NCBI GenBank assembly: GCA_009885955.1
Contig: VFJS01000059.1
Location: 1 to 60,857 of the forward strand
Length of the DNA stretch: 60,857 bases
From: Spirochaetia bacterium
GTDB lineage: Bacteria; Spirochaetota; UBA4802; UBA5550
Reading direction: 5' to 3'
Shown here: positions 1-60,857 of the stretch, one piece after another
Position numbering within the stretch: position 1 is the first letter of the stretch
How the letters are laid out: every line of letters begins with the position of its first letter
Notes under the pieces: generated by a model
Database searches by the model: none
Told to the model about the DNA's origin: nothing
Seen by the model: only the letters and a program-made list of their open reading frames with translations
Made by a program: the position numbers and the translations under genes

Positions 1-107
1 ATGCTTGAGATGAATCCTGTCGGTAAGCCGTATGCCTTAATAGGGCACGTACGGTTTGATGAGGGGCTTCTGGTCGGATGTAGATATCCGACCAGAGTCT
101 ACTCTAT
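1..107 (+). mobile_element. Group II intron 3' end (domains V and VI)
   Basis: Positions 25-57 fold as a group II intron domain V: the AAGCCG/CGGTTT lower stem with the AGC triad at 26-28, a two-base CG bulge at 48-49, and a distal stem 33-37/43-47. Positions 70-79 and 86-95 form the domain VI stem (CTGGTCGGAT/ATCCGACCAG), followed by GTCTACTCTAT, which resembles the usual 3' boundary of bacterial introns that encode a reverse transcriptase. The exact 3' end is inferred at about 106-108. The intron ORF and 5' half are left of the window. The domain V terminal loop (TAATA) is not the usual GNRA tetraloop, so activity is uncertain. The intron lies just beyond the stop codon of the convergent MBL hydrolase gene. 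Confidence 0.8.
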
Positions 108-145
108 TGTCAATCCGTGAGCAAATATTTTCGGGTAAAAGTAAA

Positions 146-766
146 TTACCTGAAAAAAGGGTTCATTTTTTTTTCATAACCTATCGTCGTGTCAGGGCCA
201 TGGCCGGAATAGACCTTATGGCTTTCAGGCAGGGTGAAAAGTTTTTGTTTGATGGAATTTATCAGAAGGTTGTAATTTCCCCCCGGAAGGTCTGTCCTGC
301 CGATGGACCCGTTAAACAGCGCGTCACCGGTAAAGACATTATCTCCAATCATAATGGAGATTGAACCCTGTGAATGTCCCGGTGTATGAATAAGGGTTAA
401 TTTCAGTCCGGCCAATTCCAGTTCTCCCGATTCGGGAAGATTTTTATCGATTACTATGTCTCCAGGATTTTTCACCCCGAACATCATTGACTGCATGGGT
501 ACGGTTTTTATCAGTTCTAAGTCTTTCTCATTGGCATAGAAGGGGACCTTGTATTTTTCCTGCACGCTGTTGACCCCCTCCACGTGGTCAATATGCCCAT
601 GGGTGGCTACGATGGCTTCAAGGGTCAATGAATCATTTTCAATTTTATCCATAAGGGCCCTGATGTCGTGACCCGGATCAATAAGGATGCATTTTTTCTC
701 TTTAATGTTGATGACAAGATAGGAGTTTACCATAAACGGGCCGTTAGATTCGACAATGATATTCAT
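146..766 (-). CDS. MBL-fold metallo-hydrolase (glyoxalase II-like)
   Basis: This 206-residue protein has the metallo-beta-lactamase metal signature THGHIDH near residue 55, a second His in HTPGHSQGS, an Asp in FTGDALF, and a final His in YSGHGPDT. Together these give a full binuclear metal site. The size and order of motifs fit the cytosolic hydroxyacylglutathione-hydrolase-like branch (YcbL type), which hydrolyses thioesters; the true substrate cannot be read from the sequence. It stands alone, with its 3' end facing the group II intron remnant at the left edge. The ATG at 766 is preceded by only a weak ribosome site (AAAGGAT in the upstream strand). Confidence 0.88.
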   Translation of the reverse strand: MNIIVESNGPFMVNSYLVINIKEKKCILIDPGHDIRALMDKIENDSLTLEAIVATHGHIDHVEGVNSVQEKYKVPFYANEKDLELIKTVPMQSMMFGVKNPGDIVIDKNLPESGELELAGLKLTLIHTPGHSQGSISIMIGDNVFTGDALFNGSIGRTDLPGGNYNLLINSIKQKLFTLPESHKVYSGHGPDTTIGYEKKMNPFFR

Positions 767-1121
767 AGATGCATCCTTTAATGTTACTGTTAAACTGAAA
801 AATAATTATGATATAAAAAATCCGGTCAGGGATTCATTAAATTTCATACAGGAAATTTTTTTTAACCGGGAGTATTTGTCAAGCAACAATTTTTTGGTAT
901 GTGCCAGAGATGAGGTTCAGCATTCCCCGGATTGAGGGCTATATGTATAAGATATTTTCCTGAAAATACCAAAATAAAGTTGTTGATTCATTATACACTA
1001 AAATACTTAATGTATTGTATCATGTCCCGGCCGCTTTTCGCGGCAAAAGTATTAAAAATATTTATTGGTGCCAGAGATGCCTCAATCGCCGGCGCCAATA
1101 ATGTAAAAACAGGATATCAAT
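767..1121. other. Intergenic region, no gene seen
   Basis: I see no supported gene in these 355 bases. They hold the upstream regions of the MBL gene (leftward) and the MoxR/VWA pair (rightward). A perfect inverted repeat TATTTTC-CT-GAAAATA lies at 953-968. The string GTGCCAGAGATG occurs twice (about 900 and 1069). Either could be regulatory, but nothing proves it. Confidence 0.5.
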
Positions 1122-1976
1122 ATGGATTATTTTAAGGGTACCGAAGATTACGTTTTATCGCCTCAGCTCAGGGACAGCGTCAATGTCTCTATCGAACTGG
1201 GAAGGCCGCTGATTGTAAAAGGGGAGCCCGGAACAGGGAAAACCCTGCTTGCAAATTCAATTGCCAGGGGGCTGGAGAAAGAAATATTCATCTGGAACAT
1301 AAAGTCAACCACCAAAGCCAGGGACGGCCTCTATCTCTATGACACGGTACAGAGGCTCAATGATGCCAGGTTCGGCGGCAAAGACATATCGGACATAAAA
1401 CATTACATCAAATTGGGTAAACTCGGTCAGGCCTTCAATTCTAATGAACAGGTAGTGCTATTAATCGATGAAATAGACAAGGCTGAACTGGAATTTCCCA
1501 ATGACCTCTTAAATGAGCTTGATGAGATGAGTTTCTATATCCCGGAATCCGGAGAGACAATAAAGGCAGCGCACAGGCCCATAGTCATTATCACATCCAA
1601 CAGTGAAAAGGAACTTCCCGACCCCTTCCTTCGAAGGTGCATATTCCACTACATTGAATTTCCCGATGAAAAACTTATGGAAGATATCATTCACGTCCAT
1701 TTTCCCAAAATTGAAGAGAAACTCATAAAGGAGTCCATGAAAAAATTCTACTGGATAAGGGAATTTGACATGCTGAGGAAAAAGCCCTCCACAAGCGAGC
1801 TCATAGACTGGCTCCAGGCGCTCATTGCAGGGGGAATATCGGTAAAGACACTGGAAAAGGAGATGCCGTTTCTGGGAACACTTTTAAAGAAGAAAGAGGA
1901 CTTTGATGTTGTTGCAAACAAGTCACAGCCCCACTACGCCTACAATACAAGCGCCAAGGCGAGAAATGTTTATTAA
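1122..1976 (+). CDS. MoxR-family AAA+ ATPase
   Basis: The protein has 284 residues and one AAA+ module. Walker A is GEPGTGKT (about residues 36-43), Walker B is LLIDEIDKAELEFPNDLL (about residues 112-129), sensor 1 is IVIITSNSEKELPDPFLRRC, and an Arg-finger-like RR follows. MoxR ATPases act as chaperones that remodel or insert cofactors into a partner, usually together with a VWA-domain protein. That partner is encoded next: its ATG (1966) overlaps this stop codon by 11 bases, so the two are almost certainly translationally coupled. The start has AGGATATCAATATG. The target of the pair is unknown, since no metalloenzyme gene lies beside it. Confidence 0.9.
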   Translation: MDYFKGTEDYVLSPQLRDSVNVSIELGRPLIVKGEPGTGKTLLANSIARGLEKEIFIWNIKSTTKARDGLYLYDTVQRLNDARFGGKDISDIKHYIKLGKLGQAFNSNEQVVLLIDEIDKAELEFPNDLLNELDEMSFYIPESGETIKAAHRPIVIITSNSEKELPDPFLRRCIFHYIEFPDEKLMEDIIHVHFPKIEEKLIKESMKKFYWIREFDMLRKKPSTSELIDWLQALIAGGISVKTLEKEMPFLGTLLKKKEDFDVVANKSQPHYAYNTSAKARNVY

Positions 1977-3150
1977 TTTCTTCTTCAACCTCAAGTCAAG
2001 GGGTGTACCGGTATCGCTCCATGAATGGATCACCCTTCATCATGCGCTTGTAAAAAACCTCAACAACTGCAGCCTTACCCATTTCTACTTCATCGCGCGA
2101 TCGATTCTCGTGAAGAATGAAATCCATTACGACAGATACGACCTCGCCTTTCTCGACACATTCAAGGATATTGAAACAACGGACGAGATGCTGGAAAAAA
2201 TCATCGAAGGCCTCAAAAAGATACGGGAACTGAAACTCTCCGAGGAGGAGAAAAAGGAGATGGAGCTCCTGGACTTTGACCAGATATTGAAAAATTTCGA
2301 GGAGCAGCTTGCAGGCGGCCATTATAAAAATCATGTAGGCGGAAACAAGCGGATAGGCACCGGCGGCAGATCGACCCAGGGCGCCTGGGGCTATAACCCG
2401 GCCGGCATCCGCATCGGCCAGGGCGAATCCAGGCACAAGCGGGCTGTACAAATTGCTGAAAAGCGAAGTTTCAAAAATTATTCAAGCAGCATTACCCTGG
2501 ACACGAGGCAGCTCAAGGTTGCCCTCTCCCATGTCCGCTCACTCCTGCCCATGGGTGAAGGGGAAATGCTCGACCTTGAAGGGACCATAGATGCCACGTG
2601 CAAAAACGCCGGCGACATTGAACTCATTTGGGAAAAAAAAGAGAAAAAAGCATCCAAGGTGATTCTCCTGATGGATGTGGGCGGGTCAATGACGCCGTAC
2701 AGCGAAATGGTTGAGAAGCTCTTCTCAGCAGTCACATCGCAGATTGGAAGGCTGAAACATTTCTACTTCCACAACTGCCCATACCAGATCCTCTGGACCG
2801 ATATCGAACGGAATGACTCAATCTCCACCGGCGGTATGCTGAAAACCGAGGAGCCCGATTACAAGCTGATAATCGTCGGCGATGCTTCCATGTCGCCCTA
2901 TGAACTCACATGGACCAATGGGGCAGTAGAATACTGGTTTCATAACGAAATACCGGGGATTGTATGGCTGAACCGTCTGAGGGAAAAATTCAGGGACACC
3001 ATATGGCTGAACCCCATAAAGGAAAGGGCCTGGTCATACAATTATTCAATCAATATGATAAAAGATATTTTCCCGATGTTTGAGCTGACAATTGACGGCC
3101 TTGATGAAGGCGTAAAGCATCTGATAAAAGGCAAAAGCAGGGTAAGCTGA
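1966..3150 (+). CDS. VWA-domain protein, CoxE-like
   Basis: The 394-residue protein ends in a von Willebrand A domain with the metal-ion-dependent adhesion site DVGGSM (DxGxS pattern, about residue 235) and a later GDASMSPYE stretch. The N-terminal 200 residues are helical and charged, ending in a Gly/Arg-rich linker (NKRIGTGGRSTQG). This layout matches CoxE/YehP-like partners of MoxR ATPases. The ATG at 1966 is chosen because it follows AAGGCGAG and gives a compact overlap with the ATPase gene; an upstream in-frame ATG at 1903 would extend about 60 bases into that gene. The protein has no signal peptide, so it should act in the cytoplasm. Confidence 0.87.
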   Translation: MFINFFFNLKSRGVPVSLHEWITLHHALVKNLNNCSLTHFYFIARSILVKNEIHYDRYDLAFLDTFKDIETTDEMLEKIIEGLKKIRELKLSEEEKKEMELLDFDQILKNFEEQLAGGHYKNHVGGNKRIGTGGRSTQGAWGYNPAGIRIGQGESRHKRAVQIAEKRSFKNYSSSITLDTRQLKVALSHVRSLLPMGEGEMLDLEGTIDATCKNAGDIELIWEKKEKKASKVILLMDVGGSMTPYSEMVEKLFSAVTSQIGRLKHFYFHNCPYQILWTDIERNDSISTGGMLKTEEPDYKLIIVGDASMSPYELTWTNGAVEYWFHNEIPGIVWLNRLREKFRDTIWLNPIKERAWSYNYSINMIKDIFPMFELTIDGLDEGVKHLIKGKSRVS

Positions 3151-3160
3151 ATCTTCAGTG

Positions 3161-4645
3161 TTACATCATATCGCCCTGCTGAACAAACTGGTCTTTTATC
3201 TCCTGATGAAACTTGCCGAATTTCTCCTCATCGGTGATGTCAAATTTGATTACCACGTCCTCTTCAAGATATTCATACAGGTATTTCCTCTCCTCGATGC
3301 CGCAGAGCTGGTTGGCAAGATACACAACGAATACGATATCCTTGTATATTTCATCCACGCTGAGGGGCGAGTGGTGATTTAAAATGGTATTGCAGATATA
3401 TTCCGGAAGGTTCCATTTTTTAGCGATCATCTCCCCGATTTCAGAATGGCTGATTCCTATGGAAACCTCTTCAATGACCGTTGATGTCCTCAACTCCTTT
3501 TTTCTTGTGATATTAGATATCCACTCAGACAGGTCAGTATTCGTAGAGAGAAGGATAATTTTCCCCAGGTCATGAAGAAGTCCGGCGAGAAAAACAATGT
3601 CAATAAGTTTCTGCATCTTGAATTTGGTAGCAATAATTTTTGAATAGGTTGCAACCTTTATGCAATGATTCCATATCTGGGAAAACTTGGAGTATTTTTC
3701 CTCCATTATTTTTCTTGCGCTTGTGGCTGTCAGGATGGCGTAAAGATTCTTCATTCCGATTTTTTTTACCGCATCAGGTATGCTCTCTGTCCTGGTTCTG
3801 GTTATGAACCCGGCAGAGTTGGCAAGCTTCAGCACGGCAGTTGTGATGTATGGGTCCATTAATATCCTGTCGCCAATTTTTTTAATCGGGACATCGGGAT
3901 TTTTGCACATCTTCTGGAGCTCAACAATATTTTCAGGAAAGGCCGGAAGGTCGTTTACTTCATCGGTAATCTGCTTCTGTATCCTGGTTTTTATTTCTAT
4001 GGGCTGAAGCTCCAACGGGACAAAAAGGGACGATACGGTCTCATCGCCTTCCCTTCTAATTTTCAGAGAATCCTCTCCTATCCCCGAATTTCTTAGAAAC
4101 AGGAGGGTGAGCATGATACCAAGGCCTTCTCCTTCACTTTCATCAAGGACCTCGGCATAAATTTCGGAAAAATCATTGAATTTTTTTGCCTTGGACATCC
4201 TATCATTTATCCGTTCGATCTCTTCGGGAAGAATAGGAGCATTGTTGCTCACTTCAATCATCATCCCGGTATCATTCTTATCAACATTCAGTTTAATCCT
4301 GTACTTGCTGTTTTTCAAGTCCTCCTCGCACTTGACCTGGTTTTTAACAATATAGTTCTTAAAATTCTCCATCCCCTCGCGGTATTGCCCGCTGTCGTTG
4401 ATATCAAAGCTGGTGCCCTGGAAATAGAGACGTTTGCTGTTGGCTTTTACGGCGTTGACAACCAGCTCCCTGATAATTGTGATGAGGGTGCTCTGGAGAA
4501 AAAGCTGGTTATTTCTTGACAATATTTTGGTAAAGAGGGAATTAAGAAAATTGATAATTTTCTTATTGTGATAATAGAAAGAGAGGCTGATTCTTTTTCC
4601 AGCCTCCACCTGTGAAGATAATTCAGATGTCTTTCCGGTTATCAT
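3161..4645 (-). CDS. HDOD protein with N-terminal GHKL-ATPase-like domain
   Basis: The 494-residue protein has two parts. Residues about 40-215 look like a histidine-kinase-type ATP-binding domain: an N-box ELVVNAVKANSKR, a G1-like VSNNAPI, and a G2-like GEGLGIMLTLLFLRNSG. There is no phospho-accepting His domain ahead of it. Residues about 230-440 form an HDOD domain (LPAFPENI at the start, GLLHDLGKIIL and LNHHSPL inside). HDOD proteins are regulatory relatives of HD phosphohydrolases found in motility and stress signalling. The gene is convergent with the VWA gene (stops 10 bases apart) and divergent from the YheT gene. What the ATPase part does is unknown. Confidence 0.85.
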   Translation of the reverse strand: MITGKTSELSSQVEAGKRISLSFYYHNKKIINFLNSLFTKILSRNNQLFLQSTLITIIRELVVNAVKANSKRLYFQGTSFDINDSGQYREGMENFKNYIVKNQVKCEEDLKNSKYRIKLNVDKNDTGMMIEVSNNAPILPEEIERINDRMSKAKKFNDFSEIYAEVLDESEGEGLGIMLTLLFLRNSGIGEDSLKIRREGDETVSSLFVPLELQPIEIKTRIQKQITDEVNDLPAFPENIVELQKMCKNPDVPIKKIGDRILMDPYITTAVLKLANSAGFITRTRTESIPDAVKKIGMKNLYAILTATSARKIMEEKYSKFSQIWNHCIKVATYSKIIATKFKMQKLIDIVFLAGLLHDLGKIILLSTNTDLSEWISNITRKKELRTSTVIEEVSIGISHSEIGEMIAKKWNLPEYICNTILNHHSPLSVDEIYKDIVFVVYLANQLCGIEERKYLYEYLEEDVVIKFDITDEEKFGKFHQEIKDQFVQQGDMM

Positions 4646-4737
4646 AAAAGCTCTAAATTTTTTTGGAATATGTGATTGATAATATAATTATACACGAAAT
4701 TTTATTATTGCATTTATTTATATTAATATCGTCCTTA

Positions 4738-4766
4738 TTGTCAAGATTTTTATATTAAAATATTAT
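4738..4766 (+). promoter_or_regulatory. Putative sigma-70-type promoter for the YheT gene
   Basis: TTGTCA (4738-4743) and TATTAT (4761-4766) are separated by 17 bases. Transcription would begin near 4773, only about 7 bases before the ATG at 4780. That ATG has no visible Shine-Dalgarno sequence, which fits a nearly leaderless message. Confidence 0.45.
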
Positions 4767-4779
4767 CATTTAAACTATT

Positions 4780-5760
4780 ATGAACCAATTAATATACAAA
4801 CCTCCTTTATTCTTCAGCAATGGTCATATTCAGACCATTTACCCGTCGATTTTCAGAAAAATTCCCCGCCCCTCTTACATCAGGGAAAGGATTGATACTC
4901 CCGATAATGATTTTCTTGACCTTGACTGGTCCTATACCGGAAAAAAAAGACTGGCTGTGATATCCCACGGGCTTGAAGGTAATTCAGAAAGAAAATATGT
5001 AATGGCCATGGTAAAAGCCGTCAATAGTAACGGTTGGGATGCCCTTGCCTGGAACTGCCGGACCTGCAGCGGGGAGCCCAACAGGCTGCTCCGCATGTAT
5101 CACAATGGAGCCACCGATGACCTGGATACCGTAATAAAACATGCTGAAGGGATGAAAAAATATGAAAATATAACCCTCATTGGATTCAGCCTGGGCGGAA
5201 ACCTGAACCTCCTGTATCTTGGTGAAAAAGGAAGGGAAATAAGCCCGCTGATCAGCAGCGCAGTTGCAATTTCAGTACCCTGTGACCTTGAAGCAAGCTC
5301 ATATGAGCTTGCAAAATTTAAAAACAGGCTTTACATGAAACGCTTCCTCAGCCTTCTCCATAAGAAAGTAAGGGCAAAAATGAACATTATGCCTGGCCTA
5401 ATAGATGATAAAAATTATCATCTGCTTAAAAATTTCAAGGATTTCGATAACAGGTATACTGCTCCTATACATGGATTCAGGGATGCGGAAGATTACTGGC
5501 ATAAGTGCAGTTCCTTAAGGCTTCTACATAAAATTAAGGTGCCTGCTCTGATTATTAATGCCATGAATGACCCCTTTCTTACCGGGAAATGCTACCCCTA
5601 TGAAGAATCTTTAAAAAATAAAAATATAACCCTGGAAATTCCTGATTCAGGAGGCCACGTCGGCTTCATATATTTTAAAGGAGACGGCCAGTACTGGTCT
5701 GAAAGCAGGACTCTTATTTTCATTGAAAAACCCGGGGAAAAATTTACACAAAATTTCTAA
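4780..5760 (+). CDS. YheT-family alpha/beta hydrolase
   Basis: The 326-residue protein matches the YheT/EMB8 family: PPLFFSNGHIQTIYPS at the N-terminus, HGLEGNSERKYV for the oxyanion loop, the NCRTCSGEPNR block typical of the family, and the nucleophile elbow GFSLGGN. The acid is probably the Asp in NAMNDPFL and the base the His in SGGHVGF. YheT enzymes are esterase-like hydrolases with no settled natural substrate. The next gene, 64 bases downstream on the same strand, encodes a zinc phospholipase C-like protein, so a shared role in lipid turnover is possible but not shown. Confidence 0.9.
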   Translation: MNQLIYKPPLFFSNGHIQTIYPSIFRKIPRPSYIRERIDTPDNDFLDLDWSYTGKKRLAVISHGLEGNSERKYVMAMVKAVNSNGWDALAWNCRTCSGEPNRLLRMYHNGATDDLDTVIKHAEGMKKYENITLIGFSLGGNLNLLYLGEKGREISPLISSAVAISVPCDLEASSYELAKFKNRLYMKRFLSLLHKKVRAKMNIMPGLIDDKNYHLLKNFKDFDNRYTAPIHGFRDAEDYWHKCSSLRLLHKIKVPALIINAMNDPFLTGKCYPYEESLKNKNITLEIPDSGGHVGFIYFKGDGQYWSESRTLIFIEKPGEKFTQNF

Positions 5761-5824
5761 TTTTTCACTGGTTCAATTTAAAAATTTTCTTTACATAAAT
5801 GCCTGGCTGTAAAAATAATATTTC

Positions 5825-6919
5825 ATGCCAGGTATTATCACCCATAATAAAATATTTCATGAATCTTTCCGGCTCCTTGCAAAGAGAAAAAAAAAGACCT
5901 TTCTTCTCAGATCCCTTGAGACACTTTTCAATTCACCTGAAAACTACAGGGCAGCGCTGTTCGGCTCAATCGGCCCCAATATTTTTGATTATATTCCCAG
6001 CAGGGGGAAAAACAGCGTTTTCGGACACAATGCCTCCTTTTTTCTCCACAATGGCGGCTCACATAACCTGCTGGAATCAATGATAAAAAACCTTTATTCA
6101 CAGGATGATAAAAATACTGAATGGAGTTCGATCCAGAGGGCATATCTTTACGGATTTATATCACATATCATAGCTGATTCCATATACCACCCGTTCATTT
6201 ACTACTGGTCCGGGTTTCCTGAAAAATTTGACAGGAAGGAGAGCCGGTATTACCGGGAGCAGAACCTCCTTTTCACATACAATATTGACAACTATTACCT
6301 CTCTACTGCGGGTGTGGACGGCTTCAAATTCGATCTGGAATCAATGCTTCCCATAACAAACAGGAAGGGGATTAAAAAAATGAATCCCGGGATAAAACAC
6401 TATATACTCCAGAATCTGAACGAGACCTATCCCGAAATATATAAGGACATTGTCTGGAAAGAAAATAAATTGAACAGGAAGGACTATCTTTCATCCACCG
6501 GGAATATCGATTTTATTCCATACTTTATCAGATTTGCGTATAAAATAAAAAGATCAAACAATAGTAAGGTTATAAAATTAGTGAAGTTTATAAAAAAGAA
6601 AAATATTTTCTTTTCAGATTTTATCATCCGGTATCCGGAAACCAGGAGGGTCAATACTCATCTGCTGAACCTGCATATGGATAGATGGGAAAACCCTGCG
6701 GGTAAAATAGGCGTCAGGTATGAGTCAATCGACAACCTCATGACCATTTCATGCGAAAAAATTGTAGACATCTGGGAAAGGGTTGAAGCCAGCCTCTGGG
6801 CAAAAAATGATACCGATGTGATAAACGAATTCAGTGTCAATGCCTTTACCGGCGAGAGAAAAAAAGGATTTTTTGATATGAAGAAAAAAAATCCCCTCAG
6901 GTTTTACCTCAAGTATTAG
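5825..6919 (+). CDS. Zinc-dependent phospholipase C-like protein
   Basis: The 364-residue protein carries the His/Asp pattern of the bacterial zinc-dependent phospholipase C superfamily: MPGIITHNKIF at the start, GHNASFFLHNGG near residue 75, and HIIADSIYHPFIYYW (HxxxDxxxH) near residue 120. The family fold is all-helical with three zinc ions. No signal peptide is visible, unlike the secreted Bacillus enzyme, so this belongs to the cytosolic or unexported branch whose function is poorly known. The start at 5825 keeps the conserved N-terminal His; it lacks a clear ribosome site, so translation may depend on the upstream YheT gene. The C-terminal 150 residues are Lys-rich and unassigned. Confidence 0.8.
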   Translation: MPGIITHNKIFHESFRLLAKRKKKTFLLRSLETLFNSPENYRAALFGSIGPNIFDYIPSRGKNSVFGHNASFFLHNGGSHNLLESMIKNLYSQDDKNTEWSSIQRAYLYGFISHIIADSIYHPFIYYWSGFPEKFDRKESRYYREQNLLFTYNIDNYYLSTAGVDGFKFDLESMLPITNRKGIKKMNPGIKHYILQNLNETYPEIYKDIVWKENKLNRKDYLSSTGNIDFIPYFIRFAYKIKRSNNSKVIKLVKFIKKKNIFFSDFIIRYPETRRVNTHLLNLHMDRWENPAGKIGVRYESIDNLMTISCEKIVDIWERVEASLWAKNDTDVINEFSVNAFTGERKKGFFDMKKKNPLRFYLKY

Positions 6920-6925
6920 TGGCCG

Positions 6926-8044
6926 CTAATTCAATTTTTTGATTATTGCCTCAAAAAATTCCCTTGAGGCATTCTTAAGCCAGCTTTCATCAAACTGTTT
7001 TATCAATCCAGGTTCATCAAGAATTTTTGCATTATTAGATTTGTTTGCTATGAATTTCACATAGTTGGAAGCGGCAACCCGGTGAGGATTAATAGAATTG
7101 TAATTGAGATAGCTGTACATTACCGAAAGCCCCAGGTAGGGATTGGTAAAGATGGTGCTTGCAAGGGAAAGTTCCTCTCCGTTGACCTGGTCATAATGGT
7201 TGTATTTATTATTAATGTACTTGTGAGTCAGCTCGTGGATTACGAACATCTCCCATATTTTCTTTTTTATGTTTGAACTGCTTCCAAATGCCTTTATGAT
7301 GCAGAATTTCATATCATCGGTAACCTTGGAACCTACGAAAAACATCGATTTTACATCGAGCCCGTTTAATATTTTTTTTGCGATAATGAAATCGTTCTGA
7401 ACTTCGTCGGGATTTATGTAGATCATATCATAATAGAAGGTCGAATTACTCGTAGAGAATTCATCATAATATATGAATGGCTGAATGTTATAGATCTTAT
7501 CCTTTATTGTCAAAAGGGGGTGGGTGATATCCACCGATGTCTTTTTCCCGTAAATACAGTAATCCAGAATAATTTTTTTATTCACAAGATTTTTATCCCT
7601 GGAAAATTTTAATATGATATTCCTGTCTGAAAGGAGCTTTTCAAATTTCTGGAGCATCGCATTGTCGAATTTTTCCGGTTCAAAGTAGATATCAAGCATG
7701 GATTTAGCGATGTTTTTTATACTCACGTCGCTGATTGTATTAAGATAATTCTGATATTCCCTTATATGGAATCCCTCAATTGCCATTATCTTAAGCGGTA
7801 TGCTGAACTTCTGGATTATATTAACAAAATGGGGGTTCTCATTATACAGCAGCACAATGTATGCATAGAGCTTGCCGTTTATGCTTCTGAAGCTTACTGA
7901 TTCAGTGTGATGAGAATCAGCATAATCATCTGAAAAAAAATTATTCTGCTCGGCTGTGGAAGAAACAGGCAGGGCGCCGCATAATAGTATTGTACAGATA
8001 AAATATTTATAAATATTCAATAGTATTCTCTTCTTGATATGCAT
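6926..8044 (-). CDS. Secreted putative HExxH metallopeptidase
   Basis: I do not recognise a family with certainty. The 372-residue protein begins with a basic stretch and a hydrophobic core (residues about 13-30, ending near SSTAEQ) that look like a signal peptide. Near residue 290 it has HELTHKYINN, an HExxH zinc motif, followed by NGEELSLAS, whose Glu residues could give the third ligand. The middle contains DYCIYGKKTSVDITHP and is predicted mixed alpha/beta. It is convergent with the phospholipase C-like gene (7 bases apart). It may be a periplasmic peptidase; without a family match the activity remains inferred from the motif. Confidence 0.65.
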   Translation of the reverse strand: MHIKKRILLNIYKYFICTILLCGALPVSSTAEQNNFFSDDYADSHHTESVSFRSINGKLYAYIVLLYNENPHFVNIIQKFSIPLKIMAIEGFHIREYQNYLNTISDVSIKNIAKSMLDIYFEPEKFDNAMLQKFEKLLSDRNIILKFSRDKNLVNKKIILDYCIYGKKTSVDITHPLLTIKDKIYNIQPFIYYDEFSTSNSTFYYDMIYINPDEVQNDFIIAKKILNGLDVKSMFFVGSKVTDDMKFCIIKAFGSSSNIKKKIWEMFVIHELTHKYINNKYNHYDQVNGEELSLASTIFTNPYLGLSVMYSYLNYNSINPHRVAASNYVKFIANKSNNAKILDEPGLIKQFDESWLKNASREFFEAIIKKLN

Positions 8045-8278
8045 TGATTAAGATGAAAATGGAGTCTTTTATTACAACAAATTTATTTGATAAAGGATAA
8101 AATTTTTATTATCAAAAATAATAACAGATAATACCTGAAAAACCAGGCACTATGCAGCATTTCATGATTTGTCAATGTAGATTAAACTTAATAAAATTGA
8201 AGCAGAATTGCAAAAAAAAATTCAATTAGTTGATAGGGTAAGTTAAAAAACAACAGCCATTAGACTTGAAGGTTTTCC

Positions 8279-8920
8279 CTATCTCCTCGTGCCGGTTAAT
8301 TCATATTTTTGCCTGTAAACAGGTTTTCCTTCACTGTCAAAAACAATGATAGTAACCTGATTGAAAAAATAAAATTGCAGCTTATAGTTGCTTAAATGTG
8401 TTGTTCTCACTACCAGCAATTTATTCAAGGTATAGGCTTTCCCGGTGACGGGATCTATCCCGGCTTTGGTATTCTTCGGAAATTTCAGATATTTCACCGT
8501 ATCTGCTCCGGATATCTCCTTTTTAACATTTCCTTTTTCATCGGTATCCGGGTAATCAAAATTTTTTAAATCATTGGGAAAAGGTGAAAAAGTTTTCATC
8601 CTATCCTTTTCAGTCAAATGGGCAGACAGGCTCGATTTATTTGCCGGGATCTCATACGTGGCAATAACGAATATATAGAGATCGGCCGGGTCATCAGTCA
8701 GGTTTGTCAGCCTCATCTCCACTTCCAGGACCTCTCCTTTCCCGGCAAAATCAGACCTTTTACTGAAATTTACATCATGGAGCTTAAAATTCTTGCTGTA
8801 CTGTGAAAGAACGGGTATGGTTGTTTTTCCCTGGGTCTCGCTTTTCTTTTCATCCTTGGGTTGGGAAAATAAAAAAGCCGGCATGCAAATAAATATAATA
8901 ACAAGAATCCTATGTATCAT
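8279..8920 (-). CDS. Exported hypothetical protein
   Basis: The 213-residue protein is unrecognised. Residues 1-20 (MIHRILVIIFICMPAFLFSQ) are a clear signal peptide. The mature part is beta-rich, with alternating hydrophobic and polar residues (for example YKLQFYFFNQVTIIVF near the C-terminus), which suggests an immunoglobulin-like or jelly-roll periplasmic domain. The upstream strand has GAGGGAGAGCTATG, a strong ribosome site. About 230 bases of AT-rich DNA separate it from the preceding leftward gene's start, and nothing else is visible there. Confidence 0.7.
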   Translation of the reverse strand: MIHRILVIIFICMPAFLFSQPKDEKKSETQGKTTIPVLSQYSKNFKLHDVNFSKRSDFAGKGEVLEVEMRLTNLTDDPADLYIFVIATYEIPANKSSLSAHLTEKDRMKTFSPFPNDLKNFDYPDTDEKGNVKKEISGADTVKYLKFPKNTKAGIDPVTGKAYTLNKLLVVRTTHLSNYKLQFYFFNQVTIIVFDSEGKPVYRQKYELTGTRR

Positions 8921-9002
8921 AGCTCTCCCTCAAAAATAAAATCTTCAATTATATTAATCGGAATAAAGGCTGCTTAAAATAAGATTTTATTCCTCAAAAC
9001 TC

Positions 9003-9854
9003 TCATTTAATCAATTTTCTGACTGCATTAAGATTCTTCATATCAGACCCGTCATCATCTTTGGGTGTTTCAAGAACCATGGGGATATGGGCCAATCTGG
9101 AATCATGTAATATATGCGTCATCCCCTTTTCACCAATCATTCCCAGACCTATATGCTCATGCCTGTCAACAAGGCTTCCGCAGCCTTTCTTTGAGTCGTT
9201 CAGATGGATGAGCTTAAGCCGGTCAATGCCTATGATACTGTCAAATTCATCCATAGTCTCCATGTACCCTTTCTTCGATGAAATATCATACCCTGCTGCA
9301 AAAATATGGCATGTATCAAGGCATATATCAATCCTGTCCCTATGTGTGCAAAGGTCAATAATCCTCCGAAGGTGCTCGAATTTGAAGCCCACTGCATTCC
9401 CCTGGCCTGCTGTGGTTTCCAGGAGAATTTTTACATCTCTGGCACCGGCATCCTGAAAAGCCCGGTCCATGGAGCCTGCGATCTTATTTATCCCTTCATC
9501 AAGCCCGGCTCCAAGGTGGCTCCCGGGATGAATTACAACCGAACCGATGCCGAGCTGATGCGCCCTTCTTATTTCATCTGAAAGCGCCCGTACCGATTTT
9601 TCAAGCATGTCGCCTGCGCCGGCAAGGTTAATCAGATAGCCTGAATGGGCAAATATATGCTCTATACCCTTGTCTCCTTTTGAAGCCAAAAATTTATCTA
9701 TTTCTGCGCTGCTGTAAGGCTTGGCCTCCCACTGATTGGAATTTTTAAGGAAAACCTGGATTGTATTTACCGCCAGTTCCATCCCCCTCACCAGTGCCTT
9801 ATGCATCCCCCCGGAAATGGAAACATGAACTCCGAGATATCTGCCCGCTTTCAT
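9003..9854 (-). CDS. nfo: Endonuclease IV (AP endonuclease)
   Basis: The 283-residue protein is a full-length endonuclease IV, the metal-dependent enzyme that cleaves DNA 5' to abasic sites in base-excision repair. Family signatures are present in order: HVSISGGMHKAL at the N-terminus, HPGSHLGAG, LLETTAGQGN, CLDTCHIFAAGYD, HLNDSKKGCGSLVDRHEHIG, and a final VLETPKDD. These supply the His, Glu and Asp ligands of the trinuclear zinc site. Its ATG overlaps the stop codon of the upstream yggU gene in an ATGA arrangement, so the two are co-translated. Confidence 0.96.
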   Translation of the reverse strand: MKAGRYLGVHVSISGGMHKALVRGMELAVNTIQVFLKNSNQWEAKPYSSAEIDKFLASKGDKGIEHIFAHSGYLINLAGAGDMLEKSVRALSDEIRRAHQLGIGSVVIHPGSHLGAGLDEGINKIAGSMDRAFQDAGARDVKILLETTAGQGNAVGFKFEHLRRIIDLCTHRDRIDICLDTCHIFAAGYDISSKKGYMETMDEFDSIIGIDRLKLIHLNDSKKGCGSLVDRHEHIGLGMIGEKGMTHILHDSRLAHIPMVLETPKDDDGSDMKNLNAVRKLIK

Positions 9855-10132
9855 TTTTCACCGGCCTCTTTAAGAAAATTCATCACTTCATCAAGGGTAA
9901 AACCATGTATCATAATTCTTTTGTTCCGGCCCCTTTCTCCTGATTTTATGGATATATTGGATTTGGCGGTTTTCAGTTTTTTTGAAAAAAGCTCAATGCA
10001 TTCCGCGTTCGCCTTTCCATCAACAGGCGGAGAATTAAGGTAAACCCTGATGCTGCTGTCACTCCCCATGGATATTTTGCTCCTGGATGACTTAGGGGAT
10101 ACCGTGATGTCAATTACCGCTGATTTCGCCAT
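9851..10132 (-). CDS. yggU: DUF167 (YggU) family protein
   Basis: The 93-residue protein has the DUF167 signature: ITVSPKSSRS at the start, IRVYLNSPPVDGKANAECIELFSKKL in the middle, and ISIKSGERGRNKRIMI near the end. The family's function is unknown; a nucleic-acid role has been suggested from its fold and neighbours. I chose the ATG at 10132 because GGGATG lies about 8 bases before it and the product then has the usual family length; ATGs at 10141 and 10198 are in frame. It is co-transcribed with nfo (ATGA overlap). Confidence 0.87.
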   Translation of the reverse strand: MAKSAVIDITVSPKSSRSKISMGSDSSIRVYLNSPPVDGKANAECIELFSKKLKTAKSNISIKSGERGRNKRIMIHGFTLDEVMNFLKEAGEK

Positions 10133-10352
10133 ACCGTTCATCCCGTGATTTGCCAATCCTTCAAAAAATACTTCTCTATTTAATAATTTGTAATACACCT
10201 GTCAAGTTTTATGTTTAACTGCATTAGTAATAAATTTTTGGATGTTCGAATATTTCGTGGATATTCTTATTATGGTCCCAGTTTCACAAAACATTTAACA
10301 TTGATACGATTTTTTATGTATAAAATCGATTACTTTGGGGCCATTAAATTGA

Positions 10353-10390
10353 TTGACAAGAAAATGGGAATGATATGAACTATTCATATC
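10353..10390 (+). promoter_or_regulatory. Putative promoter with overlapping palindromic operator
   Basis: A consensus -35 box TTGACA lies at 10353-10358. Starting 13 bases later, a perfect inverted repeat GATATGAA-CTA-TTCATATC (10372-10390) covers the expected -10 region; TATGAA inside it could be the -10 at a short 15-base spacing. This is the classic layout of a repressed promoter and would control the small coiled-coil gene at 10444. No binding protein is known. Confidence 0.45.
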
Positions 10391-10443
10391 TATAAAATCA
10401 TACATCAAAACATTTGATGTAAGAATATTTAAAGGAGAGGATT

Positions 10444-10830
10444 ATGAAAAAAAGAATTTTATTAAGTTTTGTCATACTGATGGTAGCTCTGCCGCTTATC
10501 ATCATCGGAAGAGAGAACAGCAGAGATGTGGCACGGAGAGTAAATGCAAACGCAGGCAAGGCAAAGAATATTGCCGTACTCCTGGACAAGTTTACCGTTG
10601 AACTCAGAAGACTGGCGACAGACATTGAAACAACGAGCGCAGGGATCAAGGACAGGGGGAACAAGCAGCAGATCGATGCCCTGGAAAATAAGATAGACGG
10701 CCTCGTTGAAAAAACATCTTTCTTGAGGCAGCAAGCTGACGAGCTCGCATCCATTGCCCAGTCCATGGACAACGACAGCAACATTCTTGCAGAGGATGCA
10801 GGACAAAAGAGGACAAAGAGAAGAAGATAG
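10444..10830 (+). CDS. Small exported or membrane-anchored coiled-coil protein
   Basis: This 128-residue protein is unrecognised. Residues 1-21 (MKKRILLSFVILMVALPLIII) are a signal peptide or single membrane anchor. The rest is almost entirely helical with heptad-like spacing of Leu and Ile (ALENKIDGLVEKTSFLRQQADELASIAQ), so a coiled coil is likely, ending in a basic tail KRTKRRR. The start has a strong AAAGGAGAGGATTATG ribosome site. It is a single-gene unit: a promoter/palindrome lies upstream and a strong hairpin terminator downstream. The layout resembles small periplasmic adaptor or lipoprotein-like coiled coils, but no function can be given. Confidence 0.8.
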   Translation: MKKRILLSFVILMVALPLIIIGRENSRDVARRVNANAGKAKNIAVLLDKFTVELRRLATDIETTSAGIKDRGNKQQIDALENKIDGLVEKTSFLRQQADELASIAQSMDNDSNILAEDAGQKRTKRRR

Positions 10831-10882
10831 GCTGTTATATTCAGGAATTTATATTTTCAATGATGTAAGATATTTGTTCCCG

Positions 10883-10961
10883 CTCTTGAATGAGGCTGAT
10901 TGAAAGACCCTGTGACTTTTTAACAATTCACAGGGTCTTTTTTTCATTTATTCACCGAAAG
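10883..10961 (+). repeat. Diverged 80-bp repeat, copy 1
   Basis: The segment from CTCTTGAATGAGG to TTATTCACCGAAAG contains the terminator and is matched by a diverged copy at 12057-12136. The ends are nearly identical between copies while the hairpin centre differs. Confidence 0.6.
10903..10944 (+). terminator. Intrinsic terminator after the coiled-coil gene
   Basis: AAAGACCCTGTGA (10903-10915) pairs perfectly with TCACAGGGTCTTT (10928-10940) across a 12-base loop, and a run of seven T (10938-10944) follows. A degenerate relative of the whole surrounding segment occurs at 12057-12136. Confidence 0.9.
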
Positions 10962-11061
10962 ACATATGCATAAAATTCCATACTCCTCCGGCTGGACCGT
11001 TGTTCGGATAAAGGACAGTAACAACTTGAAAAAACCAGTCGCTTTAAATTCAGCTATCAGC

Positions 11062-11238
11062 TTATTGAATAATCTTGATTTTTTCAATCAGATCATCAAC
11101 CATTTTTTTCTTCTTTTTCAACATATCTTTATAATCATTAGTTCTGCAGTGATGTATTTCCACTGGCAGTCTATTGGCTTCATAGGTGAGAAGCTCCACA
11201 ATAATGTCCGCGTCGTCTTTCGTAAACTCTATGTTCAT
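11062..11238 (-). CDS. Small charged protein of 58 residues
   Basis: This short gene has a perfect ribosome site (AGGAGGTACATC directly before the ATG at 11238) and an open frame of 58 codons. The product starts MNIEFTKDDADIIVELL and ends in a Lys-rich helix (DMLKKKKKMVDDLIEKIK). It is helical, highly charged, has no signal peptide and is likely cytoplasmic. Two His and one Cys sit together in EIHHCR. I do not recognise it. The strong translation signal and amphipathic helices are the reasons for calling it real; the overlapping frame on the other strand looks like noise. Confidence 0.7.
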   Translation of the reverse strand: MNIEFTKDDADIIVELLTYEANRLPVEIHHCRTNDYKDMLKKKKKMVDDLIEKIKIIQ

Positions 11239-11448
11239 GATGTACCTCCTGATAAAAATATTAACATATAATTTCTATCTATGCTTATATAATAAAAAAA
11301 AATTTAATTAATGTCAACTTTTTCTGACAAATCCATTCATTTATTTATGCAGATCCCTGTATGATGTACCGAACAAGACCCTGATGGTGAGCATGAAGCC
11401 CAAGCGGCTCAGTCGCTTTCTGATACGGGAGTAAAGGATGACGGACTA

Positions 11449-11997
11449 ATGAAGACACTGGTTTTTATCGGCATGTTCTATTTTCTAATCATCCCAGGGG
11501 TGGCTTACGTGGGAATGCAAGCAATGCGCGGCCCTGAATTTTATATTGGAAACGATACGGCGATCATCTCAGGGGAAATCGTATCCATAAAAGATCACCC
11601 TTTGGTTTCAGAATTTCTTGAAAATTCATCGGCACAGGATGGGGATCCGAATTACGCTGGCGCATCCAAAAAAGATGTTATTGCATTTCAGCGAACCTTG
11701 ACCTTTAAAATTGAAAAGGTGCTCTTGAATCCTCCCCATAAACACATCATTCTTGTCCCGGGAAATAAAATGGAGATTTCTGAAGAGATCAGGGAGGCAT
11801 TTGATCGTACCCTTTCCTTTGGAACCGCCCTCAAAAAACACGAAGAGTGGGTGAAGGAATATAATCAGAAAAAGGACCGCGATACATCCATCCTGTTTTT
11901 CAGGTTAAACACCCAGTCTCCGTACTTGCTGACCAAACGCTATCCAATCACTGATTTGGAAACTGTCAAGAAGGCCATTCAAAAGAAAAATTTTTAA
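11449..11997 (+). CDS. Hypothetical membrane-anchored protein
   Basis: The 182-residue protein is unrecognised. Residues about 3-23 (TLVFIGMFYFLIIPGVAYVGM) form a signal anchor or uncleaved signal peptide. The remainder is soluble and mixed alpha/beta, with KTLTFKIEKVLLNPP-like strands (true text RTLTFKIEKVLLNPPHKH) and a basic C-terminus. The start is preceded by AAAGGATGACGGACTA. It sits between the two copies of a diverged 80-bp repeat (10883-10961 and 12057-12136), so the segment might be an insertion or a duplication by-product. No neighbour gives a functional clue. Confidence 0.6.
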   Translation: MKTLVFIGMFYFLIIPGVAYVGMQAMRGPEFYIGNDTAIISGEIVSIKDHPLVSEFLENSSAQDGDPNYAGASKKDVIAFQRTLTFKIEKVLLNPPHKHIILVPGNKMEISEEIREAFDRTLSFGTALKKHEEWVKEYNQKKDRDTSILFFRLNTQSPYLLTKRYPITDLETVKKAIQKKNF

Positions 11998-12056
11998 TAC
12001 AGAGTATATAAAACTTTATTTTTCTCAGGAACATTGATACTGATATGTCTATATAT

Positions 12057-12136
12057 CTCTTGAATGAGGTTGATTGAAATACTTTCTGAGTTTTTATCGA
12101 TTCCCGGGATCTGTTATTATCATTTATTCACGGAAA
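12057..12136 (+). repeat. Diverged 80-bp repeat, copy 2
   Basis: CTCTTGAATGAGGTTGATTG at the start and CATTTATTCACGGAAAG at the end match copy 1 at 10883-10961. The central hairpin of copy 1 is degenerate here (TTTCTGAG/CCCGGGAT), and no T-run follows a good stem, so this copy is probably not a working terminator. Confidence 0.55.
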
Positions 12137-12156
12137 GTTCTAAGTAAACAGGTATG

Positions 12157-13041
12157 TTATTTCTCTTCCGGAACCGGTATCGGCTCATAGTAGAGTTCAG
12201 GGAATACCCTGTATATCTCCCCGGCCCCGTACTTCTCTATAAATTTTTTCCTGGCAATTTTTGCTTTTCTCTCATGCTCTTCAAAGGTAATTGAGAAGCT
12301 GAGCTTCAGTGTGGTCCAGTCCAGGACAAAAAAATAATATGATGTCACCGGTGTGTACTCTGTTGCCAGAAGGGCATCATCACTGAAAAAGGCTATGGGC
12401 CCCGGGGGGAGGCCGCGGTTTTTGTAGACGTTATAGGGCGACTGTATCTCAAGATCTTTATGAAGAAGGAAAGGGCGATGATACCCCAGGGCATATTCCA
12501 CCGTGGGGCATGATCCGAGTGTCCCCTTTTTTTTCAGCCGGTTGCGGAAAACCGATGCAACGAGCTGGTAATCCTCCCCTCCTGCAGCTTCTTTTTCCAC
12601 CATGCTTGCCAGGATTATCTTCTGAAAAAGTGCCAGAGACGGGTCCTTCAGCCTGGAATATCTCTGCCCGCATTTGTCCAGCAGGTAATCCAGAATAACT
12701 TCACCTTTCTGCAGCGGGCTAAATCCAGGCGGCAGGCTGATCCTGTATAACCCCGGGCTGAATATCCCCTCAAAACGCCTGATATCACCTGCGGGCCCGG
12801 GAAGAAAGGTAAACCGGGGATAGCTCTTTTCCGCTAAATCTTTCAGGATTGAGCATGATAAAACCCCCGATTTTTCCATGCGCCTGCAGAGATCAATAAC
12901 CCGCTCACCTTTTTTTATTTCAAAAGCGGCAATATCAGATTCCGGATCAACAACAGCTGCCGGACGGCATTGAGGCAGGGACAGAATTATCAGAAAGAAT
13001 ATAACAATAATGCAATGGGTATATCTGCTCAGAGTATTCAT
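12157..13041 (-). CDS. mltG: Endolytic murein transglycosylase MltG
   Basis: The 294-residue protein matches MltG/YceG, which cleaves nascent peptidoglycan strands at the membrane and helps end glycan synthesis. It has an N-terminal hydrophobic segment (residues 9-24), then LysM-like and YceG regions. The catalytic Glu is in SMVEKEAAGGEDYQLVASVFRNRL, followed by the signatures GTLGSCPTVEYALGYH, SPYNVYKNRGLPPGPI and YYFFV. It is shorter than E. coli MltG (340 residues). I chose ATG 13041 because GGAGATAAA precedes it; a longer frame reaches 13104. It lies 67 bases downstream of the giant repeat protein gene and may share its transcript. Confidence 0.92.
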   Translation of the reverse strand: MNTLSRYTHCIIVIFFLIILSLPQCRPAAVVDPESDIAAFEIKKGERVIDLCRRMEKSGVLSCSILKDLAEKSYPRFTFLPGPAGDIRRFEGIFSPGLYRISLPPGFSPLQKGEVILDYLLDKCGQRYSRLKDPSLALFQKIILASMVEKEAAGGEDYQLVASVFRNRLKKKGTLGSCPTVEYALGYHRPFLLHKDLEIQSPYNVYKNRGLPPGPIAFFSDDALLATEYTPVTSYYFFVLDWTTLKLSFSITFEEHERKAKIARKKFIEKYGAGEIYRVFPELYYEPIPVPEEK

Positions 13042-13108
13042 TTTATCTCCAATACGTGCCAGCCTCTCTATTAGATTCCTCACAAGGGGGAAAAGGAATA
13101 TCATGAAA

Positions 13109-16100
13109 TTAAAATATCCAGAAATATTTATTTTTCACTTCTCCCTTGTATTCAACGCGTTTATACAGACCTTTCAGTACGGTAGTTTTAATGAAATCAG
13201 TTTCAGACTCAACTTCATGCTCCCATAAAAGCCCCCAGAAGCTTCCAATGGAATGGTAGCCCCTCTCCGGGCTTCTCACTTCATTAAACAGGGTGCCCAG
13301 AAGTATCATCCTCCGGTCTTCCTTTGCCGGAATATTATTGTTCCGGTAATAGAGGAGGCCCAGGACGCCCAGGTCAAAATCCCCGTTCTTGTCTTTGCTG
13401 AAATATGAAAGGGTCACGGGGCTCACACAGTACCACCCCCGGGATTCATCATGATACTTCTTGTAATACCAGAGGGGGAATATATAGTTTTTATAGAACC
13501 TGCTGTTATTCTCCAACCCTGAAAGTCCCAGGGCAAAGTAGTGGTCATAATATCCGGTTTTGGTGAATTTTTCATAGCTCATGAGAGCGCCCCAGAGTAG
13601 CCTCATCCTTGTGAGTTCCGGGCTTGATTCATATTTTATTGAATGAAACAGCAGCCCGTAGGAATCAAAATCCCGGGAGTTATATCTTTTATGGTCAAAG
13701 ATATACAGCAGGTTCTGCCTTTCATAGTCCTTTGATGTATACCAGTAGGTTCCAAGGATCACTTTCGTATCCTCATTATTTGCGCCCCAGTACCTTACAT
13801 AAAAGGGGAAGACCCAGAGGTTGTCCCAGTTGCCGTTCTCCTTTTCAAAATCGATAAAGAGGAGGACGTTTGTATGGCTCCTGGTTTTATCTGCGCTGGT
13901 GTAAAAGAATGGAAGAAAGAAGGTCCGCGAGTATCCAGGCGATGATTTCCAGTCTATGAGGCCCAGCAGGTTCCAGTGGGTACTATCCTGTGTGGCATGC
14001 CTGTAAACAAGGGGTATGATGGGAAACCAGAAGGTCGATGAAAAGGCAGTTTTCCCCCCGTCCTCAAACTCTTCATATTTTTTGTACCAGAGGGTTACAT
14101 GTTTTGAGTAGGAATATTTTTTCTTCAGCCCCTCGTTGCCGTTGTAGTAATAGAGGGGGATAAACCATGAAGTATGGTCTTTCACTTCCACAGCGCTGAA
14201 ATTTGTAATCCTGTCGGAAACGGTTTCATATGATCTGCTAGTATAGATCAGCCCCCAGAATAACTTCCATGACGAGTGGCCCATTTCCATCATCATTGGA
14301 TTTTGCTTCTTTGCAGGCTCAAGGGATTCATACTTGTAAAGTCCCATGAGAATTGAGAATTCAAAGGCAGATTGCGAGTTATAGTAATACGTCAGCGGGA
14401 GCAGCCAGAACCTGGTACTCTCCTTTGTGCTGGCATGCCTGATAAGCCCCCACAGAAGCTGGTGCAGGGTATCATCGGTGGAAGCATTGTAAGTATTTCT
14501 GTACAGGCCGAAGAAGAGGCTGTTCTCGGTTACATCGGATGTCCTGTCGCGGTAAAAGCCCAGGAGGAAAAACGTGTAGTCTTTCCGGTAACCGGTATCG
14601 GCCTTTTTATCATCCCTTTTACTCTTTATATCCAATACTTTATCTTCATCATTTGAAACTGATTGACTCAGGCTGGAATAATAGAGGAACGGCAGGCCGT
14701 ACATGGAGAACTCTTCGCGCCTTTTGCCCGACAGTGAGACCTCGGTTTTTTCGCTCTTATAGGCCAGGGGGAAAAACCATTTTCTGTCCGTAGATTCATA
14801 TTGAATCAGGGAATCGCTTCTGCCGCCGCTTTTTATCATGCTATTGCTCACATCCTCGGGAGCATTCGTCCTTTCATGCCTCAGGTGTCCGAATATCGGA
14901 AGGATTGCAGGGACAAAACTCCTTTCATAGGTGGAATCGCCTTCAATCGACATTTTTGAATGATATACCGGATTTAATACAAATTTATACAGGTCCACAT
15001 TCCCCGATTCATCGGTCTTGTAGCGGCTGTAGTGAATGGGGCTGATGAAAGTGCTGGCAAATGCGCCCTTGCCGGAATATTTTTTCCTCCACATGAGGGG
15101 GAATATCCTCCAGCCGCTTCTCTTAGGCGAAGAGTACCAGTTGAATACAGGCCACAGGGCAGTGACCTCGGTCTCTTTTTCATCATCATCGTACTCATAC
15201 CAGAAGACATTGAGGAGAGCGGCATATTTATATGATTTCTTCACAACCTGGTTTCCAAAAAAGGGGAACACAACAAGATAACTGGAATCGCCCTCCTGCG
15301 ATCTATAGGATACAATGGGCACGGGAAGTGGTATTACAAAGAGCTTATCATCTGAGTCCTTGTCCCAGGTGAGCCAGCCCAGGGGTATGAGGCGCAGGTG
15401 CCTTTTCGTATCCGCCCTTTCATAGGCAAACCATCCGAAAATCAGCTCAAACCCGAAGAAAAACCTGGAATTGTCCCGGCTGACTTCGGTTTTCTTCCCG
15501 ATTTCAGGGCCTTTTATCTTATCAGGCTTACTGTCGTCCACCTTCAGCTCTTCAGTCAATTTTTCCTGGTTCTCAAGATCGGTTACCCTGATGTCGGCCT
15601 TTTTCTTAAAGGGATTTGTTATGGTAATGCGGTTGGACAGGCTTACAATATTATAGAGCCAGGATAAATCTGTATCAAAATACCAGTCCCCTTCAATCCT
15701 GCCGAAATCCAGGGAAACACCTGGCGTAAAGGGGTTGATGGCCGCTGTCTTGCTGAAGCCGAGTATGTTGAACCTTACTGATTTTTTTTCATCCTCCCAT
15801 CTGAACTGCCAGGGGACGCCGGCGATGTTGTAGTGAATCAGCCTCTCCTTTGTTTTCCATGAAAGATAAAATGGAAGGAGATGGGTGTAGTAGGTGCTGC
15901 CTTTCAGGTTGTCACGGTTGTAGTAGAGCCAGGCCCAGGTAACGTTTTTCTCTGGAGACCACGAGTTGTAATGGAAAAGCCCCCAGGAGAAGCCCCGCTC
16001 CTCAGTCCAGCCTGCCGGGCGCATGTAGAAGGGGATGTAGTGCCTGTATCCCCCTTCGCCGCTCTTCCTGAAAACAAAGGGGAAAAGCCAGAATCGTTCC

Positions 16101-18514
16101 ACGGAACCGATCATGTCCTCCTTCCAGTCCAGGATCCAGGCGATGTTGTAGTGCGTCCCTTCATTGCTTTTGGATTTATAATAGAGCGGGATGATGGGGG
16201 CCCAGAACCGGGACTGCACGGATTCGCCATCCCATTTCTCCCCGCCCCTGGTTTTGTCAAGGCTCACAAAGAGCGGAGATATGATGCTGTCGCTGTAGGT
16301 TCGGTCGTATTTCTGGGTCTTGTAGTTATAGGTATCGGTAATCTTTTTATTCCTCATGAAAAAGGGGAAAGCATGTATGTAATAATCTCCCTCCCTGTTC
16401 CTGTCCCAGACAAAGAGGGGCGGAAACACGTGCGTGTAGCCCCTGTCGCCGGGTTTGTAAAAGAGGAATGGCATTGCCCATAGACGGTACAATTCATTAC
16501 CCTGTTCCTTTTTTCTCCATGCCAGGTCTATGAGCCACAGGGCATTTACATGGGTCTTCCCGGGCTCTGTATGATAATAGAAAAGAGGAATCAGCGGCGC
16601 CCAGAAAGTTGAGTTATAAGGCTTCTCATCCCACTTCTTATCCCCCTTGTAATCATTAAAACTCGCGTAGGCAAGGGATACTACCGAATCGGAGTACCCC
16701 TTCTCATATTTCCGTGATGCTGAATTATATGTGCTGTCAATGCTTTTCCAGCTCATAAAAACAGGGAGGCCATGCATATAGTACTCGCCGGTTTTATATC
16801 TATTATATATATAGACCGGCGGCAGTACATGGGTATAGCCGTTATCTCCGGGTTTGTGAAAAACAACAGGCATCAACCAGAACCGGTAGAGTTCATCGCC
16901 CTTCTCCTTTTTCCTCCAGGCCAAATCAATGAGCCACAGGGCATTGACATGGGTCTTCCCGGGCTCTGTATGATAATAGTACAGGGGAATCAGCGGCGCC
17001 CAGAGGGTTCTGCTTTCCGGATTGTCTTCCCATTTTTTCACCCCGCGGTAATTTTTAAAATCCGCAAAAAGAGGCGACATGAATGAATCTGAATAGACTT
17101 TCTCATTTTTCCTGGTTTTATAGCTATACTCGGTGTCGCTGCTCTTCCAGCTCATGAATAGCGGCAGGAGATGTGTGTAGTACTCTCCTGTTTTATACCT
17201 GTTGTTAACAAAAACCGGCGGAAGCACATGGGTATAGCCGTTATCCCCAGGTTTATGAAAGAGAAATGGCATCACCCAGAACCGGTAGAGTTCATCGCCC
17301 TTCTCCTTTTTTCTCCACGCCAGGTCTATGAGCCACAGGGCATTGACATGGGTCTTCTCAGGCTCTGTATGATAATAGTACACCGGAATAAGCGGGAACC
17401 AGAAGGTCCTGCTTACCGGTTTTTCATCCCATTTTTTCTCACCCTTATGAACGGTATAATGGCTGAAAAGAAGGGAGAGGAATGAGTCATAATACGTGGT
17501 GTCCGATTTCTCAGTCTTATAATTATATTTATGATCTATGCTCCTCCTTGACCATAAAAGGGGCGGCAGGAGGTGCCAGTAATACTCCCCTGAAGGCCAC
17601 CTGAGGCTCAGGTGGACAGGCGGGATTACATGGGTATAGCCGTCGGGCCCGGCCCTGTGAAAGAAAAGAGGCATGAGCCAGAACCTCTTCAAGCTCCTTT
17701 CATCATCTTTCCGGTTCCATGAAAAATCCAGTGCCCACAGAAAATTCACATGCCCCCTATCCGGGGATGAATGGTAGTAAAAAAGCGGAATTACCGGGAA
17801 CCCGAAAGTTGTGGTGTCGATCTTTGAATCGGCCGTGGAATTAGAATTATAAAACCATAAAGGCCATATATTGAAGGTATTGGAATATGAAGAACCGTTA
17901 AACGTATTTGTGGTCTGCCTCCAGTAAAAGAGCAGGGGGTAGATTGCAACTTTTGATTTTTCATAGCCTGTTTTAACATTCTTATTAATGCTCCTGTTAA
18001 ATAAAGGATATATCCCATAATAGGAATTATTAATGCCGTCATTTTTATTATCAGTACTCCCCCACCAGATAAGGTAAAGAATCGACCGGTCCTTTTCAGT
18101 TTCTGTAAGGCTGGAGTAATAAAAGGGGACATGTACGGTCAGTTCTCTGGCACCGTCTATCCTGTGATAATAATAGAGACCGGGCCACAAAAAGCCCCAG
18201 GTCTTTTCCCTGTTATCCAGCTTGCTTTTGATTGAATAGTAAAATGGGAGAACATAGGTTCTTGAATAATTGGGATAATCGGAGTATTTGAAAAAGGATA
18301 ATATCATGCAGGAGTAATGATCTGCCCACTGTTCCTTTTCACCGAAGGGGCCCATGTTTACCGGGAACTTCTCCTCCTTTTCGCTCCCGTAGACCTTTTT
18401 CTCGCCTTCGAAGAGATCAGACCAGTCCTCCTTTCCGGCTCCGGCTCCAAAAAGGGGCAATGCAACCATGGAAATGAGAAAGACAGCAGCTGTAAATCTG
18501 AATAAATTTTTCAT
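13109..18514 (-). CDS. Giant exported aromatic-rich repeat protein (1,801 residues)
   Basis: I do not recognise this family. Residues 1-24 (MKNLFRFTAAVFLISMVALP, then LFGA) are a signal peptide. The mature protein is made almost entirely of short beta-strand-like units rich in Trp, Tyr and Phe, repeatedly of the form W-x-P-L-x-P-L-Y-Y-Y or LWGLxxYxS. Residues 237-769 hold four near-identical 133-134-residue repeats (see the repeat feature) and a fifth, partial copy follows. I count only two Cys. The C-terminus ends GLYKRVEYKGEVKNKYFWIF, with an aromatic last residue as in many outer-membrane beta-barrels. A large barrel, beta-solenoid or cell-surface adhesin are all possible. The start ATG at 18514 has no strong ribosome site. 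The mltG gene follows. Confidence 0.85.
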   Translation of the reverse strand: MKNLFRFTAAVFLISMVALPLFGAGAGKEDWSDLFEGEKKVYGSEKEEKFPVNMGPFGEKEQWADHYSCMILSFFKYSDYPNYSRTYVLPFYYSIKSKLDNREKTWGFLWPGLYYYHRIDGARELTVHVPFYYSSLTETEKDRSILYLIWWGSTDNKNDGINNSYYGIYPLFNRSINKNVKTGYEKSKVAIYPLLFYWRQTTNTFNGSSYSNTFNIWPLWFYNSNSTADSKIDTTTFGFPVIPLFYYHSSPDRGHVNFLWALDFSWNRKDDERSLKRFWLMPLFFHRAGPDGYTHVIPPVHLSLRWPSGEYYWHLLPPLLWSRRSIDHKYNYKTEKSDTTYYDSFLSLLFSHYTVHKGEKKWDEKPVSRTFWFPLIPVYYYHTEPEKTHVNALWLIDLAWRKKEKGDELYRFWVMPFLFHKPGDNGYTHVLPPVFVNNRYKTGEYYTHLLPLFMSWKSSDTEYSYKTRKNEKVYSDSFMSPLFADFKNYRGVKKWEDNPESRTLWAPLIPLYYYHTEPGKTHVNALWLIDLAWRKKEKGDELYRFWLMPVVFHKPGDNGYTHVLPPVYIYNRYKTGEYYMHGLPVFMSWKSIDSTYNSASRKYEKGYSDSVVSLAYASFNDYKGDKKWDEKPYNSTFWAPLIPLFYYHTEPGKTHVNALWLIDLAWRKKEQGNELYRLWAMPFLFYKPGDRGYTHVFPPLFVWDRNREGDYYIHAFPFFMRNKKITDTYNYKTQKYDRTYSDSIISPLFVSLDKTRGGEKWDGESVQSRFWAPIIPLYYKSKSNEGTHYNIAWILDWKEDMIGSVERFWLFPFVFRKSGEGGYRHYIPFYMRPAGWTEERGFSWGLFHYNSWSPEKNVTWAWLYYNRDNLKGSTYYTHLLPFYLSWKTKERLIHYNIAGVPWQFRWEDEKKSVRFNILGFSKTAAINPFTPGVSLDFGRIEGDWYFDTDLSWLYNIVSLSNRITITNPFKKKADIRVTDLENQEKLTEELKVDDSKPDKIKGPEIGKKTEVSRDNSRFFFGFELIFGWFAYERADTKRHLRLIPLGWLTWDKDSDDKLFVIPLPVPIVSYRSQEGDSSYLVVFPFFGNQVVKKSYKYAALLNVFWYEYDDDEKETEVTALWPVFNWYSSPKRSGWRIFPLMWRKKYSGKGAFASTFISPIHYSRYKTDESGNVDLYKFVLNPVYHSKMSIEGDSTYERSFVPAILPIFGHLRHERTNAPEDVSNSMIKSGGRSDSLIQYESTDRKWFFPLAYKSEKTEVSLSGKRREEFSMYGLPFLYYSSLSQSVSNDEDKVLDIKSKRDDKKADTGYRKDYTFFLLGFYRDRTSDVTENSLFFGLYRNTYNASTDDTLHQLLWGLIRHASTKESTRFWLLPLTYYYNSQSAFEFSILMGLYKYESLEPAKKQNPMMMEMGHSSWKLFWGLIYTSRSYETVSDRITNFSAVEVKDHTSWFIPLYYYNGNEGLKKKYSYSKHVTLWYKKYEEFEDGGKTAFSSTFWFPIIPLVYRHATQDSTHWNLLGLIDWKSSPGYSRTFFLPFFYTSADKTRSHTNVLLFIDFEKENGNWDNLWVFPFYVRYWGANNEDTKVILGTYWYTSKDYERQNLLYIFDHKRYNSRDFDSYGLLFHSIKYESSPELTRMRLLWGALMSYEKFTKTGYYDHYFALGLSGLENNSRFYKNYIFPLWYYKKYHDESRGWYCVSPVTLSYFSKDKNGDFDLGVLGLLYYRNNNIPAKEDRRMILLGTLFNEVRSPERGYHSIGSFWGLLWEHEVESETDFIKTTVLKGLYKRVEYKGEVKNKYFWIF
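16208..17806 (-). repeat. Four tandem 399-402-bp coding repeats in the giant protein
   Basis: The copies are 17405-17806 (134 codons), 17006-17404, 16607-17005 and 16208-16606 (133 codons each), encoding residues 237-769. Each begins FW-P-LIPLYYYH and contains HTEPGKTHVNALWLIDLAWR, KPGDNGYTHVLPP, YKTGEYY, YSDS and KKWDEKP. Copies 2 and 3 are also very similar at DNA level, which implies recent duplication or ongoing gene conversion. A fifth, diverged partial copy follows below 16208. Confidence 0.95.
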
Positions 18515-18633
18515 CAGTCTGATTTAAGGGAACCTCGAATAATTAATAACCATCATACTATTAATAATAATCCGGATTTATTATCAATTAAAATATCTGG
18601 CTCTTTCCGGAATGTTTGGAGTTTTAGATATAA

Positions 18634-18795
18634 ATGCCCTCACCCCCGGCCCACTTCGACAGGCTCAGTGCATCGCCTCTCCCGAAATAGGGAGAGGGGT
18701 GTTGGCAATCAAGAACAAGGAGCTTAAGCACCTTGTTCTGTATAATAAACCCTCGCCCTACCGGGAGAGGGTGCGCAGAGCGCGGGTGAGGGCAT
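18634..18795. repeat. Palindromic intergenic repeat element
   Basis: The element starts ATGCCCTCACCC (18634-18645) and ends with its exact complement GGGTGAGGGCAT (18784-18795). Inside are a second hairpin, GAACAAGG (18713-18720)/CCTTGTTC (18731-18738), and a CTCTCCC/GGGAGAG pair. The GC-rich text CTTCGACAGGCTCAGTG is typical of dispersed non-coding repeats in environmental genomes. An 84-codon frame across it is not a gene. It separates the giant protein from the gene at 18917. Confidence 0.75.
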
Positions 18796-18916
18796 TAGAT
18801 TTACAAAAACAGAAAGATCTTGTACTCATGGAATTTTTGCCAGCCAAAAAAAAATTATTGACTTAAATATGATAATAACTTATTTACTATTAAATACTTT
18901 TTTACCAGGGGTTGTT

Positions 18917-19519
18917 ATGAAAATTGTTCACGTTTTAAAACGGATTGAGACCATAGATGAAGATATACGGGAACTGAGGAAAATGGAAAAGGGCCTGAAC
19001 AGGGACAAGGCCTTTTCCAAGGACATTTACATATCCATAGAAAAACAGATAAACATTCTGGTCAACGAAAAAGTGAAGCTCATGGAACTCAAGGTTGAAA
19101 ATCCCCCTGTGTCCCTGGTAGAGCAGATTGAAGGGGCCGCAGATGATAAGAATGACAAAGACAATGCAAGCAGATCAACCAAAAATATAAAAAAAGCAGC
19201 GGGAAAGTCCACAGGAAAAAAAATAGAAATCAATTCCATCGATGACATCCCCATGCTCACCCAGGACCAGATTGATGCAAAAATAAGCAGCATAAAAATC
19301 AATAAGCCCCAGGATAAGAGTAAAGATGAGGCAAAGACCAGGGATCATGCAAAGAGCAGTTCCCAGGAAAAAAAAATAAGCGCGGCGCTGGCAAATGATG
19401 ACCAGGGCATAAAAATTCTCGACACTGTACTTGAGCACGGTACCCTGAACAAGGATGAAATCGCAAAAACCAGGGACAGAAAGGTCAAATTTTTCAGGGA
19501 AAACTTTCCTGCCGAGTAG
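18917..19519 (+). CDS. Charged coiled-coil hypothetical protein
   Basis: The 200-residue protein is unrecognised. The first 65 residues are a long amphipathic helix (KIVHVLKRIETIDEDIRELR then KMEKGLNRDK), likely a coiled coil, followed by a low-complexity Lys/Asp/Ser region (about residues 85-150) and a short helical C-terminus. It has no signal peptide. I chose the ATG at 18917 because AGGGGTTGTT precedes it; an in-frame ATG at 18869 lacks a site. The 12-base string GGGGTTGTTATG also opens the DUF4404 gene at 30180. The gene is convergent with the adenylate cyclase gene, 12 bases away. Confidence 0.7.
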   Translation: MKIVHVLKRIETIDEDIRELRKMEKGLNRDKAFSKDIYISIEKQINILVNEKVKLMELKVENPPVSLVEQIEGAADDKNDKDNASRSTKNIKKAAGKSTGKKIEINSIDDIPMLTQDQIDAKISSIKINKPQDKSKDEAKTRDHAKSSSQEKKISAALANDDQGIKILDTVLEHGTLNKDEIAKTRDRKVKFFRENFPAE

Positions 19520-19531
19520 CAGCCGGAAAAA

Positions 19532-22258
19532 TTATTTATTGAGCCTGTCCATTATCAGCTCCAGCCTGTATTTCTCAAGGAAGAACTGGTTTGTTCCCCC
19601 TGAAAAATATCCCCTCTTATAATCTGAGAATTTAATTTTCCTGATAAAAGTGCCGGCCGCAAGTTCTTCATATGTTTTAAGGGTATCACCTATCCTGTTA
19701 AGCGGGAGCAGCTCCGTTGATTTATCATTGCTGAATATAATCCGGTAAAAATTTTCATTTGTCATAAAACTGGAAATTTCAACATCAAGAGCATTCTGAT
19801 TTATATTCCTTCCGAGGATGCTTTTCTCGATGATATCTGTTTCATAATCCGAGGTTATCTCCCCGTCCCTGTCTCTGTAGACCCTGAATACTGGAATGGT
19901 TGAATTGATGTCGGGAAAATACCGGAAGCTGTTCAGCTGGCCTATGGAATTCCTGGAAAATGTATAGAGTGAGGCAAGGGCCTTCTCTTTAAGGCCCGAT
20001 GGCCTGGCATAGGTAAACAGGTTCCCCCTCTCATTTATCAGATAAAGGAAAATATATCCCCCCTTCTCCTCATATACAATTGTGATATGATTCTTTTTTC
20101 CCCTGCTGATAATATAATCCATCAGCACCAGCTGCTCATCTTCTCCATAAAATCTGAATTTCATTTCAATTTTAGGTTTAAGCGACTGGTAGGTTAGAAG
20201 CTGTATGAAATATTTATAGGAATTAATTTCAATTCCGTTTTTGTCATCACGGGTAATGCAGTAATAGCTTTCATCCTGCCTTGCAATCATGGACAGGCAG
20301 GAGTTCCCCCCTTCATGCACAATGAACCCGTAGCTGTTCTGGAATAATTTCTCAATACTCCTGAAATACCTGCCTCCCTGCTGATTATAGACAACCGCCA
20401 TGAACCGGCTGAATGATTTGCCTGTTTTAATTCCATCCTCCAGGATACGCCGTAACATACTCATCAATTCCTGGCCCGAATCGTATTCATCGATGAATGA
20501 CTCCCCCCAGCTGGTGTGATAAATATGGTGGATCGATTTTATTTCATTCTGGTTCTCGGTATTAGAATTAATGATAATAAGGTTGACCAGGCTGAATGCG
20601 GGTTTTTGATAAAATTCATTGTTCAATGCCATATTATCATCGCTGAAAAGTTCCCAAATAGCGGTAAGCATATTTAACACATGGTTCTGGTCAAGCCTCT
20701 GGTACCCCGACTTTATCTTAACCCTGGAAAATTTCGGATCGAATATCCTGTTGATTGAAAGCCAGGCAAGAAGCTTCACCATGCTGGTTTCGGCTTTGAC
20801 AACGACCTGGGTAATTTCATCTTTGTCATTTGTCGCATTCTTAATATACTTCCATTCAGTCTCCCTGGTTCCCAGGCTCACCGGCTCAATATAAATTACC
20901 GATTCATAGGGAGTATCCTTGAAGGTTATATACTGGTCAATCTTATTCTCCCTGACTGAAAAATGCGTCTGAATTTTTCTGCTCAGGATCTGAAAATCGG
21001 TATCCGATATCTTCTCCTTTATATTCAAATTCGGAAGTTCCTTTGCTATCTTCTGGTAGCTGGAAAGAATAAATTTTTTCACGCCGTTCCAGAACAACAT
21101 GACCCTGGAGTAATCCCAGTTGTTGAAATTATCAAGTTCCCTGATCTTTTCCATCGGCCATTTCCATTCTCCGACATATTTGAACATGACCCTTACATTA
21201 TAGGGGAGATTTTTGCTTTCCCTGATTACGATATACTTTGAAAGATGGGGATTTATTTTCAGGTAGAGGTTTTCCCTCAGAATATTCAGGAGGTTGGCAT
21301 CCCTTCCGGCAGTGCTGTAATATTGATATACCTCCTCAAACATTTGAATGTATGAGTCAAGGATGTCATTATCAAAAACACCTCTCAGAATTTTTGTTTT
21401 TATCTTATGGCTCAGGAGGGGGGAATATTCCGACTCGAAGAGATATTTTTCCAGCACGCCTATTTTTATAATTGATTTAAAGGGATTTCCAAGCGATTTA
21501 ATAATCTGGAAAAGCACCGCCCCGAGGAATTCCTCCCTTGATATATCAAAAAGGTTGCCCAGGTCTATATATTCATTCTCCTTCATTTCATCAGTAAGGC
21601 TGTCATAGAGCCTGGCATATTCACTGTCTCCAATGAACCTCGGGATTACCCACCAGAAAGGGGTTAATCCGCAGATGATGATGGAACTCCTGAAAAATTC
21701 ATCTTTTAAAAGGGACCCCAGGGTGCTGCCCAGGGACTCACTCTCGGTATCGGCGAATTTATTTATTTTGATATTATCAATGTCGTTTATAAAAAAATTC
21801 ACTTCAACCCTGGACTCATCATTTACCCATTTTGTTATAAGACTTATTTTTTTCTCGAATTTTTCAAACTGTGCCGGCTTTATACTTTTTCGATACACGC
21901 ATATCCAGTAATCAAAATCAGATTTTTTGTTGTATGCTATTGTGCCGATGCTGCCCATCACTGCAAGAAGGCGGATTACAGGAGCCTTATATTCATATTT
22001 AAAGCTCCTGGTGCGGAACCTCCCCTGGAGAAATTTTACCGATTCGGCATCAGGTTCATAGTTCATGATCCCGTAAGGAACGTCACCCTCGACGAATCCG
22101 GGGATCTTCTTATCATTCACCGATAATAAAAGAGGTATTGAATTTATGATCCTTGCCACATTTTTATTGGGGAACAACTCCTGGAAACGCTCAAATTTCA
22201 GGCTGTTGTATTTTAAAAAATTTAATTTATTACTTGAAATAATTTCTGTAAAGGACAT
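19532..22258 (-). CDS. cyaA: Class I adenylate cyclase
   Basis: The 908-residue protein aligns with enterobacterial CyaA (about 850 residues). The nucleotidyltransferase signature is at residues 102-118, GSIGTIAYNKKSDFDYW, with two metal-binding Asp (114 and 116). Further N-terminal family blocks follow: GSTLGSLLKDEFFRSS and FWWVIPRF. The enzyme makes cAMP from ATP in the cytosol. The C-terminal half, about 450 residues, corresponds to the regulatory region and is diverged; I see no recognisable added domain. Class I cyclases are best known in gammaproteobacteria, so its presence here is notable. A cyclic-nucleotide-binding protein at 49372-50436 is a candidate receptor. Confidence 0.9.
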   Translation of the reverse strand: MSFTEIISSNKLNFLKYNSLKFERFQELFPNKNVARIINSIPLLLSVNDKKIPGFVEGDVPYGIMNYEPDAESVKFLQGRFRTRSFKYEYKAPVIRLLAVMGSIGTIAYNKKSDFDYWICVYRKSIKPAQFEKFEKKISLITKWVNDESRVEVNFFINDIDNIKINKFADTESESLGSTLGSLLKDEFFRSSIIICGLTPFWWVIPRFIGDSEYARLYDSLTDEMKENEYIDLGNLFDISREEFLGAVLFQIIKSLGNPFKSIIKIGVLEKYLFESEYSPLLSHKIKTKILRGVFDNDILDSYIQMFEEVYQYYSTAGRDANLLNILRENLYLKINPHLSKYIVIRESKNLPYNVRVMFKYVGEWKWPMEKIRELDNFNNWDYSRVMLFWNGVKKFILSSYQKIAKELPNLNIKEKISDTDFQILSRKIQTHFSVRENKIDQYITFKDTPYESVIYIEPVSLGTRETEWKYIKNATNDKDEITQVVVKAETSMVKLLAWLSINRIFDPKFSRVKIKSGYQRLDQNHVLNMLTAIWELFSDDNMALNNEFYQKPAFSLVNLIIINSNTENQNEIKSIHHIYHTSWGESFIDEYDSGQELMSMLRRILEDGIKTGKSFSRFMAVVYNQQGGRYFRSIEKLFQNSYGFIVHEGGNSCLSMIARQDESYYCITRDDKNGIEINSYKYFIQLLTYQSLKPKIEMKFRFYGEDEQLVLMDYIISRGKKNHITIVYEEKGGYIFLYLINERGNLFTYARPSGLKEKALASLYTFSRNSIGQLNSFRYFPDINSTIPVFRVYRDRDGEITSDYETDIIEKSILGRNINQNALDVEISSFMTNENFYRIIFSNDKSTELLPLNRIGDTLKTYEELAAGTFIRKIKFSDYKRGYFSGGTNQFFLEKYRLELIMDRLNK

Positions 22259-22483
22259 TGTATATGGTATCTTGAATGTTTTATTTATTTAGTTGATGAT
22301 ATAATAATACAACTGCTAGATTATTATCTTTTCCATCTTAAAGCAAGGATTTTTTATAAGCAACAGTCTCTTTAACCGTTTATTTATATAAAAAATAAAA
22401 TATTATTATTTGATTTGTAAACTTTTTGCATTGATCTTTTTTATTTGAAAGCAGAATTATGTTATAGTTGAGATGAAAAAATA

Positions 22484-22513
22484 TTGTACTTGCTTCATAA
22501 TCAGAATTACAAT
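22484..22513 (+). promoter_or_regulatory. Putative promoter for the heme-linked diguanylate cyclase
   Basis: TTGTAC (22484-22489) and TACAAT (22508-22513) are 18 bases apart, about 40 bases before the ATG at 22553. The match is moderate. Confidence 0.3.
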
Positions 22514-22552
22514 ATTGCTTGATAAAAATTATGAACATCTTACAGGTGACAA

Positions 22553-23806
22553 ATGTTTAAATTTAAAATATTTCAGGATAAAATATGGCTCCCATTCATT
22601 ATTAATATCAGCCTCACCATGGTGCTGATAGTTCTTGGAATATTTATAGGTCTGTTATACAGAAACCGCCAGCTCATACACCAGGTAATATTTGAACAGG
22701 CAAAGGCCCATTTTAACACCATAGTGAAGACAAGGCTATGGAATTCTGATCACGGCGGTGTTTATGTGGAAAAAAAGGACGGTGTAAAGTCCAATCCCTA
22801 CCTGAAAAATCCCGATATAAAAACCACTGACGGGAGAATCTTTACTTTAAGAAACCCGGCCATAATGACCAGGGAGATATCTGAATATTTCAATCGCGAC
22901 GGGGGATTATCTCTGCACATAACCAGCCTGAAACTATTAAACCCGGCAAATAAACCTGATGAATTCGAAACGGACTCGCTAAAAAGGTTTGAAAAAGGGG
23001 AAAAGGAAACCTCCCTGATAAGTTATGAAAAAGAAAAATCCTACTTCAGATATATGGCCCCCCTGATCGTTGATGAAACCTGCCTGAAATGCCATGATAC
23101 CTTCAACTATAAAACCGGGGATGTCAGGGGGGGAATCAGTCTTAAGATGGATATAACCGGCGTCGAGAATAACCTGAAATTAAACAGAACAATAATTATC
23201 CTCCTTTCAGTAATTACCATTCTGACAATCCTATTTGTATTTTATTCTTCGGTTAGCAAGCTGTTCAGGGAACTTAATGCCGCAAATGAAAAAATACAGA
23301 CCCTTTCCCGCACCGATGACCTGACTAACCTGTATAACAGAAGATTTTTTTTCGACAAAATGCATGAAGAAATTCAGAGAGCTTTCAGATACAAACACAG
23401 CGTGAGCTGCATCATCATGGACCTTGACCATTTCAAAAAAATCAATGATACCTTCGGGCACCTGGCCGGGGATTCAATTCTCAGAGATGTTGCATCAATC
23501 ATCAGGGAAAATTGCAGAAAATTCGATGCCGCTGCAAGGTTCGGCGGTGAGGAGCTTATCATCATATTACCTCAGACCGATTTAAACAATTCTGTCCTGG
23601 TGGCAGAAAAAATCAGGGGCATGGTTGAGAACCATAAAACGTTAATTGATGGCGGGAAAGAGATAGGCGTAACAATCAGCCTGGGAGCGGCAGCGATAAC
23701 CCCACACTGCAACGATGTAGAAACAATTGGAATTGAACTGATTAAAAAAGCAGATATGGCTCTGTATAATGCCAAGGAAAACGGAAGGAACAGGGTCGAG
23801 TATTGA
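22553..23806 (+). CDS. Tll0287-like (DUF3365) heme-sensor diguanylate cyclase
   Basis: The 417-residue protein has a membrane helix at 13-36, a periplasmic domain of the DUF3365/Tll0287 type at about 40-205 with a heme c motif CLKCH (177-181), a second helix at 213-231, and a cytoplasmic GGDEF domain. The active-site loop is GGEEL (331-335) and the metal Asp is in MDLDHFKKIND, so it should make c-di-GMP. The inhibitory I-site RKFD (322-325) sits exactly five residues before GGEEL. Redox state or a gas ligand may be the input; this is inference from the heme site. ACAGGTGACAA precedes the ATG. The GNAT gene follows with a TGATG overlap. Confidence 0.9.
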   Translation: MFKFKIFQDKIWLPFIINISLTMVLIVLGIFIGLLYRNRQLIHQVIFEQAKAHFNTIVKTRLWNSDHGGVYVEKKDGVKSNPYLKNPDIKTTDGRIFTLRNPAIMTREISEYFNRDGGLSLHITSLKLLNPANKPDEFETDSLKRFEKGEKETSLISYEKEKSYFRYMAPLIVDETCLKCHDTFNYKTGDVRGGISLKMDITGVENNLKLNRTIIILLSVITILTILFVFYSSVSKLFRELNAANEKIQTLSRTDDLTNLYNRRFFFDKMHEEIQRAFRYKHSVSCIIMDLDHFKKINDTFGHLAGDSILRDVASIIRENCRKFDAAARFGGEELIIILPQTDLNNSVLVAEKIRGMVENHKTLIDGGKEIGVTISLGAAAITPHCNDVETIGIELIKKADMALYNAKENGRNRVEY

Positions 23807-24312
23807 TGTCAGAAATCACGGACAGGAACCTGATAAAGTTTTCCGGTTATATCCCGGGTATGATCGGCAGCATAACAGAGATGCATGCCGGTTATTATCA
23901 CAGGAACTGGGGGTTCGGACTGGGCTTTGAAGCAGAAGTTGCAAAAGAGCTATCTCAATTCTTTATCCGGTTTGATGAGAATAAAGATTTTTTCATGGCA
24001 GCATCCTGTGACAGTAGAATTTCGGGGTCCATTGCCATCCACGGTTCCGGTACAGAAATCGATGGCGCCAGGCTCCGATGGTTCATTGTCTCGGAAGAAT
24101 GCCATGGTAAAGGCATGGGGAAAAAACTTTTTGAAATGGCAATGGATTTCTGTTCAGCAGCCGGCCACAGAAAAATTTTTCTCTGGACGTTCAAGGGCCT
24201 TGACCGGGCGCGGGGCATCTATGAGAACTACGGATTCAGGTTTACGGAAGAGTATGAAGATGCCCTGTGGGGGTCAAAAATAATCCACCAGAAGTTTATT
24301 TTAAATCGTTAA
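23806..24312 (+). CDS. GNAT-family N-acetyltransferase
   Basis: The 168-residue protein has the acetyl-CoA-binding GNAT core: strand RWFIVSEECHGKGMGKKLFEMAM with the Q/RxxGxG/A-like loop HGKGMGK, then KIFLWTFKGLDRARGIYENYGF, typical of the C-terminal half. The N-terminus (ISGSIAIHG) provides the first strands. It resembles the acetyltransferase part of MarR-GNAT fusion proteins but has no winged helix. The ATG at 23806 overlaps the preceding stop codon (TGATG), so it is probably translated with the diguanylate cyclase. The substrate is unknown. Its 3' end overlaps the convergent M28 gene by 17 bases. Confidence 0.85.
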   Translation: MSEITDRNLIKFSGYIPGMIGSITEMHAGYYHRNWGFGLGFEAEVAKELSQFFIRFDENKDFFMAASCDSRISGSIAIHGSGTEIDGARLRWFIVSEECHGKGMGKKLFEMAMDFCSAAGHRKIFLWTFKGLDRARGIYENYGFRFTEEYEDALWGSKIIHQKFILNR

Positions 24313-25297
24313 AAAAAAGAATAAGACTTTCCACAACACCGGACATGAAATTAAAATCCAGGGTCTCCATGACATCAGTGGCCATATGATAATTGGGGTT
24401 CCTGTAAAAGGCCGTATCCGTTACCATGACAGCCTTGAACCCCTCGTCCCAGAAAGAGGAATGATCACTCAGCCTGATATCCGGAAGAAAGCGTCCCTTT
24501 AAAGGTACAACAAGCCTGATAACAGGAAGGCCCCGGTTTTTTTTAAAAGCCCTGTAAAGGGATTCAGTAAAATCTTCGGAATCGCTGTCGCCGACAATTG
24601 CAATGAAGTCCCCTGTTTTCGGATAGTTCATCAGTTTAAGGGGCAGGGGGTAATCCTGGCACCCCTGTTTCATGCAGGTATACCCCACCATTTCCAGGCA
24701 TATCATACCCAGGATATTTTCCCCTGCTGCCCGTGCTTTTTTCGCATGGACCCTGCTCCCCATGTAACCTGAATTATATGCAGGCGGCTCCTCAAGGGCA
24801 AAGGAGACAAATTTAATCCCTATAGTAAAACCTCCCTTCTTCAATTCCTCTGCCAGGATCCTTGCAGTCTCAAGCTGCACCGCCACGGCGCTTGCGTTAT
24901 CATCAGCGCCTACAGTCCCGGTAACGGAATCGTAATGGGCTCCAATCAGATAATAGCCGCTGATATTTTTTTCAAGGTTTAAACCGGCCACAATATTGTT
25001 CACTCTGATTCCCTCAAAATCATATGATTCCCTGACGGTTTTTATCCCGTTTTTTTTATAAATTGATTCTATGTATAGGGCTGTTTTTTCCAGATTTCCG
25101 GGTATGGCAACGCTCCGTTCACCGATTTTTTTTGTCAGAAACTCCACATGTCTTTCGAGATTATTCACTATTTCCATTTTCCCTTTTTCTGACATAACCG
25201 CTCCATCTATTTTTTTATTGCAAAACTGGAAGCAAAATACTGCCGCAGCAAGTATCAGGGCATTGCGCAGATTTACTCTGAGCATGATCATTTTCAT
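24296..25297 (-). CDS. M28-family metallopeptidase, exported
   Basis: The 333-residue protein is an M28 zinc aminopeptidase-like enzyme. Zinc ligands are visible in order: GAHYDSV (His), GADDNASA (Asp), SFALEEPP (Glu base and Glu ligand), CLEMVGY (acidic ligand), and NPNYHMATD (last His). The N-terminus MKMIMLRVNLRNALILAAAV is followed by FCFQFC and looks like a signal peptide or lipoprotein leader. I chose ATG 25297 because GGATAAAGAA precedes it and the leader then fits; a longer frame runs back to 25468 and would overlap the divergent gene's start. It probably trims peptides in the periplasm. Confidence 0.87.
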   Translation of the reverse strand: MKMIMLRVNLRNALILAAAVFCFQFCNKKIDGAVMSEKGKMEIVNNLERHVEFLTKKIGERSVAIPGNLEKTALYIESIYKKNGIKTVRESYDFEGIRVNNIVAGLNLEKNISGYYLIGAHYDSVTGTVGADDNASAVAVQLETARILAEELKKGGFTIGIKFVSFALEEPPAYNSGYMGSRVHAKKARAAGENILGMICLEMVGYTCMKQGCQDYPLPLKLMNYPKTGDFIAIVGDSDSEDFTESLYRAFKKNRGLPVIRLVVPLKGRFLPDIRLSDHSSFWDEGFKAVMVTDTAFYRNPNYHMATDVMETLDFNFMSGVVESLILFFNDLK

Positions 25298-25467
25298 TTC
25301 TTTATCCATGCAGAATAGAATGTATAAATGGCCAGTTCGTTTATTTGCCATAATATCCAATTTTTGATTCTTTTTCAACAAAAATTTTGATTGTGAATCT
25401 CTATTGTTCCTTCCCTGAAAAAATAAATACTTGACCCGAAAAAAATATTGTTTCCAATTACAATTCA

Positions 25468-26694
25468 ATGAACCATAAGAATAAATTAAACTTAATACTC
25501 TGGATCTGTTCTGTTGCTCTAATTATCGCAACAGGTTTATACTTCATGCCCATGGAAAAGGACAGGCCGGGGTTCTGGGAATCGCTTTACAGCATCCTCC
25601 GGCTTTTCGTATTCGAAAGGGACCTGCCCACCTTTCCGGCCGCATGGCCCCTCATTGTCATTTATTTTGCCGCTCCCCTGGTTACCCTGTCAGCCCTGGG
25701 AAAACTTATCTCCTACCTGTTCAGGCTCACGCCTTCACTAAAGACCAGGAGGATGAGCGGGCATGTAATCATATGCGGCCTGGGGAGGCTCGGCAGGCTC
25801 ATCGGGGAAGCTCTGAAAGAGAAGGGGGTTTCTGCTGCTGCGGTTGATACTATGTTCAGTGAGGAGATTGAAGAGTGGTCCCACGAACACGGCATACCCG
25901 TGGTATCGGGAGATTTCCAGAATCACGATGTACTGGCCAGGGCCGGAGCTGGAGGGGCACGGGCCATAATTTTCACTACAGCCGATGACATCCTGAACAT
26001 CGATGCGGCATTTACCGCCTATGGAAAATACCGGACCAGCCAGGGGGAAGTCAGGCTCATCTGGACGCATATCTCCGATGACTCTCTTGCCGACACGCTG
26101 AGATCCGCTGTCCTTACGGAAGGGAGACTGGGGATCCGCTTTTTTGATACCTATCACATTGCAGCCCGGCGTATGGTAAAAAACTGCATCGATGCCGGTA
26201 TGATGAAAAAAATTGATGAAATTGTAATTATCGGATACGGAAAGTTCGGCAGCGAAGTGTTTGAGGCCCTGGGCAGTGAACCGGGTATTTCAGGGAAGGT
26301 AAGGTTCACGATAATCGACCGGCGCGACATATCGCCCCATGGTGTCATTAATGCCAGGCGCCTGGGGCTGTCGCGCCGGGTCACCTGCGAGAAAAAGGAT
26401 ATAGGTGATGTGGGCCTGGGTGACTGCAAAAGGGCCGCTGTATTTCTCTGCACCGACAACGACCTGGGTAACCTGTCCCTGGCGCTTTCCCTGTCAGATT
26501 CAGGCAGGGCAGGGTGCATTTTTGTCCGCATGGGGCGTTGGCCCATGGAGGCCGTATCGGAACACCTTGGTGTTGACAGGGGTATTATCTTTGTAAATAT
26601 CAATGACCTTATAACCAGGGGCCTTGACGGGCTTGACGGAATATTTTCCAGGGCCGGGGAAAAGGATCTGAAGAGGATTAAAAACAGGGGTTGA
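25468..26694 (+). CDS. TrkA-N (RCK-like) double-domain membrane protein
   Basis: The 408-residue protein has two N-terminal membrane segments (about residues 9-28 and 55-85) and then two NAD-binding RCK-N domains. The first begins GHVIICGLGRLGRLIGEAL (near residue 93) and the second IDEIVIIGYGKFGSEVFEAL (near residue 250). The architecture is that of a potassium-channel-like protein, but the segment between the two helices (FVFERDLPTFPAAWP) lacks a TxGYG-like selectivity filter. It may be a pore-less regulator or a distant CASTOR-like ion-transport protein. It is convergent with the 7TM-AraC gene. Confidence 0.82.
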   Translation: MNHKNKLNLILWICSVALIIATGLYFMPMEKDRPGFWESLYSILRLFVFERDLPTFPAAWPLIVIYFAAPLVTLSALGKLISYLFRLTPSLKTRRMSGHVIICGLGRLGRLIGEALKEKGVSAAAVDTMFSEEIEEWSHEHGIPVVSGDFQNHDVLARAGAGGARAIIFTTADDILNIDAAFTAYGKYRTSQGEVRLIWTHISDDSLADTLRSAVLTEGRLGIRFFDTYHIAARRMVKNCIDAGMMKKIDEIVIIGYGKFGSEVFEALGSEPGISGKVRFTIIDRRDISPHGVINARRLGLSRRVTCEKKDIGDVGLGDCKRAAVFLCTDNDLGNLSLALSLSDSGRAGCIFVRMGRWPMEAVSEHLGVDRGIIFVNINDLITRGLDGLDGIFSRAGEKDLKRIKNRG

Positions 26695-26726
26695 TTGCGG
26701 AATCAGCTGTATCTGATACAGATTTC

Positions 26727-28331
26727 CTATTTTTTACGGTGTTTCTCCTGCCAGTCGGTGGGTGTCTCCTTCTTTACATTTTGAAAGGCCCGGTAAAATG
26801 TAGACAGGCTTTCGAATCCTGTTTCATACGCTATGTCAATGACCTTCATGTCCGTTGTAATCAGCTTATCAGCCGCTTCCTCTATCCTGAGTTCATTGAT
26901 GTAATCGCCAATTTTCATTCCTGTATACTGCTTGAAGAGTTTCCCGAAATAGTCATAGTGCATTCCTGAAAATTCCGCAAGACCCTCGCGGGAGATGTCA
27001 TCACGGAAATTTTCCTTGATGTATCCGATGGATTTATCCAGCTTTTCCCGGTTTTCATCGCTTATTGAGAATACACCCCGTCTCCTGTTATTGTATAGTT
27101 CAGCCGTTGCGTACAGCCTCGTAAAACGTTTCCGCATGATGAGTGCAGTGCCGATGATTATGACAATGAAACTGTAGGTTGACAGCCTCGCGGTACCGAT
27201 TATTCCCCTGTCGAAGAGCATATCATTGACGAAAACAATCCAGGCAACAATGAATGCAATGAGGAGATATTTTGCATCATTGACATTTTTATATTCCTTT
27301 ATGGATACGGCAAAGCAGTATCCGAAGGGGATGACCCACGAGGGTTCGACGAAATAAAAAAGAATATCGTTCCACAGGGGGATGCCGGGATTCACAATTA
27401 CTACAGTTGCCACTGTACCGGTAAATATATAATAGATGATATGCAGAGTCCTGTTCCTTCTCCCGTAATAATGGGAAATATACTCCATTGCAAAAAGGGG
27501 AATGAAAAAGAGTGCAAGGTACTCAATCCGTTTCAGGATGAAGAAATTGTCAAAAAGAAGATACTTTACCTGAGTTCTCAGAAAAAGATAGAGTGCTGTG
27601 AAAAAGGTGAAAAGGGAAAAGAAGAGATACTCCTTGTCAATGGATCGGGTAACGAATATGAGTGCAAAGTAGAGGGAAACGATGAGGTACAGGGCAATAA
27701 AAATGATATCCGGCATTTCCTCTGTCAAAAATTTTTTCTGCATAAGGGAATAATTGCCGATCCGGAAGATCCCCTTATGAGGACCGTTCTCATAGGGGAA
27801 GAGCCCCATAACCCGCAGGGCTATGACGTTATCACCGCCCGGGATGATGAGTTTCGTCGGTATTTCATAAATCCTTTTTTTATCATATGCCGATACCCTT
27901 CCGGGAGGAAAACTGCCGGTCCCTGCAACCAGCTTCCCATTGAAATAAAATTCATCAATGTCGGAAATGGTTCCAAGGCTTAATCCTGCCGATTGAACGG
28001 GCAGTTCCCCGGGGAATACAACATGAATCCTGTACCAGCATACCCGGGGATTCTCGGGAAAAAAATCGCGCCAGTTTGAAGGAAGGGAAACGGTTTTCCA
28101 GCCGGAATCGTTATATTTCAATCCGGCGTAATCGGGGCTGTCGCTGTTGGTTATCAGAATAAGTTTCTGATTCGTGAAATCAATTCCCTTGTCATAATCC
28201 TGAAGCAGGATCCCCGGAGCCTGATTGTCTGCATGGGCACCGGATTGCAGAATGAGCAGGAAAGTGAGAGAAACAAATAATAATTTTAGTGGAATAAAAT
28301 TTTTTTGATGCAGATTAATTATTCCCTTCAC
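26727..28331 (-). CDS. 7TM-sensor AraC-family transcriptional regulator
   Basis: The 534-residue protein joins three parts. A signal peptide (residues about 14-35) leads to a jelly-roll extracellular domain (GWKTVSLPSNWRDFF, VCWYRIHVVFP, FYFNGKLVAGTGSFPP). About seven membrane helices follow (residues 205-395), matching a 7TMR-DISM module. The C-terminus is an AraC-type DNA-binding domain with two helix-turn-helices (FSGMHYDYFGKLFKQYTGM and IDIAYETGFESLSTFYRAF). A ligand sensed outside would thus control a membrane-tethered transcription factor. The start is GTG at 28331 with no clear ribosome site. Its targets are unknown. Confidence 0.88.
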   Translation of the reverse strand: MKGIINLHQKNFIPLKLLFVSLTFLLILQSGAHADNQAPGILLQDYDKGIDFTNQKLILITNSDSPDYAGLKYNDSGWKTVSLPSNWRDFFPENPRVCWYRIHVVFPGELPVQSAGLSLGTISDIDEFYFNGKLVAGTGSFPPGRVSAYDKKRIYEIPTKLIIPGGDNVIALRVMGLFPYENGPHKGIFRIGNYSLMQKKFLTEEMPDIIFIALYLIVSLYFALIFVTRSIDKEYLFFSLFTFFTALYLFLRTQVKYLLFDNFFILKRIEYLALFFIPLFAMEYISHYYGRRNRTLHIIYYIFTGTVATVVIVNPGIPLWNDILFYFVEPSWVIPFGYCFAVSIKEYKNVNDAKYLLIAFIVAWIVFVNDMLFDRGIIGTARLSTYSFIVIIIGTALIMRKRFTRLYATAELYNNRRRGVFSISDENREKLDKSIGYIKENFRDDISREGLAEFSGMHYDYFGKLFKQYTGMKIGDYINELRIEEAADKLITTDMKVIDIAYETGFESLSTFYRAFQNVKKETPTDWQEKHRKK

Positions 28332-28551
28332 GATATGTTTTTTTACCGATGCAACTTGTTTCCTCTATGAACTGGATCCTATGACTCATTCCTGCCATGC
28401 CTATGCATCAAGTTTATAATAAGCTATACGAATTCAGAAATTGGTATATCAGTAAAATTAAAAGTCAAGTATTTTTTATCAAGGCAGATATGGTTCAGGA
28501 AAGTGAAAAGTAATTTGTTATTCTGTAATATATTATTAACCTTTAATAAAC

Positions 28552-29724
28552 TTAAAACCAGTAGAATGAAACATATAAATTCCAGAAATCGCTGCTTTTT
28601 ACATTCCTGGCATAATACTGCCTGGAATAATCCAGATTGATGCATAAATTGAAGGATCTATAAATTGAAAAGGCATAACCTGTGCCTGCCAGCACAGCGA
28701 TACCTGAACTCTTTATTTTAGTATTTTCATCAGTTCCTTTTATATCTCTGCTAAAAGTTGAAAACCCCGCACCCTGCCTGAAAAAGAGCCCCTTGGAAAA
28801 GGGGAAATAGGTAATGCAGGATATATAGTTTGTTATAAAAAGATCATCTTCAACAATCCTGGAACCATTATATTTATCAGCAGTACTGTCTATGAAGGAT
28901 ACATCAAATCCAAGATGTATGTTTTGATTAAATATAAATCCGATGCCAAAATTTTGAGTAGTATTTCCATAATATTTTGTTTTGCTGTCATCTCTATCGC
29001 TTTCAAATTTTTTTATGCTGGTTTTTTTGCCATCAGCATATTTGATTGTGCCGTTACCTCCTCCAATTCCGGAACCGATGTACCATGATGATTTATATGG
29101 CCCTTTATTATCATTTATCTTTATAGCGGAGGGATCATTTATTTTATTATCATTCATAACTCCGCTGCTCTCGTCATTCTTTTTTTCCACCGGATTTTGC
29201 GTTTTTTTCATGAATATATTCCCATCAATGGCATCGTCCCTGACAATCTTTTCCAGGTAGATGGATATATGCTGATCTATAATGGAAAGGTCCTTTAATT
29301 TCACAGCATCGCTCCACTCAATCGTACCCTTGACAATATCTGTGATTTTGATTATTATGTAATATATTCCGTTCATTCTGCTCACAGAACCGTGCATAAG
29401 TTTTTCCGAATTCAGCATCCTTCCGAGTTTCATCCTCTCCTCATGGGTGGTTAAACCGTTTTTCTGGAGCTCGTGTTCCTTAATAATGGATTCGAGATGG
29501 GTCCTGTCTATCACGGTAAATACATTGTGCTTAACTATTTTTGCCGATATGAGTTCAGTTATAGTCCTGGCATCGTCTTCTGAGACGCCGATGGGCTGAA
29601 AATCAAATATCAGCAGCCTGGTCTTTGATGAAAATACCCTGGATTGCAGATTGCTCTGAAAGATAATAATGCTGATTATAGTAAAAAGGATGATCATCTT
29701 TTTCCCGATAATCGAAGTTTTCAT
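28552..29724 (-). CDS. CsgG-like N-domain with beta-barrel-like C-terminus
   Basis: The 390-residue protein has a signal peptide (residues about 8-28), then a CsgG/FlgO-like domain (RLLIFDFQPIGVSEDDARTI, TVIDRTHLESIIKEHELQK, EKLMHGSVSRMNGIYYIII) that in relatives senses or assembles envelope structures. After a polar linker (about residues 165-205), the last 180 residues show a beta-hairpin pattern (SSWYIGSGIGGGNG, GAGFSTFS, GTGYAFSIYRS) and end in FYWF, as outer-membrane barrels do. The combination suggests an outer-membrane protein with a periplasmic N-domain. The start has GGAGACATGAA before the ATG. Confidence 0.75.
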   Translation of the reverse strand: MKTSIIGKKMIILFTIISIIIFQSNLQSRVFSSKTRLLIFDFQPIGVSEDDARTITELISAKIVKHNVFTVIDRTHLESIIKEHELQKNGLTTHEERMKLGRMLNSEKLMHGSVSRMNGIYYIIIKITDIVKGTIEWSDAVKLKDLSIIDQHISIYLEKIVRDDAIDGNIFMKKTQNPVEKKNDESSGVMNDNKINDPSAIKINDNKGPYKSSWYIGSGIGGGNGTIKYADGKKTSIKKFESDRDDSKTKYYGNTTQNFGIGFIFNQNIHLGFDVSFIDSTADKYNGSRIVEDDLFITNYISCITYFPFSKGLFFRQGAGFSTFSRDIKGTDENTKIKSSGIAVLAGTGYAFSIYRSFNLCINLDYSRQYYARNVKSSDFWNLYVSFYWF

Positions 29725-30179
29725 TTCATGTCTCCATTAATGTTTTATTAAATATCTTATAATGGATAAACTATAAAAAAAAGTGATGTTCATCCTCCTG
29801 AAGGGAGTGATATGCTGAAAATGGGATTCCTGATTCAAGAGATGTCTTGAAACGGGAAGGCGGAGATGGAATGTGTTGATAAATTCAGGATATCTTTTAT
29901 ATCTGCAGGTTGATAGATACAATTTTGATAATAATATCTGGCATCGGGAATTATAGAGCCAAAATTTGAATATAAATATTGATAATATTAAATGCAATTA
30001 TTGTGGATTTTTCTTAAATAAATGATTAATATTAATCATGGAGATAGAAAATCAAATCTACAAATAGTTATATTTGAGTTATTTAAATTATAAATAGTGG
30101 ATTCTATTCAGTAAAAGGTAATTGAATGGATGAAAATTACCTTAATTCTTATTAACATGTATTTTAAAGCGGGGTTGTT
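29725..30179. other. Intergenic region with palindromes, no gene seen
   Basis: I see no supported gene here. TTCAAGA-GATG-TCTTGAA (29834-29851) is an inverted repeat within GC-richer DNA. ATGATTAATATTAATCAT (30022-30039) is a perfect 18-bp palindrome about 140 bases upstream of the DUF4404 gene. The region is the divergent promoter space of the CsgG-like and DUF4404 genes. Confidence 0.5.
30022..30039. promoter_or_regulatory. Perfect 18-bp palindrome, possible operator
   Basis: ATGATTAATATTAATCAT is exactly self-complementary with no spacer. It lies between two divergent genes and could bind a dimeric regulator. In AT-rich DNA a chance origin is possible. Confidence 0.35.
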
Positions 30180-30512
30180 ATGATAACTGATACAATACAA
30201 AAAATCGAAGAGAACATTAAAAAAACCAGAAATATCGATCCGAAGAAAAAAACGGAACTCCTGGGGCTTATTTCAAATCTGAAAAAGGAAGTGGTGGATC
30301 TATCGGCTGTCGACATGGATAATGCAGAGTCCATAGTCAATTTTGCAAAAGTTTCGACCCACGAGACGGTGAGGGAAAATCCCGATGACAAGCTGAAATC
30401 CCTGTCGCTGGAGGGACTGAATTTATCGGTCAAGAAATTTGAAGTCTCCCATCCGGCGCTTGTTGCTGCGGTAAACTCGGTTTGTAACTTTCTTGCCAAC
30501 ATTGGAATTTGA
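30180..30512 (+). CDS. DUF4404 family protein
   Basis: The 110-residue protein matches DUF4404: an N-terminal helical half (IQKIEENIKKTRNIDPKKKT, ELLGLISNLKKEVVDL), then the family's C-terminal block SVKKFEVSHPALVAAVNSVC, NFLANIGI. The family is small, cytoplasmic, helical and of unknown role; members often lie near redox or stress genes. Here it stands alone. GCGGGGTTGTT precedes the ATG, and the same 12-base initiation string is used at 18917. Confidence 0.8.
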   Translation: MITDTIQKIEENIKKTRNIDPKKKTELLGLISNLKKEVVDLSAVDMDNAESIVNFAKVSTHETVRENPDDKLKSLSLEGLNLSVKKFEVSHPALVAAVNSVCNFLANIGI

Positions 30513-30735
30513 GGGAATCGTATATTGCAGCTATACGAGACTCCCATAAATCAGCCATCAACACAAATATTCCTTTTATGGGGTATATATATTACACATG
30601 AAAGTTTCCAATTCAATATGAATGAATATATAGCCTCATATCTGATTGGAACGTATTACTAAAAATTTTGCCTTTATCGAAAAGCGTGAATCTGTAATAT
30701 GCTCATCCTTCACGTACAGATAAAAAAACCTGCTG

Positions 30736-31401
30736 TTAGAGCCTCTGGCCTAAAACACCGGAATCCGGAAGAGATTCATCAAGCTTTTTAAAATATTCCT
30801 TTAACATTTCATTCCCGGCCTTTGTCATTTGCGTGTCTTCAAACCCCCCCTGGCTGTTAATATATATCAGAACCGGTATGGCGCCGATTATAGTAAAGGA
30901 CAGGCATGAAACTAAACAATTGCCTGGAAGTTTCCCATACTTTTTGCTGCCGGCATAGTCCCATTTCCAGGCTATGTTGGGGCTGTTTTTCCGGCTGATG
31001 GAATGAGTAATATTGGCCTTAATTTCGCCGCTTGCGCTTGAGAAGACGGACGTCATCCAGTATATCCCGAAATCTGCGAAATCTATTGTTAACACTGCAA
31101 TTGCTGTGTCAGCAGAATTGACAATTGTGTACCCCTTATTTTTGACGATTTTTTCAATTGCCGGAATCATGAGGGTGTCTAGTTTTCCAGGTTCATTTTT
31201 GACTCCGGATTTTTTTCCCTGAGGCGTATACGTTGCAATGGAAGTTTCACCGGGAATATTCTTATATTCAATTTTTAGTGTGATTCCCTGGCGCGGGGTT
31301 TTTTCCTGGATTTCAGGAACAGTAATCCGTGTGGACATGCAGGTTGATAGAGAGAGAATGAAAACAAAACCGATTAACATTGTTGTGTTTAAGTATTTCA
31401 T
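30736..31401 (-). CDS. Hypothetical lipoprotein
   Basis: The 221-residue protein starts with MKYLNTTMLIGFVFILSLST followed by Cys21, a good lipobox (LSTC). The mature part has the form of a periplasmic or outer-membrane-facing lipoprotein: beta strands (ITLKIEYKNIPGETSIATY), AVLTIDFADFGIYW, and a hydrophobic hairpin near residues 160-185 (CLVSCLSFTIIGAIPVLIYI) that may cross or lie in a membrane. I do not recognise the family. AAAAAAGGAGTAAGTC precedes the ATG, a strong ribosome site. Confidence 0.72.
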   Translation of the reverse strand: MKYLNTTMLIGFVFILSLSTCMSTRITVPEIQEKTPRQGITLKIEYKNIPGETSIATYTPQGKKSGVKNEPGKLDTLMIPAIEKIVKNKGYTIVNSADTAIAVLTIDFADFGIYWMTSVFSSASGEIKANITHSISRKNSPNIAWKWDYAGSKKYGKLPGNCLVSCLSFTIIGAIPVLIYINSQGGFEDTQMTKAGNEMLKEYFKKLDESLPDSGVLGQRL

Positions 31402-32019
31402 GACTTACTCCTTTTTTGTTTTACTGTGGTTCAGGCAAATATATGAGAAAATCTGGTTCAGGAAATAATGATTAATTCAGAAACAGATTTATACACTGTT
31501 TGATGCCGCAGGATCGGCCATATCGGAATTATTTTACCTTGCAACAGATAACTTTCATGAATTAAATATTGAAGTTTATCTATTAATGATAATACAATTA
31601 TTTCTCATTTTCATGACAGGTAAATTACTATGTTTTAACAGTATTATTATGGTTTGTTATTCTGCAGATTTTTATTTCTATAAAAGGATCTATTTCCATA
31701 CATATTTAATGGATTTAGCAGAGTTTGTGCCCATGATCTCTTCATAGAGTATTTTATTACTCTGAGCAATGCGCTCAGCGAAAGCTGGAAAAGACTCATA
31801 CTAGTATCAAAGGTTATTTCATTCCTTAAAAAAAGAGAACTGAAATTTAATACCTTCATGATTGAAATAATCGGATTTATTAATGATCAAAAAAATGTTG
31901 ACATTACATAATGAAAGTTTTTTTGCTATAAAAGCATTGATAAAAATTATATTAGATTTCTAAGTCAAAATATTTTCGTTTTTACAGCAGATAATAATTA
32001 TTAAGTATGGAGAATAGCA
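31402..32019. other. Intergenic region of about 620 bases
   Basis: No gene is supported. CTGAGC (31762-31767) and GCTCAG (31773-31778) form a short hairpin. A 75-codon stop-to-stop frame on the plus strand (31684-31911) has no usable start codon and may be decayed coding DNA. The right end carries the GGAGAATAGCA ribosome site of the next gene. Confidence 0.45.
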
Positions 32020-32901
32020 ATGGCAGACCTTGATGACGTTCAAGAAGCGAAAAATTATCACACTGATATACCCCAGAAATCCGAGGCCTTCTTTCTCAAG
32101 GGTTCCAATTCTCTTGATTGGGGCATGAAAAACAGGCTTGCGCGGATATTCAACCCGGAATCAGGCCGGACCGTGATGCTGGCCATTGATCATGGCTATT
32201 TTCAGGGCCCCACTACGGGATTGGAGAGAGTTGATATCTCAATCCTTCCTCTTGTGCCCTATGCAGACACGCTCATGCTTACACGCGGAATACTCCGGAC
32301 CGTCATTCCGCCGTCAACCTCAAAATCAATTGTACTCCGGGTGTCCGGCGGAACCAGCATTCTCAAGGAATTGTCCAACGAGGATATAGCAGTGGATATA
32401 GAAGATTCCGCGCGCCTGAATGTCTGCGCTATGGCAGTCCAGGTTTTTATTGGCGGAGAACATGAGCGCCAATCCATTACCAATATGACGAAAATGGTTG
32501 ATATGGGGACCAGATACGGCATCCCCACACTTGCCGTCACAGCTGTAGGGAAAGACATGGCGCGCGATGCGCGCTATTTCAGGCTGGCAACAAGGATCTG
32601 CGCTGAACTTGGCGCTCATTATGTGAAAACGTATTATGTTGATAAGGGTTTTGATACTGTGTGCGCTTCGTGCCCAGTGCCAATTGTTATGGCCGGTGGA
32701 AAAAAGCTACCTGAACTCGATGCCCTGACCATGGCGTACAATGCAGTGCAGGGAGGCGCTGCCGGGGTTGACATGGGCAGGAATATTTTCCAGTCTGAGG
32801 CGCCGGTTGCCATGATCAAAGCAGTCCGTGCCGTGGTACACAACAACGAGACACCGTCAAAGGCTTTTGATTTGTATAACACGCTCAAGAATCAGAAATA
32901 A
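32020..32901 (+). CDS. lsrF: LsrF-type class I aldolase/thiolase
   Basis: The 293-residue protein closely resembles LsrF, 3-hydroxy-5-phosphonooxypentane-2,4-dione thiolase of AI-2 catabolism, over its whole length, including the N-terminal [11 protein letters not shown]. Core matches are [73 protein letters not shown] (the Lys is the likely Schiff-base residue), GGKKLPE and [10 protein letters not shown]. The other lsr genes (transporter, lsrK, lsrR, lsrG) are absent. A zinc alcohol dehydrogenase gene follows after 15 bases. By eye the pair is GC-richer than its AT-rich flanks. A role in another phospho-ketose pathway is equally possible. Confidence 0.88.
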
Positions 32902-32916
32902 CCCGGGGACTGGGCA

Positions 32917-33939
32917 ATGAAAGTTTCCCGCTGGTATAATAACGCTGATATCAGGCTTGAAGAGGCTCCAACTCCAATACCCGGCCCCAAAGAGATGTTG
33001 GTCAAGGTCTTTGCGTGCGGTATTTGCGGAAGCGATATTGTCGAGTGGTACCGGCTGCCGCGCGCGCCGCTTATCCAGGGGCACGAGATCGGCGCAATGG
33101 TGGTTGAAACCGGAAGTTCTGTGAAGAAATTCAAGGCAGGAGACCGTGTTTTCATTGCTCCCAAGGTTGCATGCCTGGAGTGTGAATATTGCCGCAATGG
33201 CCATCATCCTGTCTGCTCAAATATCAAAGACCGGCTTCCAGGCGGTTATGCTGAATTTATCCTTGTCCCCGAAGCCCTTGTGGAGAAAGGGACCTACCGC
33301 CTGCCGGACAAAATGACCTATGAGCAGAGCACCTTTATTGAACCACTTGCCTGTGTCATCCGTGCCCAGCGGCTCGGCGGGATCGCCCGTAACCAGTCTG
33401 TCCTTATCATGGGATGCGGTATGTCGGGCCTTCTTCATGTCAAACTTGCCAGGGCAAAAGGCTGCACGATAGCGGTAACGGATGTAAATCCAAGGAGGCT
33501 TGCCCTGGCAAAAAAGTCCGGCGCAAGTATCATCATTGATGCCACAGAGGCAGTGCCTGACAGGCTGTATGCGGAAAACGGCAGGAAGGCGGATGCTGTG
33601 ATCCTGTGCACATCAGCTCTTTCTGCCATTGATCAGGCATGGAAATGCGTGGATAAAGGCGGGGTGGTCGTTTTTTTCGCTGTCCCGGCGCCCGGGAAAC
33701 AGGTCACCATTCCCATCAACGATTTCTGGACCAAGGAGATACGGGTCCTGACATCGTACTATTGCGGGCCTGACGACATTACTTCAGCTATTGAGATGCT
33801 CGGCTCGGGGTCTATAATCATTGAAGACCTGATCACGCACCGGCTTCCCCTGGAGGAGACTGCAAAGGGTTTCAAACTCGTGCTCGACGGCCAGGATTCC
33901 ATAAAGGTGATTATCAACCCCAACCCAGAGGAGAAATGA
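32917..33939 (+). CDS. Zinc-dependent medium-chain alcohol dehydrogenase
   Basis: The 340-residue enzyme has all family motifs: catalytic zinc ligands in CGICGSD and GHEIG, the structural zinc set CLECEYCRNGHHPVC (near residue 90), and a Rossmann loop GCGMSG (near residue 166). An Asp at the end of strand beta-2 (VTDVNPRR) favours NAD over NADP. It is most like threonine or sorbitol dehydrogenases. Its place directly behind lsrF suggests it supplies or drains that enzyme's sugar-phosphate-derived substrate. Its stop codon overlaps the start of a broken third gene (ATGA). Confidence 0.9.
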   Translation: MKVSRWYNNADIRLEEAPTPIPGPKEMLVKVFACGICGSDIVEWYRLPRAPLIQGHEIGAMVVETGSSVKKFKAGDRVFIAPKVACLECEYCRNGHHPVCSNIKDRLPGGYAEFILVPEALVEKGTYRLPDKMTYEQSTFIEPLACVIRAQRLGGIARNQSVLIMGCGMSGLLHVKLARAKGCTIAVTDVNPRRLALAKKSGASIIIDATEAVPDRLYAENGRKADAVILCTSALSAIDQAWKCVDKGGVVVFFAVPAPGKQVTIPINDFWTKEIRVLTSYYCGPDDITSAIEMLGSGSIIIEDLITHRLPLEETAKGFKLVLDGQDSIKVIINPNPEEK

Positions 33940-34105
33940 CCACAGTGCATGAGGTCATCAATTATACCGGCGTAGGTTGCTTCCAGAAGAATTAAAGCGG
34001 CTGGGGGTGTACTGCCTTGAGCATGATGTCAAGGACCAGGATTTTATTGACAATGCCGTAAAGTATGCTATGAATAAAAATATTCTCCCTAAAAAAGAAA
34101 AATAG
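33936..34105 (+). pseudogene. Remnant of a third gene of the lsrF-adh operon
   Basis: An ATG at 33936 overlaps the dehydrogenase stop codon in the way of a coupled operon gene, but its frame ends after 19 codons (33995). A second frame, open from 33953 to the TAG at 34103-34105, encodes plausible C-terminal protein text (LLPEELKRLGVYCLEHDVKD, then QDFIDNAVKYAMNK). The simplest reading is a gene that kept its first codons and its tail after an internal deletion. I do not recognise the family. Confidence 0.45.
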
Positions 34106-34269
34106 TTCTTTCCTTACTTCTGTATTCTTAATTGTTAAAAATAAAAAATGTTTCATCGCAAACCTCGGAAAGCACATAGAGTCAAAGTGAGTTATTCAGA
34201 AGTCAAACTTTCTCACTTAAATATTTTGAATGCGACACAATTTCACGAGAGCGCTTACGAAATGCCCAC

Positions 34270-34398
34270 ATGACAGGGGAAAAAAGCCTGAGAGACATTT
34301 CAGGATCAGCCTTATCGGAAACGGGGATCAGCCGTTTCCTATCCCGTGATATGTATTATAAAAATAATACCATTTACACTAAAACGATCTTTTCGTGA
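34270..34398 (+). pseudogene. Possible transposase fragment
   Basis: A 42-codon frame encodes MTGEKSLRDISGSALSETGI then SRFLSRD, which looks like the N-terminal region of some DDE transposases but is too short to be sure. It overlaps the 3' end of hicB on the other strand. It may mark a rearrangement between the lsrF cassette and the hicAB element. Confidence 0.25.
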
Positions 34399-34796
34399 AA
34401 TATCTTTTCGATTTTTTTGAGCGTCGTCAATGTCGGGTTTGCCTTTCTAGGATTCTCGAATTTCTGGTAGCTCTGAAAATTTATCTCAAGCAGTTCAGCC
34501 GCTTTCTGCTGCGTGAGTCCCTTCTCAATCCGTTTCAGCTTCATCCATACCGCAAAGGCAATCCTTGTTTCGGGCGCAATGTAATGGACATCCCTTCCGG
34601 TCATTTTTGACGGTCTCGGAATATCCATCTTTCTAAGATCTATTGATTCAAGGTACCCGGAAAGAGCCTCTGCTGCCATCTCCTGGGCATTTTGAAGCGT
34701 ATCCCCGAAAGTATGACACCCCGGAAGGTCTGGAAATTCGACAAAAAAGGTTTTGTCGCTTTTGGAATATTTTATTTTTGCGGGATATTGAATCAT
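34374..34796 (-). CDS. hicB: HicB-type antitoxin with C-terminal HTH
   Basis: The 140-residue protein has an N-terminal HicB domain (KIKYSKSDKTFFVEFPDLPG, CHTFGDTLQNAQEMAAEAL), the partial RNase-H-like fold that blocks HicA. The C-terminal half is a helix-turn-helix (LTQQKAAELLEINFQSYQKF) that would bind its own promoter. Its ATG overlaps the hicA stop codon (ATGA), the usual co-translated order of toxin first. Autoregulation is expected from the family; the target site is probably around 34978-35006. Confidence 0.93.
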   Translation of the reverse strand: MIQYPAKIKYSKSDKTFFVEFPDLPGCHTFGDTLQNAQEMAAEALSGYLESIDLRKMDIPRPSKMTGRDVHYIAPETRIAFAVWMKLKRIEKGLTQQKAAELLEINFQSYQKFENPRKANPTLTTLKKIEKIFHEKIVLV

Positions 34797-34972
34797 TGCA
34801 AGCCTCCGTCCTTCATTAGTCTGTGTAAAATGCCCGTTGGTAAATCCTTGTTTCCATGAACAGGGACGGAAAGGGTCTTTGTACCTTTAATTATTATGTG
34901 GTGTGAACCTTTTATCCTGTCCAGCGCCCAGCCCTCTTTTTTGAGCAATTTAATAAGCTGTTTCCCTGTCAT
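34793..34972 (-). CDS. hicA: HicA mRNA interferase toxin
   Basis: The 59-residue protein has the dsRBD-like HicA fold: MTGKQLIKLLKKEGWALDRI, then KGSHHIIIKG with the catalytic His (GSHH), and SVPVHGNKDLPTGILHRL at the end. HicA cleaves mRNA in a translation-independent way and is neutralised by HicB, encoded just downstream with a 4-base overlap. The promoter's -10 box ends only 5 bases before the ATG, so the message is probably leaderless. Confidence 0.93.
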   Translation of the reverse strand: MTGKQLIKLLKKEGWALDRIKGSHHIIIKGTKTLSVPVHGNKDLPTGILHRLMKDGGLQ

Positions 34973-34977
34973 AATTC

Positions 34978-35006
34978 AATATACCGCCTTTAAGATGTAA
35001 TGTCAA
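34978..35006 (-). promoter_or_regulatory. hicAB promoter
   Basis: Read on the minus strand, TTGACA (35006-35001) and TATATT (34983-34978) are separated by exactly 17 bases. Transcription should begin at about 34971-34972, which is the hicA ATG itself. This is one of the best promoter matches in the window. Confidence 0.75.
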
Positions 35007-35039
35007 CCATTTTTTATATCCGGGAGGGGCGCTTCGGTG

Positions 35040-36200
35040 TCAATGTCTGGCACCTGATACTTTCGGTGATTCCAGTAAAAGGGACGCGAAAAGGCTTTCC
35101 TGTACTTTTTGAACATCCTGCATATCGTCCAGGTGATAATAATGCTGCGTCATCTCTGCCGTAAGATGTCCGGTGATACTCTGAATTTTTTGAAGCGGAA
35201 TGTTCGCATTGATTAAAAGTGAGTTAAGGAAATGTCTATGAGAGTGAAAGGTGATATTTCTCTCCCTTCGGGTTTTTTCGGTGATACCGATTGAAGCCAT
35301 AGCGTCATACAAGTTATCTGTTATGATTTTCGGCTCGGTAGGGTAGGCGCTGGACTTGTTGGCGTAAAAGATGAATGATTCGTCAGTCATCGGATAAGGA
35401 TTCGACGCGATCAATCTATTAAGTGTATCAATAACTGTTCGCGGAATAAAGATATTACGGGCACGTCCGGTCTTTGTCGTTTGATTGAGTTTCCGTAGTG
35501 TATGGTCCCAGCTTCTTCGACAGTGAATGTATTTATCCTTTAGATGATAATCGGATAAAACAAGCCCTAAAACTTCACCGAGTCTAAGTCCCGTTGAGGC
35601 GGCAAGCAAAGATGCGGCATAGGCTCTAAAGTCCTGCCACTCTGCATCAAAGAGTTTTCTCACTTCATCAACAGTCAGTATTCCTTTATGCTTTGTATTA
35701 TTTGCAGCACGGTCTATTCGCGGAATTCCCCTAATAAGAGATTGTTCTTCAGCAGCTTCGAGGACTAATTTTATGATAGAAAGGACATGGTTGATTGTCG
35801 CGCCTGAATACTGCTTATTAAAAAGATCATTGCGAAAGTTTTTAATAACAGTCCGGTCAATGTTTTGCAGACGTATTTTTCCGATTATCGGAAGGATAAG
35901 GTTTTTCATTGTCCGGTCAAGCTGAATACAGTGACGCTCACTTATACGCATGCCGCGAACGCGCTTATCGGTGGCCCAGCTGCCAGACCAATCAAAGAAT
36001 CCCCGTGAAAAATTTTCAAAGATGACATTTTCTCGAAGAACGATCTGCCCATTATGCAGGTAGTCAATTGAAAAGCTCTCTGCTCTGTTTCGTGTTGTCT
36101 GTCCTGTGCTTTTTGCAGTTGTATAGGTATTGCTGGCGGTCTTGAATCGTACATACCAGACCTTTCCGCGTTTGAAGAGTGAGAATGGTTTTCCGTGCAT
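35040..36200 (-). CDS. Tyrosine recombinase/integrase
   Basis: The 386-residue protein is a phage-type tyrosine integrase. An arm/core-binding SAM-like domain occupies roughly residues 90-190. The catalytic residues are visible: Arg in STGLRLGEVLG, HSHRHF (HxxR pattern), the His in ITGHLTAEMTQ, and the nucleophile Tyr in HYYH. I chose ATG 36200 because AAGGGGGCTTTAAG precedes it; the longer frame to 36383 runs into the tRNA gene. The gene lies 124 bases from the 3' end of tRNA-Arg, the classic attachment site for such elements. With hicAB beside it, it marks an integrated element that would extend leftward. Confidence 0.92.
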   Translation of the reverse strand: MHGKPFSLFKRGKVWYVRFKTASNTYTTAKSTGQTTRNRAESFSIDYLHNGQIVLRENVIFENFSRGFFDWSGSWATDKRVRGMRISERHCIQLDRTMKNLILPIIGKIRLQNIDRTVIKNFRNDLFNKQYSGATINHVLSIIKLVLEAAEEQSLIRGIPRIDRAANNTKHKGILTVDEVRKLFDAEWQDFRAYAASLLAASTGLRLGEVLGLVLSDYHLKDKYIHCRRSWDHTLRKLNQTTKTGRARNIFIPRTVIDTLNRLIASNPYPMTDESFIFYANKSSAYPTEPKIITDNLYDAMASIGITEKTRRERNITFHSHRHFLNSLLINANIPLQKIQSITGHLTAEMTQHYYHLDDMQDVQKVQESLFASLLLESPKVSGARH

Positions 36201-36324
36201 CTTAAAGCCCCCTTGTACAGGTGCAACAAAGGATTTTGTCACACTAATGTCACACCTGTGAGATTTTAAGAAGCGCCGGTTGACCGGTAGCCTCATAAGC
36301 CCTGAATGATTCAGGACTTTCCTT

Positions 36325-36398
36325 CGCGCCCGGAGGGAGTCGAACCCCCAACCTACGGATTCGTAGTCCGGTACTCTATCCAATTGAGCTACGGACGC
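36325..36398 (-). tRNA. tRNA-Arg (anticodon ACG)
   Basis: The 74-base cloverleaf has acceptor arms GCGTCCG/CGGGCGC, a D-arm TAGCTCAATTGGATAGAGTA, the loop CTACGAA with anticodon ACG, and a T-arm GGGGGTTCGACTCCC. Base pair 27-43 is a C-T mismatch at the base of the anticodon stem. CCA is not encoded. Its 3' end faces the integrase. Confidence 0.95.
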
Positions 36399-36418
36399 AT
36401 TTTTTATTCGAGTTTTCC

Positions 36419-36760
36419 TTATATATCTATTTTTTCCGAGATCTTCCGGATATATGGAAAATCGTATTCCCTGCTATTTTTTATCATCAGCGTTCCGTAT
36501 ATGCATATTCCGGAATAGACCAGGTATAAAAAATAAATCATTGATACCATGACCAGCTTAAGAATCCCCGAACTTCTCGGAATGAATACCATTGAGAAGG
36601 AGAGGAGAATGGACGGCACCGCAAAAATTACCGCCAGGACAAAACCCTGCCTGGCATGCCTCATGAGAAAAATATCATCCTTTTTTAATGTCATTACCGC
36701 AATCCAGCCAATGAACGGCAGATAGGTAATGAATTTAAGATTTTTGATAATCTCAGCCAT
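36419..36760 (-). CDS. Small membrane protein (DUF4870/Tic20-like)
   Basis: The 113-residue protein has about three membrane helices (residues 10-24, 38-62 and 68-92) separated by a conserved-looking FLMRHARQGFVLAV stretch, a pattern shared by DUF4870 and MamF/Tic20-like proteins. The function of that superfamily is unknown. It sits between tRNA-Ser(GCT) and tRNA-Arg on the same strand, and is probably transcribed with them. Confidence 0.72.
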   Translation of the reverse strand: MAEIIKNLKFITYLPFIGWIAVMTLKKDDIFLMRHARQGFVLAVIFAVPSILLSFSMVFIPRSSGILKLVMVSMIYFLYLVYSGICIYGTLMIKNSREYDFPYIRKISEKIDI

Positions 36761-36768
36761 AATTTTTT

Positions 36769-36855
<87 letters not shown>

Positions 36856-36892
36856 ATTGGAAAATTACTTAAATGAAATACTTCATTTAATA

Positions 36893-36976
36893 CGGAGAAT
36901 GAGGGATTCGAACCCCCGGAGCAGTTAGCTCAACGGTTTTCAAGACCGCCTCCATAGACCACTCGGACAATTCTCC
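36893..36976 (-). tRNA. tRNA-Ser (anticodon TGA)
   Basis: The 84-base gene has acceptor arms GGAGAAT/ATTCTCC, an anticodon loop CTTGAAA with anticodon TGA, a long variable arm (GAGCTAACTGCTC) and a T-arm ending TCGAATCCCT. CCA is not encoded. It heads the tRNA cluster. Confidence 0.95.
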
Positions 36977-36983
36977 ACATACG

Positions 36984-37011
36984 AATTTAATTGTGCCCCA
37001 TTTTATGTCAA
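36984..37011 (-). promoter_or_regulatory. Promoter of the tRNA-Ser cluster
   Basis: On the minus strand TTGACA (37011-37006) and TAAATT (36989-36984) are 16 bases apart. The predicted start is near 36977, directly at the tRNA 5' end. Confidence 0.55.
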
Positions 37012-37122
37012 ATAAAAAAGGAATAATTTTTTATGGAACAACGGTAAATTCAGTATATTTTTTTGATAGACATCAATTTTGTTTTAATGAAAATGATTCT
37101 CACATACTACCGGAGAAAATTG

Positions 37123-38010
37123 ATGAAACATTACAACCGCGAATCTGGCACATTTATCGGCAAAGGGGGATTAGAGATATTCTTCCAGTGCTGGAAGGCT
37201 GCAAAACCAAGGGGTATCGTTGTAATAGTCCATGGCCTTGGGGAGCATTCCGGCAGGTTCACCAATATTATACATGGGCTGGCAGGAAAGAATATCTCGG
37301 TCTACGCAATGGATCTGAGGGGGCATGGAAAGTCCCGCGGGAAAAGGGGGCATGTCTGCTCATTCATGGATTATGTGGCAGACCTTAATATTTATATTGA
37401 AATCATCAGGGGCAATTATAATAAAATGCCAATTATCATGCTCGGGCACAGCATGGGCGGGCTCATCGCGATTACGTATGCCATAATCCATAAGGATGAT
37501 GTTTCCGGCCTTGTTCTGTCCGCCCCGCTTCTGAAATTTGCAATTGAAGTCCCATCGTGGAAAAAATTTTTCGGCCGCATCCTGTCGCGCATAGCCCCGT
37601 CTTTCTCCATGCGTACGGGCCTGAACCCGGCAGACCTGAGCCATGACAGTGATGTTATTGATGACTATGAGAATGATATCCTTGTTCATGACAGGGCTTC
37701 ATCACGGTGGTTCACTGAAGTTGAAAAAGCCATGGAGGATTGCATGGAATCGGCAGATGAACTTACCCTCCCGTTGTTCATTGTTCATGGGAAGGATGAT
37801 AAAATTGTTGATCACAGCGGGAGCCTTCTCCTTTATGAACGGGCATTCTCAGATAAAAGCGAACTCCATGTCATTGACGGCTTCTACCATGAACCCATGA
37901 ATGAATCCGGCGCGGAGAGGACAAAAATTATAGATATCATTTCAACATGGATTTTGAAGACTGCAGCAGAATCAGTGAAGGCAGGGAAACCGGAGAAAAA
38001 AAATTTATAA
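37123..38010 (+). CDS. Monoacylglycerol lipase-like alpha/beta hydrolase
   Basis: The 295-residue protein is a lysophospholipase/monoacylglycerol-lipase-type hydrolase. It has the HGLGEHSGRF oxyanion motif, DLRGHGKSRGKRGH, the nucleophile elbow GHSMGG, the acid Asp in VHGKDDKIV and the base His in GFYHEPMNE. I chose ATG 37123, which follows CGGAGAAAATTG; in-frame ATGs from 37063 have no site. There is no signal peptide, so it should act on intracellular acyl-glycerols or lysolipids. It is followed 21 bases later by the DAHP synthase gene on the same strand. Confidence 0.9.
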   Translation: MKHYNRESGTFIGKGGLEIFFQCWKAAKPRGIVVIVHGLGEHSGRFTNIIHGLAGKNISVYAMDLRGHGKSRGKRGHVCSFMDYVADLNIYIEIIRGNYNKMPIIMLGHSMGGLIAITYAIIHKDDVSGLVLSAPLLKFAIEVPSWKKFFGRILSRIAPSFSMRTGLNPADLSHDSDVIDDYENDILVHDRASSRWFTEVEKAMEDCMESADELTLPLFIVHGKDDKIVDHSGSLLLYERAFSDKSELHVIDGFYHEPMNESGAERTKIIDIISTWILKTAAESVKAGKPEKKNL

Positions 38011-38031
38011 AATAATACCCGGGAATAGAGA

Positions 38032-39378
38032 TTGGAAAATTCAAAAAACACGGGATGGGAAAGGGGGAGCTGGAAAGAGCGCAAATCCCTGCATCAGCCT
38101 GTATACAGCAACAGTAGCGCATATGAGGACATCCTTTTAAAAATTGGCTCCTATCCCCCTCTTGTTTTTATTGGCGAAGTCGAAAATCTCAAAAAGCAGA
38201 TTGCCGATGCCGGCATGGGGAAGAGATTTATTCTCCAGGGCGGCGATTGCGCTGAAAGATTCATCGACTGCAGCGACAGGCTCATCATAAACAAGATTAA
38301 GATACTTCTGCAGATGAGCGTCATTCTGGCATATGGCGCGAGGAAACCGGTGGTTCGAATCGGAAGGATTGCCGGCCAGTATTCAAAGCCGAGGTCCAGT
38401 CCCACCGAGATCATTGATGGAAAATCTGTTCCAACCTACAGGGGCGATGCTGTTAACATGTACGGGACTGCAGACAGCGAAAGGGAGCCCGACCCTGAAA
38501 GGCTCATCCTTGCTTATTTTCACTCTGTTGCAACCCTTAATTTCATCCGGGCAATAATTTCAGGCGGATTCGCAGACCTCCATCATCCCTATAACTGGAA
38601 CCTTCATTCCATAGAAAAGACCAGGGAATGGCCTATGTATAATGAGACGGTGGAAAGGATTCTCGATGCGATTAATTTCATGGAGTCTTTCGGAGGCCTT
38701 AATCCCGAGAGCCTTGGGAAGGTCGATTTTTTTATATCACATGAGGGGCTGCTTCTCGGTTATGAAGAAGCGCTGACAAGAAAGGATTCTTCCACAGGGA
38801 AATATTACAATCTCGGTTCACACATGATCTGGATAGGAGAAAGGACCCTCTTTAAAGGGAGTTCCCATGTGGAATATTTCAGGGGCATTTCAAATCCAAT
38901 AGGCATGAAAGTGAGCCACCGGATCGATACCGGGCATCTCATGGATATAATCTCCGATCTGAATCCCCGTAATGAAGAAGGGAGAATTACTCTGATAACC
39001 AGGTACGGCTCAGAAAAAGTGGCAGGGCATCTGCCCGGGCTTATCAGAGAGATAAAAAAATCCGGACTTAAGGTCACATGGAGCTGCGATCCAATGCACG
39101 GGAATATCATTCAAACAGTCGGAAACATGAAGACCAGGGATTTTGATGATATTCTTAAAGAGGTAAGCCTGTCATTTAAAATTCACCGGGAATCGGGCAC
39201 ACATATCGGCGGTGTCCATTTTGAACTCACCGGCGAGGATGTGACGGAATGTACCGGGGGGGCGCTGGATCTTCAGGACAAGGACTTGCATGAGAATTAT
39301 GAGACGTATTGCGATCCCCGGCTTAACTATACTCAGAGCATGGAAATGGCATTCCTCATCTCGGGGCTTCTGAAATAA
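38032..39378 (+). CDS. Class II DAHP synthase
   Basis: The 448-residue protein is a class II (plant/Mycobacterium-type) 3-deoxy-7-phosphoheptulonate synthase, which joins phosphoenolpyruvate and erythrose 4-phosphate at the head of the shikimate pathway. Signatures are WKERKSLHQPVY near the N-terminus, FILQGGDCAERFID (metal-binding Cys), GQYSKPRSSPTE, YRGDAVN, HHPYNWNL, WIGERT, TWSCDPMHGN and GGVHFELTGEDVTECTGG. The start is an uncommon TTG at 38032; later ATGs would cut off the conserved N-terminal region, so TTG is preferred. It lies just behind the lysophospholipase-like gene. Confidence 0.94.
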   Translation: MENSKNTGWERGSWKERKSLHQPVYSNSSAYEDILLKIGSYPPLVFIGEVENLKKQIADAGMGKRFILQGGDCAERFIDCSDRLIINKIKILLQMSVILAYGARKPVVRIGRIAGQYSKPRSSPTEIIDGKSVPTYRGDAVNMYGTADSEREPDPERLILAYFHSVATLNFIRAIISGGFADLHHPYNWNLHSIEKTREWPMYNETVERILDAINFMESFGGLNPESLGKVDFFISHEGLLLGYEEALTRKDSSTGKYYNLGSHMIWIGERTLFKGSSHVEYFRGISNPIGMKVSHRIDTGHLMDIISDLNPRNEEGRITLITRYGSEKVAGHLPGLIREIKKSGLKVTWSCDPMHGNIIQTVGNMKTRDFDDILKEVSLSFKIHRESGTHIGGVHFELTGEDVTECTGGALDLQDKDLHENYETYCDPRLNYTQSMEMAFLISGLLK

Positions 39379-39386
39379 ATCCTGCC

Positions 39387-40340
39387 CTATTCAGTAACAG
39401 TTTCTATATGGTTGGGGCCCTTTGATGCGGCTCTGTCAATGCCTTTCATAGAGCGTTTTATCAGCGATTCCAGGAGAAAGTCATTCATGACCAGGCCGCC
39501 GGAAGTTTTTTTTGTTTCCATCATAATATCGTCGGGTGATATTTCCGAGATACCGAAGGACAATTCCAGGATCACCTTTTTTTCATTAATCGCAATCGGC
39601 ATTTTTGAAAGGGAGGATAGAATCCTTTCCGCAACTTTAACAGCATTATCTGTTCCTGAATCCGGGAGGATGATCAGAAAATCAGCCATGTCATATCTCC
39701 CTATTTTATCATAGGGCCGGCAGGTTGATTTCAGCCTGTTGCTAATTTCCATCAGGATACCGCTTCCCTCAATACCTCCATGAAAATCGGAGATACTTTC
39801 AAGGTTTGATATGTTGAACATGATTGCAGAAATATTTTTTTTATCCCTTGCGGCCCGGCCCATTTCATGGAGGGCTTCATCCATAAGCGCCCGGCGGTTC
39901 AGCAGATTTGTGAGGGGGTCCTCTTTTGCAAGTTTCATCAGCTTTTTTTTGGATTTTACGACTTTATCCTCAAGGACAATTATTTTTTTTGCTTTTTTTA
40001 CCCTGAGAAAAAGGTCTTCTGTGCTGAAAGGCCTGAATATATAATCATCAGCGCCGGCACTTATGAGGGGATACAGCTCTTTCTCCCTTTCCCTTGAAGC
40101 AATGATAATGATGTAGATATAGTATTTCTTTTTTATATGCCTTATCTTTCTGCATAAATCCCCGCAGTCGTAATCCTCTTTTCCCCAGTTTATCAGGACC
40201 AGCTGGATGTTATCATCTCTGATTTTTTCAACAGCATTTTCATAAGCATCAATGGAACTGATGGAATAATCTGAATGTGATAATGATTTTTTAACTGCAA
40301 GAAGTGAATTTTGAGTGCTGTTAATTAAAAGAACTTCCAT
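39387..40340 (-). CDS. Degenerate receiver-GGDEF protein
   Basis: The 317-residue protein fuses a response-regulator receiver domain (residues 1-115) to a GGDEF domain (140-300). Both look inactive. The phospho-acceptor Asp is Asn51 (VLINW), and the conserved Lys is Arg103 (FRPF). The GGDEF loop is DMADF (217-221) and the first metal Asp is Asn176. However RPYD (208-211) stands five residues before DMADF, the exact spacing of the inhibitory I-site. It may therefore be a c-di-GMP receptor rather than a cyclase; that is inference. It is convergent with the DAHP synthase gene. Confidence 0.85.
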   Translation of the reverse strand: MEVLLINSTQNSLLAVKKSLSHSDYSISSIDAYENAVEKIRDDNIQLVLINWGKEDYDCGDLCRKIRHIKKKYYIYIIIIASREREKELYPLISAGADDYIFRPFSTEDLFLRVKKAKKIIVLEDKVVKSKKKLMKLAKEDPLTNLLNRRALMDEALHEMGRAARDKKNISAIMFNISNLESISDFHGGIEGSGILMEISNRLKSTCRPYDKIGRYDMADFLIILPDSGTDNAVKVAERILSSLSKMPIAINEKKVILELSFGISEISPDDIMMETKKTSGGLVMNDFLLESLIKRSMKGIDRAASKGPNHIETVTE

Positions 40341-40437
40341 AAAATTTCACACCTGAAATTCTTGATAGGGTAAATCGCAATATCAAAAAAATTAATCGTC
40401 AAAAAAAATTTCTGATATCTTTAATTTTTATCCCCTC

Positions 40438-40471
40438 AAAGGAACCGACTAATGTAATCGGGGTTTCCTTT
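40438..40471. terminator. Hairpin downstream of sppA
   Basis: AAAGGAA-CCGA (40438-40448) pairs with TCGG (40458-40461) and TTCCTTT (40465-40471) around a short bulge. It lies about 70 bases past the sppA stop codon. There is no T-run, so it may be a processing or pausing site rather than an intrinsic terminator. Confidence 0.35.
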
Positions 40472-40541
40472 ATATAGAGACGGAGAATTAAAAATATAAT
40501 AGCTTTATTGCCGGAATTTGTCAACTAAATAAATAATCCCG

Positions 40542-43001
40542 TCATTCTATCACAATTTTATAGGGGATCATATACTGGCCCGAATTTCTCTGGCCCATGG
40601 GAATATTGATGTTTTTACTCATTTTTTTCATGAGGCGTCCCAGAGGAGAATTTTCCAATGGTGAAAAAAACTCGGTTAACGGGAGTTCCTTTACCGGGTA
40701 TTCCGATATTTTATATTCGCCTTCAATTCCGGCTTTCATCCTGGCAAATTCCACAGCTGTGGAGAGACCCCCTATTTCATCAATCAGCCTGATTGGCCTG
40801 GCCTGGTTGCCTGAAAAAACCCTCCCTTCCGAAACGCTGTCGATTTCTTCCTTTTTGTATTTTCGTGCGCCCATAACCATATCGGTAAATCTGGAATACA
40901 TAAAATCCACCCCGTCTTGAAGAAGTTTTCTTTCATTTTCATTCAGGTCTTTTGATTCGGAAAAAATATCCGCGTATTCGCTCATCTTTATGACTTCCTT
41001 GCTTATACCCAGTTTTTTATATAAATCTTTCATTGATAATTTACCGAAAATCACCCCTATTGAGCCTGTTATGGTCCCGCGGCTTGAAAATATTTCATCA
41101 CCTGTACAGGCTATGTAATATCCGCCTGAAGCAGCCATGGTGCCGAAGGAGAATATTACAGGCTTCTGATGCTCTTTTTTTAGCTCCTTGAGGGTATTCA
41201 GCATATTATCTGAAGCCGAAGCTGAACCGCCCCCGGAATTTATTCTGATGATAACTGCTTTGATATTGGAATTTTTAAAAATTTCTGTCATGATCTCTCT
41301 GAAGGTATCATCACCCATGGCATCTATATAATTGGAGCCTTTTGATTCCCCGTCTGTAATTGTTCCGTTTAAGTACACTATTGCAATTTCAGGGAAGGCC
41401 CCCCAGGTGTGATTCATGTCAACTTCATTTATGTAATCTTCGATCTTGATGATGTTTGCCGATGATCCGATATCGCTGATGGCGCTGCTGCTGTACATGA
41501 TTTCATCCACAAACCGGTTTTTTTTGGCTTCGGCAGGAGTCATGATGCCGGAATTGAAAAGCATGTCCATGGCTGATCTTTCCAGTTTCCTGTCTTTCAT
41601 AATGTCGCCGATGAACTGTTCATTCAGGTCTGCAAGGAGGGTCTGCATATTCTCCTTGAATTCAGGCGACATGTTCTGCCGTACAAAGGGTTCGTTAAAG
41701 GATTTAAATTTTCCTTTCCGTATCGATTCAAATTTTATGCCCGCGCTGTCCATCAGCTCTTTGAAAAAATAGACGCTGGCGCTCAGCCCCTGCAGGGTGA
41801 AATGGCTGTTTGGCGTGAAGTAGATTTTATCTCCCAGGGACGCGAGGTAGTATTCCAGATTTCCTATGGTGGATAATATTGAATAGACTTTTTTCCCTGT
41901 GGATTTGAATGCGGCCAGTTCATCCTTTATCTCCTGTATCTGGGTAAACTCCAGCCCTGCCTGGTCGATCTGCAGGATTATTCCGTCAATCAAGGGGTCT
42001 TCAGCTGCTGTCCGTATGCCGGTTAAAATTTCGAAAAATGAGAATTCACTGCTCTTTAAAAGTTTCTTCACGGGATTTTCATTTATGACCCGGTTAATTT
42101 TAATAAGAAGAAGGTTATCCGAGATATTTACAGCTACTGCCGATTTGTTCGTTTCCACGGGGCTCGATATGCCGATGCTGGTGAAGTTGCTGCGGCTTTT
42201 GCCGTATTGAGATGCATATGCGTCAATAGCCAGGTTCCTTGTCATAAAGTCATTTCTGATATAAAGCGGAGCCTGGAATCCGAAGAGTACATTCCTGTCA
42301 TGGTCAAATTTCAGCGTAAGGGAGATTTCATAGGGCGCTCTAAAAGAGAGGTAATATGAATAATCCATTTCTGAATATTTTGTTCCGGTGATCCTTGATG
42401 CATCAGCGGACAGGGTTATGCGATCGGTAAAAGGCCTTAGGGTCAGGGAATAAATCTCGTTTCTTTTCATCCGTTCATTTCCGATACCGGCTCCCGCATC
42501 CCTTAATAAGGCACCCATCGACAGGTACTTCATCGGCCTTAATAGGAAACCGAAAGACCATGACCTGTATCCGCTGTAATTTTCATCACCCCTGTTTGAA
42601 AAGGAGTATTCGACCCCTATCCCTGCCATATTATTTATATAGAGCCCCTTGCTTATGCTGAACAGATTAGCATTGGCATCAAGCAATTCATTCTTATTTG
42701 TATCATAGAAGCTGTTGTAACGGGTGTATCCAAGGGAGAATCCGAGGAGTTTCATCATTACATAGTGGTTCCCGGAATCAATATCACTATGTTCCCTGTA
42801 TGAAAAATATCTGTACCCGAATTGCGAACTCCCGGGGACATCATTATAAGCAGGATTAAAAAACGGGGCAAAGGGGCCCTGTGAATAGCTTGCCGAACCG
42901 CTGTCCGGCGAAAGGAGAAAAGGATTATCCAGGGCGCAGTATCCCCGGGATTTTGCAATTACCGATAAGAGTATCATTACTAGTAAGATTTTTTTATTCA
43001 T
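40542..43001 (-). CDS. sppA: SppA (S49) signal peptide peptidase fused to an N-terminal beta-rich domain
   Basis: The 819-residue protein is a long-form S49 peptidase with an unusual front part. A signal peptide (residues 1-23) leads to about 300 residues with an outer-membrane-barrel-like pattern of alternating aromatic strands (FGYRYFSYREHSD, MMKLLGFSLGYTRY, YSYYLSFRAPYEISLTLKF). The two S49 domains follow. The catalytic Lys is in RKGKFKSFNEPF and the nucleophile Ser in GTMAASGGYYIAC. Typical SppA cleaves leftover signal peptides in the membrane from the periplasmic side. The fusion suggests placement at the outer membrane; that is inference. It is the last gene of a long minus-strand run. 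Confidence 0.88.
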   Translation of the reverse strand: MNKKILLVMILLSVIAKSRGYCALDNPFLLSPDSGSASYSQGPFAPFFNPAYNDVPGSSQFGYRYFSYREHSDIDSGNHYVMMKLLGFSLGYTRYNSFYDTNKNELLDANANLFSISKGLYINNMAGIGVEYSFSNRGDENYSGYRSWSFGFLLRPMKYLSMGALLRDAGAGIGNERMKRNEIYSLTLRPFTDRITLSADASRITGTKYSEMDYSYYLSFRAPYEISLTLKFDHDRNVLFGFQAPLYIRNDFMTRNLAIDAYASQYGKSRSNFTSIGISSPVETNKSAVAVNISDNLLLIKINRVINENPVKKLLKSSEFSFFEILTGIRTAAEDPLIDGIILQIDQAGLEFTQIQEIKDELAAFKSTGKKVYSILSTIGNLEYYLASLGDKIYFTPNSHFTLQGLSASVYFFKELMDSAGIKFESIRKGKFKSFNEPFVRQNMSPEFKENMQTLLADLNEQFIGDIMKDRKLERSAMDMLFNSGIMTPAEAKKNRFVDEIMYSSSAISDIGSSANIIKIEDYINEVDMNHTWGAFPEIAIVYLNGTITDGESKGSNYIDAMGDDTFREIMTEIFKNSNIKAVIIRINSGGGSASASDNMLNTLKELKKEHQKPVIFSFGTMAASGGYYIACTGDEIFSSRGTITGSIGVIFGKLSMKDLYKKLGISKEVIKMSEYADIFSESKDLNENERKLLQDGVDFMYSRFTDMVMGARKYKKEEIDSVSEGRVFSGNQARPIRLIDEIGGLSTAVEFARMKAGIEGEYKISEYPVKELPLTEFFSPLENSPLGRLMKKMSKNINIPMGQRNSGQYMIPYKIVIE

Positions 43002-43059
43002 GTATCATTCCTTAATCCGGGTATCAATTTTAAATCGGAGTACTGGAGAAACCCTTGTC

Positions 43060-43803
43060 CTACTTGTGAAATATTACGGTTGCAGCTGTATCAAAGGGAT
43101 TTGTCCTTATTGCAAAGGAAAAGAGATAGGGATAATTGGTTTTAAGGTGCTCCATATAGGTTATCCACTCCATGGCCAGGAGTTTGTATCCCCTTTTTAC
43201 ATCATTTTTGAGGTGTTCCATGTCGGCCTCCGGGAGTGAGCTGAGATCTATCCTGGCCATGAGTTCCTCAATGAGATGAAATATTGCCCACAGCAGTTCA
43301 GTAAAGGATTCATGTTCATGGAGTGTCGGATTTTCCAGTATCCTCAGGAGAAAATCCCTGTTTTCAACAAGCATCCCCCTGAGCAATTCAAGATTTCCGG
43401 CCGTTACGGTAAACGTAAAGTCATGGGCCTGGAGCCTGGCGAAAATTGCCGAAAATTCTTTTTTTGTCCAGCCCCCCTCTATTTTCAGACTCCTTTTTAT
43501 ATCAACTGAAGCATTATCATAGGCAGAAAACAGACTGAGAAGCCTTGTCCCAATCTGAGAGAAGAATGCCCCGATAACCATTTTAATCTTCTCCATCCTC
43601 TCTCTCTTTTCCCTTTCATTCAGGAACCCTTCTATGATCATGCCCACTATCAGCACCTGGATAAAGAGGAAGGCAATGTCCTGAACCAGGTAGAGAAAAA
43701 TCTGGTGCATATCCCTGAATATGAGGTAATGGATGATATAAACGATTATTGAAAGCAATACCAGTATGATTCCCATGTAAATCTGCCATTTTGATCTTTT
43801 CAT
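43060..43803 (-). CDS. Membrane protein with cytoplasmic helical domain
   Basis: The 247-residue protein is unrecognised. Two membrane helices (residues about 8-28 and 36-60) are followed by a soluble helical domain of about 185 residues (EKIKMVIGAFFSQIGTRLLS, FTELLWAIFHLIEELMARID, YKLLAMEWITYMEHLKTNYP). GGGAAGAAGAAA precedes the ATG, a good ribosome site. It lies between tmk and sppA on the same strand, so it is probably in their operon. Confidence 0.75.
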   Translation of the reverse strand: MKRSKWQIYMGIILVLLSIIVYIIHYLIFRDMHQIFLYLVQDIAFLFIQVLIVGMIIEGFLNEREKRERMEKIKMVIGAFFSQIGTRLLSLFSAYDNASVDIKRSLKIEGGWTKKEFSAIFARLQAHDFTFTVTAGNLELLRGMLVENRDFLLRILENPTLHEHESFTELLWAIFHLIEELMARIDLSSLPEADMEHLKNDVKRGYKLLAMEWITYMEHLKTNYPYLFSFAIRTNPFDTAATVIFHK

Positions 43804-43849
43804 TTTCTTCTTCCCAAGGGTAATAGTATATATTACCTGTTAAAATTTT

Positions 43850-44449
43850 TCATGACAGGAAAGGTTCAATATCATTTCGAATTGTTGTAAAAACTTTTTC
43901 TTTTGTATCTGACCCGTCAATGATTTTGAAGTTTGTACCATTAAATTCAAGATATATTTCTCTTACCTTTTTCAGGAAATCAATTTTTTCAAAAATTTCC
44001 CTTTTCTGGTTGTTCCTTTTACCTATGCGGTCAACTGCTGTTTCCGGGAGTATGTCAATGAAATAGACCCTGTCAGGTTCCGGGAATTTCAAAACCCTGT
44101 TTTCACTTAATATTTCCGCTGGAGATAGCCCCATTGCGCCCTGGTATGCGGCATTGGAGTAATAATACCTGTCCATGATGATGGATTTTCCCATGTTCAT
44201 CGCCGGCAGAATATTTTTTTTTACATCATCCTCCCTGTCCATGATAAAGAGCCTGTTCATCTCCCCGGGGCCTGGCGAAAAATCCCCTTTCAGTATTTCT
44301 CTGATTTTTACGCCCCATGTTCCCCCTGAAGGCTCCATGGTCTTCATGCATGATATTCCCCTGGTAAGAAAATATTCATGGAGCATGGCAGACTGGGTCG
44401 ATTTCCCTGAACCGTCAATCCCTTCAAAAACAATAAAGCAGGGCTTCAT
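43850..44449 (-). CDS. tmk: Thymidylate kinase
   Basis: The 199-residue enzyme phosphorylates dTMP to dTDP in the cytosol. It starts IVFEGIDGSGKSTQS with the P-loop GIDGSGKST, followed by the DRYYYSNAAYQGAMG motif for thymidine binding and a late DRIGKRNN region that serves as the LID. The length is normal. It begins 3 bases after the EI24 gene's stop, so the two are co-transcribed. Confidence 0.95.
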   Translation of the reverse strand: MKPCFIVFEGIDGSGKSTQSAMLHEYFLTRGISCMKTMEPSGGTWGVKIREILKGDFSPGPGEMNRLFIMDREDDVKKNILPAMNMGKSIIMDRYYYSNAAYQGAMGLSPAEILSENRVLKFPEPDRVYFIDILPETAVDRIGKRNNQKREIFEKIDFLKKVREIYLEFNGTNFKIIDGSDTKEKVFTTIRNDIEPFLS

Positions 44450-44452
44450 TGT

Positions 44453-45250
44453 CTATTTTTCACCGGCATTTTTTAGAAAGGGCCTTATGGTATCAATAAA
44501 AATTGATGTCGCAGCCACAGCCCCGAGGTTGAGGCCAAGAAAATTTATTACCGGGATGAATGAAAAGATGAAAAAACCTGTCCCCAGGCCCATAACCGTA
44601 AATTTGAATTTCATCGTTACCTTTAGTTTCTCCCAGAAACCCATTCTCCTCCTGTCGAGGGGGAAATCGAAAAAATTGAAACCGCAGAAAAAAGCAGTGA
44701 TAAGGAAACTGATTATGCTGAACAGAATCGTTCCTGCCACCGGGATCAGGTTTATGAAGGAGAGCGGGATATTCAGGGCAACAATGAGGAGCAGTAACTT
44801 GATGATATTTTTTAATATGCGTATCATGTCCGATGCAAATGCCGCAAAAGAAAACTTTTCATTGAAATTAACCCCGGTGAGCTTCTCTTCAACCCTGAGG
44901 GAGATGAGATCGTTAAAGGGGGCGATTACAATGGATCCCACGGCTGAATATATGAGCGTTGATATCAGCAGAATCATTGCAACCAGGATTATCCTGATCA
45001 TGAATCCCAGCATCTTGAAAAGGAAGGACTCACCGGTCATGTACCCGGATATCCATGAATAGAGATAGGTATAGGCAAAATAACCGACTCCGAGGAGTAT
45101 GATAATATTTAATAGAAATGGGATGATAAAGTATCTGATAAGTTCGGTGTTCTTCAATACGGTAGAGATAGATCCATACATTGCAAAAAAACCCTTTGCA
45201 AAGGAATCCTTCAATTGCGCGCCGTCTTTGAATAAATTGTTCTGTTTCAT
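44453..45250 (-). CDS. EI24/CysZ-family membrane protein
   Basis: The 265-residue protein has four hydrophobic segments (residues about 40-62, 75-103, 148-195 and 222-247) and the DUF540/EI24 pattern FFDFPLDRRRMGFWEKL, which matches the conserved motif of CysZ-type proteins. In other bacteria these transport sulfate or affect envelope physiology. The gene is between tmk and the Sua5 gene with tiny gaps, so it belongs to that operon; there is no sulfur-assimilation gene beside it. Confidence 0.87.
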   Translation of the reverse strand: MKQNNLFKDGAQLKDSFAKGFFAMYGSISTVLKNTELIRYFIIPFLLNIIILLGVGYFAYTYLYSWISGYMTGESFLFKMLGFMIRIILVAMILLISTLIYSAVGSIVIAPFNDLISLRVEEKLTGVNFNEKFSFAAFASDMIRILKNIIKLLLLIVALNIPLSFINLIPVAGTILFSIISFLITAFFCGFNFFDFPLDRRRMGFWEKLKVTMKFKFTVMGLGTGFFIFSFIPVINFLGLNLGAVAATSIFIDTIRPFLKNAGEK

Positions 45251-45254
45251 ATGG

Positions 45255-46214
45255 TTACCCCTGTTTCTTTTTTGATGCCCTTTTCAACCTGTCCATGATG
45301 GCGAGTCCCAGCCCGGCCTCTTCAACCGGTTCGGCTATGATGACCTTTAATTGTAACCTGTCAAGCCTGTGCATGGAGGAAAAGAGATTAGCGGCAGCTT
45401 CCTTTAGGTCTCCGGTTTTTGTAAGTATTTCGGTGCGTTCCCCGGGGTAATAGCCTTCCGGTTGATGAAACAGGAGGTACCCGGCCCCGTCTTCGGTAAA
45501 ATTTATTTTTTTTTCAATACGGACAGGTGTGGACGGTGAATAATGGGACAGGAATTGTCCAGGCGCCAGGGGAATAGAAATTTCCGGACCGGGCCTTATT
45601 ATTTTTCCTGTAATTTTTTCAATCTCTTCCAGCGGGATGCCTCCCGGCCTCAGGAGGGACCTTCCGTTTACCAGGGATATTATGGTGGATTCTATTCCCA
45701 CCGGGCATTCACCGCCGTCCAGTATCATATCCACCCTGTCACCCAGGCTGTCGAGTACATGTTCAGCCTTTGTAGGGCTTAAATATCCGAAGGGGTTTGC
45801 GCTCGGCGCTGCTATGGGAGTTCCGGCTTCCTTTATCAGCCTCAGCGCTACGGGATGTCCGGGCATCCTGCAGGCTATTGTATCAAGCCCCGCTGTTATA
45901 ATGTCAGGGACGGAATCAAGTTTTTTTATTACCAGCGTGAGCGGGCCGGGCCAGAATTTTCCGGCAAGTTTCCAGACCATGGGATCAATATCGCCGGAGA
46001 GGATTTCAAGCTGCGACAGGTAGGCGATATGGACTATCAGAGGGTCAAAATAAGGGCGGTTTTTTATTTCAAAAATCCTCGCGGCAGCGGCGGGATTAAA
46101 AGCATCGGCTCCAAGCCCATAAACCGTTTCAGTGGGAAAGGAGACGACACCGCCTGATTTGATTAGGGCCGCTCCCCTGAGTATATTTTCATCTGTCGCA
46201 GGGTATATTTTCAT
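45255..46214 (-). CDS. tsaC: L-threonylcarbamoyladenylate synthase (Sua5 type)
   Basis: The 319-residue protein makes threonylcarbamoyl-AMP for t6A37 modification of tRNA. It has the YrdC core (SFPTETVYGLGADAF, LTLVIKKL, IACRMPGHPVA, PSANPFGYLSPT, ILDGGECPVGIESTI) and the C-terminal Sua5 domain (HYSPSTPV), so it is the long form. I chose ATG 46214, the first residue before the conserved KIYPATDENI; the longer frame to 46286 would lie inside tadA. It overlaps the end of tadA by 26 bases. Confidence 0.92.
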   Translation of the reverse strand: MKIYPATDENILRGAALIKSGGVVSFPTETVYGLGADAFNPAAAARIFEIKNRPYFDPLIVHIAYLSQLEILSGDIDPMVWKLAGKFWPGPLTLVIKKLDSVPDIITAGLDTIACRMPGHPVALRLIKEAGTPIAAPSANPFGYLSPTKAEHVLDSLGDRVDMILDGGECPVGIESTIISLVNGRSLLRPGGIPLEEIEKITGKIIRPGPEISIPLAPGQFLSHYSPSTPVRIEKKINFTEDGAGYLLFHQPEGYYPGERTEILTKTGDLKEAAANLFSSMHRLDRLQLKVIIAEPVEEAGLGLAIMDRLKRASKKKQG

Positions 46215-46689
46215 GAGATTTATTTTTATGCCCGGGGTCCCGCCCTCTTTTATCCTTAAAGAACATTTTGAGAATCTGTGATGCATCGTCTTCCATCACA
46301 CCGAATTCAATTTCCGGCACATGGTTGAGCCTGCTGTTGCCGAGGACGGAAAGAACGGTCCCGCATGCCCCGTATTTGATATCCTTTGCCCCGATGATAA
46401 CTTTCCTGAGCCTGGAGTGGATTATCGCCCCTGCGCACATGGCGCAGGGTTCCTTTGTGACATATAAGTCACAGCCGTCAAGCCTTTCATTCATAAAATG
46501 CCTGGAGGCTGTTTCAATAGCTGTCATCTCAGCATGCTTCAGGGGATTCCTTTCAAGCCTGTTGGTATTATGGGAGGATGATATAACTTCCCCGTCTTTC
46601 ACAATTACTGCGCCAACGGGTATTTCTCCGGATTTAAAAGCCTCTTCAGCCTTTGCCAGCGCCAGTTTCATATAATCATGTTTATCCAT
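46189..46689 (-). CDS. tadA: tRNA adenosine-34 deaminase
   Basis: The 166-residue enzyme converts A34 to inosine in tRNA-Arg(ACG), the very tRNA encoded at 36325-36398. It has the zinc and catalytic motif HAEMTAIE (His ligand, Glu proton shuttle) and PCAMCAG (two Cys ligands), and the N-terminal AEEAFKSGEIPVGAVIVKDG typical of TadA. The length is normal. It lies in the guaB-tmk minus-strand run. Confidence 0.95.
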   Translation of the reverse strand: MDKHDYMKLALAKAEEAFKSGEIPVGAVIVKDGEVISSSHNTNRLERNPLKHAEMTAIETASRHFMNERLDGCDLYVTKEPCAMCAGAIIHSRLRKVIIGAKDIKYGACGTVLSVLGNSRLNHVPEIEFGVMEDDASQILKMFFKDKRGRDPGHKNKSHENIPCDR

Positions 46690-46701
46690 GATAAATATTT
46701 G

Positions 46702-47277
46702 CTAAATTTTCAGGATCAATTCTTCAACCGGACGTTTCGGCACATGATGAACGCCATCCCTGTCGCGCCAGTACTTGATCTCACCGTCTTTACCTTTTTC
46801 ATCCATAACAACCTGTTCCTTCGGTTTCCCCATGGCTATGACCAGCAGAATTTCATATCTTTCCGGAATTTTGAGCGCTTCTCTCAGGCTATCTTTTTTA
46901 ATGGTAGCGATGATGCAGCAGCCCAGGCCTTTTTCATTGGCCCCGAGGTTAATAGTCTGGGCTGCAATGGAATGGTCCCATAGTATATTTTTGCTTAATT
47001 CGCTGTCGCCGAGGATTATGATATACCCCGCGGGCCGTTCAGCTGCTGCTGGCCCGTCCCAGTCTTTCAGGTATGCAGCCCATGTCAGGTGGGGATAGAT
47101 GAGGCTGTTTTTTCCCGGCGTGTTTGATACTATGAATTTCAAAGGCTGCATGTTCGAGGCTGAAGGGCAGTGCCTGACAAGGGCGACCAGGCTTTCAAGT
47201 ACCCCCGTTTCTATGGCATGGCCGTTGTAAAATCTTCTGTATGTTCTGCTTTTCAGTACAAGTTCTGAAAATTCCAT
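46702..47277 (-). CDS. Nitroreductase-family FMN protein
   Basis: The 191-residue protein has the nitroreductase fold: an N-terminal SRTYRRFYNGH (FMN phosphate contacts), HCPSASNMQPLKFIV (the PSxxNxQP motif), and a C-terminal GANEKGLGCCIIATIKKD. A pair of adjacent Cys sits in GLGCC. The substrate is unknown; members reduce quinones, nitro groups or flavin intermediates. I chose ATG 47277, with AAGGAAAATAATTTT upstream, over a longer frame running into guaB. Confidence 0.88.
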   Translation of the reverse strand: MEFSELVLKSRTYRRFYNGHAIETGVLESLVALVRHCPSASNMQPLKFIVSNTPGKNSLIYPHLTWAAYLKDWDGPAAAERPAGYIIILGDSELSKNILWDHSIAAQTINLGANEKGLGCCIIATIKKDSLREALKIPERYEILLVIAMGKPKEQVVMDEKGKDGEIKYWRDRDGVHHVPKRPVEELILKI

Positions 47278-47290
47278 AAAATTATTTTCC

Positions 47291-48787
47291 TTAAATATAT
47301 TTTGGTTCTTTATATGAATACATGTCATGGACCCCGCCTTCCATCTGGGCAGAGGAAGACCTGAGTTCAAACCTCAAATCATTGCCGTAGAGCTTTTCGT
47401 GAAGGAGCCTGACGCTTTTAACGCCAATGTCCTGGAACGAGTGTTTTAAACCCTGAATGAGGTAAGGGACATAATCAAAAAGTGACCCTTTATCAACAAC
47501 AGCGCCTGAAACTCCCTGGACAACCATGATGTTCGATTCATCGGCAAAATACCTCTTCTTTCCTCCGGCTTCCATCGCCTCCTGGGAAGCCATACCCCGG
47601 TATTTTTTCAACCGTACCCCTTTTTCATAAAAATATTCACCGGGTGCTTCTGCTGTTCCCGCAAACATGGAACCCATCATGACCGTTGAAGCGCCGAGTG
47701 AAAGGGCCTTTGAGATATGCCCGATGGTTGAGATCCCTCCGTCCGCGATTACCGGGATGTTGAATTTTTTTGCGTATCCTGCCGTTTTGTAAACAGCAGT
47801 AGCCTGTGCTCTTCCCACTGACATGGTCATCTGTGTGGTGCAGATGGATCCCGGGCCCATTCCTATGCGGAGGGCATCAACACCCGCCCTGATAAGAACA
47901 TCACACTGCTCTTCCGTAACGACATTCCCTCCAATGACTTCAAGTTCAGGATAATTTTTCTTTATGTATTGTATCATATCTGTCTGGAATATTGAATTTC
48001 CCTGGGCTGAATCTATTACGATGATATTCACGCCGGCCTCAACCAGCGCATCGAGCCTCTCTATTGAATCCTTTTTAGTGGAGATTGCGGCTCCCACGAG
48101 GAGCTGTTTTCTCGTGTCCTTTGACGCCAGGGGGTACTCTCGGTTTTTCTGGAGGTCGCTTCTGCTCATCAGGGCCACAAGGCATCCCTTTTCATCAACG
48201 ATTGGGAGTTTTCCTTTTTTTGATTTTTTCAGGATATTGTTCGCCTCTACAAGGGATATCCCTTTTTTTGCCGTGAGTATATCCCTTGTCATTACCTCTG
48301 AAAGCATCTTCGATCTGTCTGTCTCAAAATCTATGTCCCTGTTTGAAACTATTCCCACGACCTTTGAATTGAGTTTTCCATTCTCAGTTATGGGTATGCC
48401 CGAAAAACCGTATTCATCTTTTATCCTGTCGATATCCGTGATCCTGTTGCCCGGCGCAAGAACAATGGGATCGGTGATGAAGCCGTTTTCATACCGTTTC
48501 ACCTTCCGTACTTCGTCCATCTGCTGTTTAATGGTGTTGTTGTAATGGATAATGCCAATGCCGCCCAGGAGAGCCAGGCCGATGGCCATCCCGGCCTCTG
48601 TAACCGTATCCATGGGGCTGGAAACCAGCGGGTTTTTTATGGATATATTCCTGGTCAGATTAGTCTCCAGGTTAACCTCTTCAGGGAGAAAGTCTATGTA
48701 CCCGGGGAGAATTATGAAATCGTTGTATGCCCGCCCTGTTTTTTTTGTGAATAATTCTTCTGCAGAGAATCCGTCTCGTGATTCCAT
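47291..48787 (-). CDS. guaB: IMP dehydrogenase
   Basis: The 498-residue enzyme oxidises IMP to XMP, the first committed step of GMP synthesis. Two CBS domains (about residues 105-225) are inserted in the TIM barrel as usual. Signatures: [38 protein letters not shown]-like [13 protein letters not shown] (catalytic Cys), [20 protein letters not shown] and GSLFAGT-like [13 protein letters not shown]. The ATG at 48787 follows GGAGCCAACT. It is the first gene of the minus-strand run to sppA. Confidence 0.95.
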
Positions 48788-48996
48788 AGTTGGCTCCAAT
48801 AATTATAATAATATTTTATGATCTTTCATTTTATTTGATTTTGTCAAGCATTTCCATGATAAATTTATGCATTATAAAATGAGAAAAGGATTATTAATAG
48901 AAAAATACCGGTTTCTGTCATTGCGCAAAATAAAGTAATTGATATATGAACTGAAATATGTGACATTGTTTCAATTTTATCCGATGAGGGTTTTAT

Positions 48997-49359
48997 ATGG
49001 CTAAGGCAATTATAGTTGACGATTCAAAGTTTATGAGAAAAATAATCCGTGATGTTCTTGAAGAGAGCGGGCATGAAATTATTGCTGAGGCTGAAGACGG
49101 GGGCGCTGGAATCGATGCCTATAAGAAGCACAGGCCCGATTTTATTACAATGGATATAACAATGGGGGGAAAAAGCGGATTGATTGCTGTTCAGGAGATA
49201 AAAAAATTTGATTCCCTTGCCAAAATTATTATCATATCCGCCCTGAACGAGACTCTGATTAAGTCATCACAGGAAGATGTAAATCCCGCATTATTTATTA
49301 CAAAACCCTTTGAAAAAGCTGTACTGGCCAAAGCGGTAAACACGATGCTTAAAAGATAA
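48997..49359 (+). CDS. CheY-like single-domain response regulator
   Basis: The 120-residue protein is a stand-alone receiver domain. It has an acidic pair DDSKFMRK near the start, the phospho-acceptor Asp in FITMDITMGG, a Ser/Thr switch position in IIIISALNE, and the conserved Lys in ITKPFEKA. GATGAGGGTTTTAT precedes the ATG. The next gene, 12 bases downstream, encodes a cyclic-nucleotide-binding protein, so the two are probably one transcript. It may serve chemotaxis or another phosphorelay; no kinase is nearby. Confidence 0.92.
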   Translation: MAKAIIVDDSKFMRKIIRDVLEESGHEIIAEAEDGGAGIDAYKKHRPDFITMDITMGGKSGLIAVQEIKKFDSLAKIIIISALNETLIKSSQEDVNPALFITKPFEKAVLAKAVNTMLKR

Positions 49360-49371
49360 TCAGAATACAGA

Positions 49372-50436
49372 ATGACCAATACATTTATTAAGCTTTACTC
49401 CATTTCTGAAGAGCCCGAATCTTCCTTCCTCCTGAATGAAGGCACAGTCTATTTCTATGCCTCTGATAATGATAAATATGCCATCAAGGGAAAAAATCTC
49501 GTTATCGGCGCCACTGAAATTATTATGACCCACCTTCTTGATACAGGGACAAAAAGGATTGAAACGGCCATAACCGACAGGGAGAGCACGATAAAGAAAC
49601 TGTCCATTGAGAAATTTCTTGCAGGAATGGATTCCTACTCCTTTGCCATTAACGTTTCCATGGTTATTGCAAAACAGGTAATGCTCACAAATGGTATCAT
49701 CAATAAAAACCTTAACCAGCTCACCGGTGAAGTGAATAAAAACCGGGAGCTTTCAATACGGTATTTTGTTGTCATGGACAGGCTGAAGGCTGAGTACAAT
49801 AAGAGGAAGCTCCCATGGCTCAATGAATTCATAAAAAAATTTGAAACATCGCTTGTATATAAAAGGGGCGAGGCATTTTACCGCTCATCTGAACCCACAA
49901 AAATTTCTGCAACTACGAACCTGTCCGATAAGATGGTTGAGTACCCCATCAATACTGTCATATGCGAAGAGGATACCAGGGGAGAGGAGATGTTTATCCT
50001 TCAGTCCGGTGCTATTGATGTTAAGATTAAAGGGAACAGGGTGGCTACCATTGACGACAGCGGAACTATTTTCGGCGAGATGGCGCTCCTGTTAAATGAG
50101 CCAAGGACTGCAACGCTTACCGCAAAAAACAGTGTTGTTGTTACTAAGATCACCAGGGAGAATCTGAAGGAAATAGCGGAAAAGCAGGCCGATTTTTTAA
50201 AAGAGCTCACCGTCTCCCTTGCGAAAAAGCATTATTACAATATAATCAAAATAGAGAGCACCAATCATACCCTGATTGAAAAAGCAATGGAGATCGAACT
50301 TGGCGGGGAAAAAAAATCACCGGGGTCGCATAAGACAGAGATTGAATTATCAGGCATGATAAGCAGCCTTGAGGATCTGAACAGGCAGAAGAACACTGAC
50401 TACATCAAAGAGATTTTAGGTGACGGTAAGAGTTGA
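49372..50436 (+). CDS. Cyclic-nucleotide-binding domain protein
   Basis: The 354-residue protein has a C-terminal cyclic-nucleotide-binding domain with an intact phosphate-binding cassette FGEMALLLNEPRTAT (residues 234-248), keeping the Glu and the Arg (245) that contact the nucleotide. The N-terminal half (residues 1-100) may be a second, degenerate copy of the fold (EGTVYFYA, YAIKGKNLVIGATEI). It has no DNA-binding domain. With a class I adenylate cyclase in the same window, it is a candidate cAMP receptor. It follows the CheY-like gene and overlaps the convergent PadR gene by 21 bases. Confidence 0.87.
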   Translation: MTNTFIKLYSISEEPESSFLLNEGTVYFYASDNDKYAIKGKNLVIGATEIIMTHLLDTGTKRIETAITDRESTIKKLSIEKFLAGMDSYSFAINVSMVIAKQVMLTNGIINKNLNQLTGEVNKNRELSIRYFVVMDRLKAEYNKRKLPWLNEFIKKFETSLVYKRGEAFYRSSEPTKISATTNLSDKMVEYPINTVICEEDTRGEEMFILQSGAIDVKIKGNRVATIDDSGTIFGEMALLLNEPRTATLTAKNSVVVTKITRENLKEIAEKQADFLKELTVSLAKKHYYNIIKIESTNHTLIEKAMEIELGGEKKSPGSHKTEIELSGMISSLEDLNRQKNTDYIKEILGDGKS

Positions 50437-50943
50437 TTTTATGCTGTTGAGCCATTCAAGTTCGGCGCTTAAATGATTTTTTATGTAGGTGAGTACAAAA
50501 TAGTTTGAGGTTTCACTCTGATTTCCCTGTTCACCATCTATCTTTACTTTTATTGATTCCAGTTTTTCTGAAATGAGCTGGTGCCGGTCTTCGACAAATT
50601 CTTTTTTCTGTTCCGGTGACATTGAATTTAAAAACATCAATACTATATCTATATTAAAATGAATCAGGTTCTGTTCAAAGAATTGTTTTAATAATTTTTT
50701 ATACTGCTTTTTCCCAACCGGCAGGATCTCATATATATACCTTTCGGGATTCCCGCTGTCTTTTTTTGTATCGACCCTTTTTACCCATCCGTTTTTCAGG
50801 GCTTTTTTTATCGCATAATAGATTGAACCGAACTTGATATCAACGTAATCCTCTAATTTTTCAACAATTTTCTTTTTTATTTCATATCCGTATAGATTAC
50901 TTTCCATTAATAATCCCAATATGGTAATTTCAATTTTCATCAT
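50416..50943 (-). CDS. PadR-family transcriptional regulator
   Basis: The 175-residue protein has the PadR winged helix at residues 1-90: ILGLLMESNLYGYEIKKKI, then VDIKFGSIYYAIKKALKNGW, VKRVDTK and GNPERYIYEILPVGKKQY. The rest is the helical dimerisation domain (Vir-like C-terminus). Such proteins repress small regulons, often for drug efflux or stress. The target is unknown, although the neighbouring palindrome at 51178-51192 is one place to look. Confidence 0.9.
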   Translation of the reverse strand: MMKIEITILGLLMESNLYGYEIKKKIVEKLEDYVDIKFGSIYYAIKKALKNGWVKRVDTKKDSGNPERYIYEILPVGKKQYKKLLKQFFEQNLIHFNIDIVLMFLNSMSPEQKKEFVEDRHQLISEKLESIKVKIDGEQGNQSETSNYFVLTYIKNHLSAELEWLNSIKSTLTVT

Positions 50944-51160
50944 TACCCCCTTAACTTAAGAAAAAGAATATATACGTTGAATTGTTGATTTACAATCAGG
51001 TTAAATAATATTCACCCGGCAGTATTTCATTATCTGTTAGATACCCATTAATATCAAATTGACTGCCTTAATATTAATTTAATTATATAAAATGGAATAA
51101 TAAAATCAATGATAAATTTTGTAAAACTATAAAAAAATATACTAATTTCCTGATTAAACA

Positions 51161-51192
51161 TGGACAATTAAGGAAACCCGTATATTATACGG
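51161..51192 (+). promoter_or_regulatory. Promoter with palindromic operator before the Cache-like lipoprotein
   Basis: TGGACA (51161-51166) and TATTAT (51183-51188) are 16 bases apart. The -10 box is centred in a perfect 15-base palindrome CCGTATA-T-TATACGG (51178-51192), which could be a repressor site. The gene's ATG is at 51229 with CTGGAGATTGCA before it. Confidence 0.5.
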
Positions 51193-51228
51193 CAATATTT
51201 ATGAATTACTTCATTCCTGGAGATTGCA

Positions 51229-52041
51229 ATGACTAAATTTTTTATTCCTTTCATTATTATATTTTTTGTCTTTACTGCCTGCACTACAAAGGTTATAACA
51301 GAGAGTGAAAAGAGGGTTGATGAAAAAAAAGTTACTGAGGATTTTATTGACGTTAAGAGTGTGAATGATTTTTTTAGAAGAAGTGAAAGAGATGTTGCCA
51401 GAGCAAGGGAGATCGTCATATCCCGCGATCTTGTAAAAAATCTTACCCATCTTCAGAATATGAATGCCGGAGGTGACAGGTACTATCTGCTTGAAAGGGA
51501 AAACATTACGAAAATGATAAAAGCCGTAACAGAAAATGTTTACTTTGATTTCATACTCATCAATAAAAGCGGGACTGTTATCTACACTATGCGCAATGAA
51601 GAAATATTCGGCAGGAATGTAAAATCCTACTTAAAGAATACTGCTCTGGGAAGATGTTATGACAACAGAAGTAATGACATACATGTGGAGGATGTAACAG
51701 ATTTTGAATCAATGGGCAGGGGGAATTTCATATTTTTTTCTACAAAAGTATCGGGGCAAAATACTTTTCCGGGAATTTTTATTCTTCAGACCGGAACTGA
51801 TAAAATAGAAGATCTGCTTGATAAAAAGACAAGTATCATTGGAAGGGACGGGAAATACAGGATTTCACATAACCATGCAATCATTTACCGGGACTACCCC
51901 TATGCTGAAAAATTATTAGCAGTTCTTCAGCATGATGTGAAGGGTGTGTTTAATCTGAACATCCCTGAGAGGGGTACTATAACCTTCAGCCCGGTAAGTT
52001 TTAAGAATATTTTCTGGATACTGCTGTCGGAACCCAATTGA
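51229..52041 (+). CDS. Cache-like sensory lipoprotein
   Basis: The 270-residue protein starts with a lipoprotein leader (FFVFTAC, lipid Cys18). The mature part has a long helix (about residues 35-70) and then a PAS-like Cache pattern (FDFILINKSGTVIYTMRNEE, IFGRNVKSY, FIFFSTKVSG, GIFILQTGTDKIEDLL). This is the sensor fold seen outside the cell in chemoreceptors and kinases. Here there is no transmembrane or signalling domain, so any output must pass through a partner protein. A promoter with an overlapping palindrome precedes it. It is convergent with htrA. Confidence 0.72.
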   Translation: MTKFFIPFIIIFFVFTACTTKVITESEKRVDEKKVTEDFIDVKSVNDFFRRSERDVARAREIVISRDLVKNLTHLQNMNAGGDRYYLLERENITKMIKAVTENVYFDFILINKSGTVIYTMRNEEIFGRNVKSYLKNTALGRCYDNRSNDIHVEDVTDFESMGRGNFIFFSTKVSGQNTFPGIFILQTGTDKIEDLLDKKTSIIGRDGKYRISHNHAIIYRDYPYAEKLLAVLQHDVKGVFNLNIPERGTITFSPVSFKNIFWILLSEPN

Positions 52042-52042
52042 A

Positions 52043-53179
52043 TCAGGGCCTTTCAGCAATTATTACATTGAGATTCAGAACCCTCCTGTCCCTCCAAAGG
52101 GAAATTTTAATCCTTCTGCCTATTTCAATATCGGCTATTTTGTTCAGTAAATCGCGGTAATTGGCAACCTGTTTATCATCAATTTTCAGTATAACATCAC
52201 CGACCCGTATCCCCTCCCTGTCAGCCGGGCTGCCGGGATGAACTTCGCCGATGAGCGCCCCTTCCATTGTTTTGAGGCCAAGCTGTGAGGCGTATCTCTC
52301 CGTAAGATCAATGATGCTGATTCCCAGGTATCCGCGTTTTACTTTTTTGAATTTTTTAAGCTGTGACAAAACACTCTGCGCCGTATTAATGGGAATGGCG
52401 AAACCAATCCCCATATATCCGCCGTTCTTCGAATATATCATCCTGTTTATGCCTATGACCTCGCCATGAATGTTTATGAGCGGCCCGCCAGAATTGCCGG
52501 GATTGATTGAAGCGTCAGTCTGGATGTGAGAGCCTCCCATGAAATCGACATCATTTCTTCCTATGGCGCTGATGACACCAACGGTAAAAGTCCTGTCAAG
52601 GCCGAAAGGATTTCCAATGGCGACAGCCCAGTCTCCGACTCTGACCTCATCGGAATTTCCGAAGTAAGCGCCCTTGAGTTCGTCCTTTACGTCAACTTTC
52701 AAGAGGGCGATGTCTGTCCTTTCGTCGGAACCGACGATAGTTGCCACATAGGTTTTGTTCATAATGTTGATAAAAATCTTGTCAACTCCGTTTATGACAT
52801 GGTGGTTGGTGCAGATATATCCGTCTTTTGACAGTATGAGCCCAGTTCCGAGCCCTGTCCTTTTCTGTACCGTTGACCCTCTGCCTCCGAAAAATTCCTT
52901 CATAAAGGGGTCATTGTAAAAGGGATGCGAGGGGACCCTCACAAGCTGCTCTGTTGTGATAAATACAACGCTGTCTTTGTAGAGTTCAAAGATTTTTCTG
53001 AAGGTGTCCTGAATTTCCACAGCTTTTACAGACTGGTTTTCCAATTTGAGCGGAGACTGCTCTGAGTTGCTTAAAAGGTTTGACCCGCTTCCATCGCTTT
53101 TATGACAATAAAAAATATTATTAATAAGTATTATTGCAGTGAAAGAAATGATTGCAAGAAACATGTTTCTTTTTTTCAT
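52043..53179 (-). CDS. htrA: HtrA/DegP-like serine protease
   Basis: The 378-residue protein is a trypsin-fold periplasmic protease with one PDZ domain. The catalytic triad is visible: His in CTNHHVI, Asp in RTDIALLKV and Ser in NPGNSGGPL. PDZ text is YLGISIIDLT, GEVHPGSPADREGIRVGDVI. The N-terminus is a signal anchor or leader (MKKRNMFLAIISFTAIILIN). I chose ATG 53179, which follows CGGGGGATTCATC; the longer frame to 53326 has no site. It lies downstream of two lipoprotein genes and trxA, an envelope-maintenance grouping. Confidence 0.93.
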   Translation of the reverse strand: MKKRNMFLAIISFTAIILINNIFYCHKSDGSGSNLLSNSEQSPLKLENQSVKAVEIQDTFRKIFELYKDSVVFITTEQLVRVPSHPFYNDPFMKEFFGGRGSTVQKRTGLGTGLILSKDGYICTNHHVINGVDKIFINIMNKTYVATIVGSDERTDIALLKVDVKDELKGAYFGNSDEVRVGDWAVAIGNPFGLDRTFTVGVISAIGRNDVDFMGGSHIQTDASINPGNSGGPLINIHGEVIGINRMIYSKNGGYMGIGFAIPINTAQSVLSQLKKFKKVKRGYLGISIIDLTERYASQLGLKTMEGALIGEVHPGSPADREGIRVGDVILKIDDKQVANYRDLLNKIADIEIGRRIKISLWRDRRVLNLNVIIAERP

Positions 53180-53228
53180 GATGAATCCCCCGAAAATAAT
53201 GTATGTCAAGATGATACAGGTATGGATG

Positions 53229-53423
53229 TTAAAAGTCCTCTTTCTTATACCGTTTTTCTTTCCATTTTTCCCTGTTAATTTCCTTCCGGAAAATATACCT
53301 GTTATTTGATGAGCCGTCGATCTCAATCTGATCTATGTCAACGTTTTCACTTTTTGTCCCCTTTTTGCATCCGCCCGGGAGGGTAAGTGTCAGTACAATG
53401 GCAAATGGAATAAGGAATTTCAT
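53229..53423 (-). CDS. Small lipoprotein
   Basis: The 64-residue protein has a lipoprotein leader (MKFLIPFAIVLTLTLPGG, then Cys19, lipobox LPGGC) and a short acidic-then-basic polar tail ending in a Lys/Glu/Arg-rich helix. It is unrecognised. It lies between trxA and htrA on the same strand and is likely co-transcribed. Confidence 0.7.
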   Translation of the reverse strand: MKFLIPFAIVLTLTLPGGCKKGTKSENVDIDQIEIDGSSNNRYIFRKEINREKWKEKRYKKEDF

Positions 53424-53472
53424 GCAACTCTCTGGGTTACCGCAGGCATGTGGAATCAGGACCCGGGAATAC

Positions 53473-53787
53473 CTATTTCAGTTTTTCACGCAGAACTTCT
53501 TCAGGCTGGACCCCGATAAACCTGTCAACTTCCTTCCCGTCCTTGAACAGAATCAGTGTTGGAATTGAAATGATGCCCATATTCTGGGCTATTGAAGGAT
53601 TATCGTCGGTATTGATTTTCGCAATGGTGACTTGTATGCTTTTATCTCCGGCAATTTTTTCAAGAATGGGAGTCTGCATTCTGCAGGGGCCGCACCATGG
53701 GGCCCAGAAATCGACTAATGTTTTTCCTGATGCCCCAATGACATCTGTTTCAAAAGATTCGGTGTTCAGTTCCTTTATTGAACTCAT
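53473..53787 (-). CDS. trxA: Thioredoxin
   Basis: The 104-residue protein is a classical thioredoxin, with the redox site WAPWCGPCRM (CGPC), the cis-Pro in ISIPTLILFKDGKEV, and normal length. It has no signal peptide, so it is cytosolic. A 9-base gap separates it from the upstream lipoprotein gene and 49 bases from the small lipoprotein. Confidence 0.95.
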   Translation of the reverse strand: MSSIKELNTESFETDVIGASGKTLVDFWAPWCGPCRMQTPILEKIAGDKSIQVTIAKINTDDNPSIAQNMGIISIPTLILFKDGKEVDRFIGVQPEEVLREKLK

Positions 53788-53796
53788 AATTTTCTC

Positions 53797-54477
53797 CTAT
53801 TTTTTTATAAACTCTTTTCCCTTTGATCTTTGTATATAATAATCTTCTATATCTTCTATCTTTTTTAAAACTAAGTCCGACTCTTTGACATATTTTTCAA
53901 TAATTTTTTTCGTGTCTTTGTCCATTATGGTCAATTTCATAGATTCAATTTTCTCATCCCTGTAAGAAATGACAAAGTGGCCGATCTGCATCGGCTGGTT
54001 GTTTTCAGGGTTAATATCATATTCAATAAGCCTCCGGGTGATTAATGTATCGTCCCGGTAGATATACTGGTCGAGCCCGAAGATAAACATTTTGTTCAGG
54101 CCCTCATTCAATGAATGATATTCAATGATGTTGTGTTTATTATCCGAGTAAAGGTATTTAATCATACCGGTATTTATCTTTTTACTGTCCCTGAATATAA
54201 AGAAGGAGAGTTTTGACAGGTTGTTATTCTGAAATTCAAACTGCTCCTCCTTATACGGAACCATATCCATCCCGGCCCTTTTTTTGTATATCACCTGTGA
54301 CGGGTTGTGGGAGTTTCCATAATATTTCATCTCTTCTATTCTATTGAGCGTGTTTCCATTATAGAAGGCCATATTCGTAATTCTTCCCAGATTGTCCTTT
54401 TTTTCGATTTCCCTGAATCCTGAACAAGATAAAGATAATGTTAAGAAAAATAATAAAATAAAATTGTATTTAGGCAC
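53797..54477 (-). CDS. Hypothetical lipoprotein
   Basis: The 226-residue protein has a leader ending LTLSLSC (lipid Cys18) and a beta-rich mature part with many aromatic residues (MAFYNGNTLNRIEEMKYYGN, IKYLYSDNKHNIIEYHSLN). The repeating strand-turn text resembles RHS/YD-like or MORN-like antigen repeats, but the match is weak and I do not assign a family. It heads the trxA-htrA run. Confidence 0.7.
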   Translation of the reverse strand: MPKYNFILLFFLTLSLSCSGFREIEKKDNLGRITNMAFYNGNTLNRIEEMKYYGNSHNPSQVIYKKRAGMDMVPYKEEQFEFQNNNLSKLSFFIFRDSKKINTGMIKYLYSDNKHNIIEYHSLNEGLNKMFIFGLDQYIYRDDTLITRRLIEYDINPENNQPMQIGHFVISYRDEKIESMKLTIMDKDTKKIIEKYVKESDLVLKKIEDIEDYYIQRSKGKEFIKK

Positions 54478-54622
54478 AAATATTCCTTAATTATTATATG
54501 ATAATTGAATTGGAAATTTTTTTATAAGACAGTATAACTGGTATTTATGTCAAATATAAAAATACTTTTTTTAATCAGCCTTGCCGATAAAAGACTATGA
54601 CATTATAAAAGAGGAAAGGTCG

Positions 54623-55234
54623 ATGAAAAAATTTGTAGTTATTATTTCGATATTTTTATCTGCAATAATAATAAATATCAGTTACTCCCAGACAAAGGAA
54701 AAGGAAAAAGAGAAGGATTCAAAAGCAGTTAAAGATGAATCCAGGGAGAAGGATAAAAAGGTATCAGGCTCAATTCCCGACGGTTACGGCGCAATTAAAT
54801 GGGGTTCATTGCTGAGTGACGTAAAAAAAGGGATAACCGGAAAATTGTCCTATTCCGATGACAGGCAGGTTATAATTTCAAAGGACGGCGATCTTGAATA
54901 CCGGTATGGTTTTTTTCATGAAAGCACAAAACCTGAAGGTAAATTCCTCTACCTTTCGATGACATTCCCCTATCTATCGCTGGATGATGTAAAAAACAAG
55001 CTTGAGTCCAAATTCGGAAAGGCAACAAGCGAGGTGATCACCAACAACCAGGGAGCCATGGCATGGGATTCTGAGAAGACATTAATCATCCTATGGGTGG
55101 ACAGATATGAAAACAAGCCCTACTCAAGAAGGATAACCTATCTCGGAAAGGAGATTGCCAGGGAACTGAACGATGCGCAGAAAAAGGTTTTTAACAAAAC
55201 AGAGATTGAAATAATAAATAAACTCAACCCCTGA
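54623..55234 (+). CDS. Exported hypothetical protein
   Basis: The 203-residue protein has a signal peptide (residues 1-22, ending NISYSQ), then a Lys/Glu/Asp-rich linker (about residues 23-50) and a compact C-terminal domain (GYGAIKWGSLLSDVKKGITG, LYLSMTFPYLSLDDVKNKLE, SKFGKATSEV). The domain resembles small periplasmic beta-alpha proteins of unknown role. I chose ATG 54623, preceded by GAGGAAAGGTCG; an in-frame ATG at 54581 is weaker. Confidence 0.72.
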   Translation: MKKFVVIISIFLSAIIINISYSQTKEKEKEKDSKAVKDESREKDKKVSGSIPDGYGAIKWGSLLSDVKKGITGKLSYSDDRQVIISKDGDLEYRYGFFHESTKPEGKFLYLSMTFPYLSLDDVKNKLESKFGKATSEVITNNQGAMAWDSEKTLIILWVDRYENKPYSRRITYLGKEIARELNDAQKKVFNKTEIEIINKLNP

Positions 55235-55289
55235 CTATAGTTTTTTCCATCGCTTTCCTGCGGCAACATCATATCAAAAAGCTGAATAT

Positions 55290-55994
55290 TTAAAATTCTG
55301 AATGATCGAGCATTTCCTTATTCCTTTCCCATCCCGGCATTAACTTTGATAACAGAGCATAGAACTCATTTGTATGGTTAAAAAATACAAGATGGCAAAG
55401 CTCGTGAATTATGACATACCGGATTAAAGGGAGTGAATTAAGTATAAGATTGGTATTTAATGTTAATGTGCCTTTTCTGTTGCAGCTTCCCCACTTCGTT
55501 TTCATGGGTTTGATATTTATTTTGGGATTGATAATTCCATATTTTACAAACTTTGGCAAATATTCATTTATAAGCTTAGTAAATAAATTGATCGAGCTTT
55601 CTTTATACCATTCCATTAAAATTTTTTTTGTCTTTTCATTATTTGATATTTTTTTCGTGTAAACAGTAATAAATCCTTTTTTTATACTCACCTGATCTAT
55701 TATACTTAATATAACTTTTAGACGGTATTGTCTCCCCTGATAATAATGGGTTTCGCCGGAGATATATTTTTTTTCCTGTGATGGTATTATTATCTTTTCA
55801 AAATAGTCAAGATGACGGATTACCCATGGCAGTTTCCTATGAAAACGCTCTAATATTTCCGGTGTTGTTCTTTTCACGGGAGCAAGAACAACAACTTTTT
55901 TATCGGGATATACCGTAACGCCGAAAGTCTTGCGCTCTGATTTTATTATCGAGAATCGTATTGTTCTTGTCCCGTATTGTATTGAATGGTCCAT
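55290..55994 (-). CDS. ygjP: YgjP-like zinc metallopeptidase (DUF45)
   Basis: The 234-residue protein has the SprT/YgjP HExxH motif in VIIHELCHLVFFNHTNEFYA (ligand His residues and catalytic Glu) and the family N-terminal text RKTFGVTVYPDKKVVVLAPV. The KWGSCNRKGTLTLNTNLIL stretch is also diagnostic. Family members often lie beside type I restriction genes, as here: it begins 3 bases after hsdR ends and is the last gene of the fic-hsdR-ygjP operon. Its role in restriction is not established. Confidence 0.9.
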   Translation of the reverse strand: MDHSIQYGTRTIRFSIIKSERKTFGVTVYPDKKVVVLAPVKRTTPEILERFHRKLPWVIRHLDYFEKIIIPSQEKKYISGETHYYQGRQYRLKVILSIIDQVSIKKGFITVYTKKISNNEKTKKILMEWYKESSINLFTKLINEYLPKFVKYGIINPKINIKPMKTKWGSCNRKGTLTLNTNLILNSLPLIRYVIIHELCHLVFFNHTNEFYALLSKLMPGWERNKEMLDHSEF

Positions 55995-55997
55995 TAT

Positions 55998-58900
55998 TTA
56001 TTTTTTGCTTCTATTTTTTGCCGTTTGAATAATTAGCTGCATCACATTGTCAATATTTTCAATGTCAATCCTGATGTTGTGTTCCTCGGCAAAATCGTAG
56101 AGATAATCGTCAATTTTCTGTTCCATGCGTTTTTGAACATCGGGATTGTATTGCCAATCAACAATTTTCAAGCTTTCTATTATTTCATCGATTTTTATTC
56201 CGATCTCAGTTGAATATTTTATATTTGTATCCGGCTTTTCGAAATATTCCTTCAATACTTCCCGGAGAAGGCCATAATAGGCGCGGGCGTTTTCATTATT
56301 ATGAAGCTCTGGTGGAAGGTCGTTCTCCTTGCGGTTGATAATGTTTTCGGAAATGGCTTTTACTTTTTCGAGATACTCGGCTTCTGTTATCCGTTTTTGA
56401 CGGTATTCTTCTATAACATCTTCGATCATTTTTGAAAACTTTTTGTAGAATGCAGGATCCTCATCCCACTTCTCGGTTATGGATTTCTTTGTTCTTGTGG
56501 CTATGGTATCGGCGCGGGCTGCTGTCCCTTCTATCTTCTCCAATTCTTTTTCAAAATTTTTTCTGTCAAAGATGCTGATGAGATCTGTTATGCTGGTTAT
56601 ATCATGGGCATCGACATATTCGTTGATGAGTTTTTGTATTTTCCCTTCGTACTCGCTGTAGGCAATGGTTTCGGAATATCGGCGGCTCACTGCTGATCGT
56701 AATTCGACGAAGAATTTAAGGTCTCTTTTATACATTTCCACGGTCTTTTCAGGCGTATCGTTTATAAACCTGAATGTGGAGAGGGCCATTTTTAAGGTTT
56801 TGGAAAATTCAATGAGACGTTTATAAAAAATATCCCGTATATCTTCATAGGCAAGTAACTGCTCATAGGCCTCTTCATCAAATTTATTTTTAACTGATTT
56901 AAACACATCGAGAAGGTCGGAGTGTTTTTGGGGGAGGATTTTAATCTCTTCATCAATTTTCGTTAGCACTCCTTCAACATCCTCTTTATCAAAATCTTCG
57001 AGGGAGCCATAGATGTTTATTGCCTCATCGAGATTGCCAAGTACACCATAATAGTCGATTATATATCCGAAATCTTTCCCGTCAAAAAGGCGGTTCACGC
57101 GGGCTATTGCCTGTAGCAGGGTATGTTCTTTTAGATTGCGGGTGATATAGAGCACGGTATTTCTCGGAGCATCGAAACCGGTCAGGAGTTTATCAACGAC
57201 GATTATTATTTCGGGATTTTCCGGGGATTTGAATTTACTGATGATCTGACGGTTGTACTCATCTTCGGTTTTATATTTATCCATCATCTTCTTCCAGAAG
57301 ATAAGGACTTCGTTTGTTGTGTCTTCATCGGTTTCGGTATATCCCTCGCGCTGGTCGGGAGGGGAAATGATGACATCGGACGCGACGATTCCGAATTCAT
57401 CGAGATATTTTTTCAATTTGATCGCAGAGATTTTCGAATCAGCGGCAATCTGTGCCTTGAATCCTGTTCCCTGCCAATGTTTTTTGAAGTGTTCGCTTAT
57501 GTCGTAGGCTATGCGCTGTATTTTTTTTTCGGCTTTGTTGAGCTGGTCGGCCCGGGCAAATTTTTTCTTTAAATCGGCCTGCTGTTCTTTCGTGAGGTCG
57601 TTACAAATTCTATCGAACCACGCGTCGATAGATTTTTCATGGACCTCAAGCTCCACATAGCGGCCTTCATAGAGGAGGGGAAGCACTGCCTTGTCCTTTA
57701 CCGCCTGCGAGATGTTATATACATCGAATATCCCCCCAAATTTGGCAGAGGTGTTCTTTTCTTTTTTCAGAAGCGGGGTTCCGGTAAAACCGATATAGCA
57801 GGCATTGGGAAATACACGGTTCATGGATACATGAAAGGTGCCGTATTGCGTGCGGTGTCCTTCATCCACGAGAACAAATATATTAGGAGAGGGATCGGTT
57901 ACTTTCCCGGTTTTGAGTATGGCCTGAAACTTATGCACCAGAGTGGTAATTATCGTTTCTTTGTTTTCCGTTATCATATCAGTCAGGTTTTTGCCTGTTG
58001 TGGCCCGGACTGCATCCTTTCCGCATTTCACAAAGGTGTCCGCTATCTGCTTATCGAGATCATCGCGGTCGGTGACTACAATTACTTTGGCGTTTTTTAT
58101 GGACGGTTCCAGTATTATAGCTTTTGCAAGCATCACCATGGTGAGCGACTTGCCTGAGCCCTGGGTGTGCCAGATGACTCCGCCGGCGCGTTTTCCGTCT
58201 TTATCCGTGCGTACTATCCGTTTAATCGTTTTCTGTATGGCGCCGTGCTGCTGATAGCGCGCGATTTTTTTGTCCGGGCCGTCGAAAACAACGTATTTAT
58301 ACGTGAATTCGAGAAGACGGTCGGGGCGGCACAATGAGTAGATAGTCCTGTCCTGTTCAGTCACTTTGCGTGTTCCGTATTCTTCCTGCGCTTCAAATTC
58401 CTTAACAACATAACGATAACGGCCACTGAAGAGCTTTTCCGTTTCTTCTTTTAAAATATTTTTTTTAAGAACTTCATCAATTTTGCTGTCAATATTATCT
58501 TCTTTCCATACCGACCAGAATTTTACCGGTGTATTTGTCGTGGCGTATTTTGCCTCGTTTTTATTCAAGGCGAGCAGTACCTGGGAATAGACAAAGAGGC
58601 GCGGTATGCCGCCGCTTCTCTGATTACGGATATGCTGGGAGATTGCCTGAGTAAGTGAGTCCTTTTCTTCTGGTTTTTTACATTCTATCACTGAAAGAGG
58701 TATCCCGTTTACAAAGAGAACAATATCGGGACGGTACGTGTCGTAGGATCCGTTGCGCTCCACGGCGAATTCTTCGGTTACATGATAGACATTGTTTTCC
58801 GGATTCTCCCAATCGATATATTTTACCGTAAAGCTTTTCGTATCGCCGTCGATGGTCTGTTCAAAACTTTTCCCAAGGCAGAGTAGGTCGTAGATATGCT

Positions 58901-59171
58901 CATTGGTACGGATTAGCCCGTCGTCGCGGTATGTTTTCAATGTTTGAAGGGCCGAGAGAATGGATCCCTCGGTGAATTTGTGACGGCGGCCTTTATAGGT
59001 GAATTCGTTTATATAATGGAGCTGCTGCACAAGGATGTTTTCGAGTAGAACGTTGGACACCTTGTTGTCCCGGAAGGACAAAGCCTCGTCAGGAGTCAGG
59101 TAGGTATATCCCAGCTTCTGTAGTAACTTAAGCGCAGGGATTTGCGATATATGGTCTTCGTTAAATATCAT
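55998..59171 (-). CDS. hsdR: Type I restriction enzyme subunit R
   Basis: The 1,057-residue subunit supplies DNA translocation and cleavage in a type I restriction-modification complex. The N-terminal nuclease has the PD-(D/E)xK motif (RPDIVLFVNGIPLSVIECKK), followed by the SF2 motor: Walker A GSGKS in WHTQGSGKSLTMVMLAK, a DEAH-like VDEGHRTQYG, GFTGTPL, and motif VI in LLQAIARVNRLFDG. The C-terminal helical part (about residues 780-1050) normally binds HsdM. Domains are intact and no frameshift is seen. hsdM and hsdS are not in this window and should lie upstream (right). fic ends 2 bases before it and ygjP follows 3 bases later. Confidence 0.96.
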   Translation of the reverse strand: MIFNEDHISQIPALKLLQKLGYTYLTPDEALSFRDNKVSNVLLENILVQQLHYINEFTYKGRRHKFTEGSILSALQTLKTYRDDGLIRTNEHIYDLLCLGKSFEQTIDGDTKSFTVKYIDWENPENNVYHVTEEFAVERNGSYDTYRPDIVLFVNGIPLSVIECKKPEEKDSLTQAISQHIRNQRSGGIPRLFVYSQVLLALNKNEAKYATTNTPVKFWSVWKEDNIDSKIDEVLKKNILKEETEKLFSGRYRYVVKEFEAQEEYGTRKVTEQDRTIYSLCRPDRLLEFTYKYVVFDGPDKKIARYQQHGAIQKTIKRIVRTDKDGKRAGGVIWHTQGSGKSLTMVMLAKAIILEPSIKNAKVIVVTDRDDLDKQIADTFVKCGKDAVRATTGKNLTDMITENKETIITTLVHKFQAILKTGKVTDPSPNIFVLVDEGHRTQYGTFHVSMNRVFPNACYIGFTGTPLLKKEKNTSAKFGGIFDVYNISQAVKDKAVLPLLYEGRYVELEVHEKSIDAWFDRICNDLTKEQQADLKKKFARADQLNKAEKKIQRIAYDISEHFKKHWQGTGFKAQIAADSKISAIKLKKYLDEFGIVASDVIISPPDQREGYTETDEDTTNEVLIFWKKMMDKYKTEDEYNRQIISKFKSPENPEIIIVVDKLLTGFDAPRNTVLYITRNLKEHTLLQAIARVNRLFDGKDFGYIIDYYGVLGNLDEAINIYGSLEDFDKEDVEGVLTKIDEEIKILPQKHSDLLDVFKSVKNKFDEEAYEQLLAYEDIRDIFYKRLIEFSKTLKMALSTFRFINDTPEKTVEMYKRDLKFFVELRSAVSRRYSETIAYSEYEGKIQKLINEYVDAHDITSITDLISIFDRKNFEKELEKIEGTAARADTIATRTKKSITEKWDEDPAFYKKFSKMIEDVIEEYRQKRITEAEYLEKVKAISENIINRKENDLPPELHNNENARAYYGLLREVLKEYFEKPDTNIKYSTEIGIKIDEIIESLKIVDWQYNPDVQKRMEQKIDDYLYDFAEEHNIRIDIENIDNVMQLIIQTAKNRSKK

Positions 59172-59173
59172 TT

Positions 59174-59908
59174 TTATCCCTTTATCAGCCTGATATAATC
59201 TTTCTCTGTTTCGTATAATGCGCCGGCGATGAGTGTTATGAAGCTTTCATCTTTCTCATGGGCTTCTTCAAGGGACGCTATATATTCCGCTCTTTTGACC
59301 GGCGGTATGAGCGCTATGGTATAGCTGTGCTGCAATAGCACCAGATTCATGAGAAGACGCGCCACACGGCCGTTTCCATCGACAAAGGGATGAATGAATA
59401 CGAAATCTTTATGCGCCCTGGCAGCTGCAATTACGGGATGTTCATTTTTACGATTTTCATTAATGCCATTGATTAAATCACGCATGAGTACCGGTATTTT
59501 TTCAGGAGAAGGGAGCGGATATCGTGAACCGGATAGAAAGACCTGGCTATTCCGATATTTCCCCGCATTCGTTTCATCTATTTTGCCGTAAAAAAGTTGA
59601 TGAAGAGTTGTGATATCATTTTCGAAAATCTCATTGCTCGTTACAAGGGTGTACATATATTCAAAGGCCCGTGCATGTCCGGACGCTTCAAGGTGATCAC
59701 GGAGGGGCTTGCCACCTATGGTGATGCCGTCTTCTATGACCACTTTGGTTTCTGATTCGGTGAGTGTGTTTCCCTCCAGGGCATTTGACGACCAGGTGAG
59801 GCCGATGCGGTAGTATTCACGAAGGGACTTCAGTGTCTCAGCGCTCAAAGGGCGGAATGAATCTATCTGCCGTTTCAGTCCGTCAATTTTTTCCAGAAGT
59901 TCTTTCAT
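59174..59908 (-). CDS. Fic-domain protein (class II, auto-inhibited)
   Basis: The 244-residue protein has the Fic active-site motif HPFVDGNGRVAR, which transfers AMP from ATP to Ser, Thr or Tyr residues of target proteins. An N-terminal inhibitory motif of the (S/T)xxxE(G/N) type is present in SNALEGNTL, so it belongs to class II, where the Glu blocks ATP. I chose ATG 59908, which has GAGGCAAA upstream. The gene is the first of the fic-hsdR-ygjP operon. Fic proteins often accompany type I systems; whether this one acts on HsdR or host targets is unknown. Confidence 0.9.
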   Translation of the reverse strand: MKELLEKIDGLKRQIDSFRPLSAETLKSLREYYRIGLTWSSNALEGNTLTESETKVVIEDGITIGGKPLRDHLEASGHARAFEYMYTLVTSNEIFENDITTLHQLFYGKIDETNAGKYRNSQVFLSGSRYPLPSPEKIPVLMRDLINGINENRKNEHPVIAAARAHKDFVFIHPFVDGNGRVARLLMNLVLLQHSYTIALIPPVKRAEYIASLEEAHEKDESFITLIAGALYETEKDYIRLIKG

Positions 59909-59929
59909 TTTGCCTCGTATTTTGATATA

Positions 59930-59987
59930 CACTGAAGCAGTGCATAAGATGAAAATATGCATTAAAATGGTAAAATCAGTGCATATT
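59930..59987 (-). promoter_or_regulatory. Repeat cluster upstream of fic
   Basis: Three related sites lie 22-80 bases before the fic ATG: an inverted repeat CACTG-AAG-CAGTG (59930-59942), an inverted repeat AATATGCA (59954-59961)/TGCATATT (59980-59987), and direct repeats CAGTGCATA (59938-59946 and 59977-59985). This is a likely binding region for an operon regulator or restriction control protein, though none is seen here. Confidence 0.4.
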
Positions 59988-60095
59988 GGATTAATGATTT
60001 ATAATTTTTGATAATATAAAAAACAGTTGCAATATCCTTTTAGACTATTAATTTTATCATCAATCCAGGTATCTGGAGTTGGATGTTTATCATCG

Positions 60096-60126
60096 GCCCC
60101 GGGCGTAAGCTTGGGGCTTTTATTTT
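60096..60126 (+). terminator. Hairpin with T-rich tail
   Basis: GCCCC (60096-60100) pairs with GGGGC (60113-60117), followed by TTTTATTTTTT. It would stop a plus-strand transcript, yet no plus-strand gene is seen to its left nearby, so it may guard against read-through into the minus-strand GxxExxY gene. Confidence 0.35.
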
Positions 60127-60164
60127 TTGACGGGATAAATGTTTTATTTTATAGATGAGTGTAT

Positions 60165-60545
60165 TCATAATACATACCTCTCTATTTGAACTTTGGGGTG
60201 TTTCCCGAAGTTCACCAGTAGTCCTAACCGCAGTTTTGAGGCTTTGAGGTAGTTCAGTATCTGCGCCCGGTGCTCAGGGGCAAGTTCTTTCGACGTTTTT
60301 ATTTCGATGATGATTTTGTCGTAGCATATAAAGTCGGGTACATACTTTTGTTCTAGAGGTATGTCTTTATAGTATAGCTCAAGACCTACTTTTGACTGGT
60401 AGGGGATTTTACGGGTAACGAATTCCTTCTCAAGACATTCATGGTAGACGTTTTCGAGGAAGCCACAGCCCATTTCTTTGTAGACTTCAAAGATCGCGGC
60501 CCTTATCTCGTGCGTTTCATTTTCATATATTAGCTCGTTTTTCAT
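60165..60545 (-). CDS. GxxExxY family protein
   Basis: The 126-residue protein has the family-defining motif GCGFLENVYHECLEKEF (GxxExxY) and a PD-(D/E)xK nuclease-like core (VPDFICYDKIIIEIKTSKEL). The family is widespread and of unknown function. I chose ATG 60545, which follows GGGGAATAATAA; the frame runs upstream through the 102-bp repeats, which is an artefact of repeats without stop codons. Confidence 0.88.
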   Translation of the reverse strand: MKNELIYENETHEIRAAIFEVYKEMGCGFLENVYHECLEKEFVTRKIPYQSKVGLELYYKDIPLEQKYVPDFICYDKIIIEIKTSKELAPEHRAQILNYLKASKLRLGLLVNFGKHPKVQIERYVL

Positions 60546-60559
60546 ATTATTATTCCCCT

Positions 60560-60857
60560 TTCTGTGTCTTTCCGTGTTATCCGTGGTTATTCTTTTTGAA
60601 GAGTTTTCAACCACGGAAGTACACGGAAGAGCACGGAAGTTGAGGTCAGAGTCTTTCTCCCATTCATGTGAATCAGTGTTATCAGTGGATAATTTTTTTA
60701 AGATTTTTTTAACCACGGAAGTGCACGGAAGTACACGGAAGTTGAGGTTAGAGTCTTTTCCCTTTCCGTGACTTTCCGTGTTATCCGTGGTTATTCTCTT
60801 TGAAGAGTTTTTAACCACGGAAGTACACGGAAGAGCACGGAAGTTTTGGTCAGAGTC
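60560..60857. repeat. Three tandem 102-bp repeats upstream of the GxxExxY gene
   Basis: Units of about 102 bases begin near 60560, 60661 and 60762, each with AACCACGGAAG, TACACGGAAG, and usually TCAGAGTC near its end. TCCGTGGTT and AACCACGGA form a palindrome in units 1 and 3. Unit 3 runs off the window. The middle unit is diverged in its first half (ATCAGTGGAT for ATCCGTGGTT). Confidence 0.85.

Follow-up and report, generated by a model that had tools for sequence, protein, structure and literature searches.

What kind of protein is a giant, aromatic-rich, repetitive chain that a spirochaete appears to export, and how might such a chain be held in the cell envelope? The question is raised by a gene at positions 13109-18514 of the window, by which is meant the whole 60,857-nucleotide contig VFJS01000059.1 of a Spirochaetia bacterium (assembly GCA_009885955.1). 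The minus strand codes there for 1801 residues and the plus strand holds many stops, which bears out the open reading frame described in an earlier note and fixes its strand. The gene occurs once in the 4.77-Mb assembly (98% complete). Its product begins with a hydrophobic, signal-like stretch, so that the export proposed earlier holds as putative, and inspection of the translation by eye found no lipobox Cys in this signal region. Beyond residue 24, Phe, Trp, and Tyr make up 19.8% of the protein, which terminates in ...YFWIF with Phe as its final residue. The reading frame, repeats, family assignment, periodicity, turn alternation in the model, and one-unit indels discussed below were computed, and the fold was predicted. 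The features of the gene are the following.

13109..18514, minus strand: whole gene of the 1801-residue, putatively exported β-repeat protein of the LA_1737 family (open reading frame, translation, NCBIfam match)
18443..18514, minus strand: signal-peptide-like N-terminal stretch, residues 1-24 (by eye from the translation)
17807..18442, minus strand: N-terminal conserved block, residues 25-236, with DWSDLxEGExxxYGSEKE, TDYPxY, and SKxDNR (alignment of 15 homologues)
17405..17806, minus strand: repeat copy 1, residues 237-370, which has diverged furthest among the four (protein anchors)
17006..17404, minus strand: repeat copy 2, residues 371-503 (protein anchors)
16607..17005, minus strand: repeat copy 3, residues 504-636 (protein anchors)
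16208..16606, minus strand: repeat copy 4, residues 637-769 (protein anchors)
15617..16606, minus strand: AlphaFold-modelled segment, residues 637-966, a predicted one-layer meander with alternating turns (model)
14945..16207, minus strand: single-copy family core, residues 770-1190, with the invariant RHxRLxPLxWLTWD (homologue alignment)
13115..13492, minus strand: C-terminal LA_1737 domain NF047486, residues 1675-1800 (93.4 bits, cut-off 60)

By its C-terminal match, the protein is a new member of the named, functionally undescribed LA_1737 family. Residues 1675-1800 (126 aa) score 93.4 bits against NCBIfam NF047486 (LA_1737_Cterm), whose cut-off is 60, and 93.5 bits when the whole genome is searched. 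The family takes its name from a Leptospira interrogans locus tag. The earlier statement that no known family applies is thus wrong as far as a name goes; neither an adhesin nor a barrel was matched in Pfam. Sequence searches of Pfam, PHROGs, and the PDB with the 1801-residue protein gave no match, and Pfam run over it together with 21 members returned a single non-significant, unrelated hit. The NCBIfam model names no function and spans only the C-terminal ~158 positions of the family; the protein shares with it the C-terminal ~130 residues and a Spirochaetota distribution, but carries four internal 133-residue copies outside the modelled region. Homologues span 814-2334 aa. Twenty of 21 also match NF047486, and an alignment of homologues reveals conserved blocks at the N-terminus (DWxDLxEGExxVxGSEKE), in the core (RHFRLLPLSWLTWD), and at the C-terminus. 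These homologues were recovered by an alignment-based scan of genome contigs; a back-translated single sequence searched against the contigs recovered zero relatives. Among the genomes searched, homologues are confined to Spirochaetota-type genomes and are patchy even there: of 59 near relatives 20 carry one, as do 59 of the 393 genomes searched across the phylum, and the related genus g4 yielded none. The NF047486 cut-off is exceeded in 47 of the 393 and in none of 14 control genomes. By name, the relatives are Spirochaetes, Spirochaetia, Leptospirales, Leptospiraceae, and Turneriella metagenome-assembled genomes, plus two records titled only "bacterium." Because presence is so patchy, the distribution argues for an accessory role. 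A tblastn search of plasmids with a Leptospiraceae-type homologue gave no match, and the open literature searched holds no mention of LA_1737 in Leptospira. LIC12048 was considered as its counterpart and rejected, since it corresponds to LA1762/LA1764 (PMC2387172); a vaccine paper (PMC5406399) is consequently irrelevant to LA_1737.

The most conspicuous internal feature is a 399-bp tandem array, reported earlier and detected by Tandem Repeats Finder at 16485-17438 (score 1118). Protein anchors resolve it into four copies of 133 aa, each comprising six units of ~19 aa, and the diverged fifth unit that follows copy 4 is part of the conserved family core. Copies 2-4 had been called highly alike, which holds for the 72 residues that open each copy (74-86% aa identity) and not for whole copies, whose remainder is less conserved and which share 59-71% identity in protein and 65-75% in DNA. 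The proposed recent amplification does not survive this comparison: the copies are not near-identical, and dS among copies 2-4 is 1.2-3.0 (NG86), with synonymous sites near saturation. dN between copies lies far below dS (dN/dS ~0.14 for copies 2-3). Together, these values point to an old array on which purifying selection acts. In the nearest relatives the 133-residue type of unit occurs once or twice, as opposed to four times here, so copy number does differ between genera. Tandem paralogues of LA_1737 type also occur in L062 (1138-7215 and 7344-11729; 2026 and 1462 aa), the longer of which contains near-repeated internal blocks (THGFLPFYHNES...-like) that look younger than the repeats described here.

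Beneath the 133-residue copies lies a smaller unit common to the whole family. Of ~19 aa, it consists of ~10 aromatic or aliphatic residues around a Pro followed by ~9 polar ones. Hydrophobicity autocorrelation takes positive values at 17-21 and 36-40 and negative values at 7-13, both in the 1801-residue protein (|z| up to 8) and in the family mean. Median unit spacing is 18-20 across the 21 homologues, in which 38-71 units were counted, compared with 79 in the present protein. When 458 Pro-centred motifs are superimposed, the profile has an aliphatic centre, an aromatic belt 2-5 residues out, and polar residues further out, and odd/even alternation was not found in it. Homologues can also differ in length by single units. 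Two homologues at 83% identity differ by the presence or absence of one 17-residue unit (TTSTRFILPVYFSSHSA), and single units of 17-18 aa distinguish the 1801-residue protein from its nearest relative.

What such a unit may look like in three dimensions is suggested by AlphaFold, which predicts residues 637-966 as an antiparallel one-layer β-meander (mean pLDDT 75.5; 236 of 330 residues at ≥70; 80-91 across most of the repeat part) with strands of 3-12, mostly 4-9, residues. An all-β chain with a regular repeat fold, on which the earlier reading depended, is thus predicted. The underlying alignments are shallow (21-23 rows; 23 for this segment, including other copies from the same protein), and the model of a 1092-residue homologue (L054) reproduces this meander of short strands with less confidence (pLDDT 57). 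As pTM is only 0.35-0.48, the models do not fix the long-range shape, be it flat, twisted, or rolled. The local order of the turns is striking. Along the 25 loops of the segment, polar turns (PG, EQ, PGDRG, NREGD, SGEGG...) and hydrophobic turns (LWL, MPF, FPPL, FPF, APII, LPF...) alternate strictly: with loops defined from the AlphaFold model itself, 13/13 on the polar edge fall below -0.5 on the octanol scale and 12/12 on the hydrophobic edge lie above +0.4 (p ≤ 0.00005).

These observations lead to a tentative proposal, to which we assign a little less than an even chance: the protein may be an exported one-layer β-ribbon docked along an envelope membrane by the hydrophobic tips of its hairpins. 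Some 80 hairpin units of ~19 residues would form a very long one-layer antiparallel meander. In each hairpin, an aliphatic/Pro turn (LPF, FPF, APII, LWL) flanked by Phe, Tyr, or Trp would be succeeded by a turn rich in Asp, Glu, Lys, and Gly, and because the two turn types alternate, one long edge of the ribbon would be hydrophobic and the other charged. The hydrophobic tips would dip into one leaflet, most likely of the outer membrane, and the ribbon would run lengthwise on the membrane as a monotopic comb whose polar edge faces the water. Since each unit would be a complete hairpin, units could be gained or lost singly or in blocks with topology unchanged, as may be exemplified by the block of six units (133 aa) that occurs four times here, rendering ribbon length evolvable. 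That the ribbon docks on a membrane, where it would reside, and whether it might serve as a scaffold or coat the surface are what we infer; alternatively, the hydrophobic edge might contact a partner or a second copy of the protein. Counted against the ribbon is its patchy presence (59/393 genomes, none in genus g4). As to the membrane itself, the host in all likelihood has an outer one, given its three Omp85 proteins. The same genome (G000) yielded no match to LptD (PF04453) or to a TonB-dependent receptor barrel (PF00593), which may reflect divergence or incomplete assembly.

A first rival is an integral outer-membrane β-barrel, whose end the earlier note thought the final Phe would fit: each ~19-residue unit would cross the membrane as one strand of ~11 residues, and the C-terminal Phe would be the BAM signal. 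The signal-like N-terminus, the xGIxF ending of many homologues, and the BAM-type machinery implied by the Omp85 proteins are all compatible with it, and an aliphatic centre between aromatic belts ~8 residues apart does fit a membrane-spanning strand. Parity is the principal obstacle: one-unit indels between proteins at 83% identity would flip every strand downstream. AlphaFold, moreover, splits each unit into two short strands, and the in/out alternation of a barrel strand is absent, the lag-1/lag-2 autocorrelation being +0.16/+0.20, whereas two of three Omp85 controls from the same genome alternate (-0.12/+0.12 and -0.05/+0.04) and the third, L091, is negative at both lags (-0.13/-0.09). The last Phe was correctly noted, but as a barrel end it is not universal: several members lack it, and of 19 homologues whose C-terminus is intact, ~11 have it. 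The Pfam search gave no barrel family, and ~80 strands would far exceed any single-chain barrel known to us. On indel parity, strand length, and autocorrelation against the Omp85 controls, a transmembrane barrel is unlikely, the least probable of the readings weighed here; the one-unit indels and the lack of Omp85-like alternation make the unit better read as a whole hairpin.

Two further readings retain the exported, non-barrel protein and assign its hydrophobic residues a different task. An extracellular surface-layer protein or adhesin, whose aromatic edge would bind glycans, surfaces, or its own copies rather than lipid, accords with export, aromatic richness, repetitiveness, a length that varies among genera, and an accessory distribution. 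It has a small chance of being right: Pfam matched no adhesin, Ig-like, or carbohydrate-binding family, the turns are aliphatic/Pro and not polar-aromatic binding loops, and the constraint on the repeats (dN/dS ~0.14, copies 2-3) is unlike that of a fast-diversifying antigen. Alternatively, the meander might curl into a rolled shell or a lipid-holding groove whose interior is lined by the hydrophobic edge, after the manner of YD/Rhs shells or bridge-like lipid carriers. An extended, long β protein in a diderm would suit such a role, and Rhs/teneurin shells, LptD, and ApoB are weakly matched in shape. This is improbable, however, as Pfam detects no YD-repeat, AsmA/TamB, or LptD domain, hydrophobicity resides on an edge and not on one face as in a taco groove, and the C-terminus consists of further hairpins with no enclosed cargo or toxin domain.

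Comparison with known structures places the predicted ribbon among proteins that resemble it by shape, with no relation in sequence, and at Z values that can arise from a common arrangement. One of them is Borrelia OspA, a free-standing one-layer antiparallel meander of short strands (best VIA Z 9.7, rmsd 10.9, 190 residues; Z 11 against the L054 model), where matches of rmsd 4-11 Å may reflect just such an arrangement. OspA differs in that no PDB sequence was matched and in that the 1801-residue protein has no lipobox Cys and is many times longer; to our knowledge, OspA also has no edge of hydrophobic turns. The L054 model (pLDDT 57) further resembles two long single-sheet meanders, the CPAP TCP10 G-box domain (Z 12) and the lipid-holding β-belt of ApoB-100 (Z 10), both eukaryotic and unrelated in sequence to the LA_1737 family. 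Rhs/YD-repeat and teneurin shells share hairpin repeats of ~20 aa and give weak Foldseek matches, but the 1801-residue protein has no Pfam YD repeat (RHS_repeat) and no shell-plug or toxin parts, and its motif is Pro/aromatic in place of Tyr-Asp. Foldseek matches of the full L054 model to teneurin, LRP2, and DDB1 were set aside as not meaningful (TM < 0.1), and the model of residues 637-966 found no covering match with a useful TM-score.

More broadly, and with greater reserve, it is possible, if rather doubtful, that LA_1737 proteins constitute a new structural class: giant one-layer ribbons tens of nanometers long, whose amphipathic character lies in their edges and not in their faces, and which would rest on a bacterial membrane with dozens of hydrophobic hairpin tips in one leaflet and a length that depends on how many hairpins there are. 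The family comprises very large exported spirochaete proteins whose function is undescribed in the sources searched. If true, the ribbon would exemplify the lengthwise membrane attachment of a very long protein by means other than lipid anchors, helices, or a barrel, the count of hairpins would serve as a simple evolutionary ruler, and a family named after a gene of a Leptospira pathogen would gain a testable hypothesis.

The genomic neighborhood offers little guidance. An MltG-like gene begins 5 bp downstream, from which a link to the wall or surface had been surmised, but mltG adjoins the homologue in none of the relatives. Their LA_1737-type genes adjoin differing genes, so no functional partner emerges from a conserved operon. 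Only the nearest relative (L031) keeps both a 216-residue gene and a class I adenylate cyclase gene beside its homologue. In the window, the divergently transcribed 216-residue protein (18869-19519; no Pfam or NCBIfam match) shares 53% identity with the ORF that occupies this position in L031, and the cyclase (19532-22258; PF12633 + PF01295) is 49% identical to its counterpart there. Elsewhere, the window encodes a fusion of an AraC-type regulator with a 7TMR-DISM membrane domain (26727-28331), and the contig ends (60574-60857) in a 102-bp tandem array of 2.8 copies (GTGTTATCCGTGGTTATTC...CACGGAAGTA).
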